Shown one piece after another: positions 1 through 64,000 of a DNA stretch of 64,000 nucleotides. The notes under the pieces were generated by a model. It was given only the letters and a program-made list of their open reading frames with translations. It had not been told where the DNA came from and made no database searches. The first letter of the stretch is position 1. Each line of letters opens with the position of its first letter. Source of the stretch: Streptomyces albofaciens JCM 4342 (GTDB taxonomy: Bacteria > Actinomycetota > Actinomycetes > Streptomycetales > Streptomycetaceae); NCBI RefSeq assembly GCF_008634025.1, contig NZ_PDCM01000001.1, forward strand, positions 924,501 to 988,500, written 5' to 3'. A program made the translations under genes and the position numbers.

Positions 1-1091
1 CCGTCCCCAACCACCCGCAGCTGATGGACGAACACCCTCGACGACGCGCCGCTCACGCAGTCGTCCAGGTCGCCCTGGGCCACCGGTCCTCGGCCGTGTG
101 CCGAGTTGAGCAGCTCCTTTTCGCGGCCGCAGAACCGGACGATCTTCGTCGGGTCCGGTGTGCCGTCCAGCGTGCGCGCGCAGTCACCGGACCGGTAGCG
201 GATCAACGGCATGTACGGGTTCCGCACGCTCGACACGATCATGCTGAAGATGCCGCTGCCCGGCGCCACCGGGACCAGCTCGACGCTCATCTTGTCGAGG
301 TAGGGGTGGTAACGGCCGTCGCGGTCGCTGTAGTAGAGGTAGCCCAGTTCGGTGCTGCCGAACAGGTCGATGACCGGGCAGTCGAAGTGCTCGTACAGGT
401 AGCGCCGTACGTTGACCGGCGTGTACTCGTAGGCGTGCACGATGCTCGCCGGCTTGGGGAACCGGTCCCACAGCCCCCATTCGCTGACCTTCCGCACGAG
501 GTGCGCGAGGTGGTAGCCGGAGCAGTCGAGGTGGTAGCGGCCGTCCGGGTGCGCTTCCCGGGCCGTACGGATCTCGGCGAGCATCCGTTCCACATCCGCG
601 CGGTCCCAATGGGCCGGGTCCAGCGTCAGGTTGACGTAGAAGGTCCGGTCGTCGAGCCGTCGGTCGTCCAGGTCCGGTACGGGCGCGAGCGTGGTCCGCC
701 CGTGTTTCTTCGCGTTCACGCGCGCCACGTGTTCCGTCGCCAACACGGTGGTCAGCGAAACGCGTTGGCAGCCCGCATGCCAGGTGTCGGCGATGTCCGG
801 GTGCTCGCTCCACAGCCGGTAATAGGAGTTCAGCAGGAAGTACGGCGGCCGAATGATCTGCATACGGGCGTGGTTGGTGCCCGTGGAGAGTACGTACTCG
901 GCCTTGCCGGCGGCGAGCGCTGCGGCCAGTTCCGGTGTCATCCAATTGTCCGGAAAGCCCCGGGCTATCTCCGGTTTGTCGAGTATGGGGAAATGCCCCC
1001 GCTCTATCGACGCGCGGTAGATGGGTATGTCCCTTATCCGGTTCACGATGTCGGCGGTCGGTTGTCCCGACCGGCTCGGCTGGCCATCCAT
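1..1091 (-). CDS. PaaK/F390-synthetase-like adenylate-forming enzyme (partial)
   Basis: The reading frame begins at ATG 1091 and runs off the left edge after about 363 codons without a stop, so the C-terminus is missing. It resembles the phenylacetate-CoA ligase / coenzyme F390 synthetase branch of the AMP-binding superfamily: LSTGTNHARMQ (about residue 68) fits the nucleotide-binding loop, FGSTELGYLYY (about 246) the aromatic-acyl site, and MPLIRYRSGD (about 298) the adenylate-binding motif. Such enzymes activate a carboxylate as acyl-AMP. The substrate cannot be read from the sequence. It lies downstream of a small Cys-rich peptide gene on the same strand, about 320 bp away across a repeat tract, so a role in modifying that peptide is conceivable but unproven. 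The Shine-Dalgarno sequence is weak (GAGGG). Confidence 0.8.
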   Translation of the reverse strand, partial: MDGQPSRSGQPTADIVNRIRDIPIYRASIERGHFPILDKPEIARGFPDNWMTPELAAALAAGKAEYVLSTGTNHARMQIIRPPYFLLNSYYRLWSEHPDIADTWHAGCQRVSLTTVLATEHVARVNAKKHGRTTLAPVPDLDDRRLDDRTFYVNLTLDPAHWDRADVERMLAEIRTAREAHPDGRYHLDCSGYHLAHLVRKVSEWGLWDRFPKPASIVHAYEYTPVNVRRYLYEHFDCPVIDLFGSTELGYLYYSDRDGRYHPYLDKMSVELVPVAPGSGIFSMIVSSVRNPYMPLIRYRSGDCARTLDGTPDPTKIVRFCGREKELLNSAHGRGPVAQGDLDDCVSGASSRVFVHQLRVVGD

Positions 1092-1194
1092 GGTCACCCT
1101 CAGGTCTGTCTTGTGTGGCGGACGGGGAGTGATCGGTGTCGCGGCGTACGGGAAGCGGGGTGTGGGACCTGCGTCGTGCCGGGAACGTTGGTGG

Positions 1195-1345
1195 TGCGGG
1201 CGGTCGTTGTACGAGCGTCGGTGGTACGGGCAGCGACTGCGCGAGCAGCGGATGCGCGAGCAGCAGGTGTGCGGGTCGCGGCTGCACGGGCAGCAGGTGT
1301 GCGGGTCATGGCTGCACGGGCAGCGGCTGTTGTGCGGGCCTGAAG
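1195..1345. repeat. Degenerate tandem repeat, about 27-30 bp unit
   Basis: Imperfect head-to-tail copies of a unit around GTGTGCGGGTCGCGGCTGCA fill the gap between the peptide gene and the adenylating-enzyme gene (1092-1413). The gap has no convincing gene. A short open frame on the minus strand merely translates the repeat into an Ala/Thr/Arg pattern. Confidence 0.6.
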
Positions 1346-1413
1346 TGGCGGGGAGCCGGCCGGTGCTGTGCGGGCCGCCGACCGGGTCCCCGCCGGGAGG
1401 GCTCAGCGCCCGG

Positions 1414-1575
1414 TCAGGAAATACATCCCGTCTTGGGCGCGGCCGTGGTCGCGCTGATGCAGCCGGACTTCGTGGCGCTGATGCAGCCGTCCTTCCCGGC
1501 TCCGCGCGGCGAGTTCAGGGCGACCCACTCACGCCAGACGCCGTCCTGGGCCATCTTCTTGATCAGCTGTTCCAT
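1414..1575 (-). CDS. Small Cys-repeat peptide, candidate RiPP precursor
   Basis: This is a 53-residue peptide starting at ATG 1575, ten bases after a GGAGG Shine-Dalgarno sequence, which strongly supports this start over a longer frame. The first half (MEQLIKKMAQDGVWREWVAL) looks like an amphipathic leader. The second half repeats a Gly-Cys-Ile-Ser unit three times (GCISATK, GCISATT and C-terminal GCIS), and is rich in Ser and Thr. That layout is what one expects of a precursor whose Cys/Ser/Thr are modified. I do not recognise the family. The next gene on this strand encodes an adenylate-forming enzyme. No cyclodehydratase, lanthionine synthetase, radical SAM enzyme or protease gene is visible, but the locus continues beyond the left edge. 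The Cys units could also be products of local DNA tandem duplication. Confidence 0.55.
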   Translation of the reverse strand: MEQLIKKMAQDGVWREWVALNSPRGAGKDGCISATKSGCISATTAAPKTGCIS

Positions 1576-2551
1576 GTCCGTCGAGCCTCCGCAGGCAGGG
1601 GATGGTGGAAAACGGCGATGATCAGCCACGCAAGCCGCGCGGGTGCCGCTCTCCAGAACGTAAAAGAAAGACCAAGTGATCGTCAAAGGCTCACCGGGTC
1701 CCGATGGCTCAAACGCGGGCGTGAGGGGTCTGTTTTGGCTTGATCCTTCCTATTGTGGCCATGGCCTGGCGGGTACTCGTGGCCGATAGTGGTCGTTCTT
1801 GGCTGGAAATGTGCGCCAAGGGAAAGGGTGGGGCCGGCGATTGGTACAACATGAGCATGTCAAGTGGGCCTGTGGCTGGAACGTGAGCGGGTGGCTGGTT
1901 TACGGCCAGGTGGCTGTGAGGTGAAGGCCCGGTGGATGTCCCGAAGTCGCGTCGGGATGGCGGCCAATGTGGGCTCGTCGGGGAGTCCCCGGAGGTGCCC
2001 GGAAGCATCCGGAAGTGCTCCGGGAGTACCCCGGAATCACCCGAAACACGAAGCGGGGAGGGCTGCGTCAACCCTCCCCGCGACCAACGCGAGACGCCTC
2101 CCCGACGCCCGCCGAATCGGCCGCGTACGTCCGTCGAATCGACCCGCGCGCGCCCGTCGAATCGACCCGCTTACGTCCGTCGAAACGACCGGTACGTCCG
2201 TCGATACGACCCGCGCGCACCCGCCGAAACGACCGCGTACGTCCGTCGATATGACCCGCGCACGCCCGCTGGAAGTGCTCCTGGCCCCGTCGGAGCGGCC
2301 CCGGAGTGCGGGTCGGGAGGACTCCCGAGCGCGCGCCGAAATGAGCGCGGCGGCCCCCACGCCCCGTCAGCGGATCACCGCGCCATCAGCGGGCAATCGC
2401 CGGTCGGCCGCCGCGCGATCCCTGGGGCAGTTCAGGGCAAGCCCGGGGCGGTTCTCCCTTCCCCGGCCGGAGCTGGAATTCCGTCGAAGGCCGCCCGCCG
2501 TTCCGTACGCGCCTTTTAGGGGCCCTATGCGCGGGCCCCTCAATGAACCGT
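1576..2551. other. Long intergenic region, AT-richer leader plus repeat tract
   Basis: There is no convincing gene in these 976 bases. About 1620-1860 is less GC-rich than its surroundings and probably carries the promoter of the peptide gene. From about 2100 to 2275 there is a tandem repeat (listed separately). Open frames here change amino-acid composition with the repeats, lack good ribosome sites, and match nothing I know. Confidence 0.5.
2105..2275. repeat. Intergenic tandem repeat built on CGTCCGTCGAATCGACCCGC
   Basis: Six to seven degenerate copies of a unit of about 20-27 bp (core CGTCCGTCGA-A/T-ACGACCCGC) stand head to tail downstream of afsA. The copies vary in length and are not interrupted by spacers of constant size, so this is not a CRISPR array. 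Confidence 0.7.
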
Positions 2552-3718
2552 CTACGAATCCCTGCCCGTCACGCTCTCCAGCGGCCTCGCCGTGACCCTC
2601 GCGGTGAACAGCTCGTGCCCGTTCTGAAGTGCGGTGACGCGGGTGTGGATGAGGCCGTCGTCGTCGGTCTGCGGCGTATCCCCCGCCGTGTCCTCGATCG
2701 GCACTTCGACCGGAACTCGGGACGGAACTCGGGCCGGAACTTCGGCTTGCGAATCCGCGGCGCCCGTGGCTGCCCGTGCCCCCGTCTCCGGTCCCGTCCC
2801 CGCTTCCGTCTCCGATCCCGACTTCGTCATCTTTCCCGCCCCCGCTTCCGGGCGGCCGAGTACCGTCGCCTCTATCCAGCACGGTGCGTCCAATTCCGCG
2901 TACCGTGTGAAGACGGTGCTCAGGCCGACGGGTATGACCTCCATCGGGTGGAGCGCCGCGTGGACCGCCTGGTGGGCGGCCTCCAGCAGCAACATGCCGG
3001 GGGCGTGGTCGACGGGGTGGTCGAAGATGACCGGGTGGGTGGTGTCCGTGCGGAGCTGCCAGCGGTTGCGGGTGTCCGTGGGCGAGAGCATGACGCTCTC
3101 GAACTGCTCGCGGGCCACCCTGTGCGGCGCCACCGGCGGCGGCAGCGGAACAGCGCGGGCCATCGCTTCCCGGGCATCGCTGTATTCACCGCGCAGCCGG
3201 CGGTAGATGGCCGGTGCGTGGCTGGTGAAACGTGCGACCGCGGTGCCGAGGTGAACACCGTTCCGGGTGGCCTCGACATCCATGGTCAATGCACTCAGTG
3301 TGTCCTTACGGCGTTTGATGTCGGAGCAGGCGATGCGTAGTTCGATCTCGGTGGGGGCAGTCTCGGTACGCAGTGCTTCAGGGACCAGCGAATAAGTGAA
3401 GTGGTCCCAGATGAGTTGGTGTCCGAACGGCACGTTGTAAGCGAGATGTGAGAGCAGCGGAATGGTCTGCCGGATCGTCTCGATGAGCAGAAGCGGGTCG
3501 TGCAGCCGATTTCTTGAGGAGTAGAACGTATGGGCCCGCGGCCATTCCGCGGTCACGGTGTGGACATCCGGGGCCGTCTCCTGCCAACTGGTGAGCAGAA
3601 CTTCGGACAACGCCGTCTTGTGCACATACTCCTTGGGCACGGTGGTCGTCAGCGTGCGCGGGGAAGGTCCGGCGGCAGCAGGTGCGGGAAACTTCGGAAG
3701 CTGGCCGGTGGTGCTCAT
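2552..3718 (-). CDS. afsA: Gamma-butyrolactone biosynthesis protein, AfsA/ScbA family
   Basis: AfsA-family enzymes condense a beta-ketoacyl-ACP with dihydroxyacetone phosphate, the first committed step to the A-factor type hormones of Streptomyces. The protein has two hot-dog-like halves. The first carries VHKTALSEVLLTSW (residues 32-45) and HTFYSSRNRLHDPLLL (63-78). The second carries IFDHPVDHAPGMLLLEAAHQ (231-250). Residues about 290-350 form an unusual Gly/Thr/Ala/Pro-rich insertion of repetitive character (ARVPSRVPVEVP) before the last beta strand (HTRVTALQNGHELFTARV), making the protein longer than usual (388 against roughly 300-320). It is divergent from the receptor gene, with an AT-rich operator-like site between them, as in scbA/scbR loci. 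Confidence 0.93.
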   Translation of the reverse strand: MSTTGQLPKFPAPAAAGPSPRTLTTTVPKEYVHKTALSEVLLTSWQETAPDVHTVTAEWPRAHTFYSSRNRLHDPLLLIETIRQTIPLLSHLAYNVPFGHQLIWDHFTYSLVPEALRTETAPTEIELRIACSDIKRRKDTLSALTMDVEATRNGVHLGTAVARFTSHAPAIYRRLRGEYSDAREAMARAVPLPPPVAPHRVAREQFESVMLSPTDTRNRWQLRTDTTHPVIFDHPVDHAPGMLLLEAAHQAVHAALHPMEVIPVGLSTVFTRYAELDAPCWIEATVLGRPEAGAGKMTKSGSETEAGTGPETGARAATGAADSQAEVPARVPSRVPVEVPIEDTAGDTPQTDDDGLIHTRVTALQNGHELFTARVTARPLESVTGRDS

Positions 3719-3884
3719 GCGGGTATCCCCCTGAGGAGTGTCTGCAGGTCCGGTCCGTTGCGGCCCGTTGGTGGTCCGCCGGGGCGCTCTGGCCGGTCCG
3801 CTACGTTCCTGGACGGCCGCCAGGCGGCCAACGCGGGCGACTGTGCGGTCGGTTCGGCCGTCACGGCGTGAGAGCCTCGGCTTT

Positions 3885-3913
3885 CATAAAATAAATAGTA
3901 TTCGTTTTGTTTG
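3885..3913. promoter_or_regulatory. Candidate butyrolactone-receptor operator (site A)
   Basis: This AT-rich stretch lies in the divergent afsA/receptor region, ending about 20 bases before the receptor start. Read toward afsA it contains AAAACGA followed by TTTATTTTAT. The same arrangement (AAAACGA, then TTTATTCT) occurs at 7661-7689, and a close variant at 11671-11697, each just upstream of an IS701-like gene. ScbR-type receptors bind such AREs in this position. Binding here is inferred. Confidence 0.6.
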
Positions 3914-3934
3914 TCGAGGGAGCTGGTGCTGTCC

Positions 3935-4549
3935 ATGCAGGAGCGTGCGGTCAGGACACGTGAGGTCATCCTCCGGGCGGCCGCCGAAGTGTTCGACGAG
4001 TTCGGGTTCAGCGGCGCCAGTATCAGCAAGATCATGAAGCGGGCCGGAGTGACGCAGGGTGGGATGTACTTCCACTTTCCGTCAAAAGAGGCACTGGCCC
4101 AGGCCGTGATGGTCGAGCAGGGCGGCGGCCTGGACCTGCCGCCCGGAGAGGACGGCCTCCAGCGCCTGATCGACATCACCCTGTATCTGGCCGAGGAATT
4201 GCAGACAAATCCCAAACTGCGGGCGGGCGTCCGACTTGCGGTGGAACAAGGGGAGTTCGGGGTACAGGACGATTCCGCGTACCGCGCCTGGGCCGAGGAG
4301 TTCGGCGGCCAGTTGCGCGCCGCCCGCGAGAAGGGCGAACTGCTCCCCGAAGTGAACGTGGACGAACTGGCCTGGGTTCTGGTCAGCGCCTACACGGGTA
4401 CGCAACTCTTCTCGCAAATCTCCTCCGGCCGCGCCGATCTGCACCAGCGCGTGGTCTCCCTCTGGCGCTATCTGCTGCCCGGCGTCGCCGTCCCGCCCCT
4501 CAGGCCGCTGCTGACCTTCGCGGCACGGCGGCGCCGGGTGGTGGCGTGA
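3935..4549 (+). CDS. Gamma-butyrolactone receptor, TetR family (ArpA/ScbR type)
   Basis: A 204-residue TetR-family repressor. The N-terminal helix-turn-helix spans AERAVRTREVILRAA-like residues to VTQGGMYFHFPSKEALA (about 42-58 from this start). The C-terminal ligand domain has the LVSAYTGTQLFSQIS pattern of butyrolactone receptors. The start ATG 3935 is chosen because family members begin with M-x-E-R-A-x-R-T-R. A TTG 24 bases upstream is open in frame, but it would start inside the operator-like site. It is divergent from afsA and followed after 47 bases by an epimerase-like gene, probably its operon partner. The expected role is to repress afsA and other targets until the hormone accumulates. 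Confidence 0.9.
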   Translation: MQERAVRTREVILRAAAEVFDEFGFSGASISKIMKRAGVTQGGMYFHFPSKEALAQAVMVEQGGGLDLPPGEDGLQRLIDITLYLAEELQTNPKLRAGVRLAVEQGEFGVQDDSAYRAWAEEFGGQLRAAREKGELLPEVNVDELAWVLVSAYTGTQLFSQISSGRADLHQRVVSLWRYLLPGVAVPPLRPLLTFAARRRRVVA

Positions 4550-4596
4550 GGGTGAGCCCGTGTGAGCGGGAGGGGCAGGGACCGCTGTAGGAGGCG

Positions 4597-5988
4597 GTGC
4601 GGGCCTTCACGGACGCGTACGAGACCATGGCACGTAGCGGTTCCAGCAGCACATCAGGAAGCGAGTGCACGAGCGTGACGGCGAACGCGGTGAACACGGG
4701 GAACACGGAGGACGAGGCGCGGGCGGAGGCCGGTAGCGGGCAGACGGCCCGCCCGTGGCGTGTGGTCGTCACCGGAGCGACCGGCTTCATCGGGTCCGCG
4801 GTGCTGCGAGAGCTCCTGCGTACGCAACCGGGCTCTTCCCCGAGCCCCCGCCCGCATACCGAACCCACCCCCTCCCTTACGGAACCCGCCCTTACGGGAC
4901 CCGCCCTTACGGAACCGGCCCTTACGGGACCCGTCTCCTCCCTTACGGACCCCACCCCCTCCCCGCGCCCCCTCCAGATCTGCGCCACGTCCCGCAAGCC
5001 CCCCGCCGACTCCGGCATCGACAGCCCCGACTCGGGCCCCGACTCGGGAGCCAACTCCGGCTCCGGCTCCGACCCCCGCATCGACTGGGCCCGAGCCGAC
5101 CTGGCCGACGCCGCCTCCCTCCGCGGCCTGTGCGAGGGCGCCGATGTGCTGCTCCACCTGGCTTCCGACATCGGCCGGGACGAGGAGCACTGCGAGCTGG
5201 TGAACGTGCGCGGCACCGCCGCCCTGGTCGACGAGGCCGTACGCGCCGGTGTCGGCCGTATCGTCCACCTCTCCACCGCCGCCGTGTACGGGGCGGGGCC
5301 GCACTCCGGCCTGGATGTGGACGAGATCCCGCCCGCCCCGGTCTCCGCCGCCAGCCGTACCCGGCTCGCAGCCGAGCAGCCGGTGCTGGCGGCGGGCGGT
5401 ACGGTGCTGCGCCCGGGGCTGGTGCTGGGCGCCGGTGACCGGTGGGTGGTGCCCGCGCTGGCCGAGCTGCTGGGCCGGGTGCCGGCGCGCTGGGACGGGG
5501 GCCGCGGACTGCTCTCGGTCGTGGCGGTCGAGGACCTGGCCCGCCTGTTCGTACGGCTGGCCCTCGCCCCGTACGACACCCCCGGCACTCCTGGCGCCTC
5601 CATCACCTCGACCACGCCCAACACGTCCACCACCACCGGCATCCCTGGCACCCCCGGCATTCCCAGCGGCGTGTACCACGCCAGCCACCCCACCCCCGTG
5701 AGCAACGGCGACCTCATGGACACCCTCCTCGCCCATGACGTCTTCCCCGACGCTCCGGCCGCCCTCCCCGATCTCTCCTGGTCCGACTGCCTCCAGCGCC
5801 TCGAAGCCGTCCCCGGCCGGGTGAGCGAGCGGCAGTTCGCCCTTCTCGCCCGCGACCACTGGTACCGCAGCGACGAGGTGTGGACGGCGGCGGCCTGCGA
5901 CCCGGGCCCCGGCCCGCTCGCGCGCCTCGCGGACTCGGCGGACTGGTACCGGACCCACCTCCGCGCCCGCTTGCAGACGCGTGCCTAG
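4597..5988 (+). CDS. NAD(P)-dependent epimerase/dehydratase-like protein
   Basis: Extended short-chain dehydrogenase fold with a clear Rossmann motif VVVTGATGFIGSAV (about residues 56-69), a DLAD and LLHLASD strand, and STAAVYGAG. The catalytic Tyr-x-x-x-Lys expected before LAAEQ is replaced by ASRTR, so the canonical active site is missing. Two low-complexity insertions lengthen the protein to 463 residues: a 15-bp DNA repeat giving LTEPALTGPALTEPALTG (DNA about 4873-4933), and a PGTPG/TST-rich loop around 330-350. It follows the receptor gene in the same direction. Genes of this class sit beside afsA in several butyrolactone loci and may reduce or trim the hormone precursor. The start is uncertain: GTG 4597 has AGGAGG only two bases away, and ATG 4627 or GTG 4675 are alternatives. 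Confidence 0.75.
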   Translation: MRAFTDAYETMARSGSSSTSGSECTSVTANAVNTGNTEDEARAEAGSGQTARPWRVVVTGATGFIGSAVLRELLRTQPGSSPSPRPHTEPTPSLTEPALTGPALTEPALTGPVSSLTDPTPSPRPLQICATSRKPPADSGIDSPDSGPDSGANSGSGSDPRIDWARADLADAASLRGLCEGADVLLHLASDIGRDEEHCELVNVRGTAALVDEAVRAGVGRIVHLSTAAVYGAGPHSGLDVDEIPPAPVSAASRTRLAAEQPVLAAGGTVLRPGLVLGAGDRWVVPALAELLGRVPARWDGGRGLLSVVAVEDLARLFVRLALAPYDTPGTPGASITSTTPNTSTTTGIPGTPGIPSGVYHASHPTPVSNGDLMDTLLAHDVFPDAPAALPDLSWSDCLQRLEAVPGRVSERQFALLARDHWYRSDEVWTAAACDPGPGPLARLADSADWYRTHLRARLQTRA

Positions 5989-6087
5989 ACCCGCCCGCGC
6001 CGGAGCTCGCGCCGGTGGACGTACCGGTGCGCACGCCGGTGTGAGCGTCGGTGTGAGAGCTGGTGAACGCGCCGGGCGAACACGCCA

Positions 6088-6119
6088 ACGCGCCGGGCCA
6101 TCTCGAAGACCCGGCGCGT
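6088..6119. terminator. Hairpin terminator between convergent genes
   Basis: Perfect 10-bp stem ACGCGCCGGG / CCCGGCGCGT with a 12-base loop, midway between the stops of the epimerase-like gene and the first IS701-like gene. It can serve both strands. There is no T-run. Confidence 0.75.
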
Positions 6120-6154
6120 CGGCCTGCCTGCTTTCTCCCTGCCCCCTGCCAGGG

Positions 6155-7612
6155 TCAGGACACGAACCGCACCCGAGTAAGGGTCTGTTCGTCCTGCACC
6201 GCCGTCAGGGCACGATAGGCATGCGCGGCGGACGACAGCGTCATGTGGTGGTGCCACCCCGGAAACGAGCGGCCCTCGAAGTCGTGCAGTCCGAAGTCCG
6301 TCTCCAGGGCGCGCAGGGTGGCCGCGGGCAGCTGGTGCAGCCGGGCCAGGCCGACGAGCTGGCCCATGCGGCGGTGCGCCATGTTGGTGAGCCAGACCCG
6401 GTTCGGCCGGGCGGAGGTCTGCCCCGGCTCCGCGAAGGCGCGGTAGGTGTGGGGGGAGCCCGGGACCCGTACGGGCGTGGGCGCGGTCTGGAGGAGGCGC
6501 GGGCGGGCGCCCGGGTCGCCGGGCATACCGGGCGTGGCCGGGGTGGCCAGCGCGGTGGCGGACGGCACGGCGATGACGAAGTCGCGCCCCTGGCGGGCCA
6601 GCGCCTCGATGAGCCGTACGGAGTCGGAGTACTCGCTCAGGTCGGCGACGACGGGCGCCGGCGCGGAGCACGTACGGGCGGCCTGCGCCTCCACCAGGTC
6701 GAGGGCGTGCACCCACATCGGGCGCGGGTTGTTCGCCTCCGAGGCGGGGATGCGGTTGCGGCGCAGCAGCTCCTCGTCACCGGCCCACTGGGGCGGCAGG
6801 AACAGCCGCCAGTCGACGGATACGGCCGAGCTGTCACCGCACTCGGCGGCCGAGGTGACGCTCGCCGTCGAGGCGGCGGGGGACGCGGCCGCGTCGCCCA
6901 CCGGCAGGAACATGCCCATCGCGAGCTGGCAGCTGACGGTGCGCCCGGCGCGGGAGCAGAAGCGACGGTGCACGCCGACGGAGTGGCCGCCCCGCTTGGG
7001 CAGCACCGCCGGGGCCAGGATCCACGCCCGGGCCGGGCCGGACGCCTCGGCCCGGCGCGCGATCTCGCGCCGTACGGGGTTCCAGTCCCAGGGGCTGGCG
7101 TTGAGGAACTGGTGCAGCGACTGCGAGGCGGTCGGCGAGTCGGACACCGCGGCGGCCAGTCGGCGTACGGACTTCTTGCCCTCGGTGGTCAGCAGCGCCA
7201 GCAGGTATGCGTGCGCCCAGCGGCGCTGGTCGGTGCGTGGCAGATGGCCGAAAAGGTCGTCCGCGAAGGCGTCGAACGAGCCCGACGCGTCGGCGGCGGC
7301 GCGACCGGAACCGGTGGTGGCGGCCGGGGCCGCGGCGGTGGTGCCGGTCCTGCCGCTCCGGCGGGCGCTTCCGGTTCGGCCGGTGGCGGTGGTCCGGCCG
7401 GTGGTCCCGGTCGCGGCGGACCGAGTGGCCCGGACCGGTCGTGCGGCGCGGCCGGTGCCGCCGGGGAAGGCGTCGGCCGGGACGCCGGAACGATCACGGG
7501 CGCCGGACTTGTCGGTCGCGCCGACGGCTGCGAGAGGGTGGCCGGAAGGGAGGGTGGCGGACAGGGATCGTGCGGGTGTGCGGGTGGTCGGCTGCGCAGT
7601 TTCTGTCGTCAT
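6155..7612 (-). CDS. IS701-family transposase-like protein 1, first catalytic Asp absent
   Basis: 485 residues from ATG 7612, which has GGGAGGG nine bases upstream; an in-frame ATG 24 bases earlier lacks this. Residues 1-115 are Thr/Ala/Arg-rich low complexity. The rest matches IS701-type DDE transposases: FADDLFGHLPRTDQRRWAHAY (116-136), LPKRGGHSVGVHRRF (204-218), VVADLSEYSDSVRLIEAL (321-338) and HDFEGRSFPGWHHHMTL (443-459). Active members have an Asp-Asp pair just before the PKKG-like motif. Here the residues are ILAPAVLPKRG, so the first catalytic Asp is gone while Asp324 and Glu446 remain. No terminal inverted repeats or target duplications flank the gene, and site B lies about 50 bases upstream. 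It is most likely a domesticated protein under hormone control. Its function is unknown. Confidence 0.8.
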   Translation of the reverse strand: MTTETAQPTTRTPARSLSATLPSGHPLAAVGATDKSGARDRSGVPADAFPGGTGRAARPVRATRSAATGTTGRTTATGRTGSARRSGRTGTTAAAPAATTGSGRAAADASGSFDAFADDLFGHLPRTDQRRWAHAYLLALLTTEGKKSVRRLAAAVSDSPTASQSLHQFLNASPWDWNPVRREIARRAEASGPARAWILAPAVLPKRGGHSVGVHRRFCSRAGRTVSCQLAMGMFLPVGDAAASPAASTASVTSAAECGDSSAVSVDWRLFLPPQWAGDEELLRRNRIPASEANNPRPMWVHALDLVEAQAARTCSAPAPVVADLSEYSDSVRLIEALARQGRDFVIAVPSATALATPATPGMPGDPGARPRLLQTAPTPVRVPGSPHTYRAFAEPGQTSARPNRVWLTNMAHRRMGQLVGLARLHQLPAATLRALETDFGLHDFEGRSFPGWHHHMTLSSAAHAYRALTAVQDEQTLTRVRFVS

Positions 7613-8109
7613 GTGTTCGTTCCCTCCCGTGGTCATCCCGTGGATCGGGCGCCGACCAGCAAAGAATAAAGAACGATCGTTTTTTTTGCGAGCCCGCGAG
7701 GTCCGGGGCTGTTTCCGTCATACCCGGAACCGGGTCGGGCGGCTGTTGAGCGACGCTCGGGCGACTGTGGAGACCGGGGTGCGCGGGCGCCCGGACAGGG
7801 GGCGCGCCGGCGATACGGCAGCGGCGCCCGGCCGGTCCGTACGCGCCCCCGCCGACCGGCAGGCGATCCGCCCCGAGGCTGCCCCGGCGTCGCGCCCCGG
7901 ATTCCGCTTCGCCCTCTGCGCCGACCCGGCCCCGACCGGCCTCGCGATCGTTGCAAGAGCCCCCTTGAGGGCCCCCGGTTCCCATACTGATCAAGTCTCC
8001 GCCAACTGCCCCCGTCGCCGTGCGGGCCGCCGAACCCCGGCCCTAGCATGGGCGGTTGGGTGTCACCGGTACGGCGCTGGCAACCGAGGGCGATCACCGA
8101 GGCGGGACA
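7613..8109. other. Divergent intergenic region
   Basis: The 497-base gap between IS701-like gene 1 and the second receptor-like TetR gene. Apart from site B near the left end I see no gene, clear hairpin or further copy of the motif. The remainder is GC-rich. Confidence 0.5.
7661..7689. promoter_or_regulatory. Candidate butyrolactone-receptor operator/promoter (site B)
   Basis: Read toward the IS701-like gene 1, this AT-rich block contains the palindrome AACGATCGTT followed by CTTTATTCT, which could be a -10 region. Over 25 bases it matches site C at 22 positions, and it shares AAAACGA and TTTATT with site A near afsA. Confidence 0.6.
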
Positions 8110-8871
8110 ATGGCGCGACAGGACCGAGCTGAGCGGACGCGCCGGGCCCTGCTGCGGGCGGCTGCCGACGAGGTCGCCGAGAAGGGGTACGCGGGCGCCT
8201 CGCTGGCCCGCATCAGCACCGCTGCCGAGGTGACGATCGGCGCCCTGACCTTCCACTTCGCCTCGAAGGCCGCGCTCGCGGAGGCGGTCCGGGATTCCGG
8301 GTGCGCCCTGACGCGCAGCGCGCTGGCGTCCCTCATGAGGCCGGGCGCGCGCCCGAACCCCGGTGCGCACGGCGAGCTGCGACGGGTCGTCACCTTCACG
8401 CGCACGCTTGCACGCCTCCTCGAAGAGGAGCCGACCGTACGGGCCGCCGCCCGACTCGCCTGGGACTTTCCCGGCGACGGCAACACCTGGTACGCGATGT
8501 GGCTGCCGTGGCTCGGCGACCTCGTCGACCGGGCGCGCGCGGACATCGCCGGCTGGACCACCCCGGAAGCGGTCACCGCCACCGCGCTGTCCGTGGTGAC
8601 CGGCGCGGAATTCGCGGCCCGTATCGGCGTACCGCGCGGCGCCACGGCCGGGCTGTCGCCGTGGGAGCACGTGGACCGGGTCTGGGGGCTGCTGTTGGGG
8701 GCCCGCACGCCGCTGGTGGTGGGCGGCGAAGAGAATCCGCTCGGCGGTGGCGGGAGCCCGCTGGGCAGCGGAAGCTCGCTGGGCGGCGGAAGTCCAGTGG
8801 GCGGCGGGAGCCCGCTGGGCGACGAGGACCCCGTAAACGACGAGAACCCGGTGGGAGCCGCTACGCGGTGA
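8110..8871 (+). CDS. TetR-family butyrolactone-receptor-like regulator 2
   Basis: 253 residues from ATG 8110 with GAGGCGGG just upstream. The N-terminus (ARQDRAERTRRALLRAAADE, then TIGALTFHFASKAALAEAV) is the helix-turn-helix of the ArpA/ScbR group. Its FHFASKAALA wording is characteristic of receptors and pseudo-receptors. The ligand domain continues to about residue 210 (WEHVDRVWGLLLGA). The last 45 residues are a repetitive tail of PLGGG/SPLGSG/SPVGGG units encoded by a DNA tandem repeat, unlike any receptor I know. It is divergent from IS701-like gene 1, whose operator-like site lies between them. It may be the pseudo-receptor counterpart of the 3935 gene, as in ScbR/ScbR2 pairs. Confidence 0.85.
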   Translation: MARQDRAERTRRALLRAAADEVAEKGYAGASLARISTAAEVTIGALTFHFASKAALAEAVRDSGCALTRSALASLMRPGARPNPGAHGELRRVVTFTRTLARLLEEEPTVRAAARLAWDFPGDGNTWYAMWLPWLGDLVDRARADIAGWTTPEAVTATALSVVTGAEFAARIGVPRGATAGLSPWEHVDRVWGLLLGARTPLVVGGEENPLGGGGSPLGSGSSLGGGSPVGGGSPLGDEDPVNDENPVGAATR

Positions 8872-8889
8872 CGGCTTCGCCGTCGGATG

Positions 8890-9120
8890 AGGGCTGTAGC
8901 GATCGGTTGTGGCGACCGGTTGCGACGACCGGTTGCAGCGACCGAGTGCCGCCACCGATCACCACGACCGCGTGCCCCCACCCGCTCCCGCAACCACATG
9001 CCCCGCCGATCGCCGCAACCCGACGCCCCGCCGATCGCCACGACGCACCCCCCGCCGACCGCCGCAACCAGACGCCCCCGCCGATCGCCACAACCACATG
9101 CCCCCGATCGCCGCAGCCGT
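8890..9120. repeat. Intergenic degenerate tandem repeat
   Basis: Two successive blocks: GCGACCGGTTGC-type units (8896-8945), then about seven copies of a unit CCGCCGATCGCCACAACC with variable 6-10 base fillers (about 8990-9115). They fill the 303-base gap between the TetR gene and the kinase-like gene. I see no gene here. Confidence 0.7.
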
Positions 9121-9174
9121 CCCCAGCGCAAAAATCCATCGCAGCCGCACGGCCGGCATGGCACCATCACCGGC

Positions 9175-10134
9175 ATGCCAGGTTTGCCAGCGATCATGAC
9201 GCCTGACCAGCTCGCCGCCCGTACGTCACGCGCGTTGGACGCCGCCGTCGGCGCAGGCCGCGACCTGGGGCTCACGGTCACCGATCCTCAGGTCCTCCAC
9301 GACGTGTTCTCCGTCGTCGTCCACCTCGCCCCCTCGCCCGTGGTGGTGCGGGTCCCGACCGTCCTGCCGTCGTACGCCACCCCCGACAGCCAGGCGGCGC
9401 GTCAGCGGGTGGAGCTGGATGTCGTGGCCTGGCTCGCGGAACAGGGGGTTCCGGTGGTGCCGCCGAGCCCGCTCGTGCCCCGGGAGCCCGTGCAGCGGGA
9501 CGGTTTCGCCATGACCTTCTGGCAGTTCGTCGAGCAGGACGCGAACGGCGAACCTGATTACGTGCGCAACTCCGGCCTGGTCGCCGACCTGCACGCCGCG
9601 CTGCGCGCGTACCCGGGTGAGCTGCCGTTCCTGGCGGCCGCCGAACCTCGGTTCGTCACCGAAGGGCTCGCCGGTCTCGAAGGGCGCACCGACCTCATCG
9701 AGCCGTCCGACCTCGACCGCGCGCGGCGCGAATGGGCCGTCCTGGAGCCGCTCGTCAGCTCGCGCGCCGCGTTCGAGGCGGCGTTCCCCGGCGTCGGCTT
9801 CCAGCCGGTCCACGGGGACGCGCCCGCCGTCAACATCGTCACCACGACGAGCGGCGCGCTGTACTCCGACTTCGAGCTGGCCACACTCGGGCCGGTCGAG
9901 TGGGACATGGCGGCCCTCGGCCCCGAGTGCGAGGCGGCGTACAACGGCGCCGCGCGCCGCCTGGGCCTCCGGGAGCTGGACGAGCGCGCCATGCGCGCCA
10001 TCAACGCCGTGGGGATGCTGCGGGCGGTGGCGTGCTTCGCGTTCGTACCGCGACTGCCCATGCTGGCGGACGCCCTGAAGCCGGCCGTCGAGCAGTGGCG
10101 GGGGACGCCGTTCGCCGGGGGCCTGGAGGACTGA
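9175..10134 (+). CDS. Aminoglycoside-phosphotransferase-fold (APH) protein
   Basis: A 319-residue protein of the APH/choline-kinase superfamily, which phosphorylates small molecules with ATP. The catalytic Brenner motif is seen as VHGDAPAVNIV (about residue 217) and the metal-binding aspartate in YSDFELATLGPVEWDMA (about 233). The N-lobe has VVVRVP, with an Arg-containing strand rather than a clear Lys. The substrate cannot be predicted; such genes in Streptomyces may inactivate antibiotics or act on metabolites. The start is chosen at ATG 9175; ATG 9196 is also possible, and neither has a strong ribosome site. The gene is convergent with the monooxygenase gene, with 50 bases between stops. 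Confidence 0.8.
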   Translation: MPGLPAIMTPDQLAARTSRALDAAVGAGRDLGLTVTDPQVLHDVFSVVVHLAPSPVVVRVPTVLPSYATPDSQAARQRVELDVVAWLAEQGVPVVPPSPLVPREPVQRDGFAMTFWQFVEQDANGEPDYVRNSGLVADLHAALRAYPGELPFLAAAEPRFVTEGLAGLEGRTDLIEPSDLDRARREWAVLEPLVSSRAAFEAAFPGVGFQPVHGDAPAVNIVTTTSGALYSDFELATLGPVEWDMAALGPECEAAYNGAARRLGLRELDERAMRAINAVGMLRAVACFAFVPRLPMLADALKPAVEQWRGTPFAGGLED

Positions 10135-10144
10135 GCCCCTACCA

Positions 10145-10240
10145 ACCCTGGACCTGGACCTGGACCTGGACCTGGACCTGACTCTAACCCTGGCCCTGGT
10201 TCTGACCCTGGCCTCGGTTCTGGCCCGGGTCCTGGCCTTG
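10145..10240. repeat. Hexanucleotide repeat between convergent genes
   Basis: CCTGGA units run five to six times from about 10147 to 10180, then decay into CCTGG(C/T)-CTGGTTCTGACC units that encode the Gln/Gly-rich tail of the monooxygenase (EQGQDPGQNRGQGQNQGQG). The repeat therefore crosses a stop codon. Confidence 0.75.
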
Positions 10241-11368
10241 CTCCTGCTCGTCTTCGGCGAACGCGGCGATCAGGCTGTGGGGCGCGTCGTCGCCGAACAT
10301 GAACTCATAGAGTCCGGAGCCCTCGGTGGCGACCTCGGCGCTGCGCGGGAACATGGCCTGCTCGTACGCGGTGAGCGCGGCCTCGATGTCATCGGGGTGC
10401 GCGGCGAGGGCCTGGCCGAGTTCCGCGCCGTCGAGCATGGCCAGGTTGGCGCCTTCGCCGTTCGGGGGCGCGAGGTGGGCGGCGTCGCCGATCAGGGTCA
10501 CCCCCGGTGCCCGGCCCCACCGGTGCTCGACCGGCAGTGTGTTCATGGTGCGCAGGACGGGCGTGGTGTCAGCTTCGGTGATCAGCGCGGTCAGTTCGGG
10601 TGCCCACCCGTCGAATTCCCGCGCGATCCGCGTGGTGGCCGCGGCCGCATCGGTGAAGTCGATGGCGGCGAACCACTCCTGGGGCCTGGCCAGCATCACG
10701 TACGCGTGCAGGGTGTCGCCCCTTTCCCGGTGGGCCTGGATGCCCTTGCCCGGCGCGGGCGTGAGCAGCATGCCGCCGCCGACCGCTTTCGCGGTGGCCG
10801 GATACCGGGTGTCGGCGTCGAACAGATAGGTCTCGACGCACGACATGCCGGTGTACGTTGGGGTGGCGGTGGAGAGCAGCGGTCGGACCCGTGACCAGGC
10901 GCCGTCCGCGCCCACCAGCAGGGTGGTTTCGACGGAGCTGCCGTCGGCGAACGTCACCTCGTGGCGGCCCTCGCCGAGGGTGCGGGTACGGCTGACCTTG
11001 TGCCCCCACCGGACGGTGCCCGCCGGGAGCGAATCGAGCAGGACCTGCCGCAACTCGCCGCGCTGCACCTCGGGGCGTCCGCCCGTACCGTCGTCCGCCT
11101 TGTCGAGCAGGACGGTCCCGTCCCGGTCGAGGACGCGCAGCGCCTGACGGCCCTCCAGGATCAGGCCCTGGAACTCGTCCATCAGGTCGGCTGCCTTGAG
11201 GGCGAGCTGCCCGTTGTAGTCGTGGATGTCGAGCAGCCCGCCCTGGTGGCGGGCAGTGGGGGAGGACTCCGCCTCGTAGACGGTGGCCGGTATGCCGTTG
11301 ACGTGCAGGACACGGGCGAGTGTGAGGCCGCCGAGACCGGCGCCGATGATGGTTACGTGAGTGGTCAT
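10184..11368 (-). CDS. FAD-dependent monooxygenase, TetX/PHBH-like
   Basis: A 394-residue group A flavoprotein monooxygenase. It has the GxGxxG FAD motif (IIGAGLGGLTLARVL, 8-22), the DG motif LLVGADGAWSRVRPLL (about 152-167), and the second FAD motif LIGDAAHLAPPNGEGANLAM (about 296-315). The order and spacing match TetX-like tetracycline/aromatic hydroxylases that use NADPH and oxygen. The residues after about 370 are a repetitive Gln/Gly/Asp tail. A 28-base stretch coding for RWGHKVSRTR (about residue 120) is perfectly repeated in inverted orientation upstream of the gene. It could be a tailoring or resistance enzyme. Confidence 0.88.
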   Translation of the reverse strand: MTTHVTIIGAGLGGLTLARVLHVNGIPATVYEAESSPTARHQGGLLDIHDYNGQLALKAADLMDEFQGLILEGRQALRVLDRDGTVLLDKADDGTGGRPEVQRGELRQVLLDSLPAGTVRWGHKVSRTRTLGEGRHEVTFADGSSVETTLLVGADGAWSRVRPLLSTATPTYTGMSCVETYLFDADTRYPATAKAVGGGMLLTPAPGKGIQAHRERGDTLHAYVMLARPQEWFAAIDFTDAAAATTRIAREFDGWAPELTALITEADTTPVLRTMNTLPVEHRWGRAPGVTLIGDAAHLAPPNGEGANLAMLDGAELGQALAAHPDDIEAALTAYEQAMFPRSAEVATEGSGLYEFMFGDDAPHSLIAAFAEDEQEQGQDPGQNRGQGQNQGQG

Positions 11369-11547
11369 GGTGGCTCCTTCGCCGTCGTACGCCTGCCGGG
11401 CGGGCGCTTGGCAGGGTCACCGGAAAGGTGCCAGGCCTCGCTGACGGACCGCCGACAACGGGCCGACAGGTGGCCGAGATCCGGTAGGTGGCTGTGGCCG
11501 GGTAGGTGGCCGAGAGCCGGGTGGGGGCACAAGGTCAGCCGTACCCG
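10983..11547. repeat. 28-bp perfect inverted repeat (10983-11010 and 11520-11547)
   Basis: GGTGGGGGCACAAGGTCAGC plus CGTACCCG reads on the minus strand inside the monooxygenase gene and on the plus strand upstream of it. The 509 bases between hold the first 119 codons and the promoter. No transposase or recombinase gene is adjacent to the repeats. Confidence 0.85.
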
Positions 11548-11740
11548 TACGTCCGGCGTGGTCCGCCCCGGGGCGGGCGGCTTCCGACGCCATGGCCGGG
11601 CTCCCGCGACCCCGGCTTCGTGCCGCTCCGGAACTTTGTGAAGTAGTCCGTGATCCGCTCACCGGCTCCAGAAAAATAGCGAACGTTCTTTATTCTCAGG
11701 CTGTCGCCCGCCTGCCAACCTCTCCCCGGGGGCCAGTCCC
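11369..11740. other. Divergent intergenic region with small repeats
   Basis: This gap separates the monooxygenase and IS701-like gene 2. It holds a short tandem repeat of CCGGGTAGGTGGCCGAGA type (about 11455-11520), the upstream arm of the 28-bp inverted repeat, and operator-like site C. There is no gene. Confidence 0.5.
11671..11697. promoter_or_regulatory. Candidate butyrolactone-receptor operator/promoter (site C)
   Basis: Read toward IS701-like gene 2: GAAAAATAGC then GAACGTTCTTTATTCT, containing the palindrome GAACGTTC. It is 22/25 identical to site B in the same orientation and at a similar distance from the start codon (about 45 bases). This suggests common regulation of the two paralogues. 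Confidence 0.6.
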
Positions 11741-13015
11741 TTGTCCGTGCCCGCAGCCCGCACCGCCGTTCCGCCGCCTCTCCCCGGGCGGCCGGCCAGC
11801 ACCCAGGACGCGTGGATCGAGGACCTGTGCAGACACCTTTTCGTGTCCTTCACCAGGGCGGACCACCACCTCAAGGGTGAACAGTACGTACGCGGACTGC
11901 TCACCGCCCCCGGCCGCAAGTCCATCCGCAACATCGCCCGCACCCTGGAGGACACCGGCGCGGCCCAGCGCCTGCACCACTTCATCTGCAACGCCCCGTG
12001 GAACTGGCGCGCCGTCCGCGAAGCCCTGTCGGAGTACCTGGTGCGGCGTGCCCGGCCGCGCTCCTGGGTGGTCCGCCCGATGCTCATCCCCAAGTCCGGT
12101 ACGAACTCGGTCGGCGTCCACCGCCGCTTCGTCCCCGCCACCGGGCAGCTGGTCAACGGGCAACTGGCGTACGGCCTCTGGTACGCGAACCAGTCCCTCG
12201 TCGCCCCGGTCGACTGGCGCCTGCATCTGCCGGCACCGGACTCCGGGCCGTTCGCCCTGAGTGACGAGGGTGTTGCGCGGGTCCTCTCCTTGGCGCGCCG
12301 GTCCGCCTGCCCGGAGACCGCGGAGCTTCCCCCGATGGTCTGGGACAGCCAGATGCACCACGCCGCCGACGTGCTGGGCGCGTTGACGCCGCTCGGACTG
12401 CCCGTCATGGCTCGTACGCCCGGATCGCTGCCGCTCCTGCTGGTGGACCGTTACGGCCGCCCGTCCCGCCGCGGCGCCCTCCCCGCGCAGCGCATCCTCG
12501 CCGCCCCGGAACGTTTCAGCCTGCCGGTGCACAACGTCGCCCCTGGTGTGCGGGCGATTCTGGCCCGCGTCGCCCCCGCGCGGACCGGCGAGAGCGGAGG
12601 CGCGGGTGAGCTGCTGCTCTACGCCCAGCGGTACGAGGACGCCGAGGCGTACGACGGGCACGGCACGGGTGCCCGCGCGGACTTCTGGCTGACCACGTCC
12701 GCCGTGGCCGGGAAGGTCCCGGCCGAACTGCACCTGCTCACCCGGACCGCCGCGCGCGTGGCCCGCGACAGCGTCCGCACCGGCGGCCGTACCGGCCTGC
12801 GCGACTTCGAGGGCCGGTCGTACGACGGCTGGCACCGCCACATGACGCTGGCCTCGGCCGCGTACCTGGTCCAGACGCTCACCGCGCTCGATGCCGTACG
12901 GTCGGCCCGCGAAGCGCAGCGGCCCTGCGCGCCCGAATACGCGTACCCGAGCACGGGCGCGCCGCGCGGGCCCGGCCGGCGCGTATGCGAGCAGCCCCTC
13001 ACCCTGGTGGGGTGA
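11741..13015 (+). CDS. IS701-family transposase-like protein 2, first catalytic Asp absent
   Basis: 424 residues, a divergent paralogue of the protein encoded at 6155-7612. Shared blocks are APGRKSIRNIARTLED (56-71), HHFICNAPWNWRAVREALSE (79-98), LIPKSGTNSVGVHRRF (115-130), VWDSQMHHAADVLGAL (200-215) and LRDFEGRSYDGWHRHMTL (353-370). The position of the first catalytic Asp reads VVRPMLIPKSG, again without Asp. Asp202 and Glu357 are kept. It lacks the long disordered N-terminus of the paralogue. There are no terminal repeats. TTG 11741 is used; GTG 11747 is an alternative. Conservation of the fold with loss of the same catalytic residue in both copies argues for a retained non-transposition function. 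Confidence 0.8.
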   Translation: MSVPAARTAVPPPLPGRPASTQDAWIEDLCRHLFVSFTRADHHLKGEQYVRGLLTAPGRKSIRNIARTLEDTGAAQRLHHFICNAPWNWRAVREALSEYLVRRARPRSWVVRPMLIPKSGTNSVGVHRRFVPATGQLVNGQLAYGLWYANQSLVAPVDWRLHLPAPDSGPFALSDEGVARVLSLARRSACPETAELPPMVWDSQMHHAADVLGALTPLGLPVMARTPGSLPLLLVDRYGRPSRRGALPAQRILAAPERFSLPVHNVAPGVRAILARVAPARTGESGGAGELLLYAQRYEDAEAYDGHGTGARADFWLTTSAVAGKVPAELHLLTRTAARVARDSVRTGGRTGLRDFEGRSYDGWHRHMTLASAAYLVQTLTALDAVRSAREAQRPCAPEYAYPSTGAPRGPGRRVCEQPLTLVG

Positions 13016-13046
13016 CGGGCGGCCGCGCAGGTGGGGAACGGTCCGG

Positions 13047-13373
13047 TCAGCCGCCGAACGTCCAGCTCAGGGAGCCGTCGGCGGTGGCCAGCGTCGCCAG
13101 GATGATCAGGTCGGCGGCGCCGAGGGCCATGCCGAGCGCGGCGCGGGCGCGCCGGGTGGTGTGGCGGGCCAGGGCCAGCGCGCCGAGTACGAGGGCGCAG
13201 GGGCCGAGGATGACGTTGGCGACCAGGGTGCCGACGAGGCCGAGCACGAACGCGGCCACGGCCATGCCGTCGGCCTGGCCGTACGGCGCGGGGCGATGGG
13301 CGGGCTTCGGCTCGGCGGACGGCTTGGCGCCGGTCTTGTCTTCGGTCTCGGTGTCGGTGATGAGGGTGGTCAT
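13047..13373 (-). CDS. DUF4190-type small membrane protein
   Basis: A 108-residue protein with a charged cytoplasmic N-terminus (to about residue 35) followed by GMAVAAFVLGLVGTLVANVILGP-like and AALGMALGAADLIILATLAT membrane segments, the pattern of the DUF4190 family. Its function is unknown. ATG 13373 has GGGAG upstream and overlaps the stop of the preceding 57-residue gene (ATGA), indicating translational coupling. Confidence 0.75.
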   Translation of the reverse strand: MTTLITDTETEDKTGAKPSAEPKPAHRPAPYGQADGMAVAAFVLGLVGTLVANVILGPCALVLGALALARHTTRRARAALGMALGAADLIILATLATADGSLSWTFGG

Positions 13374-13543
13374 CGGGACGCTCCCTCGGTGTGGGTGGTG
13401 TGGTGGCGGCGCTCGCGGATGGCGAAGACGAGCAGCCAGCAACCGATGGCCACTGCCGCGATGATCGTGACGGGGACCGGGAGATGTGCCGCGGTACCCA
13501 CCACAATCCCCAGCAGGAGGAGGGCTGCGACAAGGAAGAACAT
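13370..13543 (-). CDS. 57-residue membrane peptide, coupled to the DUF4190 gene
   Basis: ATG 13543 follows GAAAGG. The product begins MFFLVAALLLLGIVVGTAAH, continues with a second hydrophobic segment (TIIAAVAIGCWLLVFAI), and ends in a His/Arg-rich tail. Two membrane spans are likely. Its stop overlaps the start of the DUF4190 gene. The two genes form an operon divergent from a TetR gene, so that regulator probably controls them. I do not recognise a named family. Confidence 0.75.
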   Translation of the reverse strand: MFFLVAALLLLGIVVGTAAHLPVPVTIIAAVAIGCWLLVFAIRERRHHTTHTEGASR

Positions 13544-13569
13544 GATCTGCCTTTCCCATTCGGAGGACA

Positions 13570-13634
13570 GTTGTTCACTCAGTGCTCGGGTGCCCAGTGT
13601 AGGGCTGGAGAAACTGAGAGAACGGTTGTTTACT
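13570..13634. promoter_or_regulatory. Candidate TetR operator in divergent promoter
   Basis: GTTCACTCAGT (13573-13583) and ACTGAGAGAAC (13613-13623) form an inverted repeat with one mismatch, and GTTGTTCACT is echoed directly by GTTGTTTACT (13625-13634). These lie between the membrane operon and the TetR gene, a usual place for autoregulation. Confidence 0.5.
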
Positions 13635-13641
13635 GGATGGC

Positions 13642-14304
13642 ATGAGTCACAGGGAGACCGTCGGTGTCCGGCAGGCCCAGAAGCAGCGCACCCGGCAGGC
13701 CCTGCTCGACGCGGCGCTGGACCTGCTGGAGGAACAGAGCCTGAGCAGCATGGGGTTGCGCGAGGTGACCCGCGCGGTCGGCGTCGCCCCCACCGCCTTC
13801 TACCGGCACTTCCGCGACCTCGGCGAACTCGGGGTCGCCCTGGTCCAGGAGTCGTTGGCCAGCCTCCACGCGACGGTGCGGGCGGTCCTCGCGGAGCAGG
13901 CCGGCGCGGAGGAGCGGATCGACCACACGGTGGCGGTCGTTGAACGGTACGTACGTGAACACCCCGCGCACGTACGGTTCATCGCGCGCGAGCGCCACGG
14001 TGGCGTACGCGCCGTACGGCAGGCCATAGCGGGCGAACTGGACCGCTTCGCCACGGAGGTCGCGGCGGCGCTCAAGGCGCAACCGGTGTCGCGTGGTTGG
14101 AGCGACGAGGATGTGCGGATGCTGGCCGAGCTGTACGTCGACCGCCTCGTGATGACGGCCTCGGCGTTCCTGGACGTGAGCGACGGGGAGGGCGAAGGTT
14201 CGGGCGTGGACTCGGAGCGATGGCGGGCGGTCGCCCGAACTGCGCGCAGGCAGTTGCATCTCATCAGCGTCGGGCGTCAGCACTGGCACGATGCCATTTC
14301 CTGA
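13642..14304 (+). CDS. TetR-family transcriptional regulator
   Basis: 220 residues. The helix-turn-helix lies in KQRTRQALLDAALDLLEEQS to VAPTAFYRHFRDLGELGVAL (about 12-68). The C-terminal domain contains HPAHVRFIARERHGGVRAVR, a wording found in regulators of the FabR/DesT group that control fatty-acid desaturation, though no desaturase gene is adjacent. The target is probably its own divergent promoter and the two-gene membrane operon. ATG 13642 has only a weak GGATGG ribosome site. Confidence 0.85.
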   Translation: MSHRETVGVRQAQKQRTRQALLDAALDLLEEQSLSSMGLREVTRAVGVAPTAFYRHFRDLGELGVALVQESLASLHATVRAVLAEQAGAEERIDHTVAVVERYVREHPAHVRFIARERHGGVRAVRQAIAGELDRFATEVAAALKAQPVSRGWSDEDVRMLAELYVDRLVMTASAFLDVSDGEGEGSGVDSERWRAVARTARRQLHLISVGRQHWHDAIS

Positions 14305-14423
14305 TCGCCGGATGGCGAGGGATGACCAAATGATCGCGTAAGTAAGACGTTTGGCGCGATTGTCAGTGGGTGGGTCTAGCGTTCGTCGTGTCGTAACTAC
14401 GCGAGTAGCGGGAGGCGGGCGCG

Positions 14424-14567
14424 ATGGCGATCGAGGATTCCGAACCTCCGAACACTATCCACGTCCGGGACTCCGCGGATCCGAAGGGTCCCCAGCTTGC
14501 GTTCGGGGCCAGTGCTTGGGCCGCGTTTCTCCCGTACGCGTGTGACGGCGACGCCAACCCGGGGTGA
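14424..14567 (+). CDS. Orphan DUF397-domain small protein
   Basis: ATG 14424 with GGGAGG nine bases upstream. The 47 residues contain HVRDSADPKGPQLAFGASAW and AAFLPYACDG, the second half of the DUF397 signature (V-R-D-S-x-D-P-x-G-P-x-L...W-x-F). DUF397 genes normally pair with an XRE-family regulator gene and are about 60-80 residues long. Here no XRE gene is adjacent and the N-terminal half is short, so this may be a remnant. Its last 113 bases overlap the 3' end of the convergent rhomboid-like gene. Confidence 0.65.
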   Translation: MAIEDSEPPNTIHVRDSADPKGPQLAFGASAWAAFLPYACDGDANPG

Positions 14568-15174
14568 GCGGGTAACACGCCAACCCCAGCAGCACAGCGG
14601 ACAAATGGCCGATGTCGGTGAAAGTGAGGTCGTCGAAGAGGGGGACCGCGTAGAAGGCGAGGACGCCTGCGGCGTAGACGTAGCGGAGGGGGCGCCAGGG
14701 GAGGCGGTATGTCAGGACGGCCGCGATGCCGGCCAGCGCGTAGCTGACGCCGACGTCCAGTGTGTTGACGGCGGAGTGCGGCGCCGCGCCCGTAGGGATG
14801 GCGAGGGCGAGTACGCCTTCACTCAGATATGTAGCACCGATGTGGGCGACGCCCATGACCGCGAGCCAGCGGTAGGTGCCGAGCCAGCGTTCGGCGGGGA
14901 CGTGGAAGATGTTGAAGAGGACGAAGTAGAGGGGCCAGCCGCCGCCGTCGAGCCACAGCGCGCTGGTGAGGAGTACCCGGCCGGGTGAGAGCACCAGGTT
15001 GTGGATGTTGGTGGAGCGGCGTTGCAGGACGTGCTCCAGCGTGTCGGGTGCCAGGTGGTGCATGATCACCGACGTCACGAAGAGGATCGCGAGCCAGGCG
15101 AACGTACCGGGGGCCCGGCGTACGTACGACCGGACCGCGCGGACCGGGGCGGCCGGGCGGAGCGGAACCTTCAT
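14455..15174 (-). CDS. Rhomboid-like integral membrane protein
   Basis: 239 residues with about six hydrophobic segments (FAWLAILFVTSVIMHHL, GWPLYFVLFNIFHVPAERWL, WLAVMGVAHIGATYLSEGVL, VGVSYALAGIAAVLTYRLPW, YAAGVLAFYAVPL, DIGHLSAVLLGLACYPLTP). The GVSYALAGI and DIGHLSAVLLGL pieces resemble the rhomboid core, but the catalytic GxSG is replaced by GVSY-A, so it is probably a non-proteolytic rhomboid-like protein. ATG 15174 is preferred because longer versions lack hydrophobic or conserved sequence. The last 37 residues, hydrophilic, are encoded opposite the DUF397 gene. Confidence 0.7.
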   Translation of the reverse strand: MKVPLRPAAPVRAVRSYVRRAPGTFAWLAILFVTSVIMHHLAPDTLEHVLQRRSTNIHNLVLSPGRVLLTSALWLDGGGWPLYFVLFNIFHVPAERWLGTYRWLAVMGVAHIGATYLSEGVLALAIPTGAAPHSAVNTLDVGVSYALAGIAAVLTYRLPWRPLRYVYAAGVLAFYAVPLFDDLTFTDIGHLSAVLLGLACYPLTPGWRRRHTRTGETRPKHWPRTQAGDPSDPRSPGRG

Positions 15175-15318
15175 GGCGCATGTATACGTCACGGCGCGCG
15201 GCGCGCCGTACCGCGCGAGACCCGTACGGCGCGTGTGGCGCAGAGGCCCGTTGGGGCCAGAAGCCCGTCTGGGCGCAGAAACCCGTGTGGCGCAGAACAC
15301 AGACGTGGCCGAAATAAC

Positions 15319-15378
15319 CGGGGAGGCCCTCCCCGTTTAACCGGATGTCCGACCGAAGCGGGGGATCACTCCCCGCTT
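15319..15378. promoter_or_regulatory. Two adjacent G/C palindromes upstream of a TetR gene
   Basis: CGGGGAG-GCC-CTCCCCG (15319-15335) and AAGCGGGG-7-CCCCGCTT (15356-15378) lie about 37 bases apart (start to start) in the 307-base gap between the rhomboid-like gene and the TetR gene. Neither has a T-run. They may be operators for the adjacent regulator. The rest of the gap holds ACGACG-type short repeats before the start codon. Confidence 0.45.
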
Positions 15379-15481
15379 AGCGGATCGCCGCCGTGTCCAA
15401 AGAGGCGCATCCAAAGAGACGCGACCGAAGACACGCGACGACGACGCGACGACACGACGACCACGAGAGGAACGTGCCGAC

Positions 15482-16150
15482 ATGACCGCCACCCGGTCCC
15501 GCACCCGCGCCCCCGGCGCATGCGCGGCGACGCCCCCGCACCGGCTGCGGGCGGACGCGCTGCGCAACCGAGAGCGGATCATCGGGGCGGCGCGTGAGGC
15601 GATGGTCGAGTTCGGGGCCGAGATCCCGCTCGATGAAATCGCTCGACGTGCCGGTGTCGGCAATGCGACGCTCTACCGTCACTTCCCGGATCGCCTGGAT
15701 TTGATCCACCACGTCACGCTCTCTGTCATGGACCGCACCGCGGACAAGGCGGAGGCCGCGCTCGGCGAGGAGCCCGACGCCTTCCAGGCGTTGCGGCGCT
15801 TCGTGTTCGCGGCGGTCGAGGAGCGGATCGGAGCCCTGTGCCCGCTGCTCTCGGACGGTGTCGACAAGGACCATCCCGACCTGCTCGCAGCGCGTGGACG
15901 CCTGGAGGGGGCCGTCGAGGCCCTGATGGGCGCCGCGCGCGACAGCGGCCAGCTGCGTACCGACATCGCCGTCGGTGACCTGATGGTCGCGCTGACTCAA
16001 CTGACACGGCCGCTGCCCGGAAGCGGTTGTACGGACTTCGACCGGTTCGTGTACCGGCACCTGCTGTTGTTCCTGGACGGACTGCGGGCGCCGGCGCGCT
16101 CCGAACTGCCCGGCTGCGCGGCCACGCTGGAGGACCTCCGGCACGGCTAG
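15482..16150 (+). CDS. TetR-family regulator of the downstream exporter
   Basis: 222 residues. The N-terminal helix-turn-helix is ADALRNRERIIGAAREAMVE then VGNATLYRHFPDRLDLIHHV (about 24-78), the form seen in TetR regulators paired with MFS pumps, with a C-terminal domain typical of that group (LTRPLPGSG). It precedes an EmrB/QacA exporter gene in the same direction after a 342-base gap. A GAGAGGAA ribosome site lies upstream of ATG 15482. It probably represses the pump until a drug-like ligand binds. Confidence 0.87.
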   Translation: MTATRSRTRAPGACAATPPHRLRADALRNRERIIGAAREAMVEFGAEIPLDEIARRAGVGNATLYRHFPDRLDLIHHVTLSVMDRTADKAEAALGEEPDAFQALRRFVFAAVEERIGALCPLLSDGVDKDHPDLLAARGRLEGAVEALMGAARDSGQLRTDIAVGDLMVALTQLTRPLPGSGCTDFDRFVYRHLLLFLDGLRAPARSELPGCAATLEDLRHG

Positions 16151-16492
16151 CGGACCACACGGGGGAATGGAGAAACACGGGGGAACACGGGGAATCGGGA
16201 CCCGGCCGGGGCGGCCCGGCGGGGGCATTGACGCTGATCGCGCGGTGGCGGAAGGCCGCCTCACGGCTCCGGCCCGTCCGGCCGGAAATCGCCGCTGTCC
16301 GGCCACCGGTTTTCGCGAGCCCTGGCACAGGCGGTCCCGCCCGGCCGTACCCCAAGCCGATCAACGCCCGATCAACACACGTTCAACACCAAATCAACAC
16401 CACAACAGCACCGGCCTTCTCACTTACGCACATCACACCGGCTCACGCCCACGTCCCGCTGCTCGCTCACGCACCACTAGGTGGACCCACCC
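16151..16492. other. Intergenic region with ATCAACA repeats
   Basis: The 342-base gap between the TetR and MFS genes. From about 16359 to 16405 the motif GATCAAC / ATCAACAC / TTCAACACC occurs four to five times at short intervals; these may be regulator half-sites or a degraded repeat. No gene is seen. Confidence 0.45.
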
Positions 16493-18025
16493 ATGTCTGA
16501 ATCGGCCACGCACGTCGATCCCCGGCGCTGGAAAGCGCTCATATTCATCGCCCTGGCGCAGCTCATGGTCGTGCTCGACGCGACGATCGTGAACATCGCG
16601 CTGCCCTCCGCCCAGGCCGACCTCGGCATCTCCGACGCCAACCGGCAGTGGGTCATCACGGCGTACGCGCTCGCGTTCGGTGGCCTGCTGCTGTTCGGCG
16701 GCCGGGTCGCCGACCTGTGGGGCCGCAAGCGGACCTTCATCATCGGCCTGGTCGGCTTCGCGCTGGCCTCGGCCCTCGGCGGCGCCGCGTCCAACGAGGG
16801 CGTCCTGCTCGGCGCCCGCGCCCTCCAGGGCGTCTTCGGCGCGCTCCTGGCGCCGTCGGCGCTGTCGCTGCTCGCGGTGACGTTCACCGAGGCGCGGGAG
16901 CGGGCCAAGGCGTTCGGCATCTTCGGTGCCATCGCCGGTGGCGGCGGTGCCGTCGGTCTGATCCTCGGCGGCGTCCTGACCGAGTACATGAACTGGCGCT
17001 GGACCTTCTTCGTCAACATCCCGTTCGCCGTGGTCGCCGCGGCCGGCGCGCTGCTGGTGATCCGTGAGCCCGCGGGCAGCCGCAACCCGTCCCGCCTGGA
17101 CGTGCCCGGCGTCATCCTGGCCACCCTCGGCCTGGTGTCCCTGGTCTACGGCTTCACCCGCGCCGAGTCCGACGGCTGGGGCGCCGGCATGACCATCGGC
17201 CTGTTCGTGGCGGCCGCCGTACTGCTCGCCGCGTTCGTGCTGGTCGAGTCGAAGGTCAAGTCCCCGCTGCTGCCGCTGCGGGTGCTCACCGACCGCAACC
17301 GCGCCGGTGTCTACACGTCGCTGGGCCTGGCCGTCATCGGCATGTTCGGTCTGTTCCTGTTCCTGACGTACTACATGCAGATCGTGAAGGGCTACACGCC
17401 GGTCACGACCGGTCTGGCCTTCCTGCCGATGATCGTCGGCATGATCACCGGCTCGACGCAGATCGGCGCCCGGCTGATGACCCGCGTCCGGCCGCGGCTG
17501 CTGATGGCCCCGGGCTTCCTGCTCGCCTCCATCGGCATGCTCCTGCTGACCCGGATCGACCTGGACACGTCCTACGCGGCGCACATCCTGCCCGCGTTCC
17601 TGCTGCTCGGCCTCGGTATGGGTACGGCCTTCATGCCCGCGATGTCGCTGGCCACGCACGGCGTCCAGCCGCGGGACGCGGGTGTCGCCTCGGCGATGGT
17701 CAACACCTCGCAGCAGGTGGGCGGCGCGATCGGCACGGCCCTGCTGAACACCATCGCGGCCAGCGCCACCACCGCGTACGCCACCTCGCACGCGAAGGCC
17801 GCGCCCTCGGCGGACCTGCTGAAGCTGGAGGCGATGGTGCACGGCTACACCACCGCGATCTGGTGGGCGGTCGGCATCCTGGCCGTCGCCGCGGCCATCG
17901 CGTTCACCATGGTCACCACCGGCAGCCAGGGCGGCGGACCGGTCGCCCGCTCCGGTGACGGCGCGGACGCGGCGGCGGGTGCCGACGCGGAGGCGGAGGT
18001 GCCGGTCCCGGTCATGGCGCACTGA
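16493..18025 (+). CDS. MFS multidrug exporter, DHA2 (EmrB/QacA) family
   Basis: 510 residues with 14 predicted membrane spans. Family markers are LDATIVNIALPSAQADLGIS after the first span (about 27-46), the GRVADLWGRKR loop (about 71-81), and MNWRWTFFVNIPFAV (about 165-179). A drug/proton antiporter in the cytoplasmic membrane is expected. ATG 16493 has AGGTGG at the right distance; a GTG 12 bases earlier is less likely. It is preceded by a TetR gene and followed by a convergent MarR gene. Either regulator could control it. Confidence 0.92.
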   Translation: MSESATHVDPRRWKALIFIALAQLMVVLDATIVNIALPSAQADLGISDANRQWVITAYALAFGGLLLFGGRVADLWGRKRTFIIGLVGFALASALGGAASNEGVLLGARALQGVFGALLAPSALSLLAVTFTEARERAKAFGIFGAIAGGGGAVGLILGGVLTEYMNWRWTFFVNIPFAVVAAAGALLVIREPAGSRNPSRLDVPGVILATLGLVSLVYGFTRAESDGWGAGMTIGLFVAAAVLLAAFVLVESKVKSPLLPLRVLTDRNRAGVYTSLGLAVIGMFGLFLFLTYYMQIVKGYTPVTTGLAFLPMIVGMITGSTQIGARLMTRVRPRLLMAPGFLLASIGMLLLTRIDLDTSYAAHILPAFLLLGLGMGTAFMPAMSLATHGVQPRDAGVASAMVNTSQQVGGAIGTALLNTIAASATTAYATSHAKAAPSADLLKLEAMVHGYTTAIWWAVGILAVAAAIAFTMVTTGSQGGGPVARSGDGADAAAGADAEAEVPVPVMAH

Positions 18026-18056
18026 CCGGCTGCACCGTCTGCCCGCATGCGCGGAA

Positions 18057-18081
18057 GCCTGTGACCGGCACGGTCACAGGC
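18057..18081. terminator. Hairpin terminator between MFS and MarR genes
   Basis: Perfect 11-bp stem GCCTGTGACCG / CGGTCACAGGC with a three-base loop between convergent stops. Confidence 0.75.
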
Positions 18082-18109
18082 CCCTACGGCGCCGGCCCGC
18101 CCTCGCTCC

Positions 18110-18607
18110 TCAGCGGAGCCAGGGCAGGTCGGCGCCTTGCGGTTGCAGGCCGTCGGCCACCGTGCGGCAGATGGCGGCCAGCTGGCCGACCTGCTCCGGG
18201 CTGAGCCGGTCGAAGATGGCCGCGCGTACGGCGGAGACATGGCCGGGCGCGGCCTTCTCCAGGACGCGCAGGCCCTCGTCGGTGAGGACGGCGTTCTGGC
18301 CGCGCTTGTCCGACGGGCAGTCCTCGCGCCGGACCCAGCCGCTCTTCTCCAGGCGCGCCACGGCGTGCGACAGCCGGGACCGGGTGATCTTGGCGTTCTG
18401 GGCCAGTTCGGTCATCCGCAACCGGCGCCGGGGCGCCCGGGAGAGCTGGACGAGCAGCCCGTAGTAGACGTGCGGCATGCCCGCGTCCCGCTGGAGCTGG
18501 CGGTCGAGATGGTCCTCCAGGAGCGTGGTGGCATGCAGGTACGACTGCCAGGCGTACTGCTCTTCGTCGCTGAGCCAGCGCGGCTCGCCTGCGGGTTCGT
18601 TGCTCAT
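18110..18607 (-). CDS. MarR-family transcriptional regulator
   Basis: 165 residues with the winged helix-turn-helix LRMTELAQNAKITRSRLSHA then VARLEKSGWVRREDCPSDKR (about 63-102), including the wing Asp-x-Arg-type motif, flanked by dimerisation helices. ATG 18607 follows a GGATGG site; an ATG nine bases upstream is possible. The gene is convergent with the exporter. The ligand and target are unknown. Confidence 0.88.
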   Translation of the reverse strand: MSNEPAGEPRWLSDEEQYAWQSYLHATTLLEDHLDRQLQRDAGMPHVYYGLLVQLSRAPRRRLRMTELAQNAKITRSRLSHAVARLEKSGWVRREDCPSDKRGQNAVLTDEGLRVLEKAAPGHVSAVRAAIFDRLSPEQVGQLAAICRTVADGLQPQGADLPWLR

Positions 18608-18751
18608 ACCATCCACTGTCTCACCGCTCCGTCATTTCTTGAAGTTTTAACTAAGGGTGACAGTCGGGAAACGCGCAGGTGAGCCGCCGTACATGGCGTC
18701 TACATGGGGCTCCGGTTTTTTCAGGGATGCTCTGAAACAAAGCCGATCCGT

Positions 18752-19909
18752 TCAGGAAACAGCGGGAATCAGCTGCTGTGCGCGCACGGCGGCGGCCAAA
18801 GCCCGACCGGGGCCGCGTACCTCACCGTCCGTACCGCCGTCCGCGCCGCCCTCCGTACCGCCGTTCGCGCCACCGCCCGTACCGCCGTTCGCGCCGCCCT
18901 CCGCGTCCGCGTCACTCTCCGCGGACCACTTCGCCACGTCCAGTGCGGTGTCGGTCATCTTGATGACGTGCTCGTCGCCGTGCCGCGCCGCCCGTTCGAA
19001 GACCTCCCCGGCGATGAGCCGACCGCCCTCCTCCGAGGGTGGCTGAACCTCGGCGGCCGAGTAGACCGACGTGATCGCCGCGCTCGCCGTCCAGACCGCG
19101 CCGAGCGAGGCCGCCCACAGCTCGCGGGGCAGCGCGGGCAGGGTGCGCAGGACGGCGTTGGGGGCGGTGGCGGTGTGCACCATCAGGACGCCGTGGCCGT
19201 GCCCGTGACCGAGATAGTGGTGCACGGCGGCTCCGACGAGCGCGGTGAGCTGATCGCGTACGGCGTCGGGGTCGTCGGCCGGTACGTTCAGCGATTCGGC
19301 CGTGGCCTGCCAGCCAGGCGTACCGGGCAGTTGGGCCAGGCCGTCCAGGGGCAACACCTGCTGGTCGGCGACGCGCGGGAGAGCGGCCAGCGCGTCGGCG
19401 GGGGAGGCGGTGCCGGTGGGGTGCACGGAGACGGGCAGGGCGGTGTGCCGGGCGGCCCAGTACCCGAGGGCGTGCGCCAACTCCGCGACGCGCGGCGCCT
19501 CTTCGCCGTCCTCAAGGAGCGTGCGTACGACATGGCCGACGCGGATGACCGGATGCGTCGCGGCCCCGGCGATGCCCGGCAGTAAGCGCGGCCACCACTC
19601 GGCGAGCACGTCGCGCCACGGGCGTTCGGCGACGAGCCGGGTGAAGTAGGCGGTCCAGTCGGCGACCCGGCGCGGATCGCCCAGCGCCTCCCGCCAGTTG
19701 GCGTCGGTGACCGCGCCCTGGAGGCTCGGTACGTCCTCCAGTTTCTCCTCGTAGTGATCGAGCCAGCGGTGCACGGCACCCGCCTGCCCGTGCCTGACCA
19801 GCGCCTCCACGGCCATCGGTCCGTGGTTGGCGAGAAAGCCCTGGAACTCGGGGCCCGAGGCGTGCAGGCGCTCCAGGGCCTCGTCGAGAATTCCGCTCTT
19901 GGTGTCCAT
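18752..19909 (-). CDS. Questin oxidase-like protein (DUF4243 family)
   Basis: 385 residues. It matches the questin-oxidase/AflY family, cofactor-poor Baeyer-Villiger-type oxidases best known from fungal polyketide pathways but common in Streptomyces. Markers are FLANHGPMAVEALVRHG (about 25-41), LLPGIAGAATHPVIRVGHVV (about 109-128), VHHYLGHGHGHGVLMVHTAT (about 228-247) and HGDEHVIKMTDTALDVAKW. A Gly/Gly/Thr/Asp repetitive insertion (GGANGGTGGGANGGTEGG, from DNA 18830-18910) precedes the last helix. The substrate is unknown, and no polyketide genes are nearby. Confidence 0.8.
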   Translation of the reverse strand: MDTKSGILDEALERLHASGPEFQGFLANHGPMAVEALVRHGQAGAVHRWLDHYEEKLEDVPSLQGAVTDANWREALGDPRRVADWTAYFTRLVAERPWRDVLAEWWPRLLPGIAGAATHPVIRVGHVVRTLLEDGEEAPRVAELAHALGYWAARHTALPVSVHPTGTASPADALAALPRVADQQVLPLDGLAQLPGTPGWQATAESLNVPADDPDAVRDQLTALVGAAVHHYLGHGHGHGVLMVHTATAPNAVLRTLPALPRELWAASLGAVWTASAAITSVYSAAEVQPPSEEGGRLIAGEVFERAARHGDEHVIKMTDTALDVAKWSAESDADAEGGANGGTGGGANGGTEGGADGGTDGEVRGPGRALAAAVRAQQLIPAVS

Positions 19910-19959
19910 GCGCCGAGGCTAGGTCGGTGGTGCGGGCGCGGTAACGGACGGCGGTCCTA

Positions 19960-20040
19960 CGCCCCCGTACGGCGATGGTCGTACGGCCGGCGGTGGTCGT
20001 AGGGCCGAGGACGGTCGTAGGGCTGGGGACGGTCGGCGCC
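19960..20040. repeat. Short tandem repeat GGTCGTAGGGC
   Basis: About five degenerate copies of GGTCGTA(C/G)GGC with 8-12 base spacing lie between the questin-oxidase-like gene and the divergent PNPOx-fold gene. Confidence 0.6.
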
Positions 20041-20101
20041 GTGCCGTCACGCCGCTCGATACCGGACAGGGGGTGTCGGGTATCGAGGGGAGAGTGGCGG
20101 C

Positions 20102-20653
20102 ATGACGAGGGATGAACAGCGTACGAGTGAGAGCCCGGGTGTGAGCTGGGCCGGTTTCGTGGCCGCGCTGCCGGGGACGGCGGAGCGGGTGGAGGCGCGC
20201 TTCGGGGCGCACCGGCACCACGTCCTGGGGACGCTGCGCCGCGACGGCTCGCCGCGCCTGACCGGCATCGAGGCGGACTTCCGCGCCGGCGAACTGTGGC
20301 TGGGCATGATGGCGGGCTCCCGCAAGGCCCTGGACCTGCGGCGCGACCCGCGCTTCGCGCTGCACGCCAATCCGGGGTCCGGCACGGACCTGGCGGATGG
20401 TGACGTACGGGTGGCCGGGTGGGCCGTGGAGGTGACCGACCCGGCGGTGCTCGCGTGGTACGTGGGCGAGACGAAGCCGCCGGAGCCGTTCCACCTGTTC
20501 CGGGCGGAGCTGACCGAGGTGGTCCGTACGTATGTGGAGGATCCGTACATCGTGCTGGAGACCTGGCGGCCCGGCGGCCCCCTGCGCGTCATCCGGCGGG
20601 GGAACGGGGCCGAGCCGCCCGAGGTGAGCGTCGCGCCGGCCGAACGGGGGTGA
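20102..20653 (+). CDS. Pyridoxamine 5'-phosphate oxidase-fold (FMN-binding) protein
   Basis: 183 residues with the split-barrel flavin-binding fold: HHVLGTLRRDGSPRLTGIEA (about 40-59), ELWLGMMAGSRKALDLRRDP (about 64-83) and FHLFRAELTEVVRTYV. Members reduce or oxidise diverse small molecules with FMN or F420. The specific reaction is not predictable. GGGAGAG precedes ATG 20102. Confidence 0.82.
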   Translation: MTRDEQRTSESPGVSWAGFVAALPGTAERVEARFGAHRHHVLGTLRRDGSPRLTGIEADFRAGELWLGMMAGSRKALDLRRDPRFALHANPGSGTDLADGDVRVAGWAVEVTDPAVLAWYVGETKPPEPFHLFRAELTEVVRTYVEDPYIVLETWRPGGPLRVIRRGNGAEPPEVSVAPAERG

Positions 20654-20691
20654 CCGGGCCATGGTGACCGGGTCGCGACGATCGGACCGCG

Positions 20692-20732
20692 GTGATCAAG
20701 CAGCGGTGATCAAGCAGCGGTGATCAGGAAAG
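20692..20732. repeat. Direct repeat crossing a stop codon
   Basis: GGTGATCAAGCAGC is repeated two and a half times at the 3' end of the HAF-repeat gene; each copy would encode the terminal Leu-Ile-Thr-Ala-Ala-stop. Confidence 0.65.
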
Positions 20733-21921
20733 TGCAGCTGCGCCGACTGTCGTAGTCGGATGCAAAGGCCAGTACGTCGCCCTGTTCGGTGACCATCAGG
20801 CCCTCGCAGTCGCTGTAACCGCGTGGTGTGCCCAGGTCGACGAACTTCCCGTGCCGCCACAGGCAGGCCCGCGTGGCATAGCCGTCCGTGGAGTAACGGC
20901 CCGCGATCTCGCGGCGGTTGTTGATGCCGAGCGGCCAGACGTCCCGCTTGCCGTTGGCGGGCAGCTCGGTCATCCGGCCCTCGCTCCACAGGAAGGGGAG
21001 GTGCCCGTCGGCGGTGTGGCTGATCCCGATCACGTCGCCGAGGTCGTTCATGGGCCGGCGGGTGAACGAGAGATCGATGCCGTACGGGCCCAGGGCGCCC
21101 AGGTCGGTCAGCCGGCCGTCCTGCCAGAGGAAGGCGCGCTTGTAACCGCCGCCCGAGGCCGGGCGGTAGGTGCCGAGCACCTGGCCCCGGGCGTTGAGGC
21201 CGGTGAGGCCGGAGACGCCCAGCGGGGTCAGGTCGGTGGCGGTACGGCCGTCCCAGAAGAACGCGTACGTCGTGCCGGAGTCGTAGACGCTGCTGATCAG
21301 CTGCCCGCTGTCGTTGAAGCCGCGCGGGTAGACGCCGCTGGTCTGCCCGGCGGGCGGCACGATCTCGGTGCGGGCGCCGCTCGCCAGGTCGTACACGAAG
21401 CCGCGGTAGGGAAGGGCGGGGCGCTCCGAGGAGCGGTAGACGACCTGGCCGCGGTTGTTGAGGCAGTGGGCGCGGCTGTCCCGGTAGCGCGGGTCGGTCT
21501 CCAGGAGCACGGGCTCCGAGGCCGCCCCGCCGGGCCAGGCGGCGGCGGTCTGCAGATCTTCCGCGCCGCCCCGGTGACTGCCCGCGAGCTGCCCGTTGTC
21601 GTTGATCGCCTCCAGGTAGATGCTGCCGCCGGAGGCGGGCGGCCGGGCCGTGGTCAGCCGCCGGTCCGCCCAGACCAGCGCGTCGGCGGTGCCGCCCGTT
21701 CCGTCCGCGGCTCCGATCACGTGCCCGTGCCGGTTCAGGTCCAGCGGCTGCCACATGTGGAAGCCGTTCGGGTCGCCTATGGGGGTGGAGGTCACGCGGC
21801 GGGGCGCGCCGCGTACGGCCGCCGTCGCCGGGGTGGCGCCGGCGGCGGTCATCGCTCCGAACGCGGTGGCCGCCAGTAAGGCGCGCCTGCTGACATGCGG
21901 GGGTCTCTGGTGTCTCGGCAT
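20710..21921 (-). CDS. Secreted HAF-repeat beta-propeller-like protein
   Basis: 403 residues with a twin-arginine signal (SRRALLAATAFGAMTAAGAT, about 11-30) and a likely Ala-x-Ala cleavage. The mature part carries six to seven repeats containing the pattern L/I-N-x-x-G-x-V/L-x-G (DLNRHGHVIGAADG, AINDNGQLAGSH, CLNNRGQVVYRS, GFNDSGQLISSV, GLNARGQVLGTY, PMNDLGDVIGIS, GINNRREIAGRY), the extracellular HAF-repeat signature. It is probably an exported, possibly cell-surface, protein of unknown function. Confidence 0.85.
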   Translation of the reverse strand: MPRHQRPPHVSRRALLAATAFGAMTAAGATPATAAVRGAPRRVTSTPIGDPNGFHMWQPLDLNRHGHVIGAADGTGGTADALVWADRRLTTARPPASGGSIYLEAINDNGQLAGSHRGGAEDLQTAAAWPGGAASEPVLLETDPRYRDSRAHCLNNRGQVVYRSSERPALPYRGFVYDLASGARTEIVPPAGQTSGVYPRGFNDSGQLISSVYDSGTTYAFFWDGRTATDLTPLGVSGLTGLNARGQVLGTYRPASGGGYKRAFLWQDGRLTDLGALGPYGIDLSFTRRPMNDLGDVIGISHTADGHLPFLWSEGRMTELPANGKRDVWPLGINNRREIAGRYSTDGYATRACLWRHGKFVDLGTPRGYSDCEGLMVTEQGDVLAFASDYDSRRSCTFLITAA

Positions 21922-21973
21922 GACGGCAGAGTGGCAGCCGTGCCGGGAGAACGGGACCCCCGCGGGCGCGTGC

Positions 21974-22537
21974 TCAGTTGGACGGGTGCGGGTGGCGATG
22001 GGCCCGGCGCGGGCGGTGTTCGCCGTGGGGCTCGCGGACGCGGTGGGTGCGGAAGACGTACAGGGAGACGGCGAACATCACCGCGCCCATGATCAGCCCC
22101 ATGCGCACCGACTCCAGGACGGTGTGTCCGGCCGGGCTGGAGATGCTGTAGAGGTAGCCGATCGCGACGCCGAAGAACGTTCCGTACGCCAGCGCCCGCA
22201 CCTCCGTGACCAGGGTCGACTGGATCCGTACCAGCAGCAGGCCGAGCACGCCGCTGACGATGGCCGTGATCAGGCCCAGCAGCCAGGCGTGGCCCAGCGA
22301 GGAACCGCTGGTGCGGTCGACGAAGACGGTCCACAGGCCGTAGAGGAGGGCCGCCGCGACGGGCAGGGCCACGGCGGTGGTGGACATGCCGTGCGACCCG
22401 GAGGCCGCGGCCGGGTTGTCCGGGTGTGGCTGGGTGTCCGGTTGTGCCGGGGTGTTCGCGTGCGCTGTGTCCGGCTGCGACGTGCTCCGCGACTGGGGGG
22501 CGGCGGTCGCGCCGTGCCGGTGGTAGGGCGTCTGCAT
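21974..22537 (-). CDS. Four-span membrane protein, DMT-like
   Basis: 187 residues. A 50-residue polar, His/Pro/Gln-rich N-terminus is followed by about four hydrophobic spans (ALPVAAALLYGLWTVFV, HAWLLGLITAIVSGVLGLLL, ALAYGTFFGVAIGYLYSI, GLIMGAVMFAVSLYVF) and a basic His/Arg tail. The pattern is compatible with a half-size drug/metabolite-transporter or DUF membrane protein. I cannot name the family. Confidence 0.65.
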   Translation of the reverse strand: MQTPYHRHGATAAPQSRSTSQPDTAHANTPAQPDTQPHPDNPAAASGSHGMSTTAVALPVAAALLYGLWTVFVDRTSGSSLGHAWLLGLITAIVSGVLGLLLVRIQSTLVTEVRALAYGTFFGVAIGYLYSISSPAGHTVLESVRMGLIMGAVMFAVSLYVFRTHRVREPHGEHRPRRAHRHPHPSN

Positions 22538-22592
22538 GACGGGCTCCTCTCACTCTCCCCGTCTTCCAGGCCACACCCGGGTACCGCGGGCG

Positions 22593-23183
22593 TCAACCGG
22601 AGGAGCCGGTGCCCAGGTGTTTCTCGTACCAGGCGACGTCCCAGTAGCGTCCGAACTTGCGGCCGACCTCGCCGTACGTACCGACGTGCCGGAAGCCGAA
22701 GCGGGCGTGCAGCCGGACGGACGCCTCGTTGGGCAGGGCGATGCCCGCGTACGCGCGGTGCACGTCCTCGTCGGCGAGCGCTTCGAAGAGCGCCTTGTAG
22801 AGCAGCGTGCCGACGCCGCGGCCCACGGCCTGCGGGGCGCAGTAGACGCTGATCTCGACCGAGGTGGAATAGGCGGGCTTGATCCGGAAAGGGCTACTGG
22901 TCGCGTAACCCAGGAGCCGTCCGCCGCGATCCGCGCGCCGCCCGCCGCGCGGCTGCTCCCCGTGTGCCCGCTCCCCGGGTGCCCGCTCCTGAGCAACCAG
23001 AAGGCGGTGCGGGCCGTCTTCAGGGTGGGAGAGCAACCACGGGCGGCGCTGCTCGGGGGTGAAGGGCTCCGTGTCAAAGGTGATGGTCGTCTCACGGACG
23101 TAGTGGTTGTAGAGGTCCGTGAGGGCACCGAGATCAGCTTCGGTGGCCGTTCTGACCTGCACTTCCCGGTACTCCGACGGCAT
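22593..23183 (-). CDS. GNAT acetyltransferase, phosphinothricin-acetyltransferase-like
   Basis: 196 residues with the GNAT fold. VRTATEADLGALTDLYNHYV at the N-terminus, then SVYCAPQAVGRGVGTLLYKA (acetyl-CoA loop, about 112-131) and PNEASVRLHARFGFRHVGTY (about 151-170) match the PAT/Bar group that acetylates L-phosphinothricin, methionine derivatives or related amines. A Glu/Arg/Gly-rich insertion (about 68-88) with repeated ERAPGERAHGE occupies a surface loop. It is divergent from hrdD. Confidence 0.87.
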   Translation of the reverse strand: MPSEYREVQVRTATEADLGALTDLYNHYVRETTITFDTEPFTPEQRRPWLLSHPEDGPHRLLVAQERAPGERAHGEQPRGGRRADRGGRLLGYATSSPFRIKPAYSTSVEISVYCAPQAVGRGVGTLLYKALFEALADEDVHRAYAGIALPNEASVRLHARFGFRHVGTYGEVGRKFGRYWDVAWYEKHLGTGSSG

Positions 23184-23243
23184 CCGCCCTCCTCGGTGGG
23201 GATGCAGGGTACTGCATGATCACGAAAATGGGTGCGCGGCGTG

Positions 23244-23269
23244 GGAATTCTGTCCGGATTCCAGCCGTT
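23244..23269 (+). promoter_or_regulatory. Sigma-R type promoter of hrdD
   Basis: GGAAT at 23244-23248 and GTT at 23267-23269 are separated by exactly 18 bases, matching the SigR consensus GGAAT-N18-GTT. The hrdD gene of S. coelicolor is a known SigR target, so thiol-oxidative-stress control is expected here. Confidence 0.85.
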
Positions 23270-23372
23270 GTTTCCTTCGGAAGGGGTACTCGGAGGCCAG
23301 ACAGCACCCGGTGTCCCACCGCCACCATCCCGCGACCGGACTCACGCAGACTCATCGCAAGGGAGCACACGC

Positions 23373-24374
23373 ATGGCAACCCGTGCCGTCGCCCGTCGTC
23401 AGGCCACCAGCAGCGGTGCCGACGGGGCCAACAGTGTTCGCGCCGTAGGCGGGGAGATCGCCGACCGCGACCTGGTCGGCATGTACCTCGACGAGATCGC
23501 GCGTACCCCTCTGCTCGACGCCGCCCGTGAGGTCGAGCTCTCCCAGACCATCGAAGCCGGTGTCTACGCGCGCCAGATCCTCGACGGGGTCGTCGAGGAC
23601 GGCAACGCGGCCGGCGGCACCCGCGAGGAGCTCGAAGCCCTGGCCGCCGAGGCGGAGAAGGCCAAGGACATCTTCATCCGCTCCAACCTGCGCCTGGTCG
23701 TGGCGGTCGCCCGCCGCTACCCGCGCTCCGGGCTCCCCCTGCTCGACCTGATCCAGGAGGGCAACGCGGGCCTGGTCCGCGCGGTCGAGAAGTTCGACTA
23801 CGCCAAGGGCTTCAAGTTCTCCACGTACGCGACGTGGTGGATCCGCCAGGCCATCACCCGCTCCATCGCCGACCAGTCGCGCACGATCCGGCTGCCCGTC
23901 CACCTCGTGGAGGAGCTGGGCCGCATCCGCCGCGTCCAGCGCGAGTTCAACCGGGAGAACGGCCGCGACCCGGAGCCCGCCGAGGTCGCCCAGGAGCTGG
24001 GCTCCACGCCCGAGCGCGTCACGGACGTGCTGGACTGGGCGCGCGACCCGGTCAGCCTGAACATGTCGGTCGACGACGAGGGTGACACCCAGTTCGGCGA
24101 CCTGCTGGAGGACACCTCCGCGGCCTCGCCCGAGCAGTCCGTCCTGACGCTGCTGCGCAGCGAGGAACTGGAGGACCTGATCGACCGCCTCGACCACCGT
24201 ACGGCCTCGATCATCAAGGCCCGGTACGGCATCGAGGACGGCCGCGAGCGGACGCTGACCGAGGTCGGCAAGCAGCACGGCCTGACGCGCGAGCGCATCC
24301 GGCAGATAGAGAAGCACGCGCTGCTGGAGCTGAAGCGGATGGCGCGCGACACGGGGTTCGACGCGGCGGCGTAA
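23373..24374 (+). CDS. hrdD: Group 2 RNA polymerase sigma factor HrdD
   Basis: 333 residues, the length of S. coelicolor HrdD. Region 1.2/2.1 is DRDLVGMYLDEIARTPLLDA, region 2.3-2.4 is FKFSTYATWWIRQAITRSIA (promoter -10 recognition), and region 4.2 is LTEVGKQHGLTRERIRQIEK. The wording at MATRAVARR and the C-terminal RDTGFDAAA identify HrdD among the Hrd paralogues. It binds core RNA polymerase and recognises promoters like those of HrdB; it is not essential in studied species. AAGGGAG precedes ATG 23373. Confidence 0.95.
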   Translation: MATRAVARRQATSSGADGANSVRAVGGEIADRDLVGMYLDEIARTPLLDAAREVELSQTIEAGVYARQILDGVVEDGNAAGGTREELEALAAEAEKAKDIFIRSNLRLVVAVARRYPRSGLPLLDLIQEGNAGLVRAVEKFDYAKGFKFSTYATWWIRQAITRSIADQSRTIRLPVHLVEELGRIRRVQREFNRENGRDPEPAEVAQELGSTPERVTDVLDWARDPVSLNMSVDDEGDTQFGDLLEDTSAASPEQSVLTLLRSEELEDLIDRLDHRTASIIKARYGIEDGRERTLTEVGKQHGLTRERIRQIEKHALLELKRMARDTGFDAAA

Positions 24375-24501
24375 GGGCGCTCCCGTAGGGGCGCACGCGC
24401 CCCGCGCCCGGCTCCCGCGCTCCCGTCGGTGGTGGCCCGACGTGGGATGACGGGCCGGCTGTCCGCGCCCCCGGTGATCCGCGATCCCCTTCCCCACAGA
24501 C

Positions 24502-24541
24502 GAGCCCCGGTGCCGCTTCCCCCTTCGGTACCGGGGCTCTT
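24502..24541 (+). terminator. Rho-independent terminator after hrdD
   Basis: 10-bp stem GAGCCCCGGT / ACCGGGGCTC followed by TTT. Confidence 0.85.
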
Positions 24542-24562
24542 TGCTGCCCGGCGATGCCCGTT

Positions 24563-24615
24563 TGTGTTGATTACCAGCCCGGATGTGTTTACTTCCTGGT
24601 CCTCCGGTCGTACCT
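24563..24615 (+). promoter_or_regulatory. Candidate promoter/operator of the fructose operon
   Basis: Two TGTGTT half-sites (24563-24568 and 24584-24589) lie 21 bases apart, two helical turns, in a locally AT-rich stretch. TTTACT (24588) and TACCTT (24610) could be -35 and -10 boxes about 16 bases apart. DeoR-type FruR autoregulation at this site is inferred. Confidence 0.5.
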
Positions 24616-24661
24616 TTGGCTTGAAACCACACGGTCGGGCATGAGGCAGGCGTAGAACACC

Positions 24662-25432
24662 ATGTACGCAGCGGAGCGGCAGCAGGAGATCCTGCGACTG
24701 GCGCGCGAGGGCGGGCGGGTCGACGTGCTCTCGCTCGCCGAGGAGTTCCAGGTCACCGCCGAAACCGTCCGCAGGGACCTCAAGGCCCTCGACCGGGCCG
24801 GGCTCGTGCGCCGCGTGCACGGCGGCGCCATCCCCGCCGGGCGCCTGGACTTCGAGCCGGACCTCGCCGAGCGGGACACCGTCGCCGCCGACGAGAAGCA
24901 GCGCATCGCGCGGGCCGCGCTCGCCGAGCTGCCCGGCGGCTCCGCGCCCGGCAGCGTGATCCTCGACGCGGGCACCACGGCCGCCCGGATCGCCGCCGAG
25001 CTGCCGCTGGAGGCCGAGCTGACCGTCGTCACGCACGCCCTGCCGGTCGCCGCCCGGCTGGCCGACCACCCCGGCCTGACCCTGCACCTCGTGGGTGGCC
25101 GCATCCGGCACCGTACCCGGGCCGCCGTCGACGACTGGGCCCTGCGCGCCTACCGCGAGATCAACGCGGACGTGGTGTTCCTGGCGACCAACGGCTTCTC
25201 CCTGGAGGGCGGCCTGACCACCCCCGACCTCGCCGAGGCGGCCGTCAAGCGGGCGGCGGTCGCCGCCGCCCGGCGGGTCGTGCTCGTCGCGGACAGCAGC
25301 AAGTTCGGGCAGGTGCACTTCGCCCGCTTCGGCGGACTGGACGACGTGGACCTGCTCGTCACCGACACCGGGCTCAGCCCCGACGACGCCCTCGCCATCG
25401 AGCGCGCGGGCACGGAAGTAGTGCGCGCATGA
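24662..25432 (+). CDS. fruR: DeoR/GlpR-family repressor of fructose utilisation
   Basis: 256 residues. The N-terminal DeoR helix-turn-helix is MYAAERQQEILRLAREGG and VTAETVRRDLKALDRAGLV (about 31-49), followed by RRVHGGAI and the sugar-phosphate sensor domain with VILDAGTTAARIA, HALPVA, LVGG and FLATNGFSLEGG. Such regulators release DNA on binding fructose-1-phosphate or a related ester. It overlaps the next gene by four bases (ATGA) and heads fruR-fruK-fruA. Confidence 0.92.
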   Translation: MYAAERQQEILRLAREGGRVDVLSLAEEFQVTAETVRRDLKALDRAGLVRRVHGGAIPAGRLDFEPDLAERDTVAADEKQRIARAALAELPGGSAPGSVILDAGTTAARIAAELPLEAELTVVTHALPVAARLADHPGLTLHLVGGRIRHRTRAAVDDWALRAYREINADVVFLATNGFSLEGGLTTPDLAEAAVKRAAVAAARRVVLVADSSKFGQVHFARFGGLDDVDLLVTDTGLSPDDALAIERAGTEVVRA

Positions 25433-26376
25433 TCCTCACCGTCACCCCCAACCCCAGCCTGGACCGTACGTACGAGATCCCGACGCTGGAGCGCGGCGCC
25501 GTGCTGCGCGCCACCGCCGACCGGATCGACCCGGGCGGCAAGGGCGTCAACGTCTCCCGGGCCGTCGCGGCGGCCGGGCACCGCACGCTGGCCGTGCTGC
25601 CGCTCGGCGGGCCGGCGGGCGCGGCGCTGGGCGACCTGCTGGCGGCGGAGGGCATCGAGGTCGCGGGCGTGCCGGTCGCCGGGCAGACCCGGTCGAACAT
25701 CTCCGCCGTCGAACCGGACGGCACCCTCACGAAGATCAACGCGGCCGGGCCCGAGCTGTCGCGGGACGAGTCCCGGGCCTTGCTCGACACCGTACGCACC
25801 CGGTCGGCCGGCGCGGACTGGATCGCCTGCTGCGGCAGCCTGCCGCGCGGCCTGGCCCCCTCCTGGTACGCGGAACTGGTCGCCCAGGTGCACCGGGCCG
25901 GGGCCCGCATCGCGCTCGACACGTCCGGGCCGTCGCTGACCGCCGCCCTGGCGGCCCGCCCCGACGTGGTCAAGCCGAACGCGGAGGAACTCGCCCAGGC
26001 GGTCGGCCGGCCGCTGCGCACCGTCGGCGACGCGGTCGAGGCCGCACGCGAACTGCGGGCGCTGGGCGCGGTGGCGGTGCTCGCCTCCCTCGGCGCGGAC
26101 GGGCAGCTGCTCGTGGACGCCGACGGGGCGCGGTTCGCCTCCGCGCGGGTCGGAACCGTACGCAGCAACGTCGGCGCGGGCGACGCGTCGCTGGCCGGGT
26201 TCCTGGCGGCGGGCGGCGTCGGCGTACCGGCGCTGGCCTCGGCCGTGGCGTACGGGGCGGCGGCGGTGCAACTGCCGGGCAGCGCCATGCCGACGCCGAA
26301 GGACCTGGACCCTTCGGCGGTGGCCGTGGGGGAGACGGTTCCGGTGGCGAGGGAGCTGCGGGAGCCGGCGGGATGA
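25429..26376 (+). CDS. fruK: 1-Phosphofructokinase (PfkB family)
   Basis: 315 residues. It phosphorylates fructose 1-phosphate to fructose 1,6-bisphosphate with ATP. It has MILTVTPNPSLDRTYEI at the N-terminus, the PfkB signature 1 region DPGGKGVNVSRAVAAAG (about 37-53), and signature 2 VRSNVGAGDASLAGFLA (about 244-260), where GAGD holds the catalytic Asp. The ATGA overlap with fruR and the downstream PTS gene confirm the pathway. Confidence 0.95.
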   Translation: MILTVTPNPSLDRTYEIPTLERGAVLRATADRIDPGGKGVNVSRAVAAAGHRTLAVLPLGGPAGAALGDLLAAEGIEVAGVPVAGQTRSNISAVEPDGTLTKINAAGPELSRDESRALLDTVRTRSAGADWIACCGSLPRGLAPSWYAELVAQVHRAGARIALDTSGPSLTAALAARPDVVKPNAEELAQAVGRPLRTVGDAVEAARELRALGAVAVLASLGADGQLLVDADGARFASARVGTVRSNVGAGDASLAGFLAAGGVGVPALASAVAYGAAAVQLPGSAMPTPKDLDPSAVAVGETVPVARELREPAG

Positions 26377-26448
26377 GCGGGGCGGGGTGGAGCGGGCCGG
26401 TTCCTGCCGGGACCGGGCGTGGATGTGGAGCGAGCGAAGGAGCCCGCG

Positions 26449-28533
<2,085 letters not shown>

Positions 28534-28548
28534 CGGCACGGACGCGGA

Positions 28549-28588
28549 ACGACGGTGGCCGGTCCCCATGGGGACCGGCCACCGTCGT
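28549..28588. terminator. 40-base perfect palindrome, bidirectional terminator
   Basis: ACGACGGTGGCCGGTCCCCA followed by its exact reverse complement. It lies between the convergent stops of fruA and the L,D-transpeptidase gene. Confidence 0.88.
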
Positions 28589-28620
28589 CTTGCCGTTGGG
28601 CTACCGGGTGTCGGCGCGGA

Positions 28621-29883
28621 TCAGTTCGCGCTGCCCGCCTGCCATTCCGACCAGGACATGTTCCAGCCGTTGAGACCGTTGTCCGGCTTCACGGTGCGGT
28701 CGGGCGAGTTCTTGACGACCACCACGTCCCCGATGAGCGAGTTCTCGAAGAACCACTTGCCCGGGGTGTCGCCGCCACCGCCCTTGTTGTCCTGGAGGCC
28801 GACGCAGCCGTGGCTCGTCCCGGCCCGGCCGAAGATCGACGGGCTGCCCCAGTAGTTGCCGTGGATGAACGTGCCGGAGGAGGAGAGCCGCATGGCGTGC
28901 GGCACGTCCTTGATGTCGTACTCGCCGCCGAAGCCGACGGTCGAGCCGTCCATCCGGGTCTGGGTGAACTTCTCGGAGATGACCATCTGGCCGTTGTAGG
29001 TCGGGTTCTTCGGGCTGCCGCCGGAGATCGGGATCGACTTGACCGTCTTGCCGTCCCGGACCACCGTCATGGTCTGCGTCTTCATGTCGACGGTGGAGAC
29101 CTGCGAGCGGCCGATGGTGAAGTTCACCGTCTTGGACTGCACACCGGTGATGCCCTGGCCGCCCTTGACCCCGTCCAGGTCGATCTTCAGCGTGACCTTG
29201 GAGCCGGCCTTCCAGTACTCCTCCGGGCGGAAGTCCAGGCGCTGCGAGCCGAACCAGTGGCCGACGACCTTCTGGCCGCTGCTGGAGGTCACCGTGATGT
29301 GCGACTGCACATCCTTCTTGTTGGTGATCACCTTGTCGAAGTTGAAGGACACCGGCATGCCCACACCGACGGTCTTGCCGCCGTCGGGCGTGTAGGAGCC
29401 GATGAAGCTGTTCTTCGAGGAGACCGTGGTGAAGGTGCGGTTCTCGGTGGCGGGCCGGCCCTTGCCGTCCTTGGCGTTGGCCACCAGCTTGTACTTGGTG
29501 CCGCGCTCCAGCTGCTTCGCCGGCTTCCAGGACGAACCGTCGTCGGTTATCGAGCCCTTGACCTCGGCGCCGTTGTCCGCCTGCACCAGCTTGACGTCGG
29601 TCAGCTTGCCGCCGCTGACCTTGACGCCGGTGTCGTTGATGCTGGCGTCGGTGGCGCCGTCCTTCGAGGTGACCGAGATCTTCGCCTCGGAGGCGTCCTT
29701 GGCGGCCGCGGCATCCGCACCGGCCGCCTGGTCCTTGCCGTCCTTGCCGCCCGCCGAGGCGTCGCCGCCGCAGGCGGACAGGGCCAGGGCGCCGGCGGCC
29801 AGGAGGGAGGCCGCCGCGAGTCCGCGACGCAGCCGACGGGTGCGGGACGGTGCGGGCGGCGCGGTGTTGTCCGGCATTGTCAC
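28621..29883 (-). CDS. L,D-transpeptidase lipoprotein with Ig-like domains
   Basis: 420 residues. A twin-Arg-containing signal (RTRRLRRGLAAASLLAAG) ends in the lipobox LALSAC, lipidated Cys38. Two Ig-like domains follow (about 60-270), then a YkuD catalytic domain with HGNYWGSPSIFG and SHGCVGL, the nucleophile being that Cys. It makes 3-3 peptidoglycan cross-links outside the membrane, like mycobacterial LdtMt2. GTG 29883 is chosen because GGAG lies six bases upstream; ATG 29877 and ATG 29895 are alternatives. Confidence 0.93.
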   Translation of the reverse strand: MTMPDNTAPPAPSRTRRLRRGLAAASLLAAGALALSACGGDASAGGKDGKDQAAGADAAAAKDASEAKISVTSKDGATDASINDTGVKVSGGKLTDVKLVQADNGAEVKGSITDDGSSWKPAKQLERGTKYKLVANAKDGKGRPATENRTFTTVSSKNSFIGSYTPDGGKTVGVGMPVSFNFDKVITNKKDVQSHITVTSSSGQKVVGHWFGSQRLDFRPEEYWKAGSKVTLKIDLDGVKGGQGITGVQSKTVNFTIGRSQVSTVDMKTQTMTVVRDGKTVKSIPISGGSPKNPTYNGQMVISEKFTQTRMDGSTVGFGGEYDIKDVPHAMRLSSSGTFIHGNYWGSPSIFGRAGTSHGCVGLQDNKGGGGDTPGKWFFENSLIGDVVVVKNSPDRTVKPDNGLNGWNMSWSEWQAGSAN

Positions 29884-29981
29884 GGGCTGCTCCATGCAAG
29901 GGTGTTGTGAGTCAGTGCTGGTAAACAGCAACTACGGGCGGGTTTGGTTGCACTCCCGACGCTGGTGTGATGAACGTCACC

Positions 29982-31199
29982 TCAAGGATGGTGAAGGGGT
30001 GGCAGGGGGGCCTCGGGCGGGCCGGACAGCCAGGCGCGCAGGGGCTCGCCGTGCTCGTCCAGCGCGGGCGGGGCGCACGGTGCGGCGACCGGTGTGGCGG
30101 ACAGCCGCAGCGGACTGCGCACCTGCGGTACGCGGTCCGCGCCGACCGGCACGACCGGCTCCAGGCCGAGCCGTTCGGCCAGCCGCAGCGCCTCGCCGAC
30201 GGTGTTGACCGGCCCGCAGGGAACGGATGCGGCGGTCAGCCGCTCGGTCCAGGCCGCGGGCGTGTCCGCCGCCAGCCGCTCCTCCAGCTCCTTGACCAGT
30301 TCGGTGCGGTGGCGCACCCGGTCCTGGTTGCGTGCGAAACGCTCGTCGTCGGCCAGCCCGGGCGCGCCCAGCGCGTGCGCCAGCGCGCGGAACTGCCGGT
30401 CGTTGCCGACCGCGACGGCCAGCGGCTCGCCGTCCCGGCAGGCCAGCGTCTCGTACGGGGCGATGCTCGGGTGCCGGTTGCCCATCGGGCCGGGGTCGCG
30501 GCCGGTGGCCAGCTGCCCGGACGCCTGGTTGACCAGCGAACCGAGCAGCGACGACAGCAGGTTGACCTCGACGTGCTGGCCCTGCCCCGTCCGGTCGCGG
30601 TGGCGCAGCGCGGCCAGTACGGCGGTGGTGGCGTCCTTCGCCGTCAGTACGTCGACGAGCGCGACGCCCGCCTTCAGGGGCGGCCCGCCCGGTTCGCCGG
30701 TGATGCTCATCAGGCCCCCGGCGGCCTGGACGACGAAGTCGTAGCCCGGCAGGTGCGCGCCCGCGCCGGAGCCGAAGCCGGTGATCGAGCAGTGGACCAG
30801 GCCGGGGTGGGCGGCGACGGTCGTCGCCGGGTCCAGGCCGTAGCGGGCGAGCGCGCCCGGCCGGAAGTTCTCGATCAGTACGTCGGCCCGGCGGGCCAGC
30901 TCCCGGGCCGCCGCCGCGTCATCGGGGTCGGCCAGATCCAGGGCGAGGCCGCGCTTGGAGCGGTTGGCGGCGTCGAAGTACGCGGCCGTGCCGTCGGCGG
31001 CGAAGGGCGGCCCCCAGGAGCGGGTGTCGTCGCCGGTCCCCGGCCGCTCCACCTTGATCACATCGGCGCCCAGGTCGGCCAGCGTGGCGGCGGCCAGCGG
31101 CCCGGCCAGCACGCGGCTGAAGTCGGCCACGAGGATGCCCGCCAGGGCCTTGGGGGTGGTGGCGGTGGTGGGGGTGACGGCGGTGGTCGGCTGCGGCAC
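29982..31199 (-). CDS. Class III CoA-transferase (CaiB/BaiF family)
   Basis: 405 residues from GTG 31199 with GAGGAG upstream. It shows LAGILVADFSRVLAGPLAAA (about 18-37), DLGADVIKVERPGTGDDTR, KRGLALDLADPD, ADVLIENFRPG (with the region of the catalytic Asp downstream) and GYDFVVQAAGGLMSITGEPG. Family members move CoA between carboxylic acids. The substrate is not evident and no partner catabolic genes are adjacent. Confidence 0.9.
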   Translation of the reverse strand: MPQPTTAVTPTTATTPKALAGILVADFSRVLAGPLAAATLADLGADVIKVERPGTGDDTRSWGPPFAADGTAAYFDAANRSKRGLALDLADPDDAAAARELARRADVLIENFRPGALARYGLDPATTVAAHPGLVHCSITGFGSGAGAHLPGYDFVVQAAGGLMSITGEPGGPPLKAGVALVDVLTAKDATTAVLAALRHRDRTGQGQHVEVNLLSSLLGSLVNQASGQLATGRDPGPMGNRHPSIAPYETLACRDGEPLAVAVGNDRQFRALAHALGAPGLADDERFARNQDRVRHRTELVKELEERLAADTPAAWTERLTAASVPCGPVNTVGEALRLAERLGLEPVVPVGADRVPQVRSPLRLSATPVAAPCAPPALDEHGEPLRAWLSGPPEAPLPPLHHP

Positions 31200-31480
31200 G
31201 TACGTACTCCTCGCATCGCGCGGGCGGTGTGCCGACATGCTGGGGGACGATCTTGGGGAGGGGAAGGGGGCGTGGGCGTCCGTGCGGCGGACCGGCGGGG
31301 TGTGGGTGAAGCGTGGGGGCGGCGGGCGGGAGGTGCGGAGGTGTGGGAGATACGTCACTTGTGGGACGTAAGTCCTTTCAATCCCCTGACGTTGGTCCCT
31401 GACATGGTGTCTACTGCTGGAGTCCGCCCCGCCGGGGCCCGTGAGCGGGCCCGGAACCGCGCACCGACCTGGAGGACCGC

Positions 31481-31765
31481 ATGCTCCCCTCCGTCTCGCT
31501 CCTCCAGCAGATCGGCCTGGCCATCCTGCTCGCCGTCACCATCGGGTGGGCCGTGGGCCAGGCCCGGGTCGTGCGCCGGCACCGCTTCGAGATCCCGCGC
31601 GGCAGCGGCCCGAGACCGATGCTCGGCGCGGTGCCCCGGCAGACCGGCCCGGCCGGGCCGCCGTCCGAGCGGGTGGAGCTGAGCGCCGCCGAGCGCGAGG
31701 CGTTCGCCGGACTCGTACGGCAACTGAAGCAGCTGAACGGGGACGAGCGGCCCGAGCGGCACTGA
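31481..31765 (+). CDS. Small single-span membrane protein
   Basis: 94 residues: an N-terminal hydrophobic span (LLQQIGLAILLAVTIGWAVG) then a basic stretch and an acidic C-terminal helix (SAAEREAFAGLVRQLKQLNG). I do not recognise the family. A plausible GGAGG lies upstream of ATG 31481. Confidence 0.65.
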   Translation: MLPSVSLLQQIGLAILLAVTIGWAVGQARVVRRHRFEIPRGSGPRPMLGAVPRQTGPAGPPSERVELSAAEREAFAGLVRQLKQLNGDERPERH

Positions 31766-31800
31766 ACCGCCGGCCAAGCGCGGCGTCGGCCGTCAGCCCG

Positions 31801-32412
31801 TCACCGCACCGGCCCCAGTTTCAGCAGTGCCAGTGACGCCAGCATCTGCACCGCCACCGCCACCGCCGCCTTGAGGGTGGACAGGTGGTGCTGGCCCCGG
31901 ATGAGCAGTATGGCCAGCAGATAGCCGAAGCCCCAGGTCGTCCAGGCGACGGCCTGCACGAGGGTGGAGTTGTGCGGCAGCCAGGTCGCCAGCGCGAGCC
32001 GCGGCAGGTCGGTGACCCAGAACAGCACGACGAACAGGCTGACCGTCGGCTCGAACCGGCCGTTCCCGCCGATCGTCCGGGCGATGGCGTGGGTGACCAC
32101 GCCCAGCGCGAGGCTGGCGACCAGCACCCCCGCCTCCGCGATCGCCGCCAGTTGCAGCGCCAGCTGCTGGTCCAGCGCCCACTGCTTGCGGAAGGCGTCC
32201 ACCGACACGATGCCGAGGGCGCCGCTGACCAGGCACAGCAGGACCGCCGCACTCCAGGCGCTGCGGTCCCGGGCCTCGTCCATCACCTCGACCGGCCGGT
32301 ACCAGAGGCCGAGGACCAGACGGTGCCACCACAGGCGGCGCCGTTTCGGCGGGCCGGGCTTGCTTCCGGTGGGCGGCTGGACGAGCGTGGGGGGAGGCGG
32401 CGGCGCGGACAT
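31801..32412 (-). CDS. Yip1-domain-like membrane protein
   Basis: 203 residues. A Pro-rich cytoplasmic N-terminus leads to LVLGLWYRPVEVMDEARD (about 32-49), the opening of Yip1-type bacterial membrane proteins, followed by five spans (SAAVLLCLVSGALGIVSVDA, AGVLVASLALGVVTHAIART, VSLFVVLFWVTDLPRLALAT, AVAWTTWGFGYLLAILLIRG, AAVAVAVQMLASLALLKLG). Its function is unknown. The frame is open well upstream, but ATG 32412 fits the domain start. Confidence 0.72.
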   Translation of the reverse strand: MSAPPPPPTLVQPPTGSKPGPPKRRRLWWHRLVLGLWYRPVEVMDEARDRSAWSAAVLLCLVSGALGIVSVDAFRKQWALDQQLALQLAAIAEAGVLVASLALGVVTHAIARTIGGNGRFEPTVSLFVVLFWVTDLPRLALATWLPHNSTLVQAVAWTTWGFGYLLAILLIRGQHHLSTLKAAVAVAVQMLASLALLKLGPVR

Positions 32413-32474
32413 ATGGCCCGTTCTACCACCGGAGTCGGGTGGCGGGCTCCGACGGGTGGGAGGCCGCGGGCCGG

Positions 32475-33653
32475 TTACGGGGCCGGGTAGAGGTCCCGGT
32501 ACGACGGGAAGCAGCCGCCCGGAGTGTCCACCGTCTCCGCCGCGAGCACGGCCTTGACCACCGCGCGGGTCAGCGCCTCGGCCCCCGCGGCCAGGATCTC
32601 GTTCAGCGCACCGGCCTCGGCGTGCACCCCGAACGCCGGGTCGGCCGCGGCCTCTTCCGGCACCAGCGGCCGGTCCCCGGTGGCGAGCGCGAAGACGGTG
32701 TCGCCGTCGTTGAGCAGATGCGCCGGGCGTACCGCGCGTGCCAGGCCGTCGTGCGCGATGCCCGCCAGCTTCTGGGCCTGGGCACGGTTGAGGGCCGCAT
32801 CCGTCGCGACGACGGCGAGGGTGGTGTTCAGGGGCGGGCGTACGGAGGTGGCCGAGCGCCGCTCGGAAGCGCTGCGGGCCTCGGCGAGGCGGCGCCGCGC
32901 GGCGGCGTGGACCTCGGGGGAGGGCGTGACGGGCGTACCGTGCTCCGCCGCGTGCGCCTGTTCCCCGTACCGTCCGTACAGTGCGCCGGTACCCGGATCG
33001 ACCACCGACCCCGCCGCGTTGACGGCCGCCAGCGCGGCGACGGTGACGCCCGACGGCAGGACCAGGCTGGTGGTGCCGATGCCGCCCTTGACGCCGCCGG
33101 CCACCGCGCCCGCGCCGGCGCCGATGTTGCCCTGGGCGACGGGTGCGCCCAGGTCCGTACCGGCCGCGTCCTCGATGGCCGCGCGGCCGAACGCGGCGTC
33201 CGGGCGGGCCCGCCAGTCGCCGCCCCGGCCCAGGTCGAACAGGGCCGCGGCCGGTACGACGGGCACGACCTGCGCCGGGTCCGGGCCGACGCGGTAGCCG
33301 CGGCCCTGTTCCTCCAGCCAGGCCACCGCACCTGACGCGGCGTCCAGGCCGAAGGCGCTGCCGCCGCTCAGGACGACGGCCTCGATGCGCTGGACCAGGT
33401 TGCGCGGGTCCAGGGCGTCCGTCTCGCGGGTGCCGGGGCCGCCGCCGCGCACATCCACGGCCGCGATGGCTCCGCCTTCGGGGGCCAGCACGACGGTGGT
33501 GCCGGACAGCCACCCGTCGCCGAGGCGCTGCGCGTGGCCCACCCGCAGGCCGGTGACGTCGGTCAGGGCGTCGCGGGGGCCCGAGCGGGAGGCCGGGGTG
33601 CGGGTGTCGTGGGTACCGGTCGTGTCGCGCTGCTGTTCGGTGTCGTCGGCCAT
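32475..33653 (-). CDS. P1-family peptidase (DmpA/BapA-like aminopeptidase)
   Basis: 392 residues. The N-terminal LTDVTGLRVGHAQRLGDGWL and GTTVVLAPEGGAIAAVDVRG match the alpha-subunit start of S58/P1 peptidases. The autoproteolysis site and nucleophile region lie at GGVKGGIGTTSLVLPSGVTV (about 187-206), and the C-terminal subunit has NTTLAVVATDAALNRAQAQK. These self-cleaving Ntn-type enzymes remove N-terminal or beta-amino acids from peptides. The physiological substrate is unknown. Confidence 0.88.
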   Translation of the reverse strand: MADDTEQQRDTTGTHDTRTPASRSGPRDALTDVTGLRVGHAQRLGDGWLSGTTVVLAPEGGAIAAVDVRGGGPGTRETDALDPRNLVQRIEAVVLSGGSAFGLDAASGAVAWLEEQGRGYRVGPDPAQVVPVVPAAALFDLGRGGDWRARPDAAFGRAAIEDAAGTDLGAPVAQGNIGAGAGAVAGGVKGGIGTTSLVLPSGVTVAALAAVNAAGSVVDPGTGALYGRYGEQAHAAEHGTPVTPSPEVHAAARRRLAEARSASERRSATSVRPPLNTTLAVVATDAALNRAQAQKLAGIAHDGLARAVRPAHLLNDGDTVFALATGDRPLVPEEAAADPAFGVHAEAGALNEILAAGAEALTRAVVKAVLAAETVDTPGGCFPSYRDLYPAP

Positions 33654-33726
33654 GGCCCATGCGTACCATGCGGGCGCGGGGGGCGGTACGGGCGATACGG
33701 GCCTCGGTGGGCCGCCTGACGCTCCC

Positions 33727-34539
33727 TCAGTGCCCCGCCGGGCCCATCACGATCACCGGGTGCTGCGCCGGGTCCAGGGTGCGCAGCAGCTCCCGCATCA
33801 CCTCGGGCTTGAGGCTGATGCAGCCCTGTGTGGGCCCGTCGTGGTCGACGTGCAGCCAGACACCGCCGCCCTTCGCCGCGCCCTGCGGGCGCCGCTGGTC
33901 CAGCGGGGACGACCCTTTGACCCGGTTGTAGTCGATGGCGATGACGTAGTCGAACGCACCGCCCAGCGGCTCGCCCTCCACGCCGGTGCCGTGCGCGACG
34001 AAGCTGTCGTTGCGGTCGTACGGCAGCTTGGTGCCTTCCGGCGGCGCCAGCTTGCCGCCCGCGTCGCTGAGCGTGAACACGCCCTCAGGCGAGCGCAGGT
34101 CACCGTACCGGTGGTCCTTGGTCCAGCCGCGGGACGCGTTGTGCGCGGCCCAGCGCGCGCCGGGGCGCCAGTCGTCGGAGTCCTGCGCGCGGGTGTACAG
34201 GACGACGGAGGAGTCGTGCTGGTCCACGCCCTGCCCGGTGACGACGAGCACCTGCCGGGAGTCCGCCGGGATCTGCTTGCGGGCGGCGTCGCTCAGGCCC
34301 GGGATCGCGCGCGGCGCGGGCGCCCCCGCGTGCCCCGCGGCGGCGTGCGCGGGCACCTCCGGCGCCGAGGGGGCCGGGCGGGCCTGCTCGGAGCGGTGGC
34401 CGTCGTGGTCGTCGCCCGAGGCGGGCCAGGCCCACAGCGCGGTGCCCACCAGCGTGGTCAGGGCGAGGCCGCTCACGGCCTTGCCGCGACGGGTCATCCT
34501 TATTCGCGTACCGCGTTGCTGGGCGTGGCGGGCAGCCAT
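33727..34539 (-). CDS. Exported L,D-transpeptidase (YkuD family)
   Basis: 270 residues from ATG 34539 with GAGGAG eleven bases upstream. A signal-like segment (KAVSGLALTTLVGTALWAWP) is followed by a His/Ala/Pro-rich linker and a catalytic domain with DYVIAIDYNRVKG, WLHVDHDGPTQGCISLKPEV; the Cys of GCIS is the nucleophile. It belongs to the short actinobacterial YkuD group, distinct from the Ldt lipoprotein at 28621. It acts on peptidoglycan. Confidence 0.88.
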   Translation of the reverse strand: MAARHAQQRGTRIRMTRRGKAVSGLALTTLVGTALWAWPASGDDHDGHRSEQARPAPSAPEVPAHAAAGHAGAPAPRAIPGLSDAARKQIPADSRQVLVVTGQGVDQHDSSVVLYTRAQDSDDWRPGARWAAHNASRGWTKDHRYGDLRSPEGVFTLSDAGGKLAPPEGTKLPYDRNDSFVAHGTGVEGEPLGGAFDYVIAIDYNRVKGSSPLDQRRPQGAAKGGGVWLHVDHDGPTQGCISLKPEVMRELLRTLDPAQHPVIVMGPAGH

Positions 34540-34748
34540 GTTCGTGGCGTCTCCTCGCCCGTCGGCTCCGGGCCGGTGGGCTGTCGTAGGCATAAAACGG
34601 GCAATCCGCACCCTACACCGTCCACGGAAACGCCCGGCCCCGCACCTCGCGTCTTCATGCGTCACGCCCGCCCAATGGCCGAAAGAGACGGGACCATTGG
34701 CCGGAATGGTGAGGTCCGAGGGCCTGGAGGGATGGAGGTGGCGGCCGG

Positions 34749-35900
34749 TCAGCTCTCCAGTGCCTGTCCCTGCCGCGCCGTCAGCGTCGCGCCCACCGCG
34801 ACCGTCACCGCTCCCGTCAGCCCGGCCAGCAGGACCGCCGCGTGCCCCGCGAACGTACAGGCCAGGACCAGCACGGAGGACACCGGCAGCACCAGCTGCT
34901 GGGCCAGGTTGCGCTTCTGGTGGCGGGAGTGGATCAGCCACACGGTGAACAGGAACAGCGCGGCGGGGACGGTGACGGCCGCGGACGCCGCGAAGCCGGA
35001 GAGGTGCGCCTTGCCGACCGCCTCCTCCACCGCCACCTCGATGCCCGCGCCGATGGCCGCCGCCGAGCCGAAGACCAGGTAGTGGCCGTAACCCCAGAGG
35101 AACGCCTGCCGGTTGGAGGCGAGGTGGAGATGGATGGGAACCGCGAAGTAGATCCAGTACGCGGCGAAGATCAGCAGCAGGCCGCCCGCCGCGATGGGCA
35201 GCAGATCACCCAGCGCGTCCTGCTCGTCCACCGCGGACTGCACCGCCACCGTGGCGGCGGAGACCGTCTCGCCGAGCACGATGATGACGAACAGGCCGTA
35301 CCGCTCGGCGATGTGGTGCGGGTGCCAGGAGGTCTGGTGGCCGCGCTCGGCCAGCGTGGGTACGGCCATCTCCGCGACCGCCAGCACCAGGAACACCCAC
35401 GGCCGGGCGGTGTCCGGCGACAGCAGCAGCACCAGCCAGCCGAACTGGCACAGCGTCACCCCGGCGGCGTAGCGCAGCGCGGTGGTCCGCTCCGGGCCGG
35501 TGCTGTTGCGCGCGGCCCGCAGCCACTGCGCCACCAGCGCGAGCCGCATCACCAGGTAGCCGAACCACACCACCGCGAAGTCGCCGTCGAAGGCCCGTGG
35601 CACGCTGGCCGCCAGGATCAGCACGCCCGCGATCTGCACGAGCGTCACCACTCGGTACAGCGCGTCGTCGGTGTCGTACGCGGACGAGAACCACGAGAAG
35701 TTCACCCACGCCCACCACACGGCGAAGAACAGCATCAGGTAGCCGGGGATGCCGTGCCCCGGGTGCCCCTCCGCGAGCGCGTGCACGAGCTGCCGGCCGG
35801 CCTGCGCGACGGCCACGACGAAGCACAGGTCGAAGAAGAGCTCCAGCGGGGTGGCGGCGCGGTGCGTCTCGGAACGGCCGCGCGCCTGCATACGGGCCAT
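34749..35900 (-). CDS. Low temperature requirement protein A (LtrA) family membrane protein
   Basis: 383 residues with ten or more spans. The family signature THRAATPLELFFDLCFVVAV (about 12-31) opens the protein, followed by AYDTDDALYRV, and HIAERYGLFVIIVLGETVSA (about 214-233), typical of LtrA. The role is unclear beyond the name. ATG 35900 lacks a good ribosome site; upstream in-frame sequence is repetitive and lacks family similarity. Confidence 0.85.
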   Translation of the reverse strand: MARMQARGRSETHRAATPLELFFDLCFVVAVAQAGRQLVHALAEGHPGHGIPGYLMLFFAVWWAWVNFSWFSSAYDTDDALYRVVTLVQIAGVLILAASVPRAFDGDFAVVWFGYLVMRLALVAQWLRAARNSTGPERTTALRYAAGVTLCQFGWLVLLLSPDTARPWVFLVLAVAEMAVPTLAERGHQTSWHPHHIAERYGLFVIIVLGETVSAATVAVQSAVDEQDALGDLLPIAAGGLLLIFAAYWIYFAVPIHLHLASNRQAFLWGYGHYLVFGSAAAIGAGIEVAVEEAVGKAHLSGFAASAAVTVPAALFLFTVWLIHSRHQKRNLAQQLVLPVSSVLVLACTFAGHAAVLLAGLTGAVTVAVGATLTARQGQALES

Positions 35901-36273
35901 CACGGGCGGGCCGTTCCGTGCCTCTGGTGCGTCCGGTACCTCTGACGCGCCGAGTGTCTCTGGTGCGTCCAGTGCATGTGGTGCTCCTCGTTCCCGTCCG
36001 CTTCGGGGGCCGCGTACCCGTGCCGCGTACCAGTACAGCCCGCCGTGGCCGGGAAGCGGCACGAGACGCGCGGGGGTCCCCCGGGCGGGTCTGAAGGCGG
36101 CCGGGAACCTCTCGTGGGTAACGCGCGTTATCCGTACGGCGTTTCCGGGGGATCCGGCGTGCGCCCCGCCCTCTTCCCCGGCCGTCGATCCCGGCCTGGT
36201 GCGGCCTTTTCCGGCCCTGCCGCGACCGGTCCGGGTCTCGCCCATACGTCCGTTACATGATCAAATGCTACGT
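35901..36273. other. Divergent intergenic region
   Basis: Between LtrA and the M20 gene. It contains two copies of CTCTGGTGCGTCC (about 35920 and 35958) and otherwise GC-rich sequence with no convincing gene. Confidence 0.45.
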
Positions 36274-37548
36274 ATGAGCGATAGCGCGCGTGACACCGTA
36301 CTGGCCCCGCTCGACGCCCGCATGGCGGACCTCGAATCCCTCTACGAAGACCTCCACCGCCACCCCGAACTGGGCTTCCAGGAATCCCGCACGTCCGCCG
36401 AGGCGGCCCGCCGCCTGACCTCGTACGGCTACGAGGTCACCACCGGCATCGGCCGGACCGGCGTCGTCGGCGTGCTGCGCAACGGCCCCGGCCCGGTCGT
36501 CCTGCTGCGGGCCGACATGGACGCCCTGCCCGTCACCGAACGCACCGGCCTGCCGTACGCCTCCACCGTCCCCGGCGTGATGCACGCCTGCGGCCACGAC
36601 GTGCACGTCACCTGTCTGGCGGGCGCCGCCGACCTGCTCGCGGCGGGGCGGGAGCACTGGTCCGGCACCCTGGTGGTGCTCTTCCAGCCCGCCGAGGAGG
36701 TCGGCGACGGGGCGCGGGCAATGGTCGAGGACGGACTGTTCGGGGAGGGGCACGGTGCCATTCCCACCCCCGACGTGGTGCTCGCCCAGCACGTCGCGCC
36801 GTTCGGCGCCGGGCTGATCGCGTACGCGCACGACGCCTGCATGGCGGCCTCGGACAGCCTGAAGATCACCTTTCATGGCACCGGCGGCCACGGCTCCCGC
36901 CCCGAGACGGCCGTCGACCCGATCCTGATGGCCGCCGCCTTCGTCCAGCGCCTCCAGTCCGTCGTCGCCCGGGAGATCGCGGCCAAGGACCGGGCCGTCG
37001 TCACCGTCGGCTCCTTCCAGGCCGGGGACGCCCCCAACGTCATCCCCGACCAGGCCGTGGTGCAGCTCAGCGTCCGTACCTTCGACGAGCACATCCGCAC
37101 CCAGGTGCTGGCGGCCGTCGACCGCATCGCCAGGGCCGAGGCCGCCGCCTCCGGCGCGCCGCGGGAGCCGGAGACCGAGGTACTGAACACGTTCCCCGTC
37201 ACCCGCAACGACGACCGGACGCTGGAGCAGGTCAACGCGGCCTTCACCGACCACTTCGGCGCACCGCGGCTGTTCGCCTACGAACCGGCCGCCGGCAGCG
37301 AGGACGCCGGCCTGATCGCCACGGCTGCCGACGCGCCGCTCTACTACTGGTGGCTGGGCGGCTGGGATCCCGACGAGTTCCGCACCGCCATGGCCTCCGG
37401 CCGCCTCGCCCAGGACATCCCCTCGAACCACTCGCCGCACTTCGCGCCGGTGCGCCAGCCGACACTGACCATGGGCGTCGAGGCCCTCACCGTGGCGGCC
37501 CTGAGCCGTTTGAATCCGGCCGGTGGGCCCGGGGCGGACCGCACGTAG
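36274..37548 (+). CDS. M20D-family amidohydrolase (hippurate/IAA-amino-acid hydrolase-like)
   Basis: 424 residues. A zinc amidohydrolase: LHRHPELGFQESRTSAEAAR (about 28-47), LLRADMDALPVTE (metal ligand region), MHACGHDVHV (about 107-116, His/Asp ligands and Cys), FQPAEEVGDGARAMVEDG (catalytic Glu), and a dimerisation domain starting at GTGGHGSRPE. It removes N-acyl groups from amino acids. ATG 36274 is used; ATG 36265 is possible, and neither has an obvious Shine-Dalgarno sequence. Confidence 0.92.
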   Translation: MSDSARDTVLAPLDARMADLESLYEDLHRHPELGFQESRTSAEAARRLTSYGYEVTTGIGRTGVVGVLRNGPGPVVLLRADMDALPVTERTGLPYASTVPGVMHACGHDVHVTCLAGAADLLAAGREHWSGTLVVLFQPAEEVGDGARAMVEDGLFGEGHGAIPTPDVVLAQHVAPFGAGLIAYAHDACMAASDSLKITFHGTGGHGSRPETAVDPILMAAAFVQRLQSVVAREIAAKDRAVVTVGSFQAGDAPNVIPDQAVVQLSVRTFDEHIRTQVLAAVDRIARAEAAASGAPREPETEVLNTFPVTRNDDRTLEQVNAAFTDHFGAPRLFAYEPAAGSEDAGLIATAADAPLYYWWLGGWDPDEFRTAMASGRLAQDIPSNHSPHFAPVRQPTLTMGVEALTVAALSRLNPAGGPGADRT

Positions 37549-37591
37549 GCAACGGCCGCCCGTGGCCCGGCGGTTCGCGGCGCAGCCGGAC

Positions 37592-37622
37592 GCTTGACCT
37601 TGCCCTTGACCTTGCCCTTGGG
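37592..37622. repeat. Short repeat TTGACCTTGCCC
   Basis: Two and a half copies of a 12-base unit immediately before the MerR-PP2C gene. Confidence 0.6.
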
Positions 37623-37678
37623 GGAAGACCCAGGCTCGGAGCAGCGGGGAGACATCCCCGTACGAGGAGGGTGAACGG

Positions 37679-38971
37679 GTGGGTCAGGAAACGGACGGAG
37701 TACCACCGGGTCATGGGGCGCTGCTGGGTGATGGCGCGTTGCTGGGTGACGGGGAGTTGGCGGGCGATGGGAAGTCGCTGGGCAATCATCAGCTGCCGGG
37801 GCGTGGTGAACTGCTGAGTATCGGGGCGTTCGCCAGGGCTTCGCGGCTCTCGCCGAAGGCGCTGCGGCTGTACGACGAGCTGGGGCTGCTGCCGCCCGCG
37901 CAGGTCGATCCCGTCAACGGGTACCGCCGTTACCGCATCGCCCAGTTGGAGCGGGCGCGGCTGGTCGCCTGGCTGCGGCAGCTCGGTATGCCGCTGGCCC
38001 GTATACGGGACGTGTGCGAGCTGGCGCCGGGACCGGCCGCCGAAGCGGTGGCGGCGTACTGGGCGCGGACCGAGGCCGACACCGCCGCCCGCCGTGAGCT
38101 GGCCGCCTTCCTCGTGAACCACCTGAGAGGGAAGGGCACGAGCATGGACACGCACACGGGGCGGACACCGGCGGGGCAGCCGCGGGCGCGGCGCCGCCTG
38201 GAGATCCGTTACGCGGCACTGTCGGACACCGGGCTGGTCCGGGAGAGCAACCAGGACACGGCGTACGCGGGCGAGCGGCTGCTGGCCGTCGCCGACGGGT
38301 TCGGCGGGGCCGGGGCGTCCGCCGGGGCCGCGGCGGTCGCAGCGCTGCGCGGCCTGGAGGACTTCGACGGCGGGGCACTGCGGCCCGGCGACCTGCTGAA
38401 CGCGCTGGCGGACGCGGCCCGGGAGGCGAACCGGTCGGTGGGGGAGGTGGTGGCGGCCGGTTCCGGTACCGGTTCCGGCTCTGATACCGGTTCCGGTTCT
38501 GGTGCCGGTGCTGGCACGGACCACGCCGGCACCACCTTGACCGCCCTGCTCTGGACCGGTTCCCACCTCGCCCTCGCCCACGTGGGGGACTCCCGTGCCT
38601 ACCTGCTGCGCGACGGCGGGCTGTTGCAGATCACGCACGACCACACCCACGTATGGTCCCTCGTCGAGGAGGGGCGGCTGACTCCCGAAGAGGCCGAGTC
38701 GCACCCGCAACGCGCGCTCCTGGTACGGGCCCTGGACGGTGGTACCGACTGTGAGCCCGAGGTGGGACTGCACGAGGCCCGCCCCGGGGACCGCTACCTA
38801 CTGTGCTCCGACGGCCTGTCGGGAGTGGTGCCCGCCGACGCCGTACGGGACGTCCTGGCCGGGGCGTCGGACCCCGGCCAGGCCGTACGGGACCTGGTGG
38901 CGCTGGCCCATGAGGCGGGGGCGCCGGACAACGTGAGCTGTGTGGTGGCGGACGTGTCGGTGCCCGGGTAG
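37679..38971 (+). CDS. MerR-type DNA-binding domain fused to PP2C phosphatase
   Basis: 430 residues from GTG 37679, preceded by GAGGAGGG. Residues 1-45 are a repetitive tract (GALLGDGALLGDGELAGDG, from a DNA tandem repeat at 37710-37790). Residues about 46-115 are a MerR helix-turn-helix (LLSIGAFARASRLSPKALRL, YDELGLLPPAQVDPVNGYRR). Residues about 175-428 are a PP2C-family Ser/Thr phosphatase with ALSDTGLVRESNQD, AVADGFGG, ALAHVGDSRAYLL, LLCSDGLSGVV and APDNVSCVV, all metal-binding aspartates present. A Gly/Ser/Thr repeat (GSGTGSGSDTGSGSG) interrupts one loop. The fusion suggests direct coupling of dephosphorylation and transcription. An internal ATG at 38144 has a strong GGGAAGGG site. Confidence 0.9.
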   Translation: MGQETDGVPPGHGALLGDGALLGDGELAGDGKSLGNHQLPGRGELLSIGAFARASRLSPKALRLYDELGLLPPAQVDPVNGYRRYRIAQLERARLVAWLRQLGMPLARIRDVCELAPGPAAEAVAAYWARTEADTAARRELAAFLVNHLRGKGTSMDTHTGRTPAGQPRARRRLEIRYAALSDTGLVRESNQDTAYAGERLLAVADGFGGAGASAGAAAVAALRGLEDFDGGALRPGDLLNALADAAREANRSVGEVVAAGSGTGSGSDTGSGSGAGAGTDHAGTTLTALLWTGSHLALAHVGDSRAYLLRDGGLLQITHDHTHVWSLVEEGRLTPEEAESHPQRALLVRALDGGTDCEPEVGLHEARPGDRYLLCSDGLSGVVPADAVRDVLAGASDPGQAVRDLVALAHEAGAPDNVSCVVADVSVPG

Positions 38972-39009
38972 CAGGGGGCCAGCGCCGGGGGCTGCTCTTG
39001 GGACGTCGC

Positions 39010-40215
39010 TCAGGCGAGTCCCTTGAGCATGCCCTTGAAGTACAGCTGCGGCAGCCCGTACCGCTTCAGGAACCACATGTCCGTCCGCTCCTTCGTCGTG
39101 TCGATGAACGGGATGGACGGCGCGGGCTTCAGGTCGTAGTCGAACTCGGCCAGCAGCATCTTGTGGCGGGCGGTCACCAGCGGGCAGGAGGTGTAGCCGT
39201 CGTAGCGGGCGGTGGCGGACCGTCCGCGCAGCCCGGCGCGCAGGTTGGCGACGACGACCGGGGCCTGCTTGCGGATCGCGGCGCCCGTCTTGGACGTCGG
39301 CAGGTTGGCCACGTCACCGATCGCGAACACCTCGGGGAAGTCCGGGTTCTGGAGCGTCTCCCGGTCGGCCTTGGCGTAGCCGAAGGGGGAGGCCGGATCG
39401 GCGAGCGGGCTGTCCGCCACCCACTGCGGCGCACGCTGCGGCGGTACGGCGTGCAGCAGGTCGTAGCGGATCGTCTCCTTCTCGCCGGTCGCGTGGTCGA
39501 CGATTTCCGCCTCCCGCGCGGCGCCGTCCACCTGCGTCAGCTCCGACTGGAGGCGCACCTCGATGCCGTACCGCCGCGCCGTCTCCTCCAGCGCCCGGTT
39601 GAAGACCGGCACCTTGAACATGGCGGGCTCGGGCAGCACCAGGATCGTACGGACGCGGCCCAGCACCCCGCGCTTGCGCCAGTGGTCGGCGGCGAGGTAC
39701 GCGATCTTCTGCGGCGCGCCGCCGCACTTCACCGGCCCGGACGGCATCGTGAACAGCGCCGTACCGCGCTTGGTGCGCCGGATGAAGTCCCAGGTCAGCG
39801 GGGCCAGATCGGGCCGGTAGTTGCTGGAGACGCCGCCGTGGCCGAGGGCCTGCGCCAGGCCCGGTATGCCGTCCCAGTCGAGGGACAGCCCGGGGGCGAG
39901 CACCAGCCGGTCGTAGGAGATCGTCCGCCCCGACGCGGTGCCGACCGTCCGCGCGGCAGGGTCGACCGAGGCGGCGGACTCGCGCAGCCAGCGCACGCCG
40001 GGCGGCATGACCTCCGCCTCCGTGCGCAACGCGGCCCGCAGCGGCGCCTGCCCGCCGCCGACCAGCGTCCACAGCGGCTGGTACCAGTGCGTCTCGGAGG
40101 GTTCCAGCACCGCGATGTCGCGCAGTCCGGCGCGGCGCAGCCGGGCGGCGACGGTGATGCCCGCGGTACCGCCGCCGATGATGACGATCTGGTGGTGCGA
40201 CGAGGCGGGGGTCAT
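39010..40215 (-). CDS. Sulfide:quinone oxidoreductase-like flavoprotein
   Basis: 401 residues. A two-dinucleotide-binding-domain flavoprotein: IVIIGGGTAGITVAARLRRA (10-29), LVLAPGLSLDW, and EVFAIGDVANLPTSKTGAAI (about 294-313). The combination THWYQPLWTLVGGG, SGPVKCGGAPQKIAYLAADH (with a Cys) and SCPLVTARHKMLLAEFDYDL points to type II/III sulfide:quinone oxidoreductases, which oxidise H2S to sulfane sulfur and feed electrons to menaquinone. The neighbouring TauE-type exporter, regulator and persulfide dioxygenase-rhodanese genes support this. Confidence 0.85.
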   Translation of the reverse strand: MTPASSHHQIVIIGGGTAGITVAARLRRAGLRDIAVLEPSETHWYQPLWTLVGGGQAPLRAALRTEAEVMPPGVRWLRESAASVDPAARTVGTASGRTISYDRLVLAPGLSLDWDGIPGLAQALGHGGVSSNYRPDLAPLTWDFIRRTKRGTALFTMPSGPVKCGGAPQKIAYLAADHWRKRGVLGRVRTILVLPEPAMFKVPVFNRALEETARRYGIEVRLQSELTQVDGAAREAEIVDHATGEKETIRYDLLHAVPPQRAPQWVADSPLADPASPFGYAKADRETLQNPDFPEVFAIGDVANLPTSKTGAAIRKQAPVVVANLRAGLRGRSATARYDGYTSCPLVTARHKMLLAEFDYDLKPAPSIPFIDTTKERTDMWFLKRYGLPQLYFKGMLKGLA

Positions 40216-40270
40216 AGGGGGTTTCCTCCTGGGGGTCGAGGACGGGGACCGGGGGATTGTGCCCCGGTGG

Positions 40271-41338
40271 CTATAAGCGGGGAATGCTGGTGACCGCCAT
40301 CGATATGGCGAGGACCGTGACCAGCGACGCGAACGCCGTGGACAGGGCCTGTGGCCGCACCCGGGCGGCCAGCCGGTTGCCGAGCCAGCTGCCGAGCGCG
40401 GCGCAGGCGGCGAAGGAGGCCAGCAGCGGCCAGTCCAGACCGCCGGCCCCGGCCCGGGTGGCGAAGGCCGTGACGGAGTTGACGAGGATGACGAGGAGGG
40501 ACGTACCGACGGCGACCGGCATCTCCAGGCCGAGGACGAGCGTCAGCGCCGGTACGACGACGAAGCCGCCGCCGACACCGAAGAAGCCGGTCAGCAGGCC
40601 GACGGCGGTGGCGGTCGCGCCGATGCGCAGGGCGGGGGCCAGGCGGGTGGCGGGCGTTGGGGTCGGGGGCGGAGCGGGGGTCGGAGCTGGGGTCGGAGAG
40701 GGGATTGGAGAGGGGATCGGGGAGCGGTGGGGGACGGGCCGTGTCTTTTTTCGTGCGGCTGGAGGCTCTCCCTCCTGTACGGCTGGGGGCTCTCCCTCCT
40801 GTACGGCTGACGGCTCTCCCTCCTGTACGGCTGAGGGCTCTCCCTCCTGTGCGGCGGGGTGCGCCAACTCCTGTTCGGTCGGGCTCGCTTTCTTCCGCTC
40901 AGTCGGGCTCGCTTTGTCCCGTTCGGTCGGGCTCGCTTTCTCCCGTTCGGTCGGGCGTGCCTTCTCCCGCTCGCGCCAGGTCCGTACGAGCATCACGGCC
41001 GCCACCGCCAGCATCAGCCCGGCGAACGCGGTCATCAGGACCGTCGGGTCCAGGGCCGCGCTCCAGCGCGAGCCCAGGTACGTACCGGCGGTGCCCAGCC
41101 CGCCGAAGGCCGCTCCCGCCGCCCAGCGGACCCGGCCGGCGCGGGCGTGGCAGGCCAGGCCGGAGGCCGCGCCGATGCCGACCACGACGAGCGCGCCCGC
41201 CGTTGCCTCGTGCGGCGACTGGTGCAGGAGGTAGACCAGCGCCGGTACGGCGAGGATCGACCCGCCGCCACCGAGCGCGCCCAGCAGCAGCCCGATGACC
41301 AGTCCGCAGGGCAGTGCCGTCACGGCTAGCAACGGCAT
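40271..41338 (-). CDS. TauE/SafE-family sulfite exporter with repeat-expanded central loop
   Basis: 355 residues. Each half carries the family glycine motif: LLLGALGGGGSILAVPALVY (17-36) and LLTGFFGVGGGFVVVPALTL in the second half, with three to four spans each. The cytoplasmic loop (122-231) is expanded by three successive repeats: REKASPTE four times (122-157), QEGEPSAV four times (164-195), and PIPSP/TPAP units (206-231). It probably exports sulfite or a related sulfur anion produced by persulfide oxidation. It lies between the SQR gene and the GntR gene on the same strand. Confidence 0.87.
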   Translation of the reverse strand: MPLLAVTALPCGLVIGLLLGALGGGGSILAVPALVYLLHQSPHEATAGALVVVGIGAASGLACHARAGRVRWAAGAAFGGLGTAGTYLGSRWSAALDPTVLMTAFAGLMLAVAAVMLVRTWREREKARPTEREKASPTERDKASPTERKKASPTEQELAHPAAQEGEPSAVQEGEPSAVQEGEPPAVQEGEPPAARKKTRPVPHRSPIPSPIPSPTPAPTPAPPPTPTPATRLAPALRIGATATAVGLLTGFFGVGGGFVVVPALTLVLGLEMPVAVGTSLLVILVNSVTAFATRAGAGGLDWPLLASFAACAALGSWLGNRLAARVRPQALSTAFASLVTVLAISMAVTSIPRL

Positions 41339-41375
41339 GGCGCCTGACGGGGCGTTCGCGGCCCAGCCCCCGCCC

Positions 41376-42161
41376 TCATGACGGACACGACGCCCGGGGC
41401 GCGAGTTCGACCGCCCGGCTGTCGCCGGTCCACTCGGCGACGAAGGTGAAGCGGTCGCCGCGTACGACGGTCTCGCGCCACTCCACCGGCCGCTCCCCGG
41501 ACCGGCCCAGCCGCTCGATCGCGAACGCGGGCTCGCGGTCGGCCAGCCCCAGCAGCCACGCCTGCCGGATGTCCGGCAGGAAGGGGTGGATGCGCTCCCG
41601 GCCGCCGGTGACCTTCACCCCGCAGCGCTGCTGCAGTTCCCCGTACAGCGAGGTGTGCCGGAAGTCGGCGTCGAGCAGCGGCTCGGCCACCTCGGCGGGC
41701 AGATAGGTGGTGTCGTGGGCCAGCGGCTCGCCGTCCGCCAGCCGCAGCCGCTCCAGGACGATCAGCGGCGCGTCCGGTACGAGGCCGAGCTGGTCGGCGA
41801 CCGGCCCGTCCGCCGTCCGCTCCAGCCGCAGCACCTCGCTGCGCTGCTCCACGCCCTGGCCCTCCAGCTCGCGGAAGAGGCTGTAGAGCGAGCCGAGCGG
41901 CTGCTGTATGCGCCGGGTGTTCAGGCGGCTGGCCCGCCCGCGCTCGGCGATCACCAGCCCGTCCGCACGCAGCTTGCGCAGCGCCTCGCGGACGGTGTGC
42001 CGGCTGACCTCGTACTCCCCGGTGAGCCGGTGTTCGGCGGGGAACTCGTCGGTGAACTCGCCCGCTTCCATGCGGCGCCGCAGATCTTCGGAGAGCTGGG
42101 CCCACAGGGGAAGCGGCGAGCGCCGGTCCAGGGGACGCGGGCCCGGGGGGTGTGCGGTCAT
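41376..42161 (-). CDS. GntR-family regulator (HutC subfamily, UTRA domain)
   Basis: 261 residues from ATG 42161 with GGAGG upstream. The winged helix-turn-helix is LPLWAQLSEDLRRRMEAGEF then YEVSRHTVREALRKLRADGL (about 50-69); the UTRA ligand domain spans about 90-245 (LIVLERLRLADGEPLAHDTT). It is divergent from the persulfide dioxygenase gene, with a palindrome in between, so it likely controls the sulfur module. Confidence 0.9.
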   Translation of the reverse strand: MTAHPPGPRPLDRRSPLPLWAQLSEDLRRRMEAGEFTDEFPAEHRLTGEYEVSRHTVREALRKLRADGLVIAERGRASRLNTRRIQQPLGSLYSLFRELEGQGVEQRSEVLRLERTADGPVADQLGLVPDAPLIVLERLRLADGEPLAHDTTYLPAEVAEPLLDADFRHTSLYGELQQRCGVKVTGGRERIHPFLPDIRQAWLLGLADREPAFAIERLGRSGERPVEWRETVVRGDRFTFVAEWTGDSRAVELAPRASCPS

Positions 42162-42489
42162 GAAGTCGCCTCCGAGCGGGTACGGGCTGTATGGACGGGG
42201 CGGGGACCGCACCGGCGCGGCGGCTCCCGGGCCCTGTTGCCGTTTCTTTCGTTTTCTTCCTCGCCGTCCGCTGCGTTGTTCACTCGCGTCGTTCGCTTGC
42301 GTCGTTCTCCGCCGGTTCGGTGCCGGACCGGCGTCCGGCTGGTGCCGACCGGTGCCGTCCGGTGCCGTCCGGTGCCGAACTTGTGGGCAGCGGCTTGGGC
42401 TGCCTAATGTACGTACATCCGTGCATCCGCACAACAACCCCCCGCGGGGTCCGCGGTTCGGCGGGCCCGCAGGACCACGGAGGTCGACC
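42162..42489. other. Divergent promoter region of the sulfur module
   Basis: A 328-base gap holding a 10-bp tandem repeat CCGGTGCCGT (about 42338-42380) and the palindrome at 42407-42418. No gene is seen. Confidence 0.5.
42407..42418. promoter_or_regulatory. Candidate GntR operator ATGTACGTACAT
   Basis: A perfect 12-base palindrome in AT-richer surroundings, about 70 bases before the dioxygenase start and 245 bases before the GntR start. Palindromes of this size are typical GntR operators. Binding is inferred from position. Confidence 0.5.
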
Positions 42490-44001
42490 GTGCACTTCGC
42501 GCAGTACTACCTCGACTGCCTCTCCCAGGCGTCGTACCTGATCGGCGACGAGACCACCGGACGCGCGGTCCTCGTCGACCCACGCCGCGACATCGACGAC
42601 TACCTGCGCGACGCGGAAGCGGCCGGACTGCGCATCGAGCTGATCATCGAGACCCACTTCCACGCCGACTTCCTCTCCGGACACCTGGAACTGGCCCGCG
42701 CCACCGGCGCCACCATCGCCTTCGGCGAAGGCGCGGAGACGGGCTATCCGATACGGCGGCTGCGGGACGGTGAGCGGATATACCTGGGGGCGGACCCGGC
42801 GACCACGGCGGACGGGGCGGCGACCACGGCCGGTGGAGCGACGATCACGGCCGGTGGGGCGGCGGACAGGGCCGATCAGGCGGCTGGCAGGGCTGGGAGG
42901 GCTGGCAGGACAGCGGGCAGAGCCGCCGCGGGCGCGCCCTCCGGGGTCACGCTGACCGTCCTGGCCACCCCCGGCCACACCCCGGAGTCCATCTGCGTCG
43001 TCGTCCACGAACAGCCGGACGCGCCCGAGCCGTACGGCGTACTGACCGGCGACACCCTCTTCGTCGGCGACGTGGGCCGCCCCGACCTGCTCGCCGCGGC
43101 CGGCCTGACGCCGGAGGAGATGGCGGGGCGGCTCTACCGCTCCCTGCACGGCAAGCTGCTCACCCTCCCCGACGCCACCCGCGTCTACCCGGCCCACGGC
43201 GCGGGCTCGGCCTGCGGGCGCAACCTCTCCACCGAGACCACCTCCACCATCGGCGAGCAGCGCCGCTACAACTACGCGCTCCAGCCCATGCCGGAGGACG
43301 AGTTCATCCGGCTGGTCACCGCCGGGCAGCCCGCCACCCCCGGCTACTTCGCGCACGACGCGGCCCTCAACCGCGACGGCCACCCCCTCCTGGACCCCGC
43401 GCCGCCGGCCGCCCTCACCCTCGACGCGGCCCTGGCCGCCTGCCGCGACGCGGGCGCCGTCCTCCTCGACAGCCGCCCCCTCGCCGCGTACACGGAGGCG
43501 CACTTCACCGGGTCGCTGCACACCAGCCTGGACACCCGGTTCGCCGAGTACGCGGGCAGCGTGGTGGAGCCCGGCACACCGATCGTCCTCATCAGCGACC
43601 CGGGTACGGAGTCCGAGGCACGCCTGCGGCTGGCCCGCATCGGGTACGACCACGTCCTCGGTCACGTACCGGACCCGGCCGCCGAACTGGCCCGCCGCCC
43701 CGACCTGGTGACGCGTACCCACCGCCTGGCCGCCGGTGCAGCGCTTCCCGCCGACGCCCAGCTGATCGACGTCCGCAACCCGTCCGAGTACGCGGCGGGC
43801 GCCCTCCCCGACGCCGTCAACCTCCCCCTCGCCGCCCTCCCCACCAGCTGCGCGACGCTGGACCCGGACCGCCCGGTCGTCCTCTACTGCCGCAGCGGCA
43901 GCCGCTCCGTCATCGCCGCGGCCTTGCTGGAGGCCCGGGGATTCCGGGATGTACGGGACATCGTCGGGGGGTACGAGGGGGCCGTTTCGGCTTGCGGGTG
44001 A
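42490..44001 (+). CDS. Persulfide dioxygenase (ETHE1-like) with two rhodanese domains
   Basis: 503 residues from GTG 42490, GGAGG upstream. The metallo-beta-lactamase domain has THFHADFLSGH (55-65, His56/His58/Asp60/His65) and TPGHTPES, and TGDTLFVGDVGRPDL as in ETHE1-type enzymes that oxidise glutathione- or mycothiol-like persulfide to sulfite. A repeat-rich insertion (about 100-152, TTAGGATITAGGAADRAD) interrupts it. Two rhodanese domains follow: the first lacks the loop Cys, the second has YCRSGSRS with Cys467. The product sulfite could leave through the TauE-type exporter, and the sulfane sulfur comes from the SQR. Confidence 0.92.
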   Translation: MHFAQYYLDCLSQASYLIGDETTGRAVLVDPRRDIDDYLRDAEAAGLRIELIIETHFHADFLSGHLELARATGATIAFGEGAETGYPIRRLRDGERIYLGADPATTADGAATTAGGATITAGGAADRADQAAGRAGRAGRTAGRAAAGAPSGVTLTVLATPGHTPESICVVVHEQPDAPEPYGVLTGDTLFVGDVGRPDLLAAAGLTPEEMAGRLYRSLHGKLLTLPDATRVYPAHGAGSACGRNLSTETTSTIGEQRRYNYALQPMPEDEFIRLVTAGQPATPGYFAHDAALNRDGHPLLDPAPPAALTLDAALAACRDAGAVLLDSRPLAAYTEAHFTGSLHTSLDTRFAEYAGSVVEPGTPIVLISDPGTESEARLRLARIGYDHVLGHVPDPAAELARRPDLVTRTHRLAAGAALPADAQLIDVRNPSEYAAGALPDAVNLPLAALPTSCATLDPDRPVVLYCRSGSRSVIAAALLEARGFRDVRDIVGGYEGAVSACG

Positions 44002-44030
44002 GGGCGGTTCGCCCGCGGCTGAGCCCCACC

Positions 44031-44127
44031 GTCGTCCGGGCACGTCGTGCGGGCACGTCGTCCGGGCACGTCGTTCGGGCAGGTCATCCGGGCTGTCGTC
44101 CGGGCTGTCGTCCGGGCGTGTGGTCCG
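44031..44127. repeat. 12-13 bp tandem repeat GTCGTCCGGGCAC
   Basis: Seven nearly perfect head-to-tail copies lie between the convergent stops of the dioxygenase-rhodanese and MFS genes. It is one of the most regular repeats in the window. Confidence 0.85.
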
Positions 44128-44133
44128 AGTGCG

Positions 44134-45615
44134 TCACCGCCGCTGCCGCTTGCGCCTGCGGACGAGCAGCGCCAGGCAGGCGGTCGCGCACCCGGCCGCG
44201 GCCCCGAGCAGGGCGGCGACCGGGGCGGACCCGGCGGGAGCCAGGCCCAGCCCGGCCGTCACCGTGATCGCGCACTTGGTCAGCCCGGACGCCTCGCCCA
44301 CGCGATGCGGGGGTACGACGGCCTGGGTGGCGGTCAGCACCAGGGCGCCCGCCAGGCCCAGGGCCGCGGCGGCCACGGTGGCGGCCGGTAGCAGTACGAG
44401 CAAGGAGTCGCCGCCCAGCACTGCGTTGACCGGCACCGCGCCGAACGGTGCCGGTTGCAGCGCCGCCAGTACCCCCAACGCCGCACCCGCCAGGCCGAGA
44501 CTGGCGGCCATCACCTGCTCTGCGGCGTGGGGCGGCACCCGCCCGGCCACCGGCCCGGCCGCGGCCATCACCGCCGCCGGTAGGAGGAAGACGGTCCCCG
44601 CGCCCAGTACGGACATCCCCAACGTGTCCTGAAGCGTCAGCGGGACCACGAACAACAGCACCACGGTCGCCGCGTTGCCGACGGCACCGGCTGAAGTGAG
44701 AGCTACGTACGGGCCGTTACGGAACAACGTGTGGTCGGCCAATGGCGCGCGCGACCGGCGCTCGGACCGTACGAACAGCACCCCGAGCACCAGTGCGCCC
44801 GCAGCCCAACCGCCTGCGTCCCACCACGTCCCCGCGCTCTCCAGGGCCATCGCCGAACAGGCAGGCACCCCGGTCCCCAGGACCAGCCTGCCCCAGCCCA
44901 CCCGGCCCGTCCGCCCCATCCGGCCCGTCCGTTCTGCCTGCTCCGTCCGGTCCGTCCGGCCCATCCGGCCTTCCCCGCCTGTCCGGCCTTCCCGGGGACT
45001 CGTCCCGTCCTTGGACCTTGGAGCCCGCCGGGCGCACAGCACCGCCGCCCCGCACAGCGGCACATTGACCCAGAAGACGGCTCGCCAGGACACGGCCTCG
45101 GTCAGCGCCCCGCCCACGAAGGGACCGCAGGCCGTCGCCAGACCGGCCAGGCCCAGGGCGTATCCGGTCGCGACGCGCGCCCGCCCCGGCGGGAAGGAAC
45201 GTGTCAGCAGGGCCAGCCCCACCGGCATGACCAACGCCCCGCCCACGCCCTGCACCACATGGGCCGCCACCAGGAACGGCAACGACGGCGCCAGCGCGCA
45301 CGCCGCCGACGTACTGCCGAAAAGGGCCAGCCCCAGTACCAGCAGCCGCCGCCTCCCGAACACATCGGCCAGCCGCCCGGCGGCCGGCATCAGCGCCCCG
45401 GCCGCCAGCAGGTACGCACTGATCACCCACGGACCCGCGGCCGCCGAGGCGTGCAGGTCCCGGCGGATCACCGGCAGCGCCATGTTCAGCGCGAAGGCGT
45501 CCAGCTGGACACAGAACCCACCGATCGCCACGGCCGCCACGGCCCACACCCCACGGCCACGCTCACCACCACTCTCACCACCGCGCTCGCCACGCCCCTC
45601 GCACATCCGGTACAC
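44134..45615 (-). CDS. MFS drug exporter, DHA2 family
   Basis: 493 residues from GTG 45615 with GGAGG seven bases upstream. About fourteen spans; FALNMALPVIRRDLHASAAA (motif D1 region), GRLADVFGRRRLLVLGLALF (motif A) and VSWRAVFWVNVPLCGAAVL mark the DHA2 family. A cytoplasmic loop contains a repetitive Gly/Arg/Thr/Met segment (GRMGRTDRTEQAERTGRMGR), from a DNA repeat at about 44905-44985. No regulator gene is adjacent. Confidence 0.88.
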   Translation of the reverse strand: MYRMCEGRGERGGESGGERGRGVWAVAAVAIGGFCVQLDAFALNMALPVIRRDLHASAAAGPWVISAYLLAAGALMPAAGRLADVFGRRRLLVLGLALFGSTSAACALAPSLPFLVAAHVVQGVGGALVMPVGLALLTRSFPPGRARVATGYALGLAGLATACGPFVGGALTEAVSWRAVFWVNVPLCGAAVLCARRAPRSKDGTSPREGRTGGEGRMGRTDRTEQAERTGRMGRTGRVGWGRLVLGTGVPACSAMALESAGTWWDAGGWAAGALVLGVLFVRSERRSRAPLADHTLFRNGPYVALTSAGAVGNAATVVLLFVVPLTLQDTLGMSVLGAGTVFLLPAAVMAAAGPVAGRVPPHAAEQVMAASLGLAGAALGVLAALQPAPFGAVPVNAVLGGDSLLVLLPAATVAAAALGLAGALVLTATQAVVPPHRVGEASGLTKCAITVTAGLGLAPAGSAPVAALLGAAAGCATACLALLVRRRKRQRR

Positions 45616-45917
45616 CGGCCCACCTCCCGCGCCGCGCGGGTCGGCGCGGCGCATCACATACGGAAGAAAAAGGTGCAGGTGGGGGATTGGGCGTGCCGGA
45701 GACGGGGCAAAGACGTGAGGGTGCTTACGGGCACCCAGCGGGCCCGAACTCGGAGTTCCGGGCTCTCACGGGATATCGCCCGAGGGCACGAGAAGCGACG
45801 CCGTCCTGGGACGCCGCTGGAGCGGTCCGCACATCGTGCGCCGCGCGAGCCGTCCGTACGGTACGGCCGGCCGATGGCGTACAGCGGACGTTCAGCGATC
45901 GTTGATCTTTGATCTTC
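45616..45917. other. Divergent intergenic region
   Basis: Between the MFS gene and the acetyl-CoA-synthetase-like fragment. GC-rich with an AT-richer end near 45890-45917 (GTTGATCTTTGATCTTC). No gene recognised. Confidence 0.4.
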
Positions 45918-46457
45918 ATGCTGGTCCGCATGTTGCGCCGTGTGATCTCCGAGCATGCAGAAACGCCCCGGGTACCGCAAGAGCCCCCGGCGTCCCCGTC
46001 CCCGATAGCCCTCACCTGGCACGGCGAGCCGGGACGTCACGAGGAGCTGACCCACACCATGCTCATGGGCCAGGCCAAGCGGGCCGCGGCGGCGCTGGCC
46101 AGGCTCGGGGTGCGGGCCGGTGACCCGGTGGCGGTGCATCTGCCGCTGGTGCCGGAGTCCGTGATCGTCACACTCGCCTGTGGACGGCTCGACGCCGTGC
46201 GCATGACGCTGCCGGTCTATCTGACCGTGCCGGAACTCGCCGCCCGCACCCGGGAGTCCGGCGCGAAGGTGGTCATCACGGCGGACGCCGCGTTCTGGGA
46301 CGGGGCGGTACGGCCGGTCAAGCCCGTACTGGACCGCGCGCTGCGGCGCGGCTGCCCGCAGGTACGGTCCGTGCTGGTCGTGAACCGCACCAGCCGCCCG
46401 GTGTCCTGGACCGCGGGCCGCGACCACTGGTGGCACGAGGCCCTGGCCGCCCGCTGA
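45918..46457 (+). pseudogene. N-terminal fragment of acetyl-CoA synthetase-like AMP-binding protein
   Basis: About 180 residues match only the first part of acetyl-CoA synthetases: LTWHGEPGRHEELTH-like cap, RLGVRAGDPVAVHLPLVPES, GAKVVITADAAFWDGAVRP, VKPVLDRALRRGCPQV and WTAGRDHWWHEALA. It then ends before the ATP-binding and catalytic motifs. No downstream frame continues the match, so this is a deletion remnant or, less likely, a short protein with a new role. The start is uncertain: ATG 45918 or TTG 45909, with no clear ribosome site. Confidence 0.7.
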
Positions 46458-46581
46458 CCCGCACACGGCGCTCCGGCTCCGGACGACCGTTTCCCGGCTC
46501 CGGACCACCGACTTCCGGCTCGGGACGACCGCTGCCCGGTTCCGCTGAGGGCCGATGCTCCGACGGCCGTACCCTGGAGGG

Positions 46582-46758
46582 GTGAGTACCACCCCTGAAC
46601 CCCGGCCCGAGGCGCCGGCCGCGTTGATCTTCGATGATCCGCTGAGCCGCCCGTCCTCGGACGACACCGACCGTGGCTGGGGCGAGCGCCCGGCCGGCAA
46701 CGACAGCGCCGCCGATCTGGCGCGCTTCCTCGACGAAAAGCCGCCCCACCACCTCTGA
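46582..46758 (+). CDS. Small acidic conserved actinobacterial protein
   Basis: 58 residues from GTG 46582: an N-terminal Pro/Ala stretch, then ALIFDDPLSRPSSDDTDRGW and AADLARFLDEKPPHH. I recognise this wording from small conserved Streptomyces proteins of unknown function. GGAGGG lies directly against the GTG, so ATG 46555 in the same frame is an alternative start. It precedes the convergent mscL gene. Confidence 0.7.
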   Translation: MSTTPEPRPEAPAALIFDDPLSRPSSDDTDRGWGERPAGNDSAADLARFLDEKPPHHL

Positions 46759-46778
46759 CCGAGGCACCGGGGCGGCTT
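46738..46778 (+). terminator. Stem-loop overlapping the end of the 58-residue gene
   Basis: 10-bp stem AAGCCGCCCC / GGGGCGGCTT with a 21-base loop that itself contains CCTC...GAGG. It is the likely terminator between this gene and mscL. Confidence 0.6.
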
Positions 46779-46831
46779 CGCCGCGGGACCGGGGCCGGAG
46801 CCCCTTACCGCTGCTACAGCTGCTACGGCTG

Positions 46832-47350
46832 TTACTGCTGCGTCTTCTGTGTGACCACCGAGCCGGCGCCACCATGGCCCGAGCCGCTCACCGACCCGCT
46901 CACCGAGCCGTTGCGCTGCGCGACGAGCGCGTCGCGGATCTCCGTCAGCAGCTCGACCTCGGTCGGGGCGGGCGGAGCGTCGTCCACCGGCTTCTTGGCC
47001 TCCTGGCGGGCCTTCCACTTGTTCATCGGCAGGATCATGAGGAAGTACACGACCGCGGCGGTGATCAGGAACGTCAGGACCGCGCTGAGCACCGATCCCC
47101 ACAGGATGTAGATGCCGTCGGTGTAGTCGCCCGTCTTGGCGTCCGTGTGGCAGGTGGTCAGACAGGCCTTGTAGTGGTCGAGGTTCTGCGAGCCCAGGGC
47201 GCCGACGATCGGGTTGATGACGCCCTTGACCACGGTGTTCACGATGTTCGTGAACGCGGCTCCGACCACGACCGCCACGGCGAGCTCGATCACATTGCCG
47301 CGCATCAGGAATTCCTTGAACCCCGCGAGTACGCCCGTCTTCCCGCTCAC
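46832..47350 (-). CDS. mscL: Large-conductance mechanosensitive channel MscL
   Basis: 172 residues from GTG 47350 with AGAGG upstream. FKEFLMRGNVIELAVAVVVG (about 10-29) is the N-terminal helix and TM1; VLSAVLTFLITAAVVYFLMI is TM2; the cytoplasmic end has PPAPTEVELLTEIRDALVAQ, the C-terminal helical bundle. The periplasmic loop contains a Cys pair (CLTTC). It opens under membrane tension to release solutes on osmotic downshock. The last 25 residues are Gly/Ser-rich. Confidence 0.95.
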   Translation of the reverse strand: MSGKTGVLAGFKEFLMRGNVIELAVAVVVGAAFTNIVNTVVKGVINPIVGALGSQNLDHYKACLTTCHTDAKTGDYTDGIYILWGSVLSAVLTFLITAAVVYFLMILPMNKWKARQEAKKPVDDAPPAPTEVELLTEIRDALVAQRNGSVSGSVSGSGHGGAGSVVTQKTQQ

Positions 47351-47647
47351 CTGAAAGCCTCTTTCCACACTCACTACGAACCGTGCAACGAACAGCACCG
47401 CAACCTACGGCAGGGCAGGGCGCGGCTGTCCAATCCCATGACCTGAACCGGTGAGCGGACAGAGCGTCCGTACGGATCGGCGCCGCGTCGTTCCGGCCAG
47501 CCGGGGAAGAGCCTTCCCGCCGGCATGCCGAACGCACCCCGCCACTTGCGCCAGTGTGGCGAGCAAATCGGGCAAAGGCCACTCGATCTTGCCTGGGGGC
47601 GGTCCGGGGGGTGGTGCGCGGTGTGGTCCGCAGGACGGTCGGAATCC
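47351..47647. other. Upstream region of mscL
   Basis: No gene recognised; GC-rich, with a G-rich stretch near 47595-47625. Confidence 0.4.
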
Positions 47648-47992
47648 TCATGACCGCTCCCCTCCGGGACGCGCCTCCGGCGCCGCTCCCGGTGTCGTCC
47701 CCGATGCCGGTGTCGGCGCGGCGCAGGCCCCCGAGACGCCCGAAGCGCGTCCTTCGCCGCTCTGGTGGGCCGTCGCCGCCAGGGCCGCGGCCGTCATCGC
47801 CAGTCCCGCCGTCAGGGTCCGCCGTCGCCGCCGCACCGCGCGGCGCAGTCGGTGGCGTCCGCCCCGGGCCCGTACGGGAGCGAAGTGGGCAACCTCACAC
47901 GGCGGCGGGAGGGGGAGCGGAGGGGCGGGAACGAGGGCCGGGGAGAGGCCGGGGAAGGTGTGGAGGGAGGAGGGCTGGGACACGGTGACCAC
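47648..47992 (-). CDS. Short one-span protein, possibly truncated SAF-type membrane protein
   Basis: 114 residues. A Pro-rich start is followed by an Arg-rich stretch and one hydrophobic span (TLTAGLAMTAAALAATA), then a Ser/Gly/Ala/Pro tail. The Arg-rich/one-span layout resembles the N-terminus of Streptomyces SAF-domain (RcpC/FlgA-like) proteins found near mscL, but the SAF domain itself is absent, suggesting a truncated gene. The start at GTG 47992 has no clear ribosome site. Confidence 0.45.
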   Translation of the reverse strand: MVTVSQPSSLHTFPGLSPALVPAPPLPLPPPCEVAHFAPVRARGGRHRLRRAVRRRRRTLTAGLAMTAAALAATAHQSGEGRASGVSGACAAPTPASGTTPGAAPEARPGGERS

Positions 47993-48105
47993 CGCCTGAG
48001 CTGCCGGAATCGGTGCGGACGACCCCCACCGTGCCGGACTTCGACGGAGCCCGCTCGGCCCTGTGGACGGCCGGACCCGCTACCCGCCGGTTGTGGAAAA
48101 CCCGC

Positions 48106-48942
48106 TCACCCGCCCGAGTGGTCCAACCCCCCTCCGGCCTCGTGCGCACCCCCGCACGGGCAGGCCCGCTCCGTCGTCGCCGGCAAGGCGCCCACCGCGT
48201 CGGACAGCACCTCGCGCAGTCTCCCGACGTTCCGGCCGAAGACCTCCAGCACCTCCGCGTGCGAGACGCCCTGGCCCGTCTCCGCACCCGCGTCCAGGTC
48301 CGTGACCAGCGTCAGCGACGTGTAGCAGAGGCCCAGCTCGCGGGCCAGGACGGCTTCCGGGTGGCCGGTCATACCGACCACCGACCAGCCCTGCGCCGCG
48401 TGCCACCGGGACTCCGCGCGGGTCGAGAAGCGCGGCCCCTCGATGACCACGAGGGTGCCGCCGTCCACCGGCTCCCACGCGCGCCCCCGGGCCGCCGCGA
48501 TCACCGCCTGCCGCCCGGCCGGGCAGTACGGGTCGGCGAACGACACGTGCACCACGTCCGGCACGCCGCCGTCCGGCAGCGGCGTCCCGTCGAAGTACGT
48601 CTGCTCCCTGGCCTTCGTACGGTCCACGAGCTGGTCCGGTACGAGCAGCGTCCCCGGCCCGTACTCCGCGCGCAGTCCGCCGACCGCGCACGGACCGAGC
48701 ACCTGACGTACGCCGACCGACCGCAGCGCCCACAGGTTGGCGCGGTAGTTGATGCGGTGCGGCGGCAGGTGGTGCCGCCGGCCGTGCCGGGGCAGGAAGG
48801 CGACCGGGCGGCCGGCCACCTCGCCGAGGAAGAGCGAGTCGCTGGGGGCGCCGTAGGGGGTGTCGACCGCGACCTCGGTCACGTCGTCGAGGAAGGAGTA
48901 GAAGCCGGACCCGCCTATGACACCGATCTCCGCGTCAGCCAT
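48106..48942 (-). CDS. mtnP: S-methyl-5'-thioadenosine phosphorylase
   Basis: 278 residues. IGVIGGSGFYSF at the N-terminus (phosphate loop), FLPRHGRRHHLPPHRINYRA, GPCAVGGLRAEYGPGTLLVP, VVIEGPRFSTRAESRW and VVGMTGHPEAVLARELGLCY follow the MTAP/PNP-2 pattern. It splits methylthioadenosine (or a purine nucleoside) with phosphate in methionine salvage. In the second-last motif the family's TxxPE is read as TGHPEA, consistent with MTAP-like or 6-oxopurine specificity being uncertain. Confidence 0.92.
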   Translation of the reverse strand: MADAEIGVIGGSGFYSFLDDVTEVAVDTPYGAPSDSLFLGEVAGRPVAFLPRHGRRHHLPPHRINYRANLWALRSVGVRQVLGPCAVGGLRAEYGPGTLLVPDQLVDRTKAREQTYFDGTPLPDGGVPDVVHVSFADPYCPAGRQAVIAAARGRAWEPVDGGTLVVIEGPRFSTRAESRWHAAQGWSVVGMTGHPEAVLARELGLCYTSLTLVTDLDAGAETGQGVSHAEVLEVFGRNVGRLREVLSDAVGALPATTERACPCGGAHEAGGGLDHSGG

Positions 48943-49040
48943 GGGGTCACGGTAATCGGGGGAGCGGGGCGGTGAGGAGGGGGCCCGGAGGCCGTCCGGA
49001 GGTCATCTGGAGGACGTACGGAGGCCGCCCCGGGTACGCC

Positions 49041-49080
49041 GAAGCCCCGCCGTCCATGAGGCCATGGACGGCGGGGCTTC
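49041..49080. terminator. 18-bp perfect stem terminator
   Basis: GAAGCCCCGCCGTCCATG / CATGGACGGCGGGGCTTC with a four-base AGGC loop, downstream of the FmdB gene. Confidence 0.9.
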
Positions 49081-49110
49081 CGCCGAGAGGTGCCGGGCGC
49101 GGAGCGCCGC

Positions 49111-49431
49111 TCAGGCGGCCGACGTGCTGGGCGTCGAGCTGGAGCCGGACGAGCTCGAAGAGCCGCTGGACGACTTCGAGTCGCCGCTGCCCGAGGACGA
49201 CGAGGAGCTCGTCGAGGACGAGGAGGACGACGCGGGGCTGCTGCTGGACGACGAGCCGCGGCTGTCGTTCCGGTAGAACCCGGAGCCCTTGAACACGATG
49301 CCGACCGCGGAGAACACCTTCTTCAGACGTCCCTGGCAGGCGGGGCACTCGGTGAGCGCGTCGTCGGTGAACTTCTGCACCGCCTCAAGGCCCTCGCCGC
49401 ACGCGGTGCACTGATACTGGTAGGTCGGCAC
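49111..49431 (-). CDS. FmdB-family zinc-ribbon protein
   Basis: 106 residues. MPTYQYQCTACGEGLEAVQK, then LTECPACQGRLKKVF, gives the four-Cys zinc ribbon (C8, C11, C29, C32), followed by VGIVFKGSGFYRND as in FmdB regulators. The last 55 residues are almost pure Ser with Gly/Ala/Thr. The true function of the family is unknown; a regulatory or nucleic-acid-binding role is assumed. Confidence 0.92.
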   Translation of the reverse strand: MPTYQYQCTACGEGLEAVQKFTDDALTECPACQGRLKKVFSAVGIVFKGSGFYRNDSRGSSSSSSPASSSSSSTSSSSSSGSGDSKSSSGSSSSSGSSSTPSTSAA

Positions 49432-49500
49432 TGTGACTTCCTCCTGGCACTCTCACTCAATGAGTGCTAACGACGCTCCATAGTGCAGTATTCCGGCCCG

Positions 49501-50841
49501 TCAGTCCACTGTTGCCGGGGTTCGGTGACCGACCCCACGTTCGATCACCCGGGTTGCGGAGCGCGGTACCAGGTGTCCCCGGAACACCGCCAGCACCACC
49601 AGTGCCAGCCCCGTACCGCACAGCGGAACCAGGAATCCGGCATGCGGACCGAAGTGGTCCGCCAGCAGGCCTGCGATCGTGGACGCCGCCGCCTGGCCGA
49701 GGCCGACCGCGCCGGTCAGCCACGTGAAGGCCTCGGTACGGGCGGTGGCCGGCACCAGGGAGTCGATCAGCGTGTAGCCGGTGATCAGCGCGGGCGCGAT
49801 GCACAGGCCCACCAGGAGGCCCACCGCACCCATCAGGGGCGCCACGGCCACCGCCCACAGCGGGGTGGTCATCAGCGTCAGCAGCGCGTACGCGATCAGC
49901 AGGCGGCGCCGCGGGCCGACCTTCCAGGCGATCGCGCCGCAGACGATGCCGGCGAGCATGTTGCCCGCCGCGAAGACGCCGTACAGCAGGCCGTTGATGC
50001 CGGGCTGCCCGATGTCCTCGGTGAAGGCCGTGAGGGAGACCTGCATGCCGCCGAAGACGGTGCCGATGCCGAAGAGGGCCGCGATCAGGACCCGCAGGCC
50101 CGGCACCGACAGCGCGGAGACGCGCTTGGCGGAGCTGTCCGCCGAGCGGTGGACCGGCGGCTGGCTGCGCCGCTGCGCCGCGAAGAGCAGGCCGCCGCCC
50201 AGCGTCAGGGCGCCCTCGGCGACCAGGCCGGCCGCCGGGTGGATGCCGGTGCACAGCGCCGTCGCCAGCACCGAGCCGACCACGAAGGTGAACTCGTCGG
50301 TGACCGACTCGAAGGCGGTGGACGTCGGCATCAGAGGAGTGCCGGTCAGCTTGGCCGCCCACCGGGAGCGCACCATCGGGCCGATCTGCGGCGTCGAGGC
50401 GCCGGTCGGTACGGCGACGACCAGCAGCGCCCACAGGGGGGCGTGCGAGAGCGCCAGCGTGATCAGCACGGCGACCGCCGCGGCGTGCACCAGTACGCCG
50501 GGCACGAGCACCGCGCGCTGCCCGAACCGGTCCGCCAGCTTGCCGCTCTGCGGCGCGAACAGCGCCATCGAGACGCCGGTCACCGCGGAGACGACACCGG
50601 CGGTGCCGTACGAGCCGGTGGTGTGCTGGACGAGGAGCAGGATGCTGAACGTCAGCATCGCGAAGGGCTGGCGGGCCAGGAAGCCCGGCAGCAGGAACGC
50701 CCATGCGCCGGGGGTGCGCAGCAGCTGCCCGTAACCGGGACGGGCTTCCTTGACCGGAGTCTGCTGGGCAGGGGCGGTCGTCTCCCGGGCGGTTTCGCCC
50801 TCGGTCCCCTTGCCCGCGTTGTCCTTGACCGCGGATGCCAC
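49501..50841 (-). CDS. MFS transporter
   Basis: 446 residues from GTG 50841 after AAAGG. About twelve spans. SGKLADRFGQRAVLVPGVLV is the motif A loop. GYGQLLRTPGAWAFLLPGFL opens the first span as in sugar-efflux/Bcr-like MFS proteins common in Streptomyces. The substrate is unknown. The basic N-terminus resembles that of many Streptomyces MFS proteins. Confidence 0.85.
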   Translation of the reverse strand: MASAVKDNAGKGTEGETARETTAPAQQTPVKEARPGYGQLLRTPGAWAFLLPGFLARQPFAMLTFSILLLVQHTTGSYGTAGVVSAVTGVSMALFAPQSGKLADRFGQRAVLVPGVLVHAAAVAVLITLALSHAPLWALLVVAVPTGASTPQIGPMVRSRWAAKLTGTPLMPTSTAFESVTDEFTFVVGSVLATALCTGIHPAAGLVAEGALTLGGGLLFAAQRRSQPPVHRSADSSAKRVSALSVPGLRVLIAALFGIGTVFGGMQVSLTAFTEDIGQPGINGLLYGVFAAGNMLAGIVCGAIAWKVGPRRRLLIAYALLTLMTTPLWAVAVAPLMGAVGLLVGLCIAPALITGYTLIDSLVPATARTEAFTWLTGAVGLGQAAASTIAGLLADHFGPHAGFLVPLCGTGLALVVLAVFRGHLVPRSATRVIERGVGHRTPATVD

Positions 50842-51069
50842 GGCCGAGCCTTTCTGCCGCCTGGTAGCGCGCTGCCGCGAGATTGTCACGGGGTGCGCGC
50901 CGAGAGCTGTCCTCTCGCGCTGGACCGAGTGATACCGCGTGGTCCGCACCTGGAAGAGGTGGCTGCGTGTGGCAGGGGACCGCGGCCGCCGAGCGGTCGC
51001 GCCAGCTCTGCGTCAGGCAGAGTTGGTTCCTTTGATTGCCATGACATAGTACAGGCCGGTACGCGGAAA

Positions 51070-51089
51070 GCCCTGGTGCCGACCAGGGC
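51070..51089 (-). terminator. Hairpin after the antiporter gene
   Basis: 8-bp stem GCCCTGGT / ACCAGGGC with a four-base loop, about 28 bases beyond the antiporter stop. The rest of the 275-base gap shows no gene. Confidence 0.6.
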
Positions 51090-51116
51090 CTCCCGCTGGG
51101 TTTTCGGCCGTCTCGT

Positions 51117-52748
51117 TCACCGTGCCGGAGTATGCGGCGGCCGCCCTCCGGTCCTGCCGTCCGGATGCCTGCCGGGCTTCCCGGCCTTCCCCTCCGGCCG
51201 CTCGCCGGACCGGTCGCCCGGCCGTACCCCCGCCTTCTTGACGGGCCGCCGCCCGCCCGGCGTGCCCGGCGCCAGCCAGCCGGCCAGCTTGCCGTGCCGG
51301 GAGACGGCCCGGAGCCGGTTCTCGACCGCGTCCCGTACCGGGTCGGTGGCCACGACCAGCAGGTCGTCCCCGCGCCGCAGCACGGTCGTCGGCGACGGTA
51401 CGAAGCTCGTCCCGTCGCGTACGACGAGGGTGACCGCGGCGCCCGGCGGCAGCCGCAGCTCGCTGATCTCCACGCCGTGCATCCGCGACTTCGGGGCGAT
51501 CGTGGTGGACAGCAGATGGCCGCGCAGCCGCTCCAGGGGCGCCGACTCGATGCCCAGGTCGGCGGCCTCCTCGTCGTCCCCGAGGCGCAGCTTCCTGGCC
51601 AGCCAGGGCAGCGTCGGGCCCTGGATGATCGTGTAGACGACGACCAGGATGAAGACGATGTTGAAGACCCGGTCGCTGCCGGGCACGCCGCCCACCATGG
51701 GGATGGTGGCCAGCACGATCGGTACGGCGCCGCGCAGCCCGGCCCAGGAGAGCAGGGCCTTCTCACGCCAGGGCACCCTGAAGGGCAGCAGCCCCAGGAA
51801 GACCGAGGCGGGCCGGGCCACGATCGTCAGGATCAGGCCGATGACCAGGGCCGGTACCGCGTCGTCGTACAGCGTGTGCGGTGTGACCAGCAGGCCGAGC
51901 AGTACGAACATGCCGATCTGGCCGATCCAGCCGAGGCCTTCGGCGAAGCCGCGGGTGGCGGCCGAGTGCGGCAGTTTCGCGTTGCCGAGGACCAGCGCGG
52001 CGAGGTAGACCGCGAGGAAGCCGGAGCCGTGCGCCAGCGCGCCGGCCGCGTAGGCGGAGACGGCGATGGCCATCACCGCGATCGGGTACAGACCGGAGGC
52101 GGGCAGCGCCACGTGCCGCATGCCGTACGCGCCCAGCCAGCCGATGGCCAGGCCGATGGCCGCGCCGATCGCCAGCTCCAGCGCGATCTCGCCGATGAGC
52201 ACGTACCAGTGCTCCACCGGTCCGGCGGTGGAGAAGGCCACGACGAGGATCACGACGGGGGCGTCGTTGAAGCCGGACTCGGCCTCCAGGACGCCGGTCA
52301 GGCGGGCGGGCAGCGGCACGCTGCGCAGTACGGAGAAGACCGCCGCCGCGTCCGTGGAGGACACCACGGCGCCGATGAGCAGCGCCTGACGCCATTCCAG
52401 GCCGACGAGGTAGTGGGCCCCGGCCGCGGTGACCCCCACGCTCACCGCGACGCCGAACGTCGACAGCACCGCGGCTCTGGGCAGCGCCGGTCTGATCTCT
52501 TTCCATTTCGTGCCGAGGCCGCCCTCGGCCAGGATCACCACCAGCGCGGTGTAGCCCAGTATCTGGGTCAGTTCGGCGTTGTCGAAGACGACGCCGCCGA
52601 AGCCGTCCTGCCCTATGGCGATGCCTATGCCCAGATAGATGAGCAGGCTGGGCAGCCCGCTCCGGGAGGAGACGCGGACCGCGGCCACCGCGACGAGCAG
52701 GACGAGGGCGCAGATCAGCAGGAGTTCGTTGAGGTGGTCGACAGTCAG
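51117..52748 (-). CDS. Cation/proton antiporter of the CPA1 family with RCK-C domain, probable CTG start
   Basis: 543 residues if translated from CTG 52748, which has GGA seven bases upstream and gives the expected first helix (TVDHLNELLLICALVLLVAV). No ATG, GTG or TTG exists in frame between the upstream stop and GTG 52688, and the latter would cut the first span. Family motifs are GLPSLLIYLGIGIAIGQDGF, VVSSTDAAAVFSVLRSVPLP (ion-binding Asp) and ESGFNDAPVVILVVA. A C-terminal RCK-C-like domain (about 420-505, GAAVTLVVRDGTSFVPSPTT) and a basic Gly/Arg/Pro tail follow. It is similar to K+/H+ antiporters of the CvrA/NhaP2 group. Confidence 0.87.
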   Translation of the reverse strand: MTVDHLNELLLICALVLLVAVAAVRVSSRSGLPSLLIYLGIGIAIGQDGFGGVVFDNAELTQILGYTALVVILAEGGLGTKWKEIRPALPRAAVLSTFGVAVSVGVTAAGAHYLVGLEWRQALLIGAVVSSTDAAAVFSVLRSVPLPARLTGVLEAESGFNDAPVVILVVAFSTAGPVEHWYVLIGEIALELAIGAAIGLAIGWLGAYGMRHVALPASGLYPIAVMAIAVSAYAAGALAHGSGFLAVYLAALVLGNAKLPHSAATRGFAEGLGWIGQIGMFVLLGLLVTPHTLYDDAVPALVIGLILTIVARPASVFLGLLPFRVPWREKALLSWAGLRGAVPIVLATIPMVGGVPGSDRVFNIVFILVVVYTIIQGPTLPWLARKLRLGDDEEAADLGIESAPLERLRGHLLSTTIAPKSRMHGVEISELRLPPGAAVTLVVRDGTSFVPSPTTVLRRGDDLLVVATDPVRDAVENRLRAVSRHGKLAGWLAPGTPGGRRPVKKAGVRPGDRSGERPEGKAGKPGRHPDGRTGGRPPHTPAR

Positions 52749-52963
52749 GAGCTGGTCCTTCCTCGTGGCGGGCCGGTACGGGCACGGGGGTCGGGCACAG
52801 GGGTCGAGCGGTCGGGCTTTCCTTACTGTATCTAGTTACTGAGACTAACAATTTACCATTGCTTGAACCTTGGAGGCGTCGGCGGCTACACCGCGTAGGG
52901 CTTGGCGGACCCGTGCGCCTATGGTTGCTCCAGCACTCCCACCCTGCCCCTCGAAGGACAGAG

Positions 52964-55855
52964 ATGCCCGCCAACAAGTCCGCCCCCGCCCCTGACAAGG
53001 CTGTGAAGAAACCCAAGAAGAAGGGGCGGCGCGGCCGCCTCGTCGCGATCACGGTCGTGCTTCTGCTCGTGGCGGGCATCGGCTACGGCGCGTACTGGGG
53101 CGTCAGCACCGTCCGCGCCTCGTACCCGCAAACCACCGGTTCACTGAAGCTGGCCGGTCTCAGCGCCCCCGTCGATGTCTCGCGCGACGCCAACGGCATC
53201 CCGCAGATCTACGCCGACACCGACGAAGACCTCTTCCGCGCCCAGGGCTTCGTACAGGCCCAGGACCGCTTCTGGGAGATGGACGTGCGCCGCCACATGA
53301 CGGCCGGCCGCCTCTCCGAGATGTTCGGCCAGAGCCAGGTCGACACCGACGCCTTCCTGCGGACGCTCGGCTGGCACGACGTCGCCCAGCGGGAGTACGA
53401 CACCAAGCTCTCCCCGGAGACGAAGAAGTACCTCCAGGCATACGCCGACGGCGTCAACGCCTACCTCAAGGACCACGAGGGCTCGGCGCTCTCCCTGGAA
53501 TACGCGGCGCTCGGGTTCCAGAACGACTACAAGCCCGGGAAGTGGACCCCGGTCGACTCGGTGGCCTGGCTCAAGGCCATGGCCTGGGACCTGCGCGGCA
53601 ACATGCAGGAGGAGATCGACCGGGCCCTGCTCACCAGCCGCTTCAGCCAGGCCCAGATCGACCAGCTGTACCCGAAGTACCCGGCCAAGCGGAACAAGCC
53701 GATCGTCGAGGGCGGCGCGGTCAACCAGGCCACCAAGGAGTTCGATGCCAAGGCCACGCCGAGCGGCAACACGCAGCCGCAGAACGGCTCCGGCGCGAAC
53801 ACGGGCGCCGGCACGGGCAATGGCGCCGGGAACGGCACCGGTACGGGTAACGGCGCGGGGAACAGCGCCGGTACGGGTACGGGAAACAACGGCGGTACGG
53901 GTGCGGGCGCGAACACCGGCACCGGAACCAACTCCGCCTCCTCCGCCACCCGGGGCCTGAAGACCCAGCTCTCCGCCGTCTCCAAGTCCCTGGAGCGGAT
54001 CCCGGCGCTGCTCGGGCCCAACGGCAGCGGCATCGGCTCGAACTCCTGGGTCGTCTCCGGCGCGCACACCACCACCGGCAAGCCGCTGCTGGCCAACGAC
54101 CCGCACCTGGCCCCCCAGATGCCGTCGCTCTGGTACCAGATGGGCCTGCACTGCCGCACCACCAGCGCCAAGTGCAACTACGACGTGGCCGGCTACACCT
54201 TCTCCGGCATGCCGGGCGTGGTCATCGGCCACAACCAGGACATCTCCTGGGGCATGACCAACCTCGGCGCCGACGTCAGCGACCTGTACCTGGAGAAGAT
54301 CAACGCCGACGGGTACCTGGTCGACAACAAGATGCAGCCCTTCAAGACCCGCAAGGAGACCATCAAGGTCGCCGGCGGCGCGAGCCGTGAGATCACGGTC
54401 CGCTCCACCGACAACGGCCCGCTGATCTCCGACCGCGACGACGAGCTGACCCGGGTCGGCAAGCGGGCCCCGGTCGGCAACGCGGCGCCGGACCGCGGCG
54501 ACGGCTACGGCATCTCGCTGCGCTGGACCGCCCTGGACCCGGGCCGCTCCATGGACGCGGTCTTCGAACTGAACCGGGCCAAGAACTGGACGGACTTCCG
54601 CAAGGCCGCCTCGCACTTCGAGGTGCCGTCGCAGAACCTGATCTACGCCGACACCAAGGGCAACATCGGCTACCAGGCGCCGGGACGGATCCCGGTGCGC
54701 GGCAAGGGCTACGACGGCACGCTGCCCGCCCCCGGCTGGGACCCGAAGGCCCGCTGGACCGGTGACGTGCCCCAGTCGGCGCTGCCCAACGAGTACAACC
54801 CGGCGCGCGGCTACATCGTCACCGCCAACCAGGCCGTCATCGACCCGGACAAGTACCCGTACCTGCTGACCAAGGACTGGGGCTACGGCGCCCGCAGCCA
54901 GCGGATCAACGACCTCATCCAGTCGAAGATCAAGGACGGCGGCAAGGTCTCCACCGACGACATGCAGACCATGCAGATGGACAACAGCAGCGAGATCGCC
55001 AAGCTGCTGACGCCCTATCTGCTGAAGATCGACGTCAAGGACGCATACGTCCGCGAGGCCCAGAAGCTGCTGGAGGGCTGGGACTACACCCAGGAGCCCG
55101 ACTCGGCCGCCGCCGCGTACTTCAACGCGGTCTGGCGCAACACCCTCAAGCTGGCCTTCGGCAACAAGATGCCCAAGGAGCTGCGGGTCCAGGGCCAGTG
55201 CCTCAACGTCCGCGCGGCCAACGACACCGGCCCGGTCGACGACCAGGACAAGCTGGTGCGCGAGTGCGGCGAGCGGGCTCCCGACCAGGCGCAGCCGGAC
55301 GGCGGCGACCGCTGGTTCGAGGTCGTGCGGTCCATCCTCGACGACCCGAAGAACGACTGGTGGAAGACCGAGTCCCGGCCCGGCCGCGTGCTCGACGCCA
55401 ACCGCGACCAGCTCCTCGCGCACGCCATGAAGGACGCGCGCTACGAGCTGACCAGCAAGCTCGGCAAGAACATCGACAACTGGAGCTGGGGCCGCCTGCA
55501 CCAGATGACCCTGAAGAACCAGACCCTGGGCACCAGCGGCCCGGGCCTGATCCAGGGGCTGTTCAACCGCGGCCCCTGGAACCTGGGCGGCGGCGAGGCG
55601 GCCGTGGACGCCACCGGCTGGAACGCGGCCGGCGGCTACGGGGTCACCTGGGTCCCGTCGATGCGCATGGTCGTGAACCTGGCCGACTTGGACAAGTCGC
55701 GCTGGATCAACCTGACCGGCGCCTCCGGCCACGCGTACAGCGCCCACTACTACGACCAGACGGACAAGTGGGCCAAGGGCGAACTGCTGCCGTGGGCCTT
55801 CTCCCAGAAGGCGGTGAAGGCGGCGACCGAGGACACGCTGACGCTGTCGCCGTGA
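52964..55855 (+). CDS. Penicillin acylase family protein (Ntn hydrolase), membrane-anchored
   Basis: 963 residues from ATG 52964 with GAAGGA upstream. A Lys/Arg-rich start and one span (LVAITVVLLLVAGIGYGAYW) anchor it outside the cell. The alpha part has VSRDANGIPQIYADTDEDLF and GFVQAQDRFWEMDVRRHMTA. The spacer is an Asn/Gly/Thr repeat (GAGTGNGAGNGTGTGNGAG, about 280-325). The beta part begins at GSNSWVVSG, with Ser359 as the expected autocatalytic nucleophile, then GKPLLANDPHL and SWGMTNLGADVSDLY. Such enzymes hydrolyse acyl-homoserine lactones, beta-lactam side chains or lipopeptide amides. The substrate here is unknown. Confidence 0.92.
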   Translation: MPANKSAPAPDKAVKKPKKKGRRGRLVAITVVLLLVAGIGYGAYWGVSTVRASYPQTTGSLKLAGLSAPVDVSRDANGIPQIYADTDEDLFRAQGFVQAQDRFWEMDVRRHMTAGRLSEMFGQSQVDTDAFLRTLGWHDVAQREYDTKLSPETKKYLQAYADGVNAYLKDHEGSALSLEYAALGFQNDYKPGKWTPVDSVAWLKAMAWDLRGNMQEEIDRALLTSRFSQAQIDQLYPKYPAKRNKPIVEGGAVNQATKEFDAKATPSGNTQPQNGSGANTGAGTGNGAGNGTGTGNGAGNSAGTGTGNNGGTGAGANTGTGTNSASSATRGLKTQLSAVSKSLERIPALLGPNGSGIGSNSWVVSGAHTTTGKPLLANDPHLAPQMPSLWYQMGLHCRTTSAKCNYDVAGYTFSGMPGVVIGHNQDISWGMTNLGADVSDLYLEKINADGYLVDNKMQPFKTRKETIKVAGGASREITVRSTDNGPLISDRDDELTRVGKRAPVGNAAPDRGDGYGISLRWTALDPGRSMDAVFELNRAKNWTDFRKAASHFEVPSQNLIYADTKGNIGYQAPGRIPVRGKGYDGTLPAPGWDPKARWTGDVPQSALPNEYNPARGYIVTANQAVIDPDKYPYLLTKDWGYGARSQRINDLIQSKIKDGGKVSTDDMQTMQMDNSSEIAKLLTPYLLKIDVKDAYVREAQKLLEGWDYTQEPDSAAAAYFNAVWRNTLKLAFGNKMPKELRVQGQCLNVRAANDTGPVDDQDKLVRECGERAPDQAQPDGGDRWFEVVRSILDDPKNDWWKTESRPGRVLDANRDQLLAHAMKDARYELTSKLGKNIDNWSWGRLHQMTLKNQTLGTSGPGLIQGLFNRGPWNLGGGEAAVDATGWNAAGGYGVTWVPSMRMVVNLADLDKSRWINLTGASGHAYSAHYYDQTDKWAKGELLPWAFSQKAVKAATEDTLTLSP

Positions 55856-55875
55856 CGGGGTGCTGACCTCATAGG

Positions 55876-55909
55876 CCGGGCGGGCCCGAAGATCTTCGGG
55901 CCCGCCCGG
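55876..55909. terminator. 34-base perfect palindrome terminator
   Basis: CCGGGCGGGCCCGAAGA followed by its reverse complement, just after the acylase stop. Confidence 0.88.
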
Positions 55910-56022
55910 TGGCGTTCACGGGGGCAGATACGCGCCGGGCACATACGTTCCCGTACCGCTCGAAGCGCCGTAGCACCCCGCACCGCGGCGTCCCCTGAAC
56001 CGCCGTAACGCCCGAACCGCCC

Positions 56023-56616
56023 CTACCTGGCGAACCGGTGCACACCCCCCGGCGTCACCGCCACGTCCACCGGCCGGTCGTGCACCTCGGCCGGCACCTC
56101 CGGCAGCACCTCCGCGTCGTACAGCAGCACCACCCGCGTGGGCCACGCATCCGCCGCCTCCAGACGCTCCAGAACCCGGTCGTACGAACCGCCGCCACGG
56201 CCCAGCCGCAGCCCGCGCCGGTCCACCGCCAGTCCCGGCAGCAGCACCGCGTCGGCTTCGGTGACACCCTGCGGGCCCAGCCGGGGCCCGGCCGGCTCCA
56301 GCAGCCCGCGTCCGGCGCGTACGAGGCCGTCGGCGTCCTCGTACGGGGCCCAGTCCAGGTCGTTGTCCGGCATCAGTACGGGCAGCAGCACCCGCGTCCC
56401 GGCGGCGCGCAGCCGGTCCAACAGCGCGCGCGTGGACGGCTCGCGCCCCACCGACACGTACGCGGCGACCGTGCGCGCCCGCGCCAGCTCCGGGAGCGCC
56501 AGCGCGCGACGCGCCAGGACCGCTTCCGTCGCCCGGACTTCATCCGGCGGCAACTGCGCCCTCACGTCCAGGAGGGCGCGCCGCAACCCGTACTTCGTAC
56601 CGTCGTAACCGCTCAT
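56023..56616 (-). CDS. 5-Formyltetrahydrofolate cyclo-ligase
   Basis: 197 residues. KYGLRRALLDVRAQLPPDEV at the N-terminus, VAAYVSVGREPSTRALLDRL, VLLPGLAVDRRGLRLGRGGG and SYDRVLERL match the MTHFS/YgfA family. It converts 5-formyl-THF to 5,10-methenyl-THF with ATP. It is divergent from galU. Confidence 0.93.
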   Translation of the reverse strand: MSGYDGTKYGLRRALLDVRAQLPPDEVRATEAVLARRALALPELARARTVAAYVSVGREPSTRALLDRLRAAGTRVLLPVLMPDNDLDWAPYEDADGLVRAGRGLLEPAGPRLGPQGVTEADAVLLPGLAVDRRGLRLGRGGGSYDRVLERLEAADAWPTRVVLLYDAEVLPEVPAEVHDRPVDVAVTPGGVHRFAR

Positions 56617-56696
56617 GATGCGCCGCCGCTCCCGCTCCTGTGACCCGTTCCCGGGACCCCGACTTCCGGCGCAAAGTGCCGGTTATCGTGATCCGC

Positions 56697-57596
56697 ATGA
56701 CTCCATCGCGTACTCGGATCACCAAGGCTGTCATTCCGGCAGCCGGTCTCGGGACCCGCTTCCTCCCGGCGACCAAGGCCACGCCCAAGGAGATGCTGCC
56801 GGTCGTCGACAAACCCGCCATCCAGTACGTCGTGGAAGAGGCCGCCACCGCCGGGCTCAGCGATGTCCTGATGGTCACCGGACGCAACAAGCGCCCCCTT
56901 GAAGACCACTTCGACCGCAACTACGAGCTCGAAGAGGCGCTGGACCGCAAGGGCGACGAGTCCCGGCTCGCCCGCGTCCAGGAGTCCAGCGACCTGGCGA
57001 CCATGCACTACGTGCGCCAGGGCGACCCCAAGGGCCTGGGCCACGCCGTGCTGTGCGCCGCCCCGCACGTCGGCGACCAGCCCTTCGCGGTACTGCTCGG
57101 CGACGACCTGATCGACCCGCGCGACCCGCTGCTCCAGCGCATGATCGAGGTGCGGGAGCGGCACGGCGGCTCCGTCATCGCCCTCATGGAGGTCGACCCC
57201 GCGCAGATCCACCTCTACGGATGCGCGGCCGCCGCCCCCGACGGCGACGACGTGGTGCTCGTCTCCGACCTGATCGAGAAGCCCGACCCGGCCGAGGCGC
57301 CCAGCAACCTCGCCATCATCGGCCGGTACGTCCTCGACCCGGCCGTCTTCGAGGTGCTGCGCACCACCAAGCCGGGCCGCGGCGGCGAGATCCAGCTGAC
57401 CGACGCCCTCCAGGCGCTCGCCGCCGACCCGGAGCTGGGCGGCCCCGTGCACGGCGTGGTCTTCAAGGGGCGCCGCTATGACACCGGCGACCGTGGCGAC
57501 TACCTCCGTGCCATTGTCAGACTGGCATGCGAACGTGAGGACCTGGGCCCGGAGTTCCGGGACTGGCTGCGCAGCTTCGTCAGCGAGGAGATGTGA
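56697..57596 (+). CDS. galU: UTP-glucose-1-phosphate uridylyltransferase
   Basis: 299 residues from ATG 56697. KAVIPAAGLGTRFLPATKAT is the nucleotidyltransferase loop, EMLPVVDKPAIQYVVEEA follows, then DPKGLGHAVLCAAPHVGDQP, VLLGDDLID, and FKGRRYDTGDRGDYLRAIVR near the end. It makes UDP-glucose for cell-wall and storage polymers. It begins the galU-moeA-moaC-mogA-rimJ cluster, and the next gene starts four bases after its stop. Confidence 0.95.
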   Translation: MTPSRTRITKAVIPAAGLGTRFLPATKATPKEMLPVVDKPAIQYVVEEAATAGLSDVLMVTGRNKRPLEDHFDRNYELEEALDRKGDESRLARVQESSDLATMHYVRQGDPKGLGHAVLCAAPHVGDQPFAVLLGDDLIDPRDPLLQRMIEVRERHGGSVIALMEVDPAQIHLYGCAAAAPDGDDVVLVSDLIEKPDPAEAPSNLAIIGRYVLDPAVFEVLRTTKPGRGGEIQLTDALQALAADPELGGPVHGVVFKGRRYDTGDRGDYLRAIVRLACEREDLGPEFRDWLRSFVSEEM

Positions 57597-57600
57597 CACC

Positions 57601-58917
57601 GTGAGCGCCACCACCGACCGGACCACCCACCAGGAACGCGTCTGGTCGGTGGCCGACCACCTCGACGACGTACTGTCCAAGATCCACCCGCTGGAGCCGA
57701 TCGACCTGCATCTGCTCGACGCGCAGGGCTGCGTCCTGGTGGAGGACGTGACCGTCCCCACCGCCCTGCCGCCGTTCGACAACAGCTCCATGGACGGGTA
57801 CGCGGTCCGGGTCTGCGACGTCGCGGGCGCCACCGCCGACTTCCCCGCCGCGCTGACCGTGGTCGGCGACGTGGCCGCGGGCAGCGCCGAGCTGCCGGCC
57901 GTCGGCCCCGGCGAGGCCGCCCGCATCATGACCGGCGCGCCGCTGCCCCCCGGCGCCGAGGCCGTCGTCCCCGTGGAGTGGACCGACGGCGGCACGGGCC
58001 GCGGCCCGGCCGAGGCGATGACCGCGCACAGCGCCGCGCCGGAGGCCGCCGGCGGCGAGGTCCGCGTCCACCGCCCGGTCACCGAGCGGCAGCACGTCCG
58101 CGCCCAGGGCAGCGACGTCCGGGCCGGGGAACTGGCCCTGCCGGCCGGCACCCTCCTCGGCCCCGCCCAGATCGGCCTGTTGGCCGCGATCGGCCGAGCC
58201 ACCGTCCGGGTCCGGCCGCGCCCGCGGGTCGTCGTCCTGTCCACCGGCAGCGAGCTGGTGCAGCCCGGTGAGGCCCTGGCGCCCGGTCAGATCCACGACT
58301 CCAACAGCTTCCAGCTCACCGCCGCCGCCCGCGCGGCCGGCGCCATCGCCTACCGGGTCGGCGCGGTCGCCGACGACGCCGAGACGCTGCGCGCCACCCT
58401 GGAGGACCAGCTCATCCGCGCCGACATCCTGGTCACCAGCGGCGGCGTCAGCGTCGGCGCGTACGACGTGGTCAAGGAGACCCTCGCCGATCTCTCCGCC
58501 GAGGAGGGCGTCGTCGAGTTCCGCAAGCTGGCCATGCAGCCCGGCAAACCGCAGGGCTTCGGCCTCATCGGCCCCGACCGCACCCCGCTGCTGGCCCTGC
58601 CCGGCAACCCGGTCAGCTCGTACGTCTCCTTCGAACTGTTCGTCCGCCCCGCCATCCGTACGCTCATGGGCCTGCCCGACGTGCACCGCCACACCTCCCG
58701 GGCCACGTGTGACACCGCCGTCGCCGACTCGCCCAAGGGCAGACGGCAGTTCCTCCGCGGCCGCCACGACCCCGACACCGGCACCGTCACGCCCGTCGGC
58801 GGCGCCGGCTCCCACCTGGTCAAGGCGCTGGCCCAGGCCAACGCGCTGATCGTGATCCCGGAGGAGACGACGGAGGTCGCGGCGGGGGCGGAAGTGGAGG
58901 TGGTGTTGCTGGGATGA
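57601..58917 (+). CDS. moeA: Molybdopterin molybdotransferase MoeA / gephyrin-like Glp
   Basis: 438 residues from GTG 57601. PPFDNSSMDGYAVR (about 58-71), ARIMTGAPLPPGAEAVVPVE, RPRPRVVVLSTGSELVQPGE, and VTSGGVSVGAYDVVKETLAD are the MoeA motifs, and GQIHDSNSFQLTAAARAAGA the substrate region. It inserts molybdate into adenylated molybdopterin. In Actinobacteria the copy in this gene order (next to galU, mogA, rimJ and the sepX/glpR-type gene) corresponds to Glp, reported to act in cell division with its membrane receptor. Both roles are possible here. Confidence 0.93.
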   Translation: MSATTDRTTHQERVWSVADHLDDVLSKIHPLEPIDLHLLDAQGCVLVEDVTVPTALPPFDNSSMDGYAVRVCDVAGATADFPAALTVVGDVAAGSAELPAVGPGEAARIMTGAPLPPGAEAVVPVEWTDGGTGRGPAEAMTAHSAAPEAAGGEVRVHRPVTERQHVRAQGSDVRAGELALPAGTLLGPAQIGLLAAIGRATVRVRPRPRVVVLSTGSELVQPGEALAPGQIHDSNSFQLTAAARAAGAIAYRVGAVADDAETLRATLEDQLIRADILVTSGGVSVGAYDVVKETLADLSAEEGVVEFRKLAMQPGKPQGFGLIGPDRTPLLALPGNPVSSYVSFELFVRPAIRTLMGLPDVHRHTSRATCDTAVADSPKGRRQFLRGRHDPDTGTVTPVGGAGSHLVKALAQANALIVIPEETTEVAAGAEVEVVLLG

Positions 58918-59052
58918 GGGGCCGGGCAGGGGGAGGGAAAAGGGGGCGGGCGAGGAGACGGGTGCGCCGTCCTCGCCGGGCAGCCGGGTGACGCCCGACG
59001 CCTGCGGGTACGGTGTCGTCGCACAGGCGGCACGGTCCGGACCGGGAGAACG

Positions 59053-59535
59053 ATGAGCAGCGGCCAGCAAGATCTCACCCACCTCGACGCCTCGGGCGCG
59101 GCCCGCATGGTCGACGTGTCAGGGAAGGACGTCACCGCGCGCACGGCCCGCGCCAGCGGCCGCGTGCTGGTCGCGCCGCGCGTGATCGAGCTGCTGCGCG
59201 GCGAGGGCGTCCCGAAGGGCGACGCGCTCGCCACCGCCCGCATCGCGGGCATCATGGGCGCCAAACGCACCCCGGACCTGATCCCGCTGTGCCATCCGCT
59301 GGCGGTCTCCGGTGTCGAGGTGGACCTCCACGTGGCCGATGACGCGGTGGAGATCCGGGCCACGGTCCGCACCACGGACCGCACGGGCGTCGAGATGGAG
59401 GCCCTGACCGCCGTCTCGGTCGCCGCCCTCACCGTGATCGACATGGTCAAGGCCGTCGACAAGGGCGCCGTCGTCACGGACGTACGCGTCGAGGAGAAGA
59501 CGGGCGGCAAGTCGGGCACCTGGAGCCGGTCGTGA
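59053..59535 (+). CDS. moaC: Cyclic pyranopterin monophosphate synthase MoaC
   Basis: 160 residues. [40 protein letters not shown] (about 73-92, active-site Cys-His) and [20 protein letters not shown] with the C-terminal KTGGKSGTW are MoaC hallmarks. It converts the radical-SAM product to cPMP in molybdenum cofactor synthesis. Its stop overlaps the GTG start of the next gene. Confidence 0.95.
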
Positions 59536-60365
59536 CCGCCGGGGACCGGAAGCCGGAGCAGGGCGTCCGGGACGGCGTACGGAACACCACCGCCAATCCG
59601 GGACCGGACGCGGCGGACGACGACACGCGGCGGACGACGGCGAACCCGGGGCCGGGGACGGCCCCCGATGCGAGTGCCGCACGTGCGGACGTAACAGGTG
59701 CGGATGTCGCAGATGCAGACGTACCAGGTGCGGACGTCGCAAATGCGGACGTAACAGGTACAGGTGCGGCAGGCGCGACAGACACGGTAGATGCGAACGT
59801 AACGGCTGTCCCCTCCGGCCCGCCCCGCGCTCTCGTCATCACCGCGTCCAACCGGGCGGCCGCCGGTGTGTACGCGGACAAGGGCGGGCCGGTGCTCGCC
59901 GAGGGGCTGGCCGCGCTGGGCTTCGTGGTCGACGGGCCGCGGGTGGTGCCGGACGGCGATCCCGTCGAGGCCGCCCTGCGCGAGGCCGTCACCGCCGCGT
60001 ACGACGTGGTCGTGACCACCGGCGGTACGGGCATCTCGCCCACCGACCGCACCCCCGACGCCACCCGCCGCGTGATCGACCACGAGGTGCCCGGCATCCC
60101 CGAGGCGATCCGCGCCGCGGGCCGCGCGAAGGTGCCCACCGCCGCGCTCTCCCGTGGCCTGGCCGGCGTCGCGGGCCGTACGCTGATCGTCAACCTGCCC
60201 GGCTCCACCGGCGGCGTCCGCGACGGCCTCGCCGTACTCGCCGACCTCCTCCCGCACGCGGTGGACCAGTTGCGCGGCGGCGACCACCCGCGCCCGGACA
60301 CCGGCGCGACATCGGGAACGGCCCCGCACGCGGGGCGGCCGGGATCGACCGGGAGCGCACACTGA
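59532..60365 (+). CDS. mogA: MogA/MoaB molybdopterin adenylyltransferase with repeat-rich N-terminus
   Basis: 277 residues, of which only about 95-255 form the MogA/MoaB domain: [60 protein letters not shown]. The N-terminal 95 residues are low complexity and include [20 protein letters not shown], from a 30-36 bp DNA repeat near 59690-59765. Typical family members are about 160-180 residues. GTG 59532 overlaps moaC; an in-frame start closer to the domain is also conceivable. It adenylates molybdopterin before MoeA acts. Confidence 0.9.
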
Positions 60366-60985
60366 ACGCCCCCTGGCCGGTCGTACTGGCGGACGGCGAG
60401 ACCGCCCTCCGCCCCATAAAGCTGCGCGACCAGCGGGCCTGGCGGGAGGTCAACCGCCGTAACCGCGACTGGCTGCGCCCCTGGGAGGCGACCATCCCGC
60501 CGCCCCCGCCCGGCATCCCCGCGCCGCACCGTCCCACGTACCGCCAGATGGTCCGCCATCTGCGCGCCGAGGCGCACGCGGGGCGCATGCTGCCGTTCGT
60601 CGTGGAGCACCGGGGGCGGCTGGCCGGGCAGCTGACGGTGGCCGGGATCACCTGGGGATCGATGTGTTCCGGACACGTCGGCTATTGGGTCGACGAGGCG
60701 GTCGCCGGCCGGGGCGTCATACCGACGGCGGTGGCACTCGCCGTCGACCACTGCTTCCGCTCGGTGGGCCTGCACCGCATCGAGGTCTGCATTCGCCCCG
60801 AGAACCTGCCCAGCCGGCGGGTCGTGGAGAAACTCGGCTTTCGCGAGGAGGGACTGCGCCCGCGCTATCTGCACATCGACGGCGCCTGGCGCGACCACCT
60901 CGTATTCGCGCTGACGGCGGAGGAGGTCCCCGAGGGCCTGCTCAACCGCTGGCACCGGGAGAAGCCCAGCACACCCCACAAATAA
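60362..60985 (+). CDS. rimJ: GNAT acetyltransferase, RimJ-like, probable CTG start
   Basis: 207 residues if started at CTG 60362, six bases after GGGAG and overlapping the mogA stop (CTGA). This start restores the normal RimJ/RimL N-terminus (VVLADGETALRPIKLRDQRA, REVNRRNRDWLRPWEATIPP), which would be lost from the only ATG (60548). The fold continues with GHVGYWVDEAVAGRGVIPTA, acetyl-CoA loop, and GLHRIEVCIRPENLPSRRVV. No ATG, GTG or TTG lies in frame in the preceding region. It probably acetylates N-terminal amines, possibly of a ribosomal protein. Confidence 0.88.
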   Translation: MNAPWPVVLADGETALRPIKLRDQRAWREVNRRNRDWLRPWEATIPPPPPGIPAPHRPTYRQMVRHLRAEAHAGRMLPFVVEHRGRLAGQLTVAGITWGSMCSGHVGYWVDEAVAGRGVIPTAVALAVDHCFRSVGLHRIEVCIRPENLPSRRVVEKLGFREEGLRPRYLHIDGAWRDHLVFALTAEEVPEGLLNRWHREKPSTPHK

Positions 60986-61136
60986 AATACGTGTTCGAAT
61001 TATTTCACCAGTTGCTCACAATCGCATGCGACTGATCTCAACAATCACAAAAAAAGTTCGAGATATCAGCCAGATCGTGCGACACACCGGCCCAATTGGC
61101 GGATGGCCCCCTGCAAACCCCTCTACCGTGTGAGGC
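60986..61136 (+). promoter_or_regulatory. AT-rich upstream region of sepX
   Basis: A marked AT-rich island (61000-61075, with a run of seven A residues) precedes sepX. TACCGT at 61124 could be a -10 box a few bases before the GTG, which would give a very short leader. Confidence 0.4.
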
Positions 61137-62342
61137 GTGAGCAGCAGCGGCCTCATCTACGCAGTCATCGTCGGGGCCTGGGCCGCCTACTTGGTGCCGA
61201 TGTGGCTCCGTAGGCAGGACGAGCTCAATGAAGCCCGGCCGACGGAACGCTTCAGTACCGCCATCCGGCTCCTGTCCGGACGCGCGGCCATGGAACGCCG
61301 TTACGCCAAGGGGCTGGCGGCACAGGGCGGCCGCACCGACGATGCGAGCGACGCGCGGGACCCGGAAGCGGCGGCCGAGACGGCCGACGTCCGGGACTTC
61401 GGCGCGCCCGCGGACGAGGTGCCGCCCGCCGCCCAGCGCCCGTCGGCGGCCGTGTCCGGCGGTGCGCCGTCCGGATCCGGAGCCGCGGTCGGCGGCCCGC
61501 CGTCCGGTGCCGAAGCCGCGTCGAACGCCGCGGTGTCCGACGCCGGGTCCTCGTCGGGTGCCGGTTCCTCGTCCGGCGCCGCGCCGCGCTCCGGTAAGAA
61601 GGTCGGCTCCCGCCGTCCCTACACCGCCGAGCGCATGAAGCGCGCCAAGGTCCTGGCCCGCCGCCGGCGCACCATCACGGTGCTCTTCCTGACGTTCACC
61701 GTCGGCACGATCGTCGCCGCCGTCGGTGGCCTCGCCTTCCTCTGGGCACCGGCCATCCCGGCCATACTCCTCAGCGCGTACATCGTCTACCTCCGCGCCC
61801 AGGAACGCCGCCGCTTCACCTTCACCATGGACCAGCGGCAGGCGGAGGCGGCGGCCCAGCGGCTGCGGGAGGGCAGGCCACACCCTCCGCAGGCGTCCCA
61901 GCAGCCCGCCGCCGACGAACCCCCCGCTGAGGACGCCGCCGCCCCGCTCGCCGACCCGTCGCACTCCGCCGCGCCCGCCCCCCGGCCCGAGCCGGCGTCC
62001 ACGGCCGGCCGGCGCGCCCTCGTGGAGGAGACCGACCACGCCGAGTGGGTCGACCAGCAGCGCGAACGCGACCGCACCGAGCCCGGCGGCTGGGACCCGG
62101 TCCCGGTCCCGCTCCCGACGTACGTCACGGCCCCGGTGGCACCCCGCGCCACCAGCCACGTCGACCTGGACGCCGACGACGCCTGGAGCTCCGCCCGCTC
62201 CGGCCCCGCCACCGAATCCCGCCGCCGGACGCCGCCCGCCGACCCGCGCCCCCACCCCGCGACGTCCCGCCGCACCCGCGGCCGCACCCCCCTGTTCGAC
62301 CAGTACGCCGACGACGACCGCCCGCGCGCGGCAAACGAGTGA
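61137..62342 (+). CDS. sepX: SepX-like membrane protein (GlpR/gephyrin-receptor family)
   Basis: 401 residues from GTG 61137. An N-terminal span (GLIYAVIVGAWAAYLVPMWL) leads to RRQDELNEARPTERFSTAIR, a Gly/Ser/Ala-rich cytoplasmic loop, a two-span hairpin (TITVLFLTFTVGTIVAAVGG, AILLSAYIVYL) and a long disordered tail ending LFDQYADDDRPRAANE. This layout and its position behind galU-glp-mogA-rimJ match the Streptomyces SepX family, which interacts with DivIVA in hyphal septation, and the corynebacterial receptor of the MoeA-like Glp. Confidence 0.82.
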   Translation: MSSSGLIYAVIVGAWAAYLVPMWLRRQDELNEARPTERFSTAIRLLSGRAAMERRYAKGLAAQGGRTDDASDARDPEAAAETADVRDFGAPADEVPPAAQRPSAAVSGGAPSGSGAAVGGPPSGAEAASNAAVSDAGSSSGAGSSSGAAPRSGKKVGSRRPYTAERMKRAKVLARRRRTITVLFLTFTVGTIVAAVGGLAFLWAPAIPAILLSAYIVYLRAQERRRFTFTMDQRQAEAAAQRLREGRPHPPQASQQPAADEPPAEDAAAPLADPSHSAAPAPRPEPASTAGRRALVEETDHAEWVDQQRERDRTEPGGWDPVPVPLPTYVTAPVAPRATSHVDLDADDAWSSARSGPATESRRRTPPADPRPHPATSRRTRGRTPLFDQYADDDRPRAANE

Positions 62343-62417
62343 CCCCCCGCGGCTGACCAGCAGAAGAAGCGATTTTTGAGCACCCCGGCAGGGATGCTAG
62401 AGTTTCACTCGTCGCAA

Positions 62418-62490
62418 GGGCCTGTGGCGCAGCTGGTAGCGCACCTCGTTCGCAACGAGGGGGTCAGGGGTTCGAATCCCCTCAGGTCCA
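62418..62490 (+). tRNA. tRNA-Ala (anticodon CGC)
   Basis: 73 bases fold as a tRNA: acceptor GGGCCTG / CAGGTCC, anticodon stem CCTCG / CGAGG with loop TTCGCAA (anticodon CGC), T arm AGGGG-TTCGAAT-CCCCT, discriminator A. CCA is not encoded. Confidence 0.95.
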
Positions 62491-62498
62491 CCGACGTC

Positions 62499-62532
62499 AG
62501 AGCCCCACCGGAGAAATCCGGTGGGGCTCTTT
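62499..62532 (+). terminator. Rho-independent terminator after tRNA-Ala
   Basis: 13-bp stem AGAGCCCCACCGG / CCGGTGGGGCTCT, six-base loop, followed by TTC. Confidence 0.88.
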
Positions 62533-62744
62533 CGCATGCGCGGAATCCTCCCACCGGTGTCCTGTCCCGGCCCGTGCCGCTGTCGGGCGGGCCTGCGGTC
62601 AGGGCCGATGGCGGCGGAACGGAGGTTATCCACAGGCCAGTTCGCGTGTCGGCGGTGAGCCCTAAAGTGGGGATTCGCGGGGCCGGTGGGCTTCGTCATG
62701 GGTACGTGATCGGGTATCCGATGGCGGTGGCGACGGGAGGGCAC

Positions 62745-63542
62745 ATGGCCAAGGAACGGGCGTTCGGGCCGCATCAGCTGGCCGAGTGGCTGGGGATCGA
62801 GCCTCGGCACGTACGGCGCGCCGAGACCAGGGGGCTGATTCCGCCCCCGGACGTGGGGGACGAGCGGTGGTCGGAGGGGGTGGCCAAGACGCTGCCGGAC
62901 CGGGTCGAGGAGATCCTGTCCGTGGTGGGGGACGAGAACTACGCGAAGGCTTCGGACGGGGGCAAGGCCGGAGCCGGGCGCCGGAAGGCGGTCATGGGGG
63001 ACGCGCTCGGGCCGCATCAGTTGGCGAGCGAGCTGGAGCTCCAGCGGTGGCAGGTCGGCCGGGCCGGGCAGCTGGGGATGATCCCGCCACCGGACGTGGA
63101 CGGCAAGCGCTGGTCGCGGGAGGTGGTGGACGGCCTGCGGGGTGAGGCGGAGCGGATCAGGGAAACGCTCGGCGACCACCCCGGGCTCGGGTCGATCGAC
63201 GCGGCGAAACGGCTGGCGGAGCGTACGGAGCTGGAGGTCGAGCGCGAGGACGTACGCGTGCTGGCCGAGGAGGGGCCGCTCCGGCCGGTGGGGGAGTTCC
63301 GTGGGTACCCCATGTTCAGTCTGGAGAGCCTCGACGGACTCGACCGGGAGCGGGTCGCGGCCGTGGTGGGCGAGCGGCAGCGGTGGATCGAGCGGAGCGT
63401 CACGGCCAAGGAGGCGGCGGCGCTGCTGGGATGGTCGGCGGGGAAGTTCGAGGTGACGGCGGAGCGGCACGGGCTGGTGCCGGGGCGGCTCGGCCGGTAC
63501 GACCGGGCGGAGGTCGAGGGGTTGCCGGGGAGGGAGGGGTAG
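62745..63542 (+). CDS. Uncharacterised protein with repeated MerR-like HTH units
   Basis: 265 residues from ATG 62745 after GGAGGG. Two clear copies of a helix-turn-helix-like unit are visible: FGPHQLAEWLGIEPRHVRRA then ETRGLIPPPDVGDERWS (about 5-41), and LGPHQLASELELQRWQVGRA then GQLGMIPPPDVDGKRWS (about 86-123). A third, VTAKEAAALLGWSAGKFEVT then RYDRAEVEGL, lies near the C-terminus, and a degenerate unit about 158-200. Each resembles the DNA-binding part of MerR/excisionase-like proteins. I cannot name the family. It lies beside a tRNA gene, but no integrase is present. Confidence 0.75.
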   Translation: MAKERAFGPHQLAEWLGIEPRHVRRAETRGLIPPPDVGDERWSEGVAKTLPDRVEEILSVVGDENYAKASDGGKAGAGRRKAVMGDALGPHQLASELELQRWQVGRAGQLGMIPPPDVDGKRWSREVVDGLRGEAERIRETLGDHPGLGSIDAAKRLAERTELEVEREDVRVLAEEGPLRPVGEFRGYPMFSLESLDGLDRERVAAVVGERQRWIERSVTAKEAAALLGWSAGKFEVTAERHGLVPGRLGRYDRAEVEGLPGREG

Positions 63543-63702
63543 GGGGAGGGGTTGGGTGAGGAGGGGGCGGGATTAGGGGAGGGCGAGGGGCCGGGGCCGT
63601 CGGGCGTGGATGCGGCGTACGGCGTGTGGCTGGCTGACCTCGTCGGGCGTGGGGGCGTTCGGGCGCGGGCGTGGCTGCCCGGCCCTGTCGGGCTGGGTGG
63701 GG

Positions 63703-64000
63703 CTAGGGCTGGAGGGCGCGTTTGGTGATGCGGATGCCTCGGCGGGACAGGTAGGTGAGGGGGTTGATGTCGGAGCCGTAGTGGCGGGTTTTGCGGACCT
63801 CGAAGTGGAGGTGGGGACCGGTGGTGCGCCCGGTGGCGCCGCTGTAGCCGATACGGGTGCCGGCGCGGACGCGCTGGCCGACGCGGGCCGTGATGCGGGA
63901 GAGGTGTCCGAAGAGGGTGTAGTAGCCGTCGGTCATGTGGATGGTGACGGCGAGGCCGTAGTCGCCCGACCGCTTGGCCAGGACGACCGTGCCGGAGCCG
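63703..64000 (-). CDS. M23-family metallopeptidase (partial)
   Basis: The last 98 residues of a protein whose 5' end lies beyond the window: GSGTVVLAKRSGDYGLAVTI, HMTDGYYTLFGHLSRITARV, GQRVRAGTRIGYSGATGRTT, GPHLHFEVRK. The HLHFEV motif and the upstream GHLS are LytM/M23 zinc-ligand and catalytic regions. It probably cleaves peptidoglycan cross-bridges outside the cell. The motif His residues are intact. Confidence 0.93.
   Translation of the reverse strand, partial: GSGTVVLAKRSGDYGLAVTIHMTDGYYTLFGHLSRITARVGQRVRAGTRIGYSGATGRTTGPHLHFEVRKTRHYGSDINPLTYLSRRGIRITKRALQP

Follow-up and report, generated by a model that had tools for sequence, protein, structure and literature searches.

An open question about butyrolactone receptors is how those with few and local targets relay their signal. 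The window analysed here, a 64-kb stretch of Streptomyces DNA (C1:924501–988500 in a genome of 9,252,595 bases on two contigs), encodes both an AfsA-type synthase and a ScbR-type receptor, each above the curated cut-off of its NCBIfam model (NF041195 and NF041196), together with two IS701-type proteins, denoted dI and dII. We find that an operator is common to the genes that make and sense the hormone and to dI and dII; this suggests that the hormone signal has gained the two disarmed transposases as outputs. The locus comprises the following features:

2552–3718, minus strand: afsA-type butyrolactone synthase gene (PF03756; ScbA/BarX model NF041195, 345 bits, cut-off 200)
3885–3913, no strand assigned: putative operator A, in the afsA–receptor intergenic region (held-out matrix, 42.7 bits at 3887–3912)
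3935–4549, plus strand: ScbR-family receptor gene (NF041196, 212 bits, cut-off 150)
4654–5988, plus strand: NAD-dependent epimerase/dehydratase-type gene (PF01370)
6155–7612, minus strand: dI, IS701-type gene without the catalytic signature (PF13546; catalytic-column residues; dN/dS 0.31–0.39)
7661–7689, minus strand: putative operator B, upstream of dI (held-out matrix, 35.0 bits at 7662–7687)
8110–8871, plus strand: tetR2, encoding a diverged ScbR-like protein, divergent from dI (NF041196, 116 bits, under the cut-off of 150)
11671–11697, plus strand: putative operator C, upstream of dII (held-out matrix, 29.9 bits at 11672–11697)
11741–13015, plus strand: dII, second IS701-type gene without the catalytic signature, TTG start (PF13546; catalytic-column residues; dN/dS 0.34–0.36)

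The likely start of dI is 7612, with a ribosome-binding-like GGAGGG. In both S. rimosus and S. monomycini, tblastn finds a homologue of the epimerase/dehydratase-type gene at the locus. The tetR2 product is a possible pseudo-receptor; the 3′ end of its gene (8746–8835) carries an 18-bp tandem repeat encoding a Gly/Ser-rich tail. None of the genome's 16 matches to the SARP domain BTAD lies within the 64-kb window, the nearest on the same contig being roughly 70 kb from operator A, and Pfam scans of ORFs near and beyond the left edge of the window named no biosynthetic cluster. A 53-residue ORF on the minus strand (1414–1575) ends in three GCIS repeats (DGCISATKSGCISATTAAPKTGCIS), and we take it to resemble a small modified-peptide precursor.

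The original prediction was of one operator-like sequence upstream of the afsA/receptor pair and of both IS701-like genes, and its description of the sites holds. B (7663–7687, minus strand) and C (11672–11696, plus strand) are identical at 22 of 25 bases (88%) and are oriented alike relative to their genes, forming an inverted pair on the plus strand; B ends 48 bp before the dI start and C 43 bp before the TTG of dII. On the minus strand, site A contains AAAACGA followed by TTTATT. A 17-bp core, AACGANCGTTCTTTATT, has four matches in the window at up to three mismatches, compared with 0.03 expected (100 shuffles); two fall at B and two at C, because the core is near-palindromic and is read on both strands. 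Pattern scans of the whole genome gave the same picture: at up to three mismatches, the B/C pattern matched only B and C throughout the 9.25 Mb, and a consensus of the wider family matched only A, B and C, with no matches for the control. A looser pattern added one site, C2:4409336 (three mismatches), around 110 bp upstream of an ORF (L258:3474–4370) with an HTH_31 and an MmyB-like ligand-binding domain. This is a possible weak further target of the operator, and the exclusive occurrence at A, B and C thus applies to strong sites. Judged from sequence, A, B and C most likely represent a single operator, AT-rich and nearly palindromic, with a length of about 20–26 bp.

To score the sites independently of the window, we used a 26-bp matrix fitted to the regions upstream of receptor genes at 14 other Streptomyces loci; the window's own group, which includes S. 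rimosus and S. monomycini, was kept out of the training. A, B and C are the three top-scoring places in the 64 kb, and the next separate place, at 51013, scores 10.7 bits. The promoters of dI genes, which were absent from the training, score above the best control in 20 of 22 loci, some of which (L168 and L170, for example) are closely related; the controls were 105 promoters of catalytically dead IS701-type genes away from afsA (best 4.7 bits, median −9.9 bits). The two exceptions, L164 and L184, have dI promoters without the operator in this scoring. The operator is also present at the receptor's own promoter in all 17 dI-clade loci scored, 14 of which are the training set.

In related species, the operator recurs at the same genes and its footprints are conserved. 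Between the window and S. monomycini, B is identical at 29 of 29 bases (74% identity outside the site), C is 89% conserved (67% outside) and A is 90% conserved (79% outside). The looser pattern found 45 distinct sites in 18 genomes picked for their dI locus, compared with two matches for its backwards control, and 35 of the 45 lie at the dI locus. Another, in G082, lies roughly 30 kb from the dI locus, upstream of an afsA gene, and a weak one in G161 lies roughly 17 kb away, at the start of a minus-strand ORF (L255:2677–3864) that has no Pfam match and, to our eye, bears some likeness to StrR/ParB-type regulators. The remaining eight, all with three mismatches, lie elsewhere, that of G019 being just upstream of another afsA match. 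One genome (G056) has two afsA/receptor/tetR2/dI loci with both sites at each, and in G075 the sites at the dI locus are beyond the limit of the looser pattern, so that none passed. We also considered whether the operators co-evolve with the receptor, but dropped the idea, as the covariation within loci between the receptor/A and dI operators was not significant (p = 0.13, 14 loci).

These data bear on an account in which the likeness of B and C reflects a promoter that was duplicated together with the IS701-like gene, the likeness to A being incidental and no receptor acting there. B and C do resemble each other (22/25) more than either resembles A, and dI and dII are homologous, sharing 31% identity. 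However, B and C are found by a matrix built from receptor promoters alone, the site stands before dI even at loci where dII is absent (L166, L168 and L173) and the sites are conserved above their flanks; we consider this account very improbable. The shared ancestral promoter that the original prediction had offered as an alternative need not compete with a common regulon: in Streptomyces sp. MMG1533 (L050), a single visible site precedes a tandem of dI- and dII-type genes, and C may therefore be a copy of the site made when the pair split. The other half of that prediction, a single butyrolactone-type regulon covering all three promoters, is supported by the held-out matrix, the near-exclusive occurrence in the genome, the recurrence in other species and the conserved footprints.

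A different question is which protein the operator serves. It could serve tetR2 or another TetR-type protein instead of the receptor, in which case the genes would answer another ligand; tetR2 and dI are divergent genes in the window and neighbours in many loci, and the part of the S. filipinensis study available to us describes pseudo-receptors that share sites with receptors (PMC7480387). Against this stand the presence of the operator at the receptor's own promoter (17/17, including the 14 training loci) and the conservation of the receptor, which exceeds that of the other locus proteins compared. We regard exclusive service to such a protein as unlikely and favour the receptor, with tetR2 perhaps as a partner.

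The two IS701-type proteins have diverged from active transposases. Both match the IS701 family model NF033540 (252 bits for dI and 214 for dII, cut-off 150) as well as PF13546 above its cut-off, and the overall fold is Tn5-like with the N-terminal helical part retained. At the columns D1, D2, R, E and K, however, the residues are A, D, H, A and E in dI and R, D, A, A and G in dII, so that neither retains the DDE/R/K signature. The label ‘IS701-like’ given to them at the outset is thus right by the family models and misleading as to activity, the catalytic signature being gone from both proteins. Terminal repeats of an insertion sequence, which had been named as an outcome that would speak against a regulon, are absent: we found no inverted 11-mer between the 300 bp upstream and the 400 bp downstream of dI or dII, compared with repeats of roughly 150 bp in the genome's intact IS701. 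Both genes are under purifying selection (dN/dS 0.31–0.39 for dI and 0.34–0.36 for dII). Given the lost signature, the missing repeats, the Tn5-like fold and this selection, dI and dII look domesticated rather than mobile, and they seem unable to cut DNA. They further differ from IS701 family transposases in that no other copy carries their promoter site. An origin as insertion sequences that came to lie behind promoters under receptor control and are now in decay is hardly credible: the family models still name them IS701 transposases, yet their frames are open with dN/dS of 0.31–0.39, they have no terminal repeats, and locus and operator are the same in many species.

It is conceivable, although we hold it the less probable course, that dI and dII belong to the regulon without being regulators, and act instead against insertion sequences, like the Tn5 inhibitor, or in a structural or enzymatic role. 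The intact IS701 transposase of this genome is only 22% identical to dII, and the operator links the dI and dII genes to hormone signalling, both of which argue against this reading. Unlike the Tn5 inhibitor protein (1b7e), dI retains the N-terminal part, has lost the catalytic residues and is encoded by no active element. The inhibitor and pseudo-receptor readings partly overlap with the reading of dI and dII as regulators, which we prefer.

The neighbourhood of such genes was surveyed in other genomes. Searches of Streptomyces genomes gave matches in 100 of 150 and 131 of 199, and 60 regions were picked, a choice biased towards relatives of an alignment that was itself built from afsA/receptor-type loci. 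In a tree of 134 relatives, dI belongs to a clade of 20 members (support 0.995), 17 of which have an afsA or receptor gene within 10 kb. Two others have tetR2 only: L178, whose contig is 4 kb long, and L185, which lies close to the end of its contig. L164 has no afsA, receptor or tetR2. A second group, comprising L051 and its relatives by leaf order, has afsA or receptor genes beside 10 of 11 members. In a later batch, afsA, receptor, tetR2 and dI occur together in L223 and L224, the first three lie 5–9 kb from a dII-type gene in L215, and 17 regions have none of the signalling genes. When 79 afsA genes were compared with 44 copied positions of dead IS701-type genes in 45 genomes, 14 pairs of the two lay within 15 kb, compared with 0.37 expected from uniform placement, an expectation that clustering of both gene types would raise; such a neighbour was found for 11 of the 79. 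Among the best 80 of at least 512 loci related to dII that were kept from a genome scan, nine have an afsA homologue and three more a receptor homologue only.

The L051 lineage may use other sequences. By eye, L051, L054, L059, L061, L065 and L073 have another palindrome, about GTATAAAGAAACAGGACnnnnnGTCCTTTTTC, upstream of the dI-like gene that adjoins afsA/receptor, and a conserved ACTACCGTCCGGTAACTTGACACTCTC-like stretch upstream of the next dII-type gene; with a matrix from eight receptor promoters of this lineage, its dI and dII promoters reach 13.2 bits at best, compared with 20.4 for the best of 90 controls. Several lone dead IS701-type genes (L020, L021, L023, L026, L031, L036 and L046) lie close to the end of a neighbouring gene, which from its C-terminal sequence we take to encode a PucR-type regulator. 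The genome of the window contains a second dead pair, one of each kind, on C2 (L003:1426–2628 and L005:901–2022, roughly 16 kb apart); no A/B/C-type site is visible by eye there, and the stretches fetched contain no afsA or receptor homologue. A linear plasmid of Streptomyces globisporus carries an annotated transposase that is a distant IS701 relative (L204:8010–9197), with a type I polyketide synthase gene roughly 7 kb away.

It is a known scheme that a ScbR-type receptor controls afsA, its own gene and output genes nearby. As far as the parts of the papers available to us describe them, the ScbR/ArpA-type regulons with AREs of S. filipinensis (SfbR/SfbR2; PMC7480387) and S. avermitilis (AvaR1; PMC5744401) share with this locus an afsA-type synthase, a ScbR-type receptor and a second, diverged receptor, with sites before signalling genes and local output genes. 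The receptor here is homologous to AvaR1, a butyrolactone receptor, and to CprB, the nearest solved structures. In the same portion of the S. filipinensis study, AREs coincide in part with −10 boxes in four of five cases, a StrR-type and a SARP-type gene are among the outputs, and the filipin genes are controlled indirectly (PMC7480387); the output genes here, in contrast, are IS701-type. A, B and C have three to five mismatches to the published 18-nt ARE consensus, the same as random pieces of the window, and the operator is thus ARE-like in its placement and in the genes around it rather than in its sequence. Among the open-access matches listed, titles and the beginnings of abstracts describe no IS701-like genes in a butyrolactone regulon; some of the papers listed contain the term ‘transposase’, and in the portions of text at hand it is absent from PMC5744401, PMC7480387 and PMC7554373 and, as a whole word, from PMC13307308.

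On this basis, we propose a model in which each promoter has a −10 region that is probably overlapped by the operator, and in which A, B and C are bound by the ScbR-type receptor (3935–4549), perhaps together with the pseudo-receptor tetR2. At low cell density, the receptor would repress afsA/receptor, dI and dII; a butyrolactone-type signal made by the AfsA protein would then release the three promoters together, and dI and dII would relay the signal as DNA-binding regulators, in place of the StrR- and SARP-type regulators found elsewhere. Receptor binding, repression and release, and the roles of dI and dII we infer from the shared operator and the conserved locus, and we put the probability of the whole scheme, from shared operator through repression until the hormone appears to dI and dII passing on the signal, at roughly 0.75.

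Whether it extends further we judge an even bet: a Streptomyces-wide clade of dead IS701-type proteins may form a dedicated butyrolactone output, a new class of signal-dependent DNA-binding regulators replacing SARP and StrR, consistent with strong operators occurring here only at afsA/receptor and the two dead-transposase genes. If the main targets of such receptors beyond autoregulation are disarmed transposases, these would be the first place to seek the missing link between receptor and response. Genes annotated as ‘IS701 family transposase’, which are easily overlooked in cluster analyses, would then become candidate regulators of silent antibiotic clusters.
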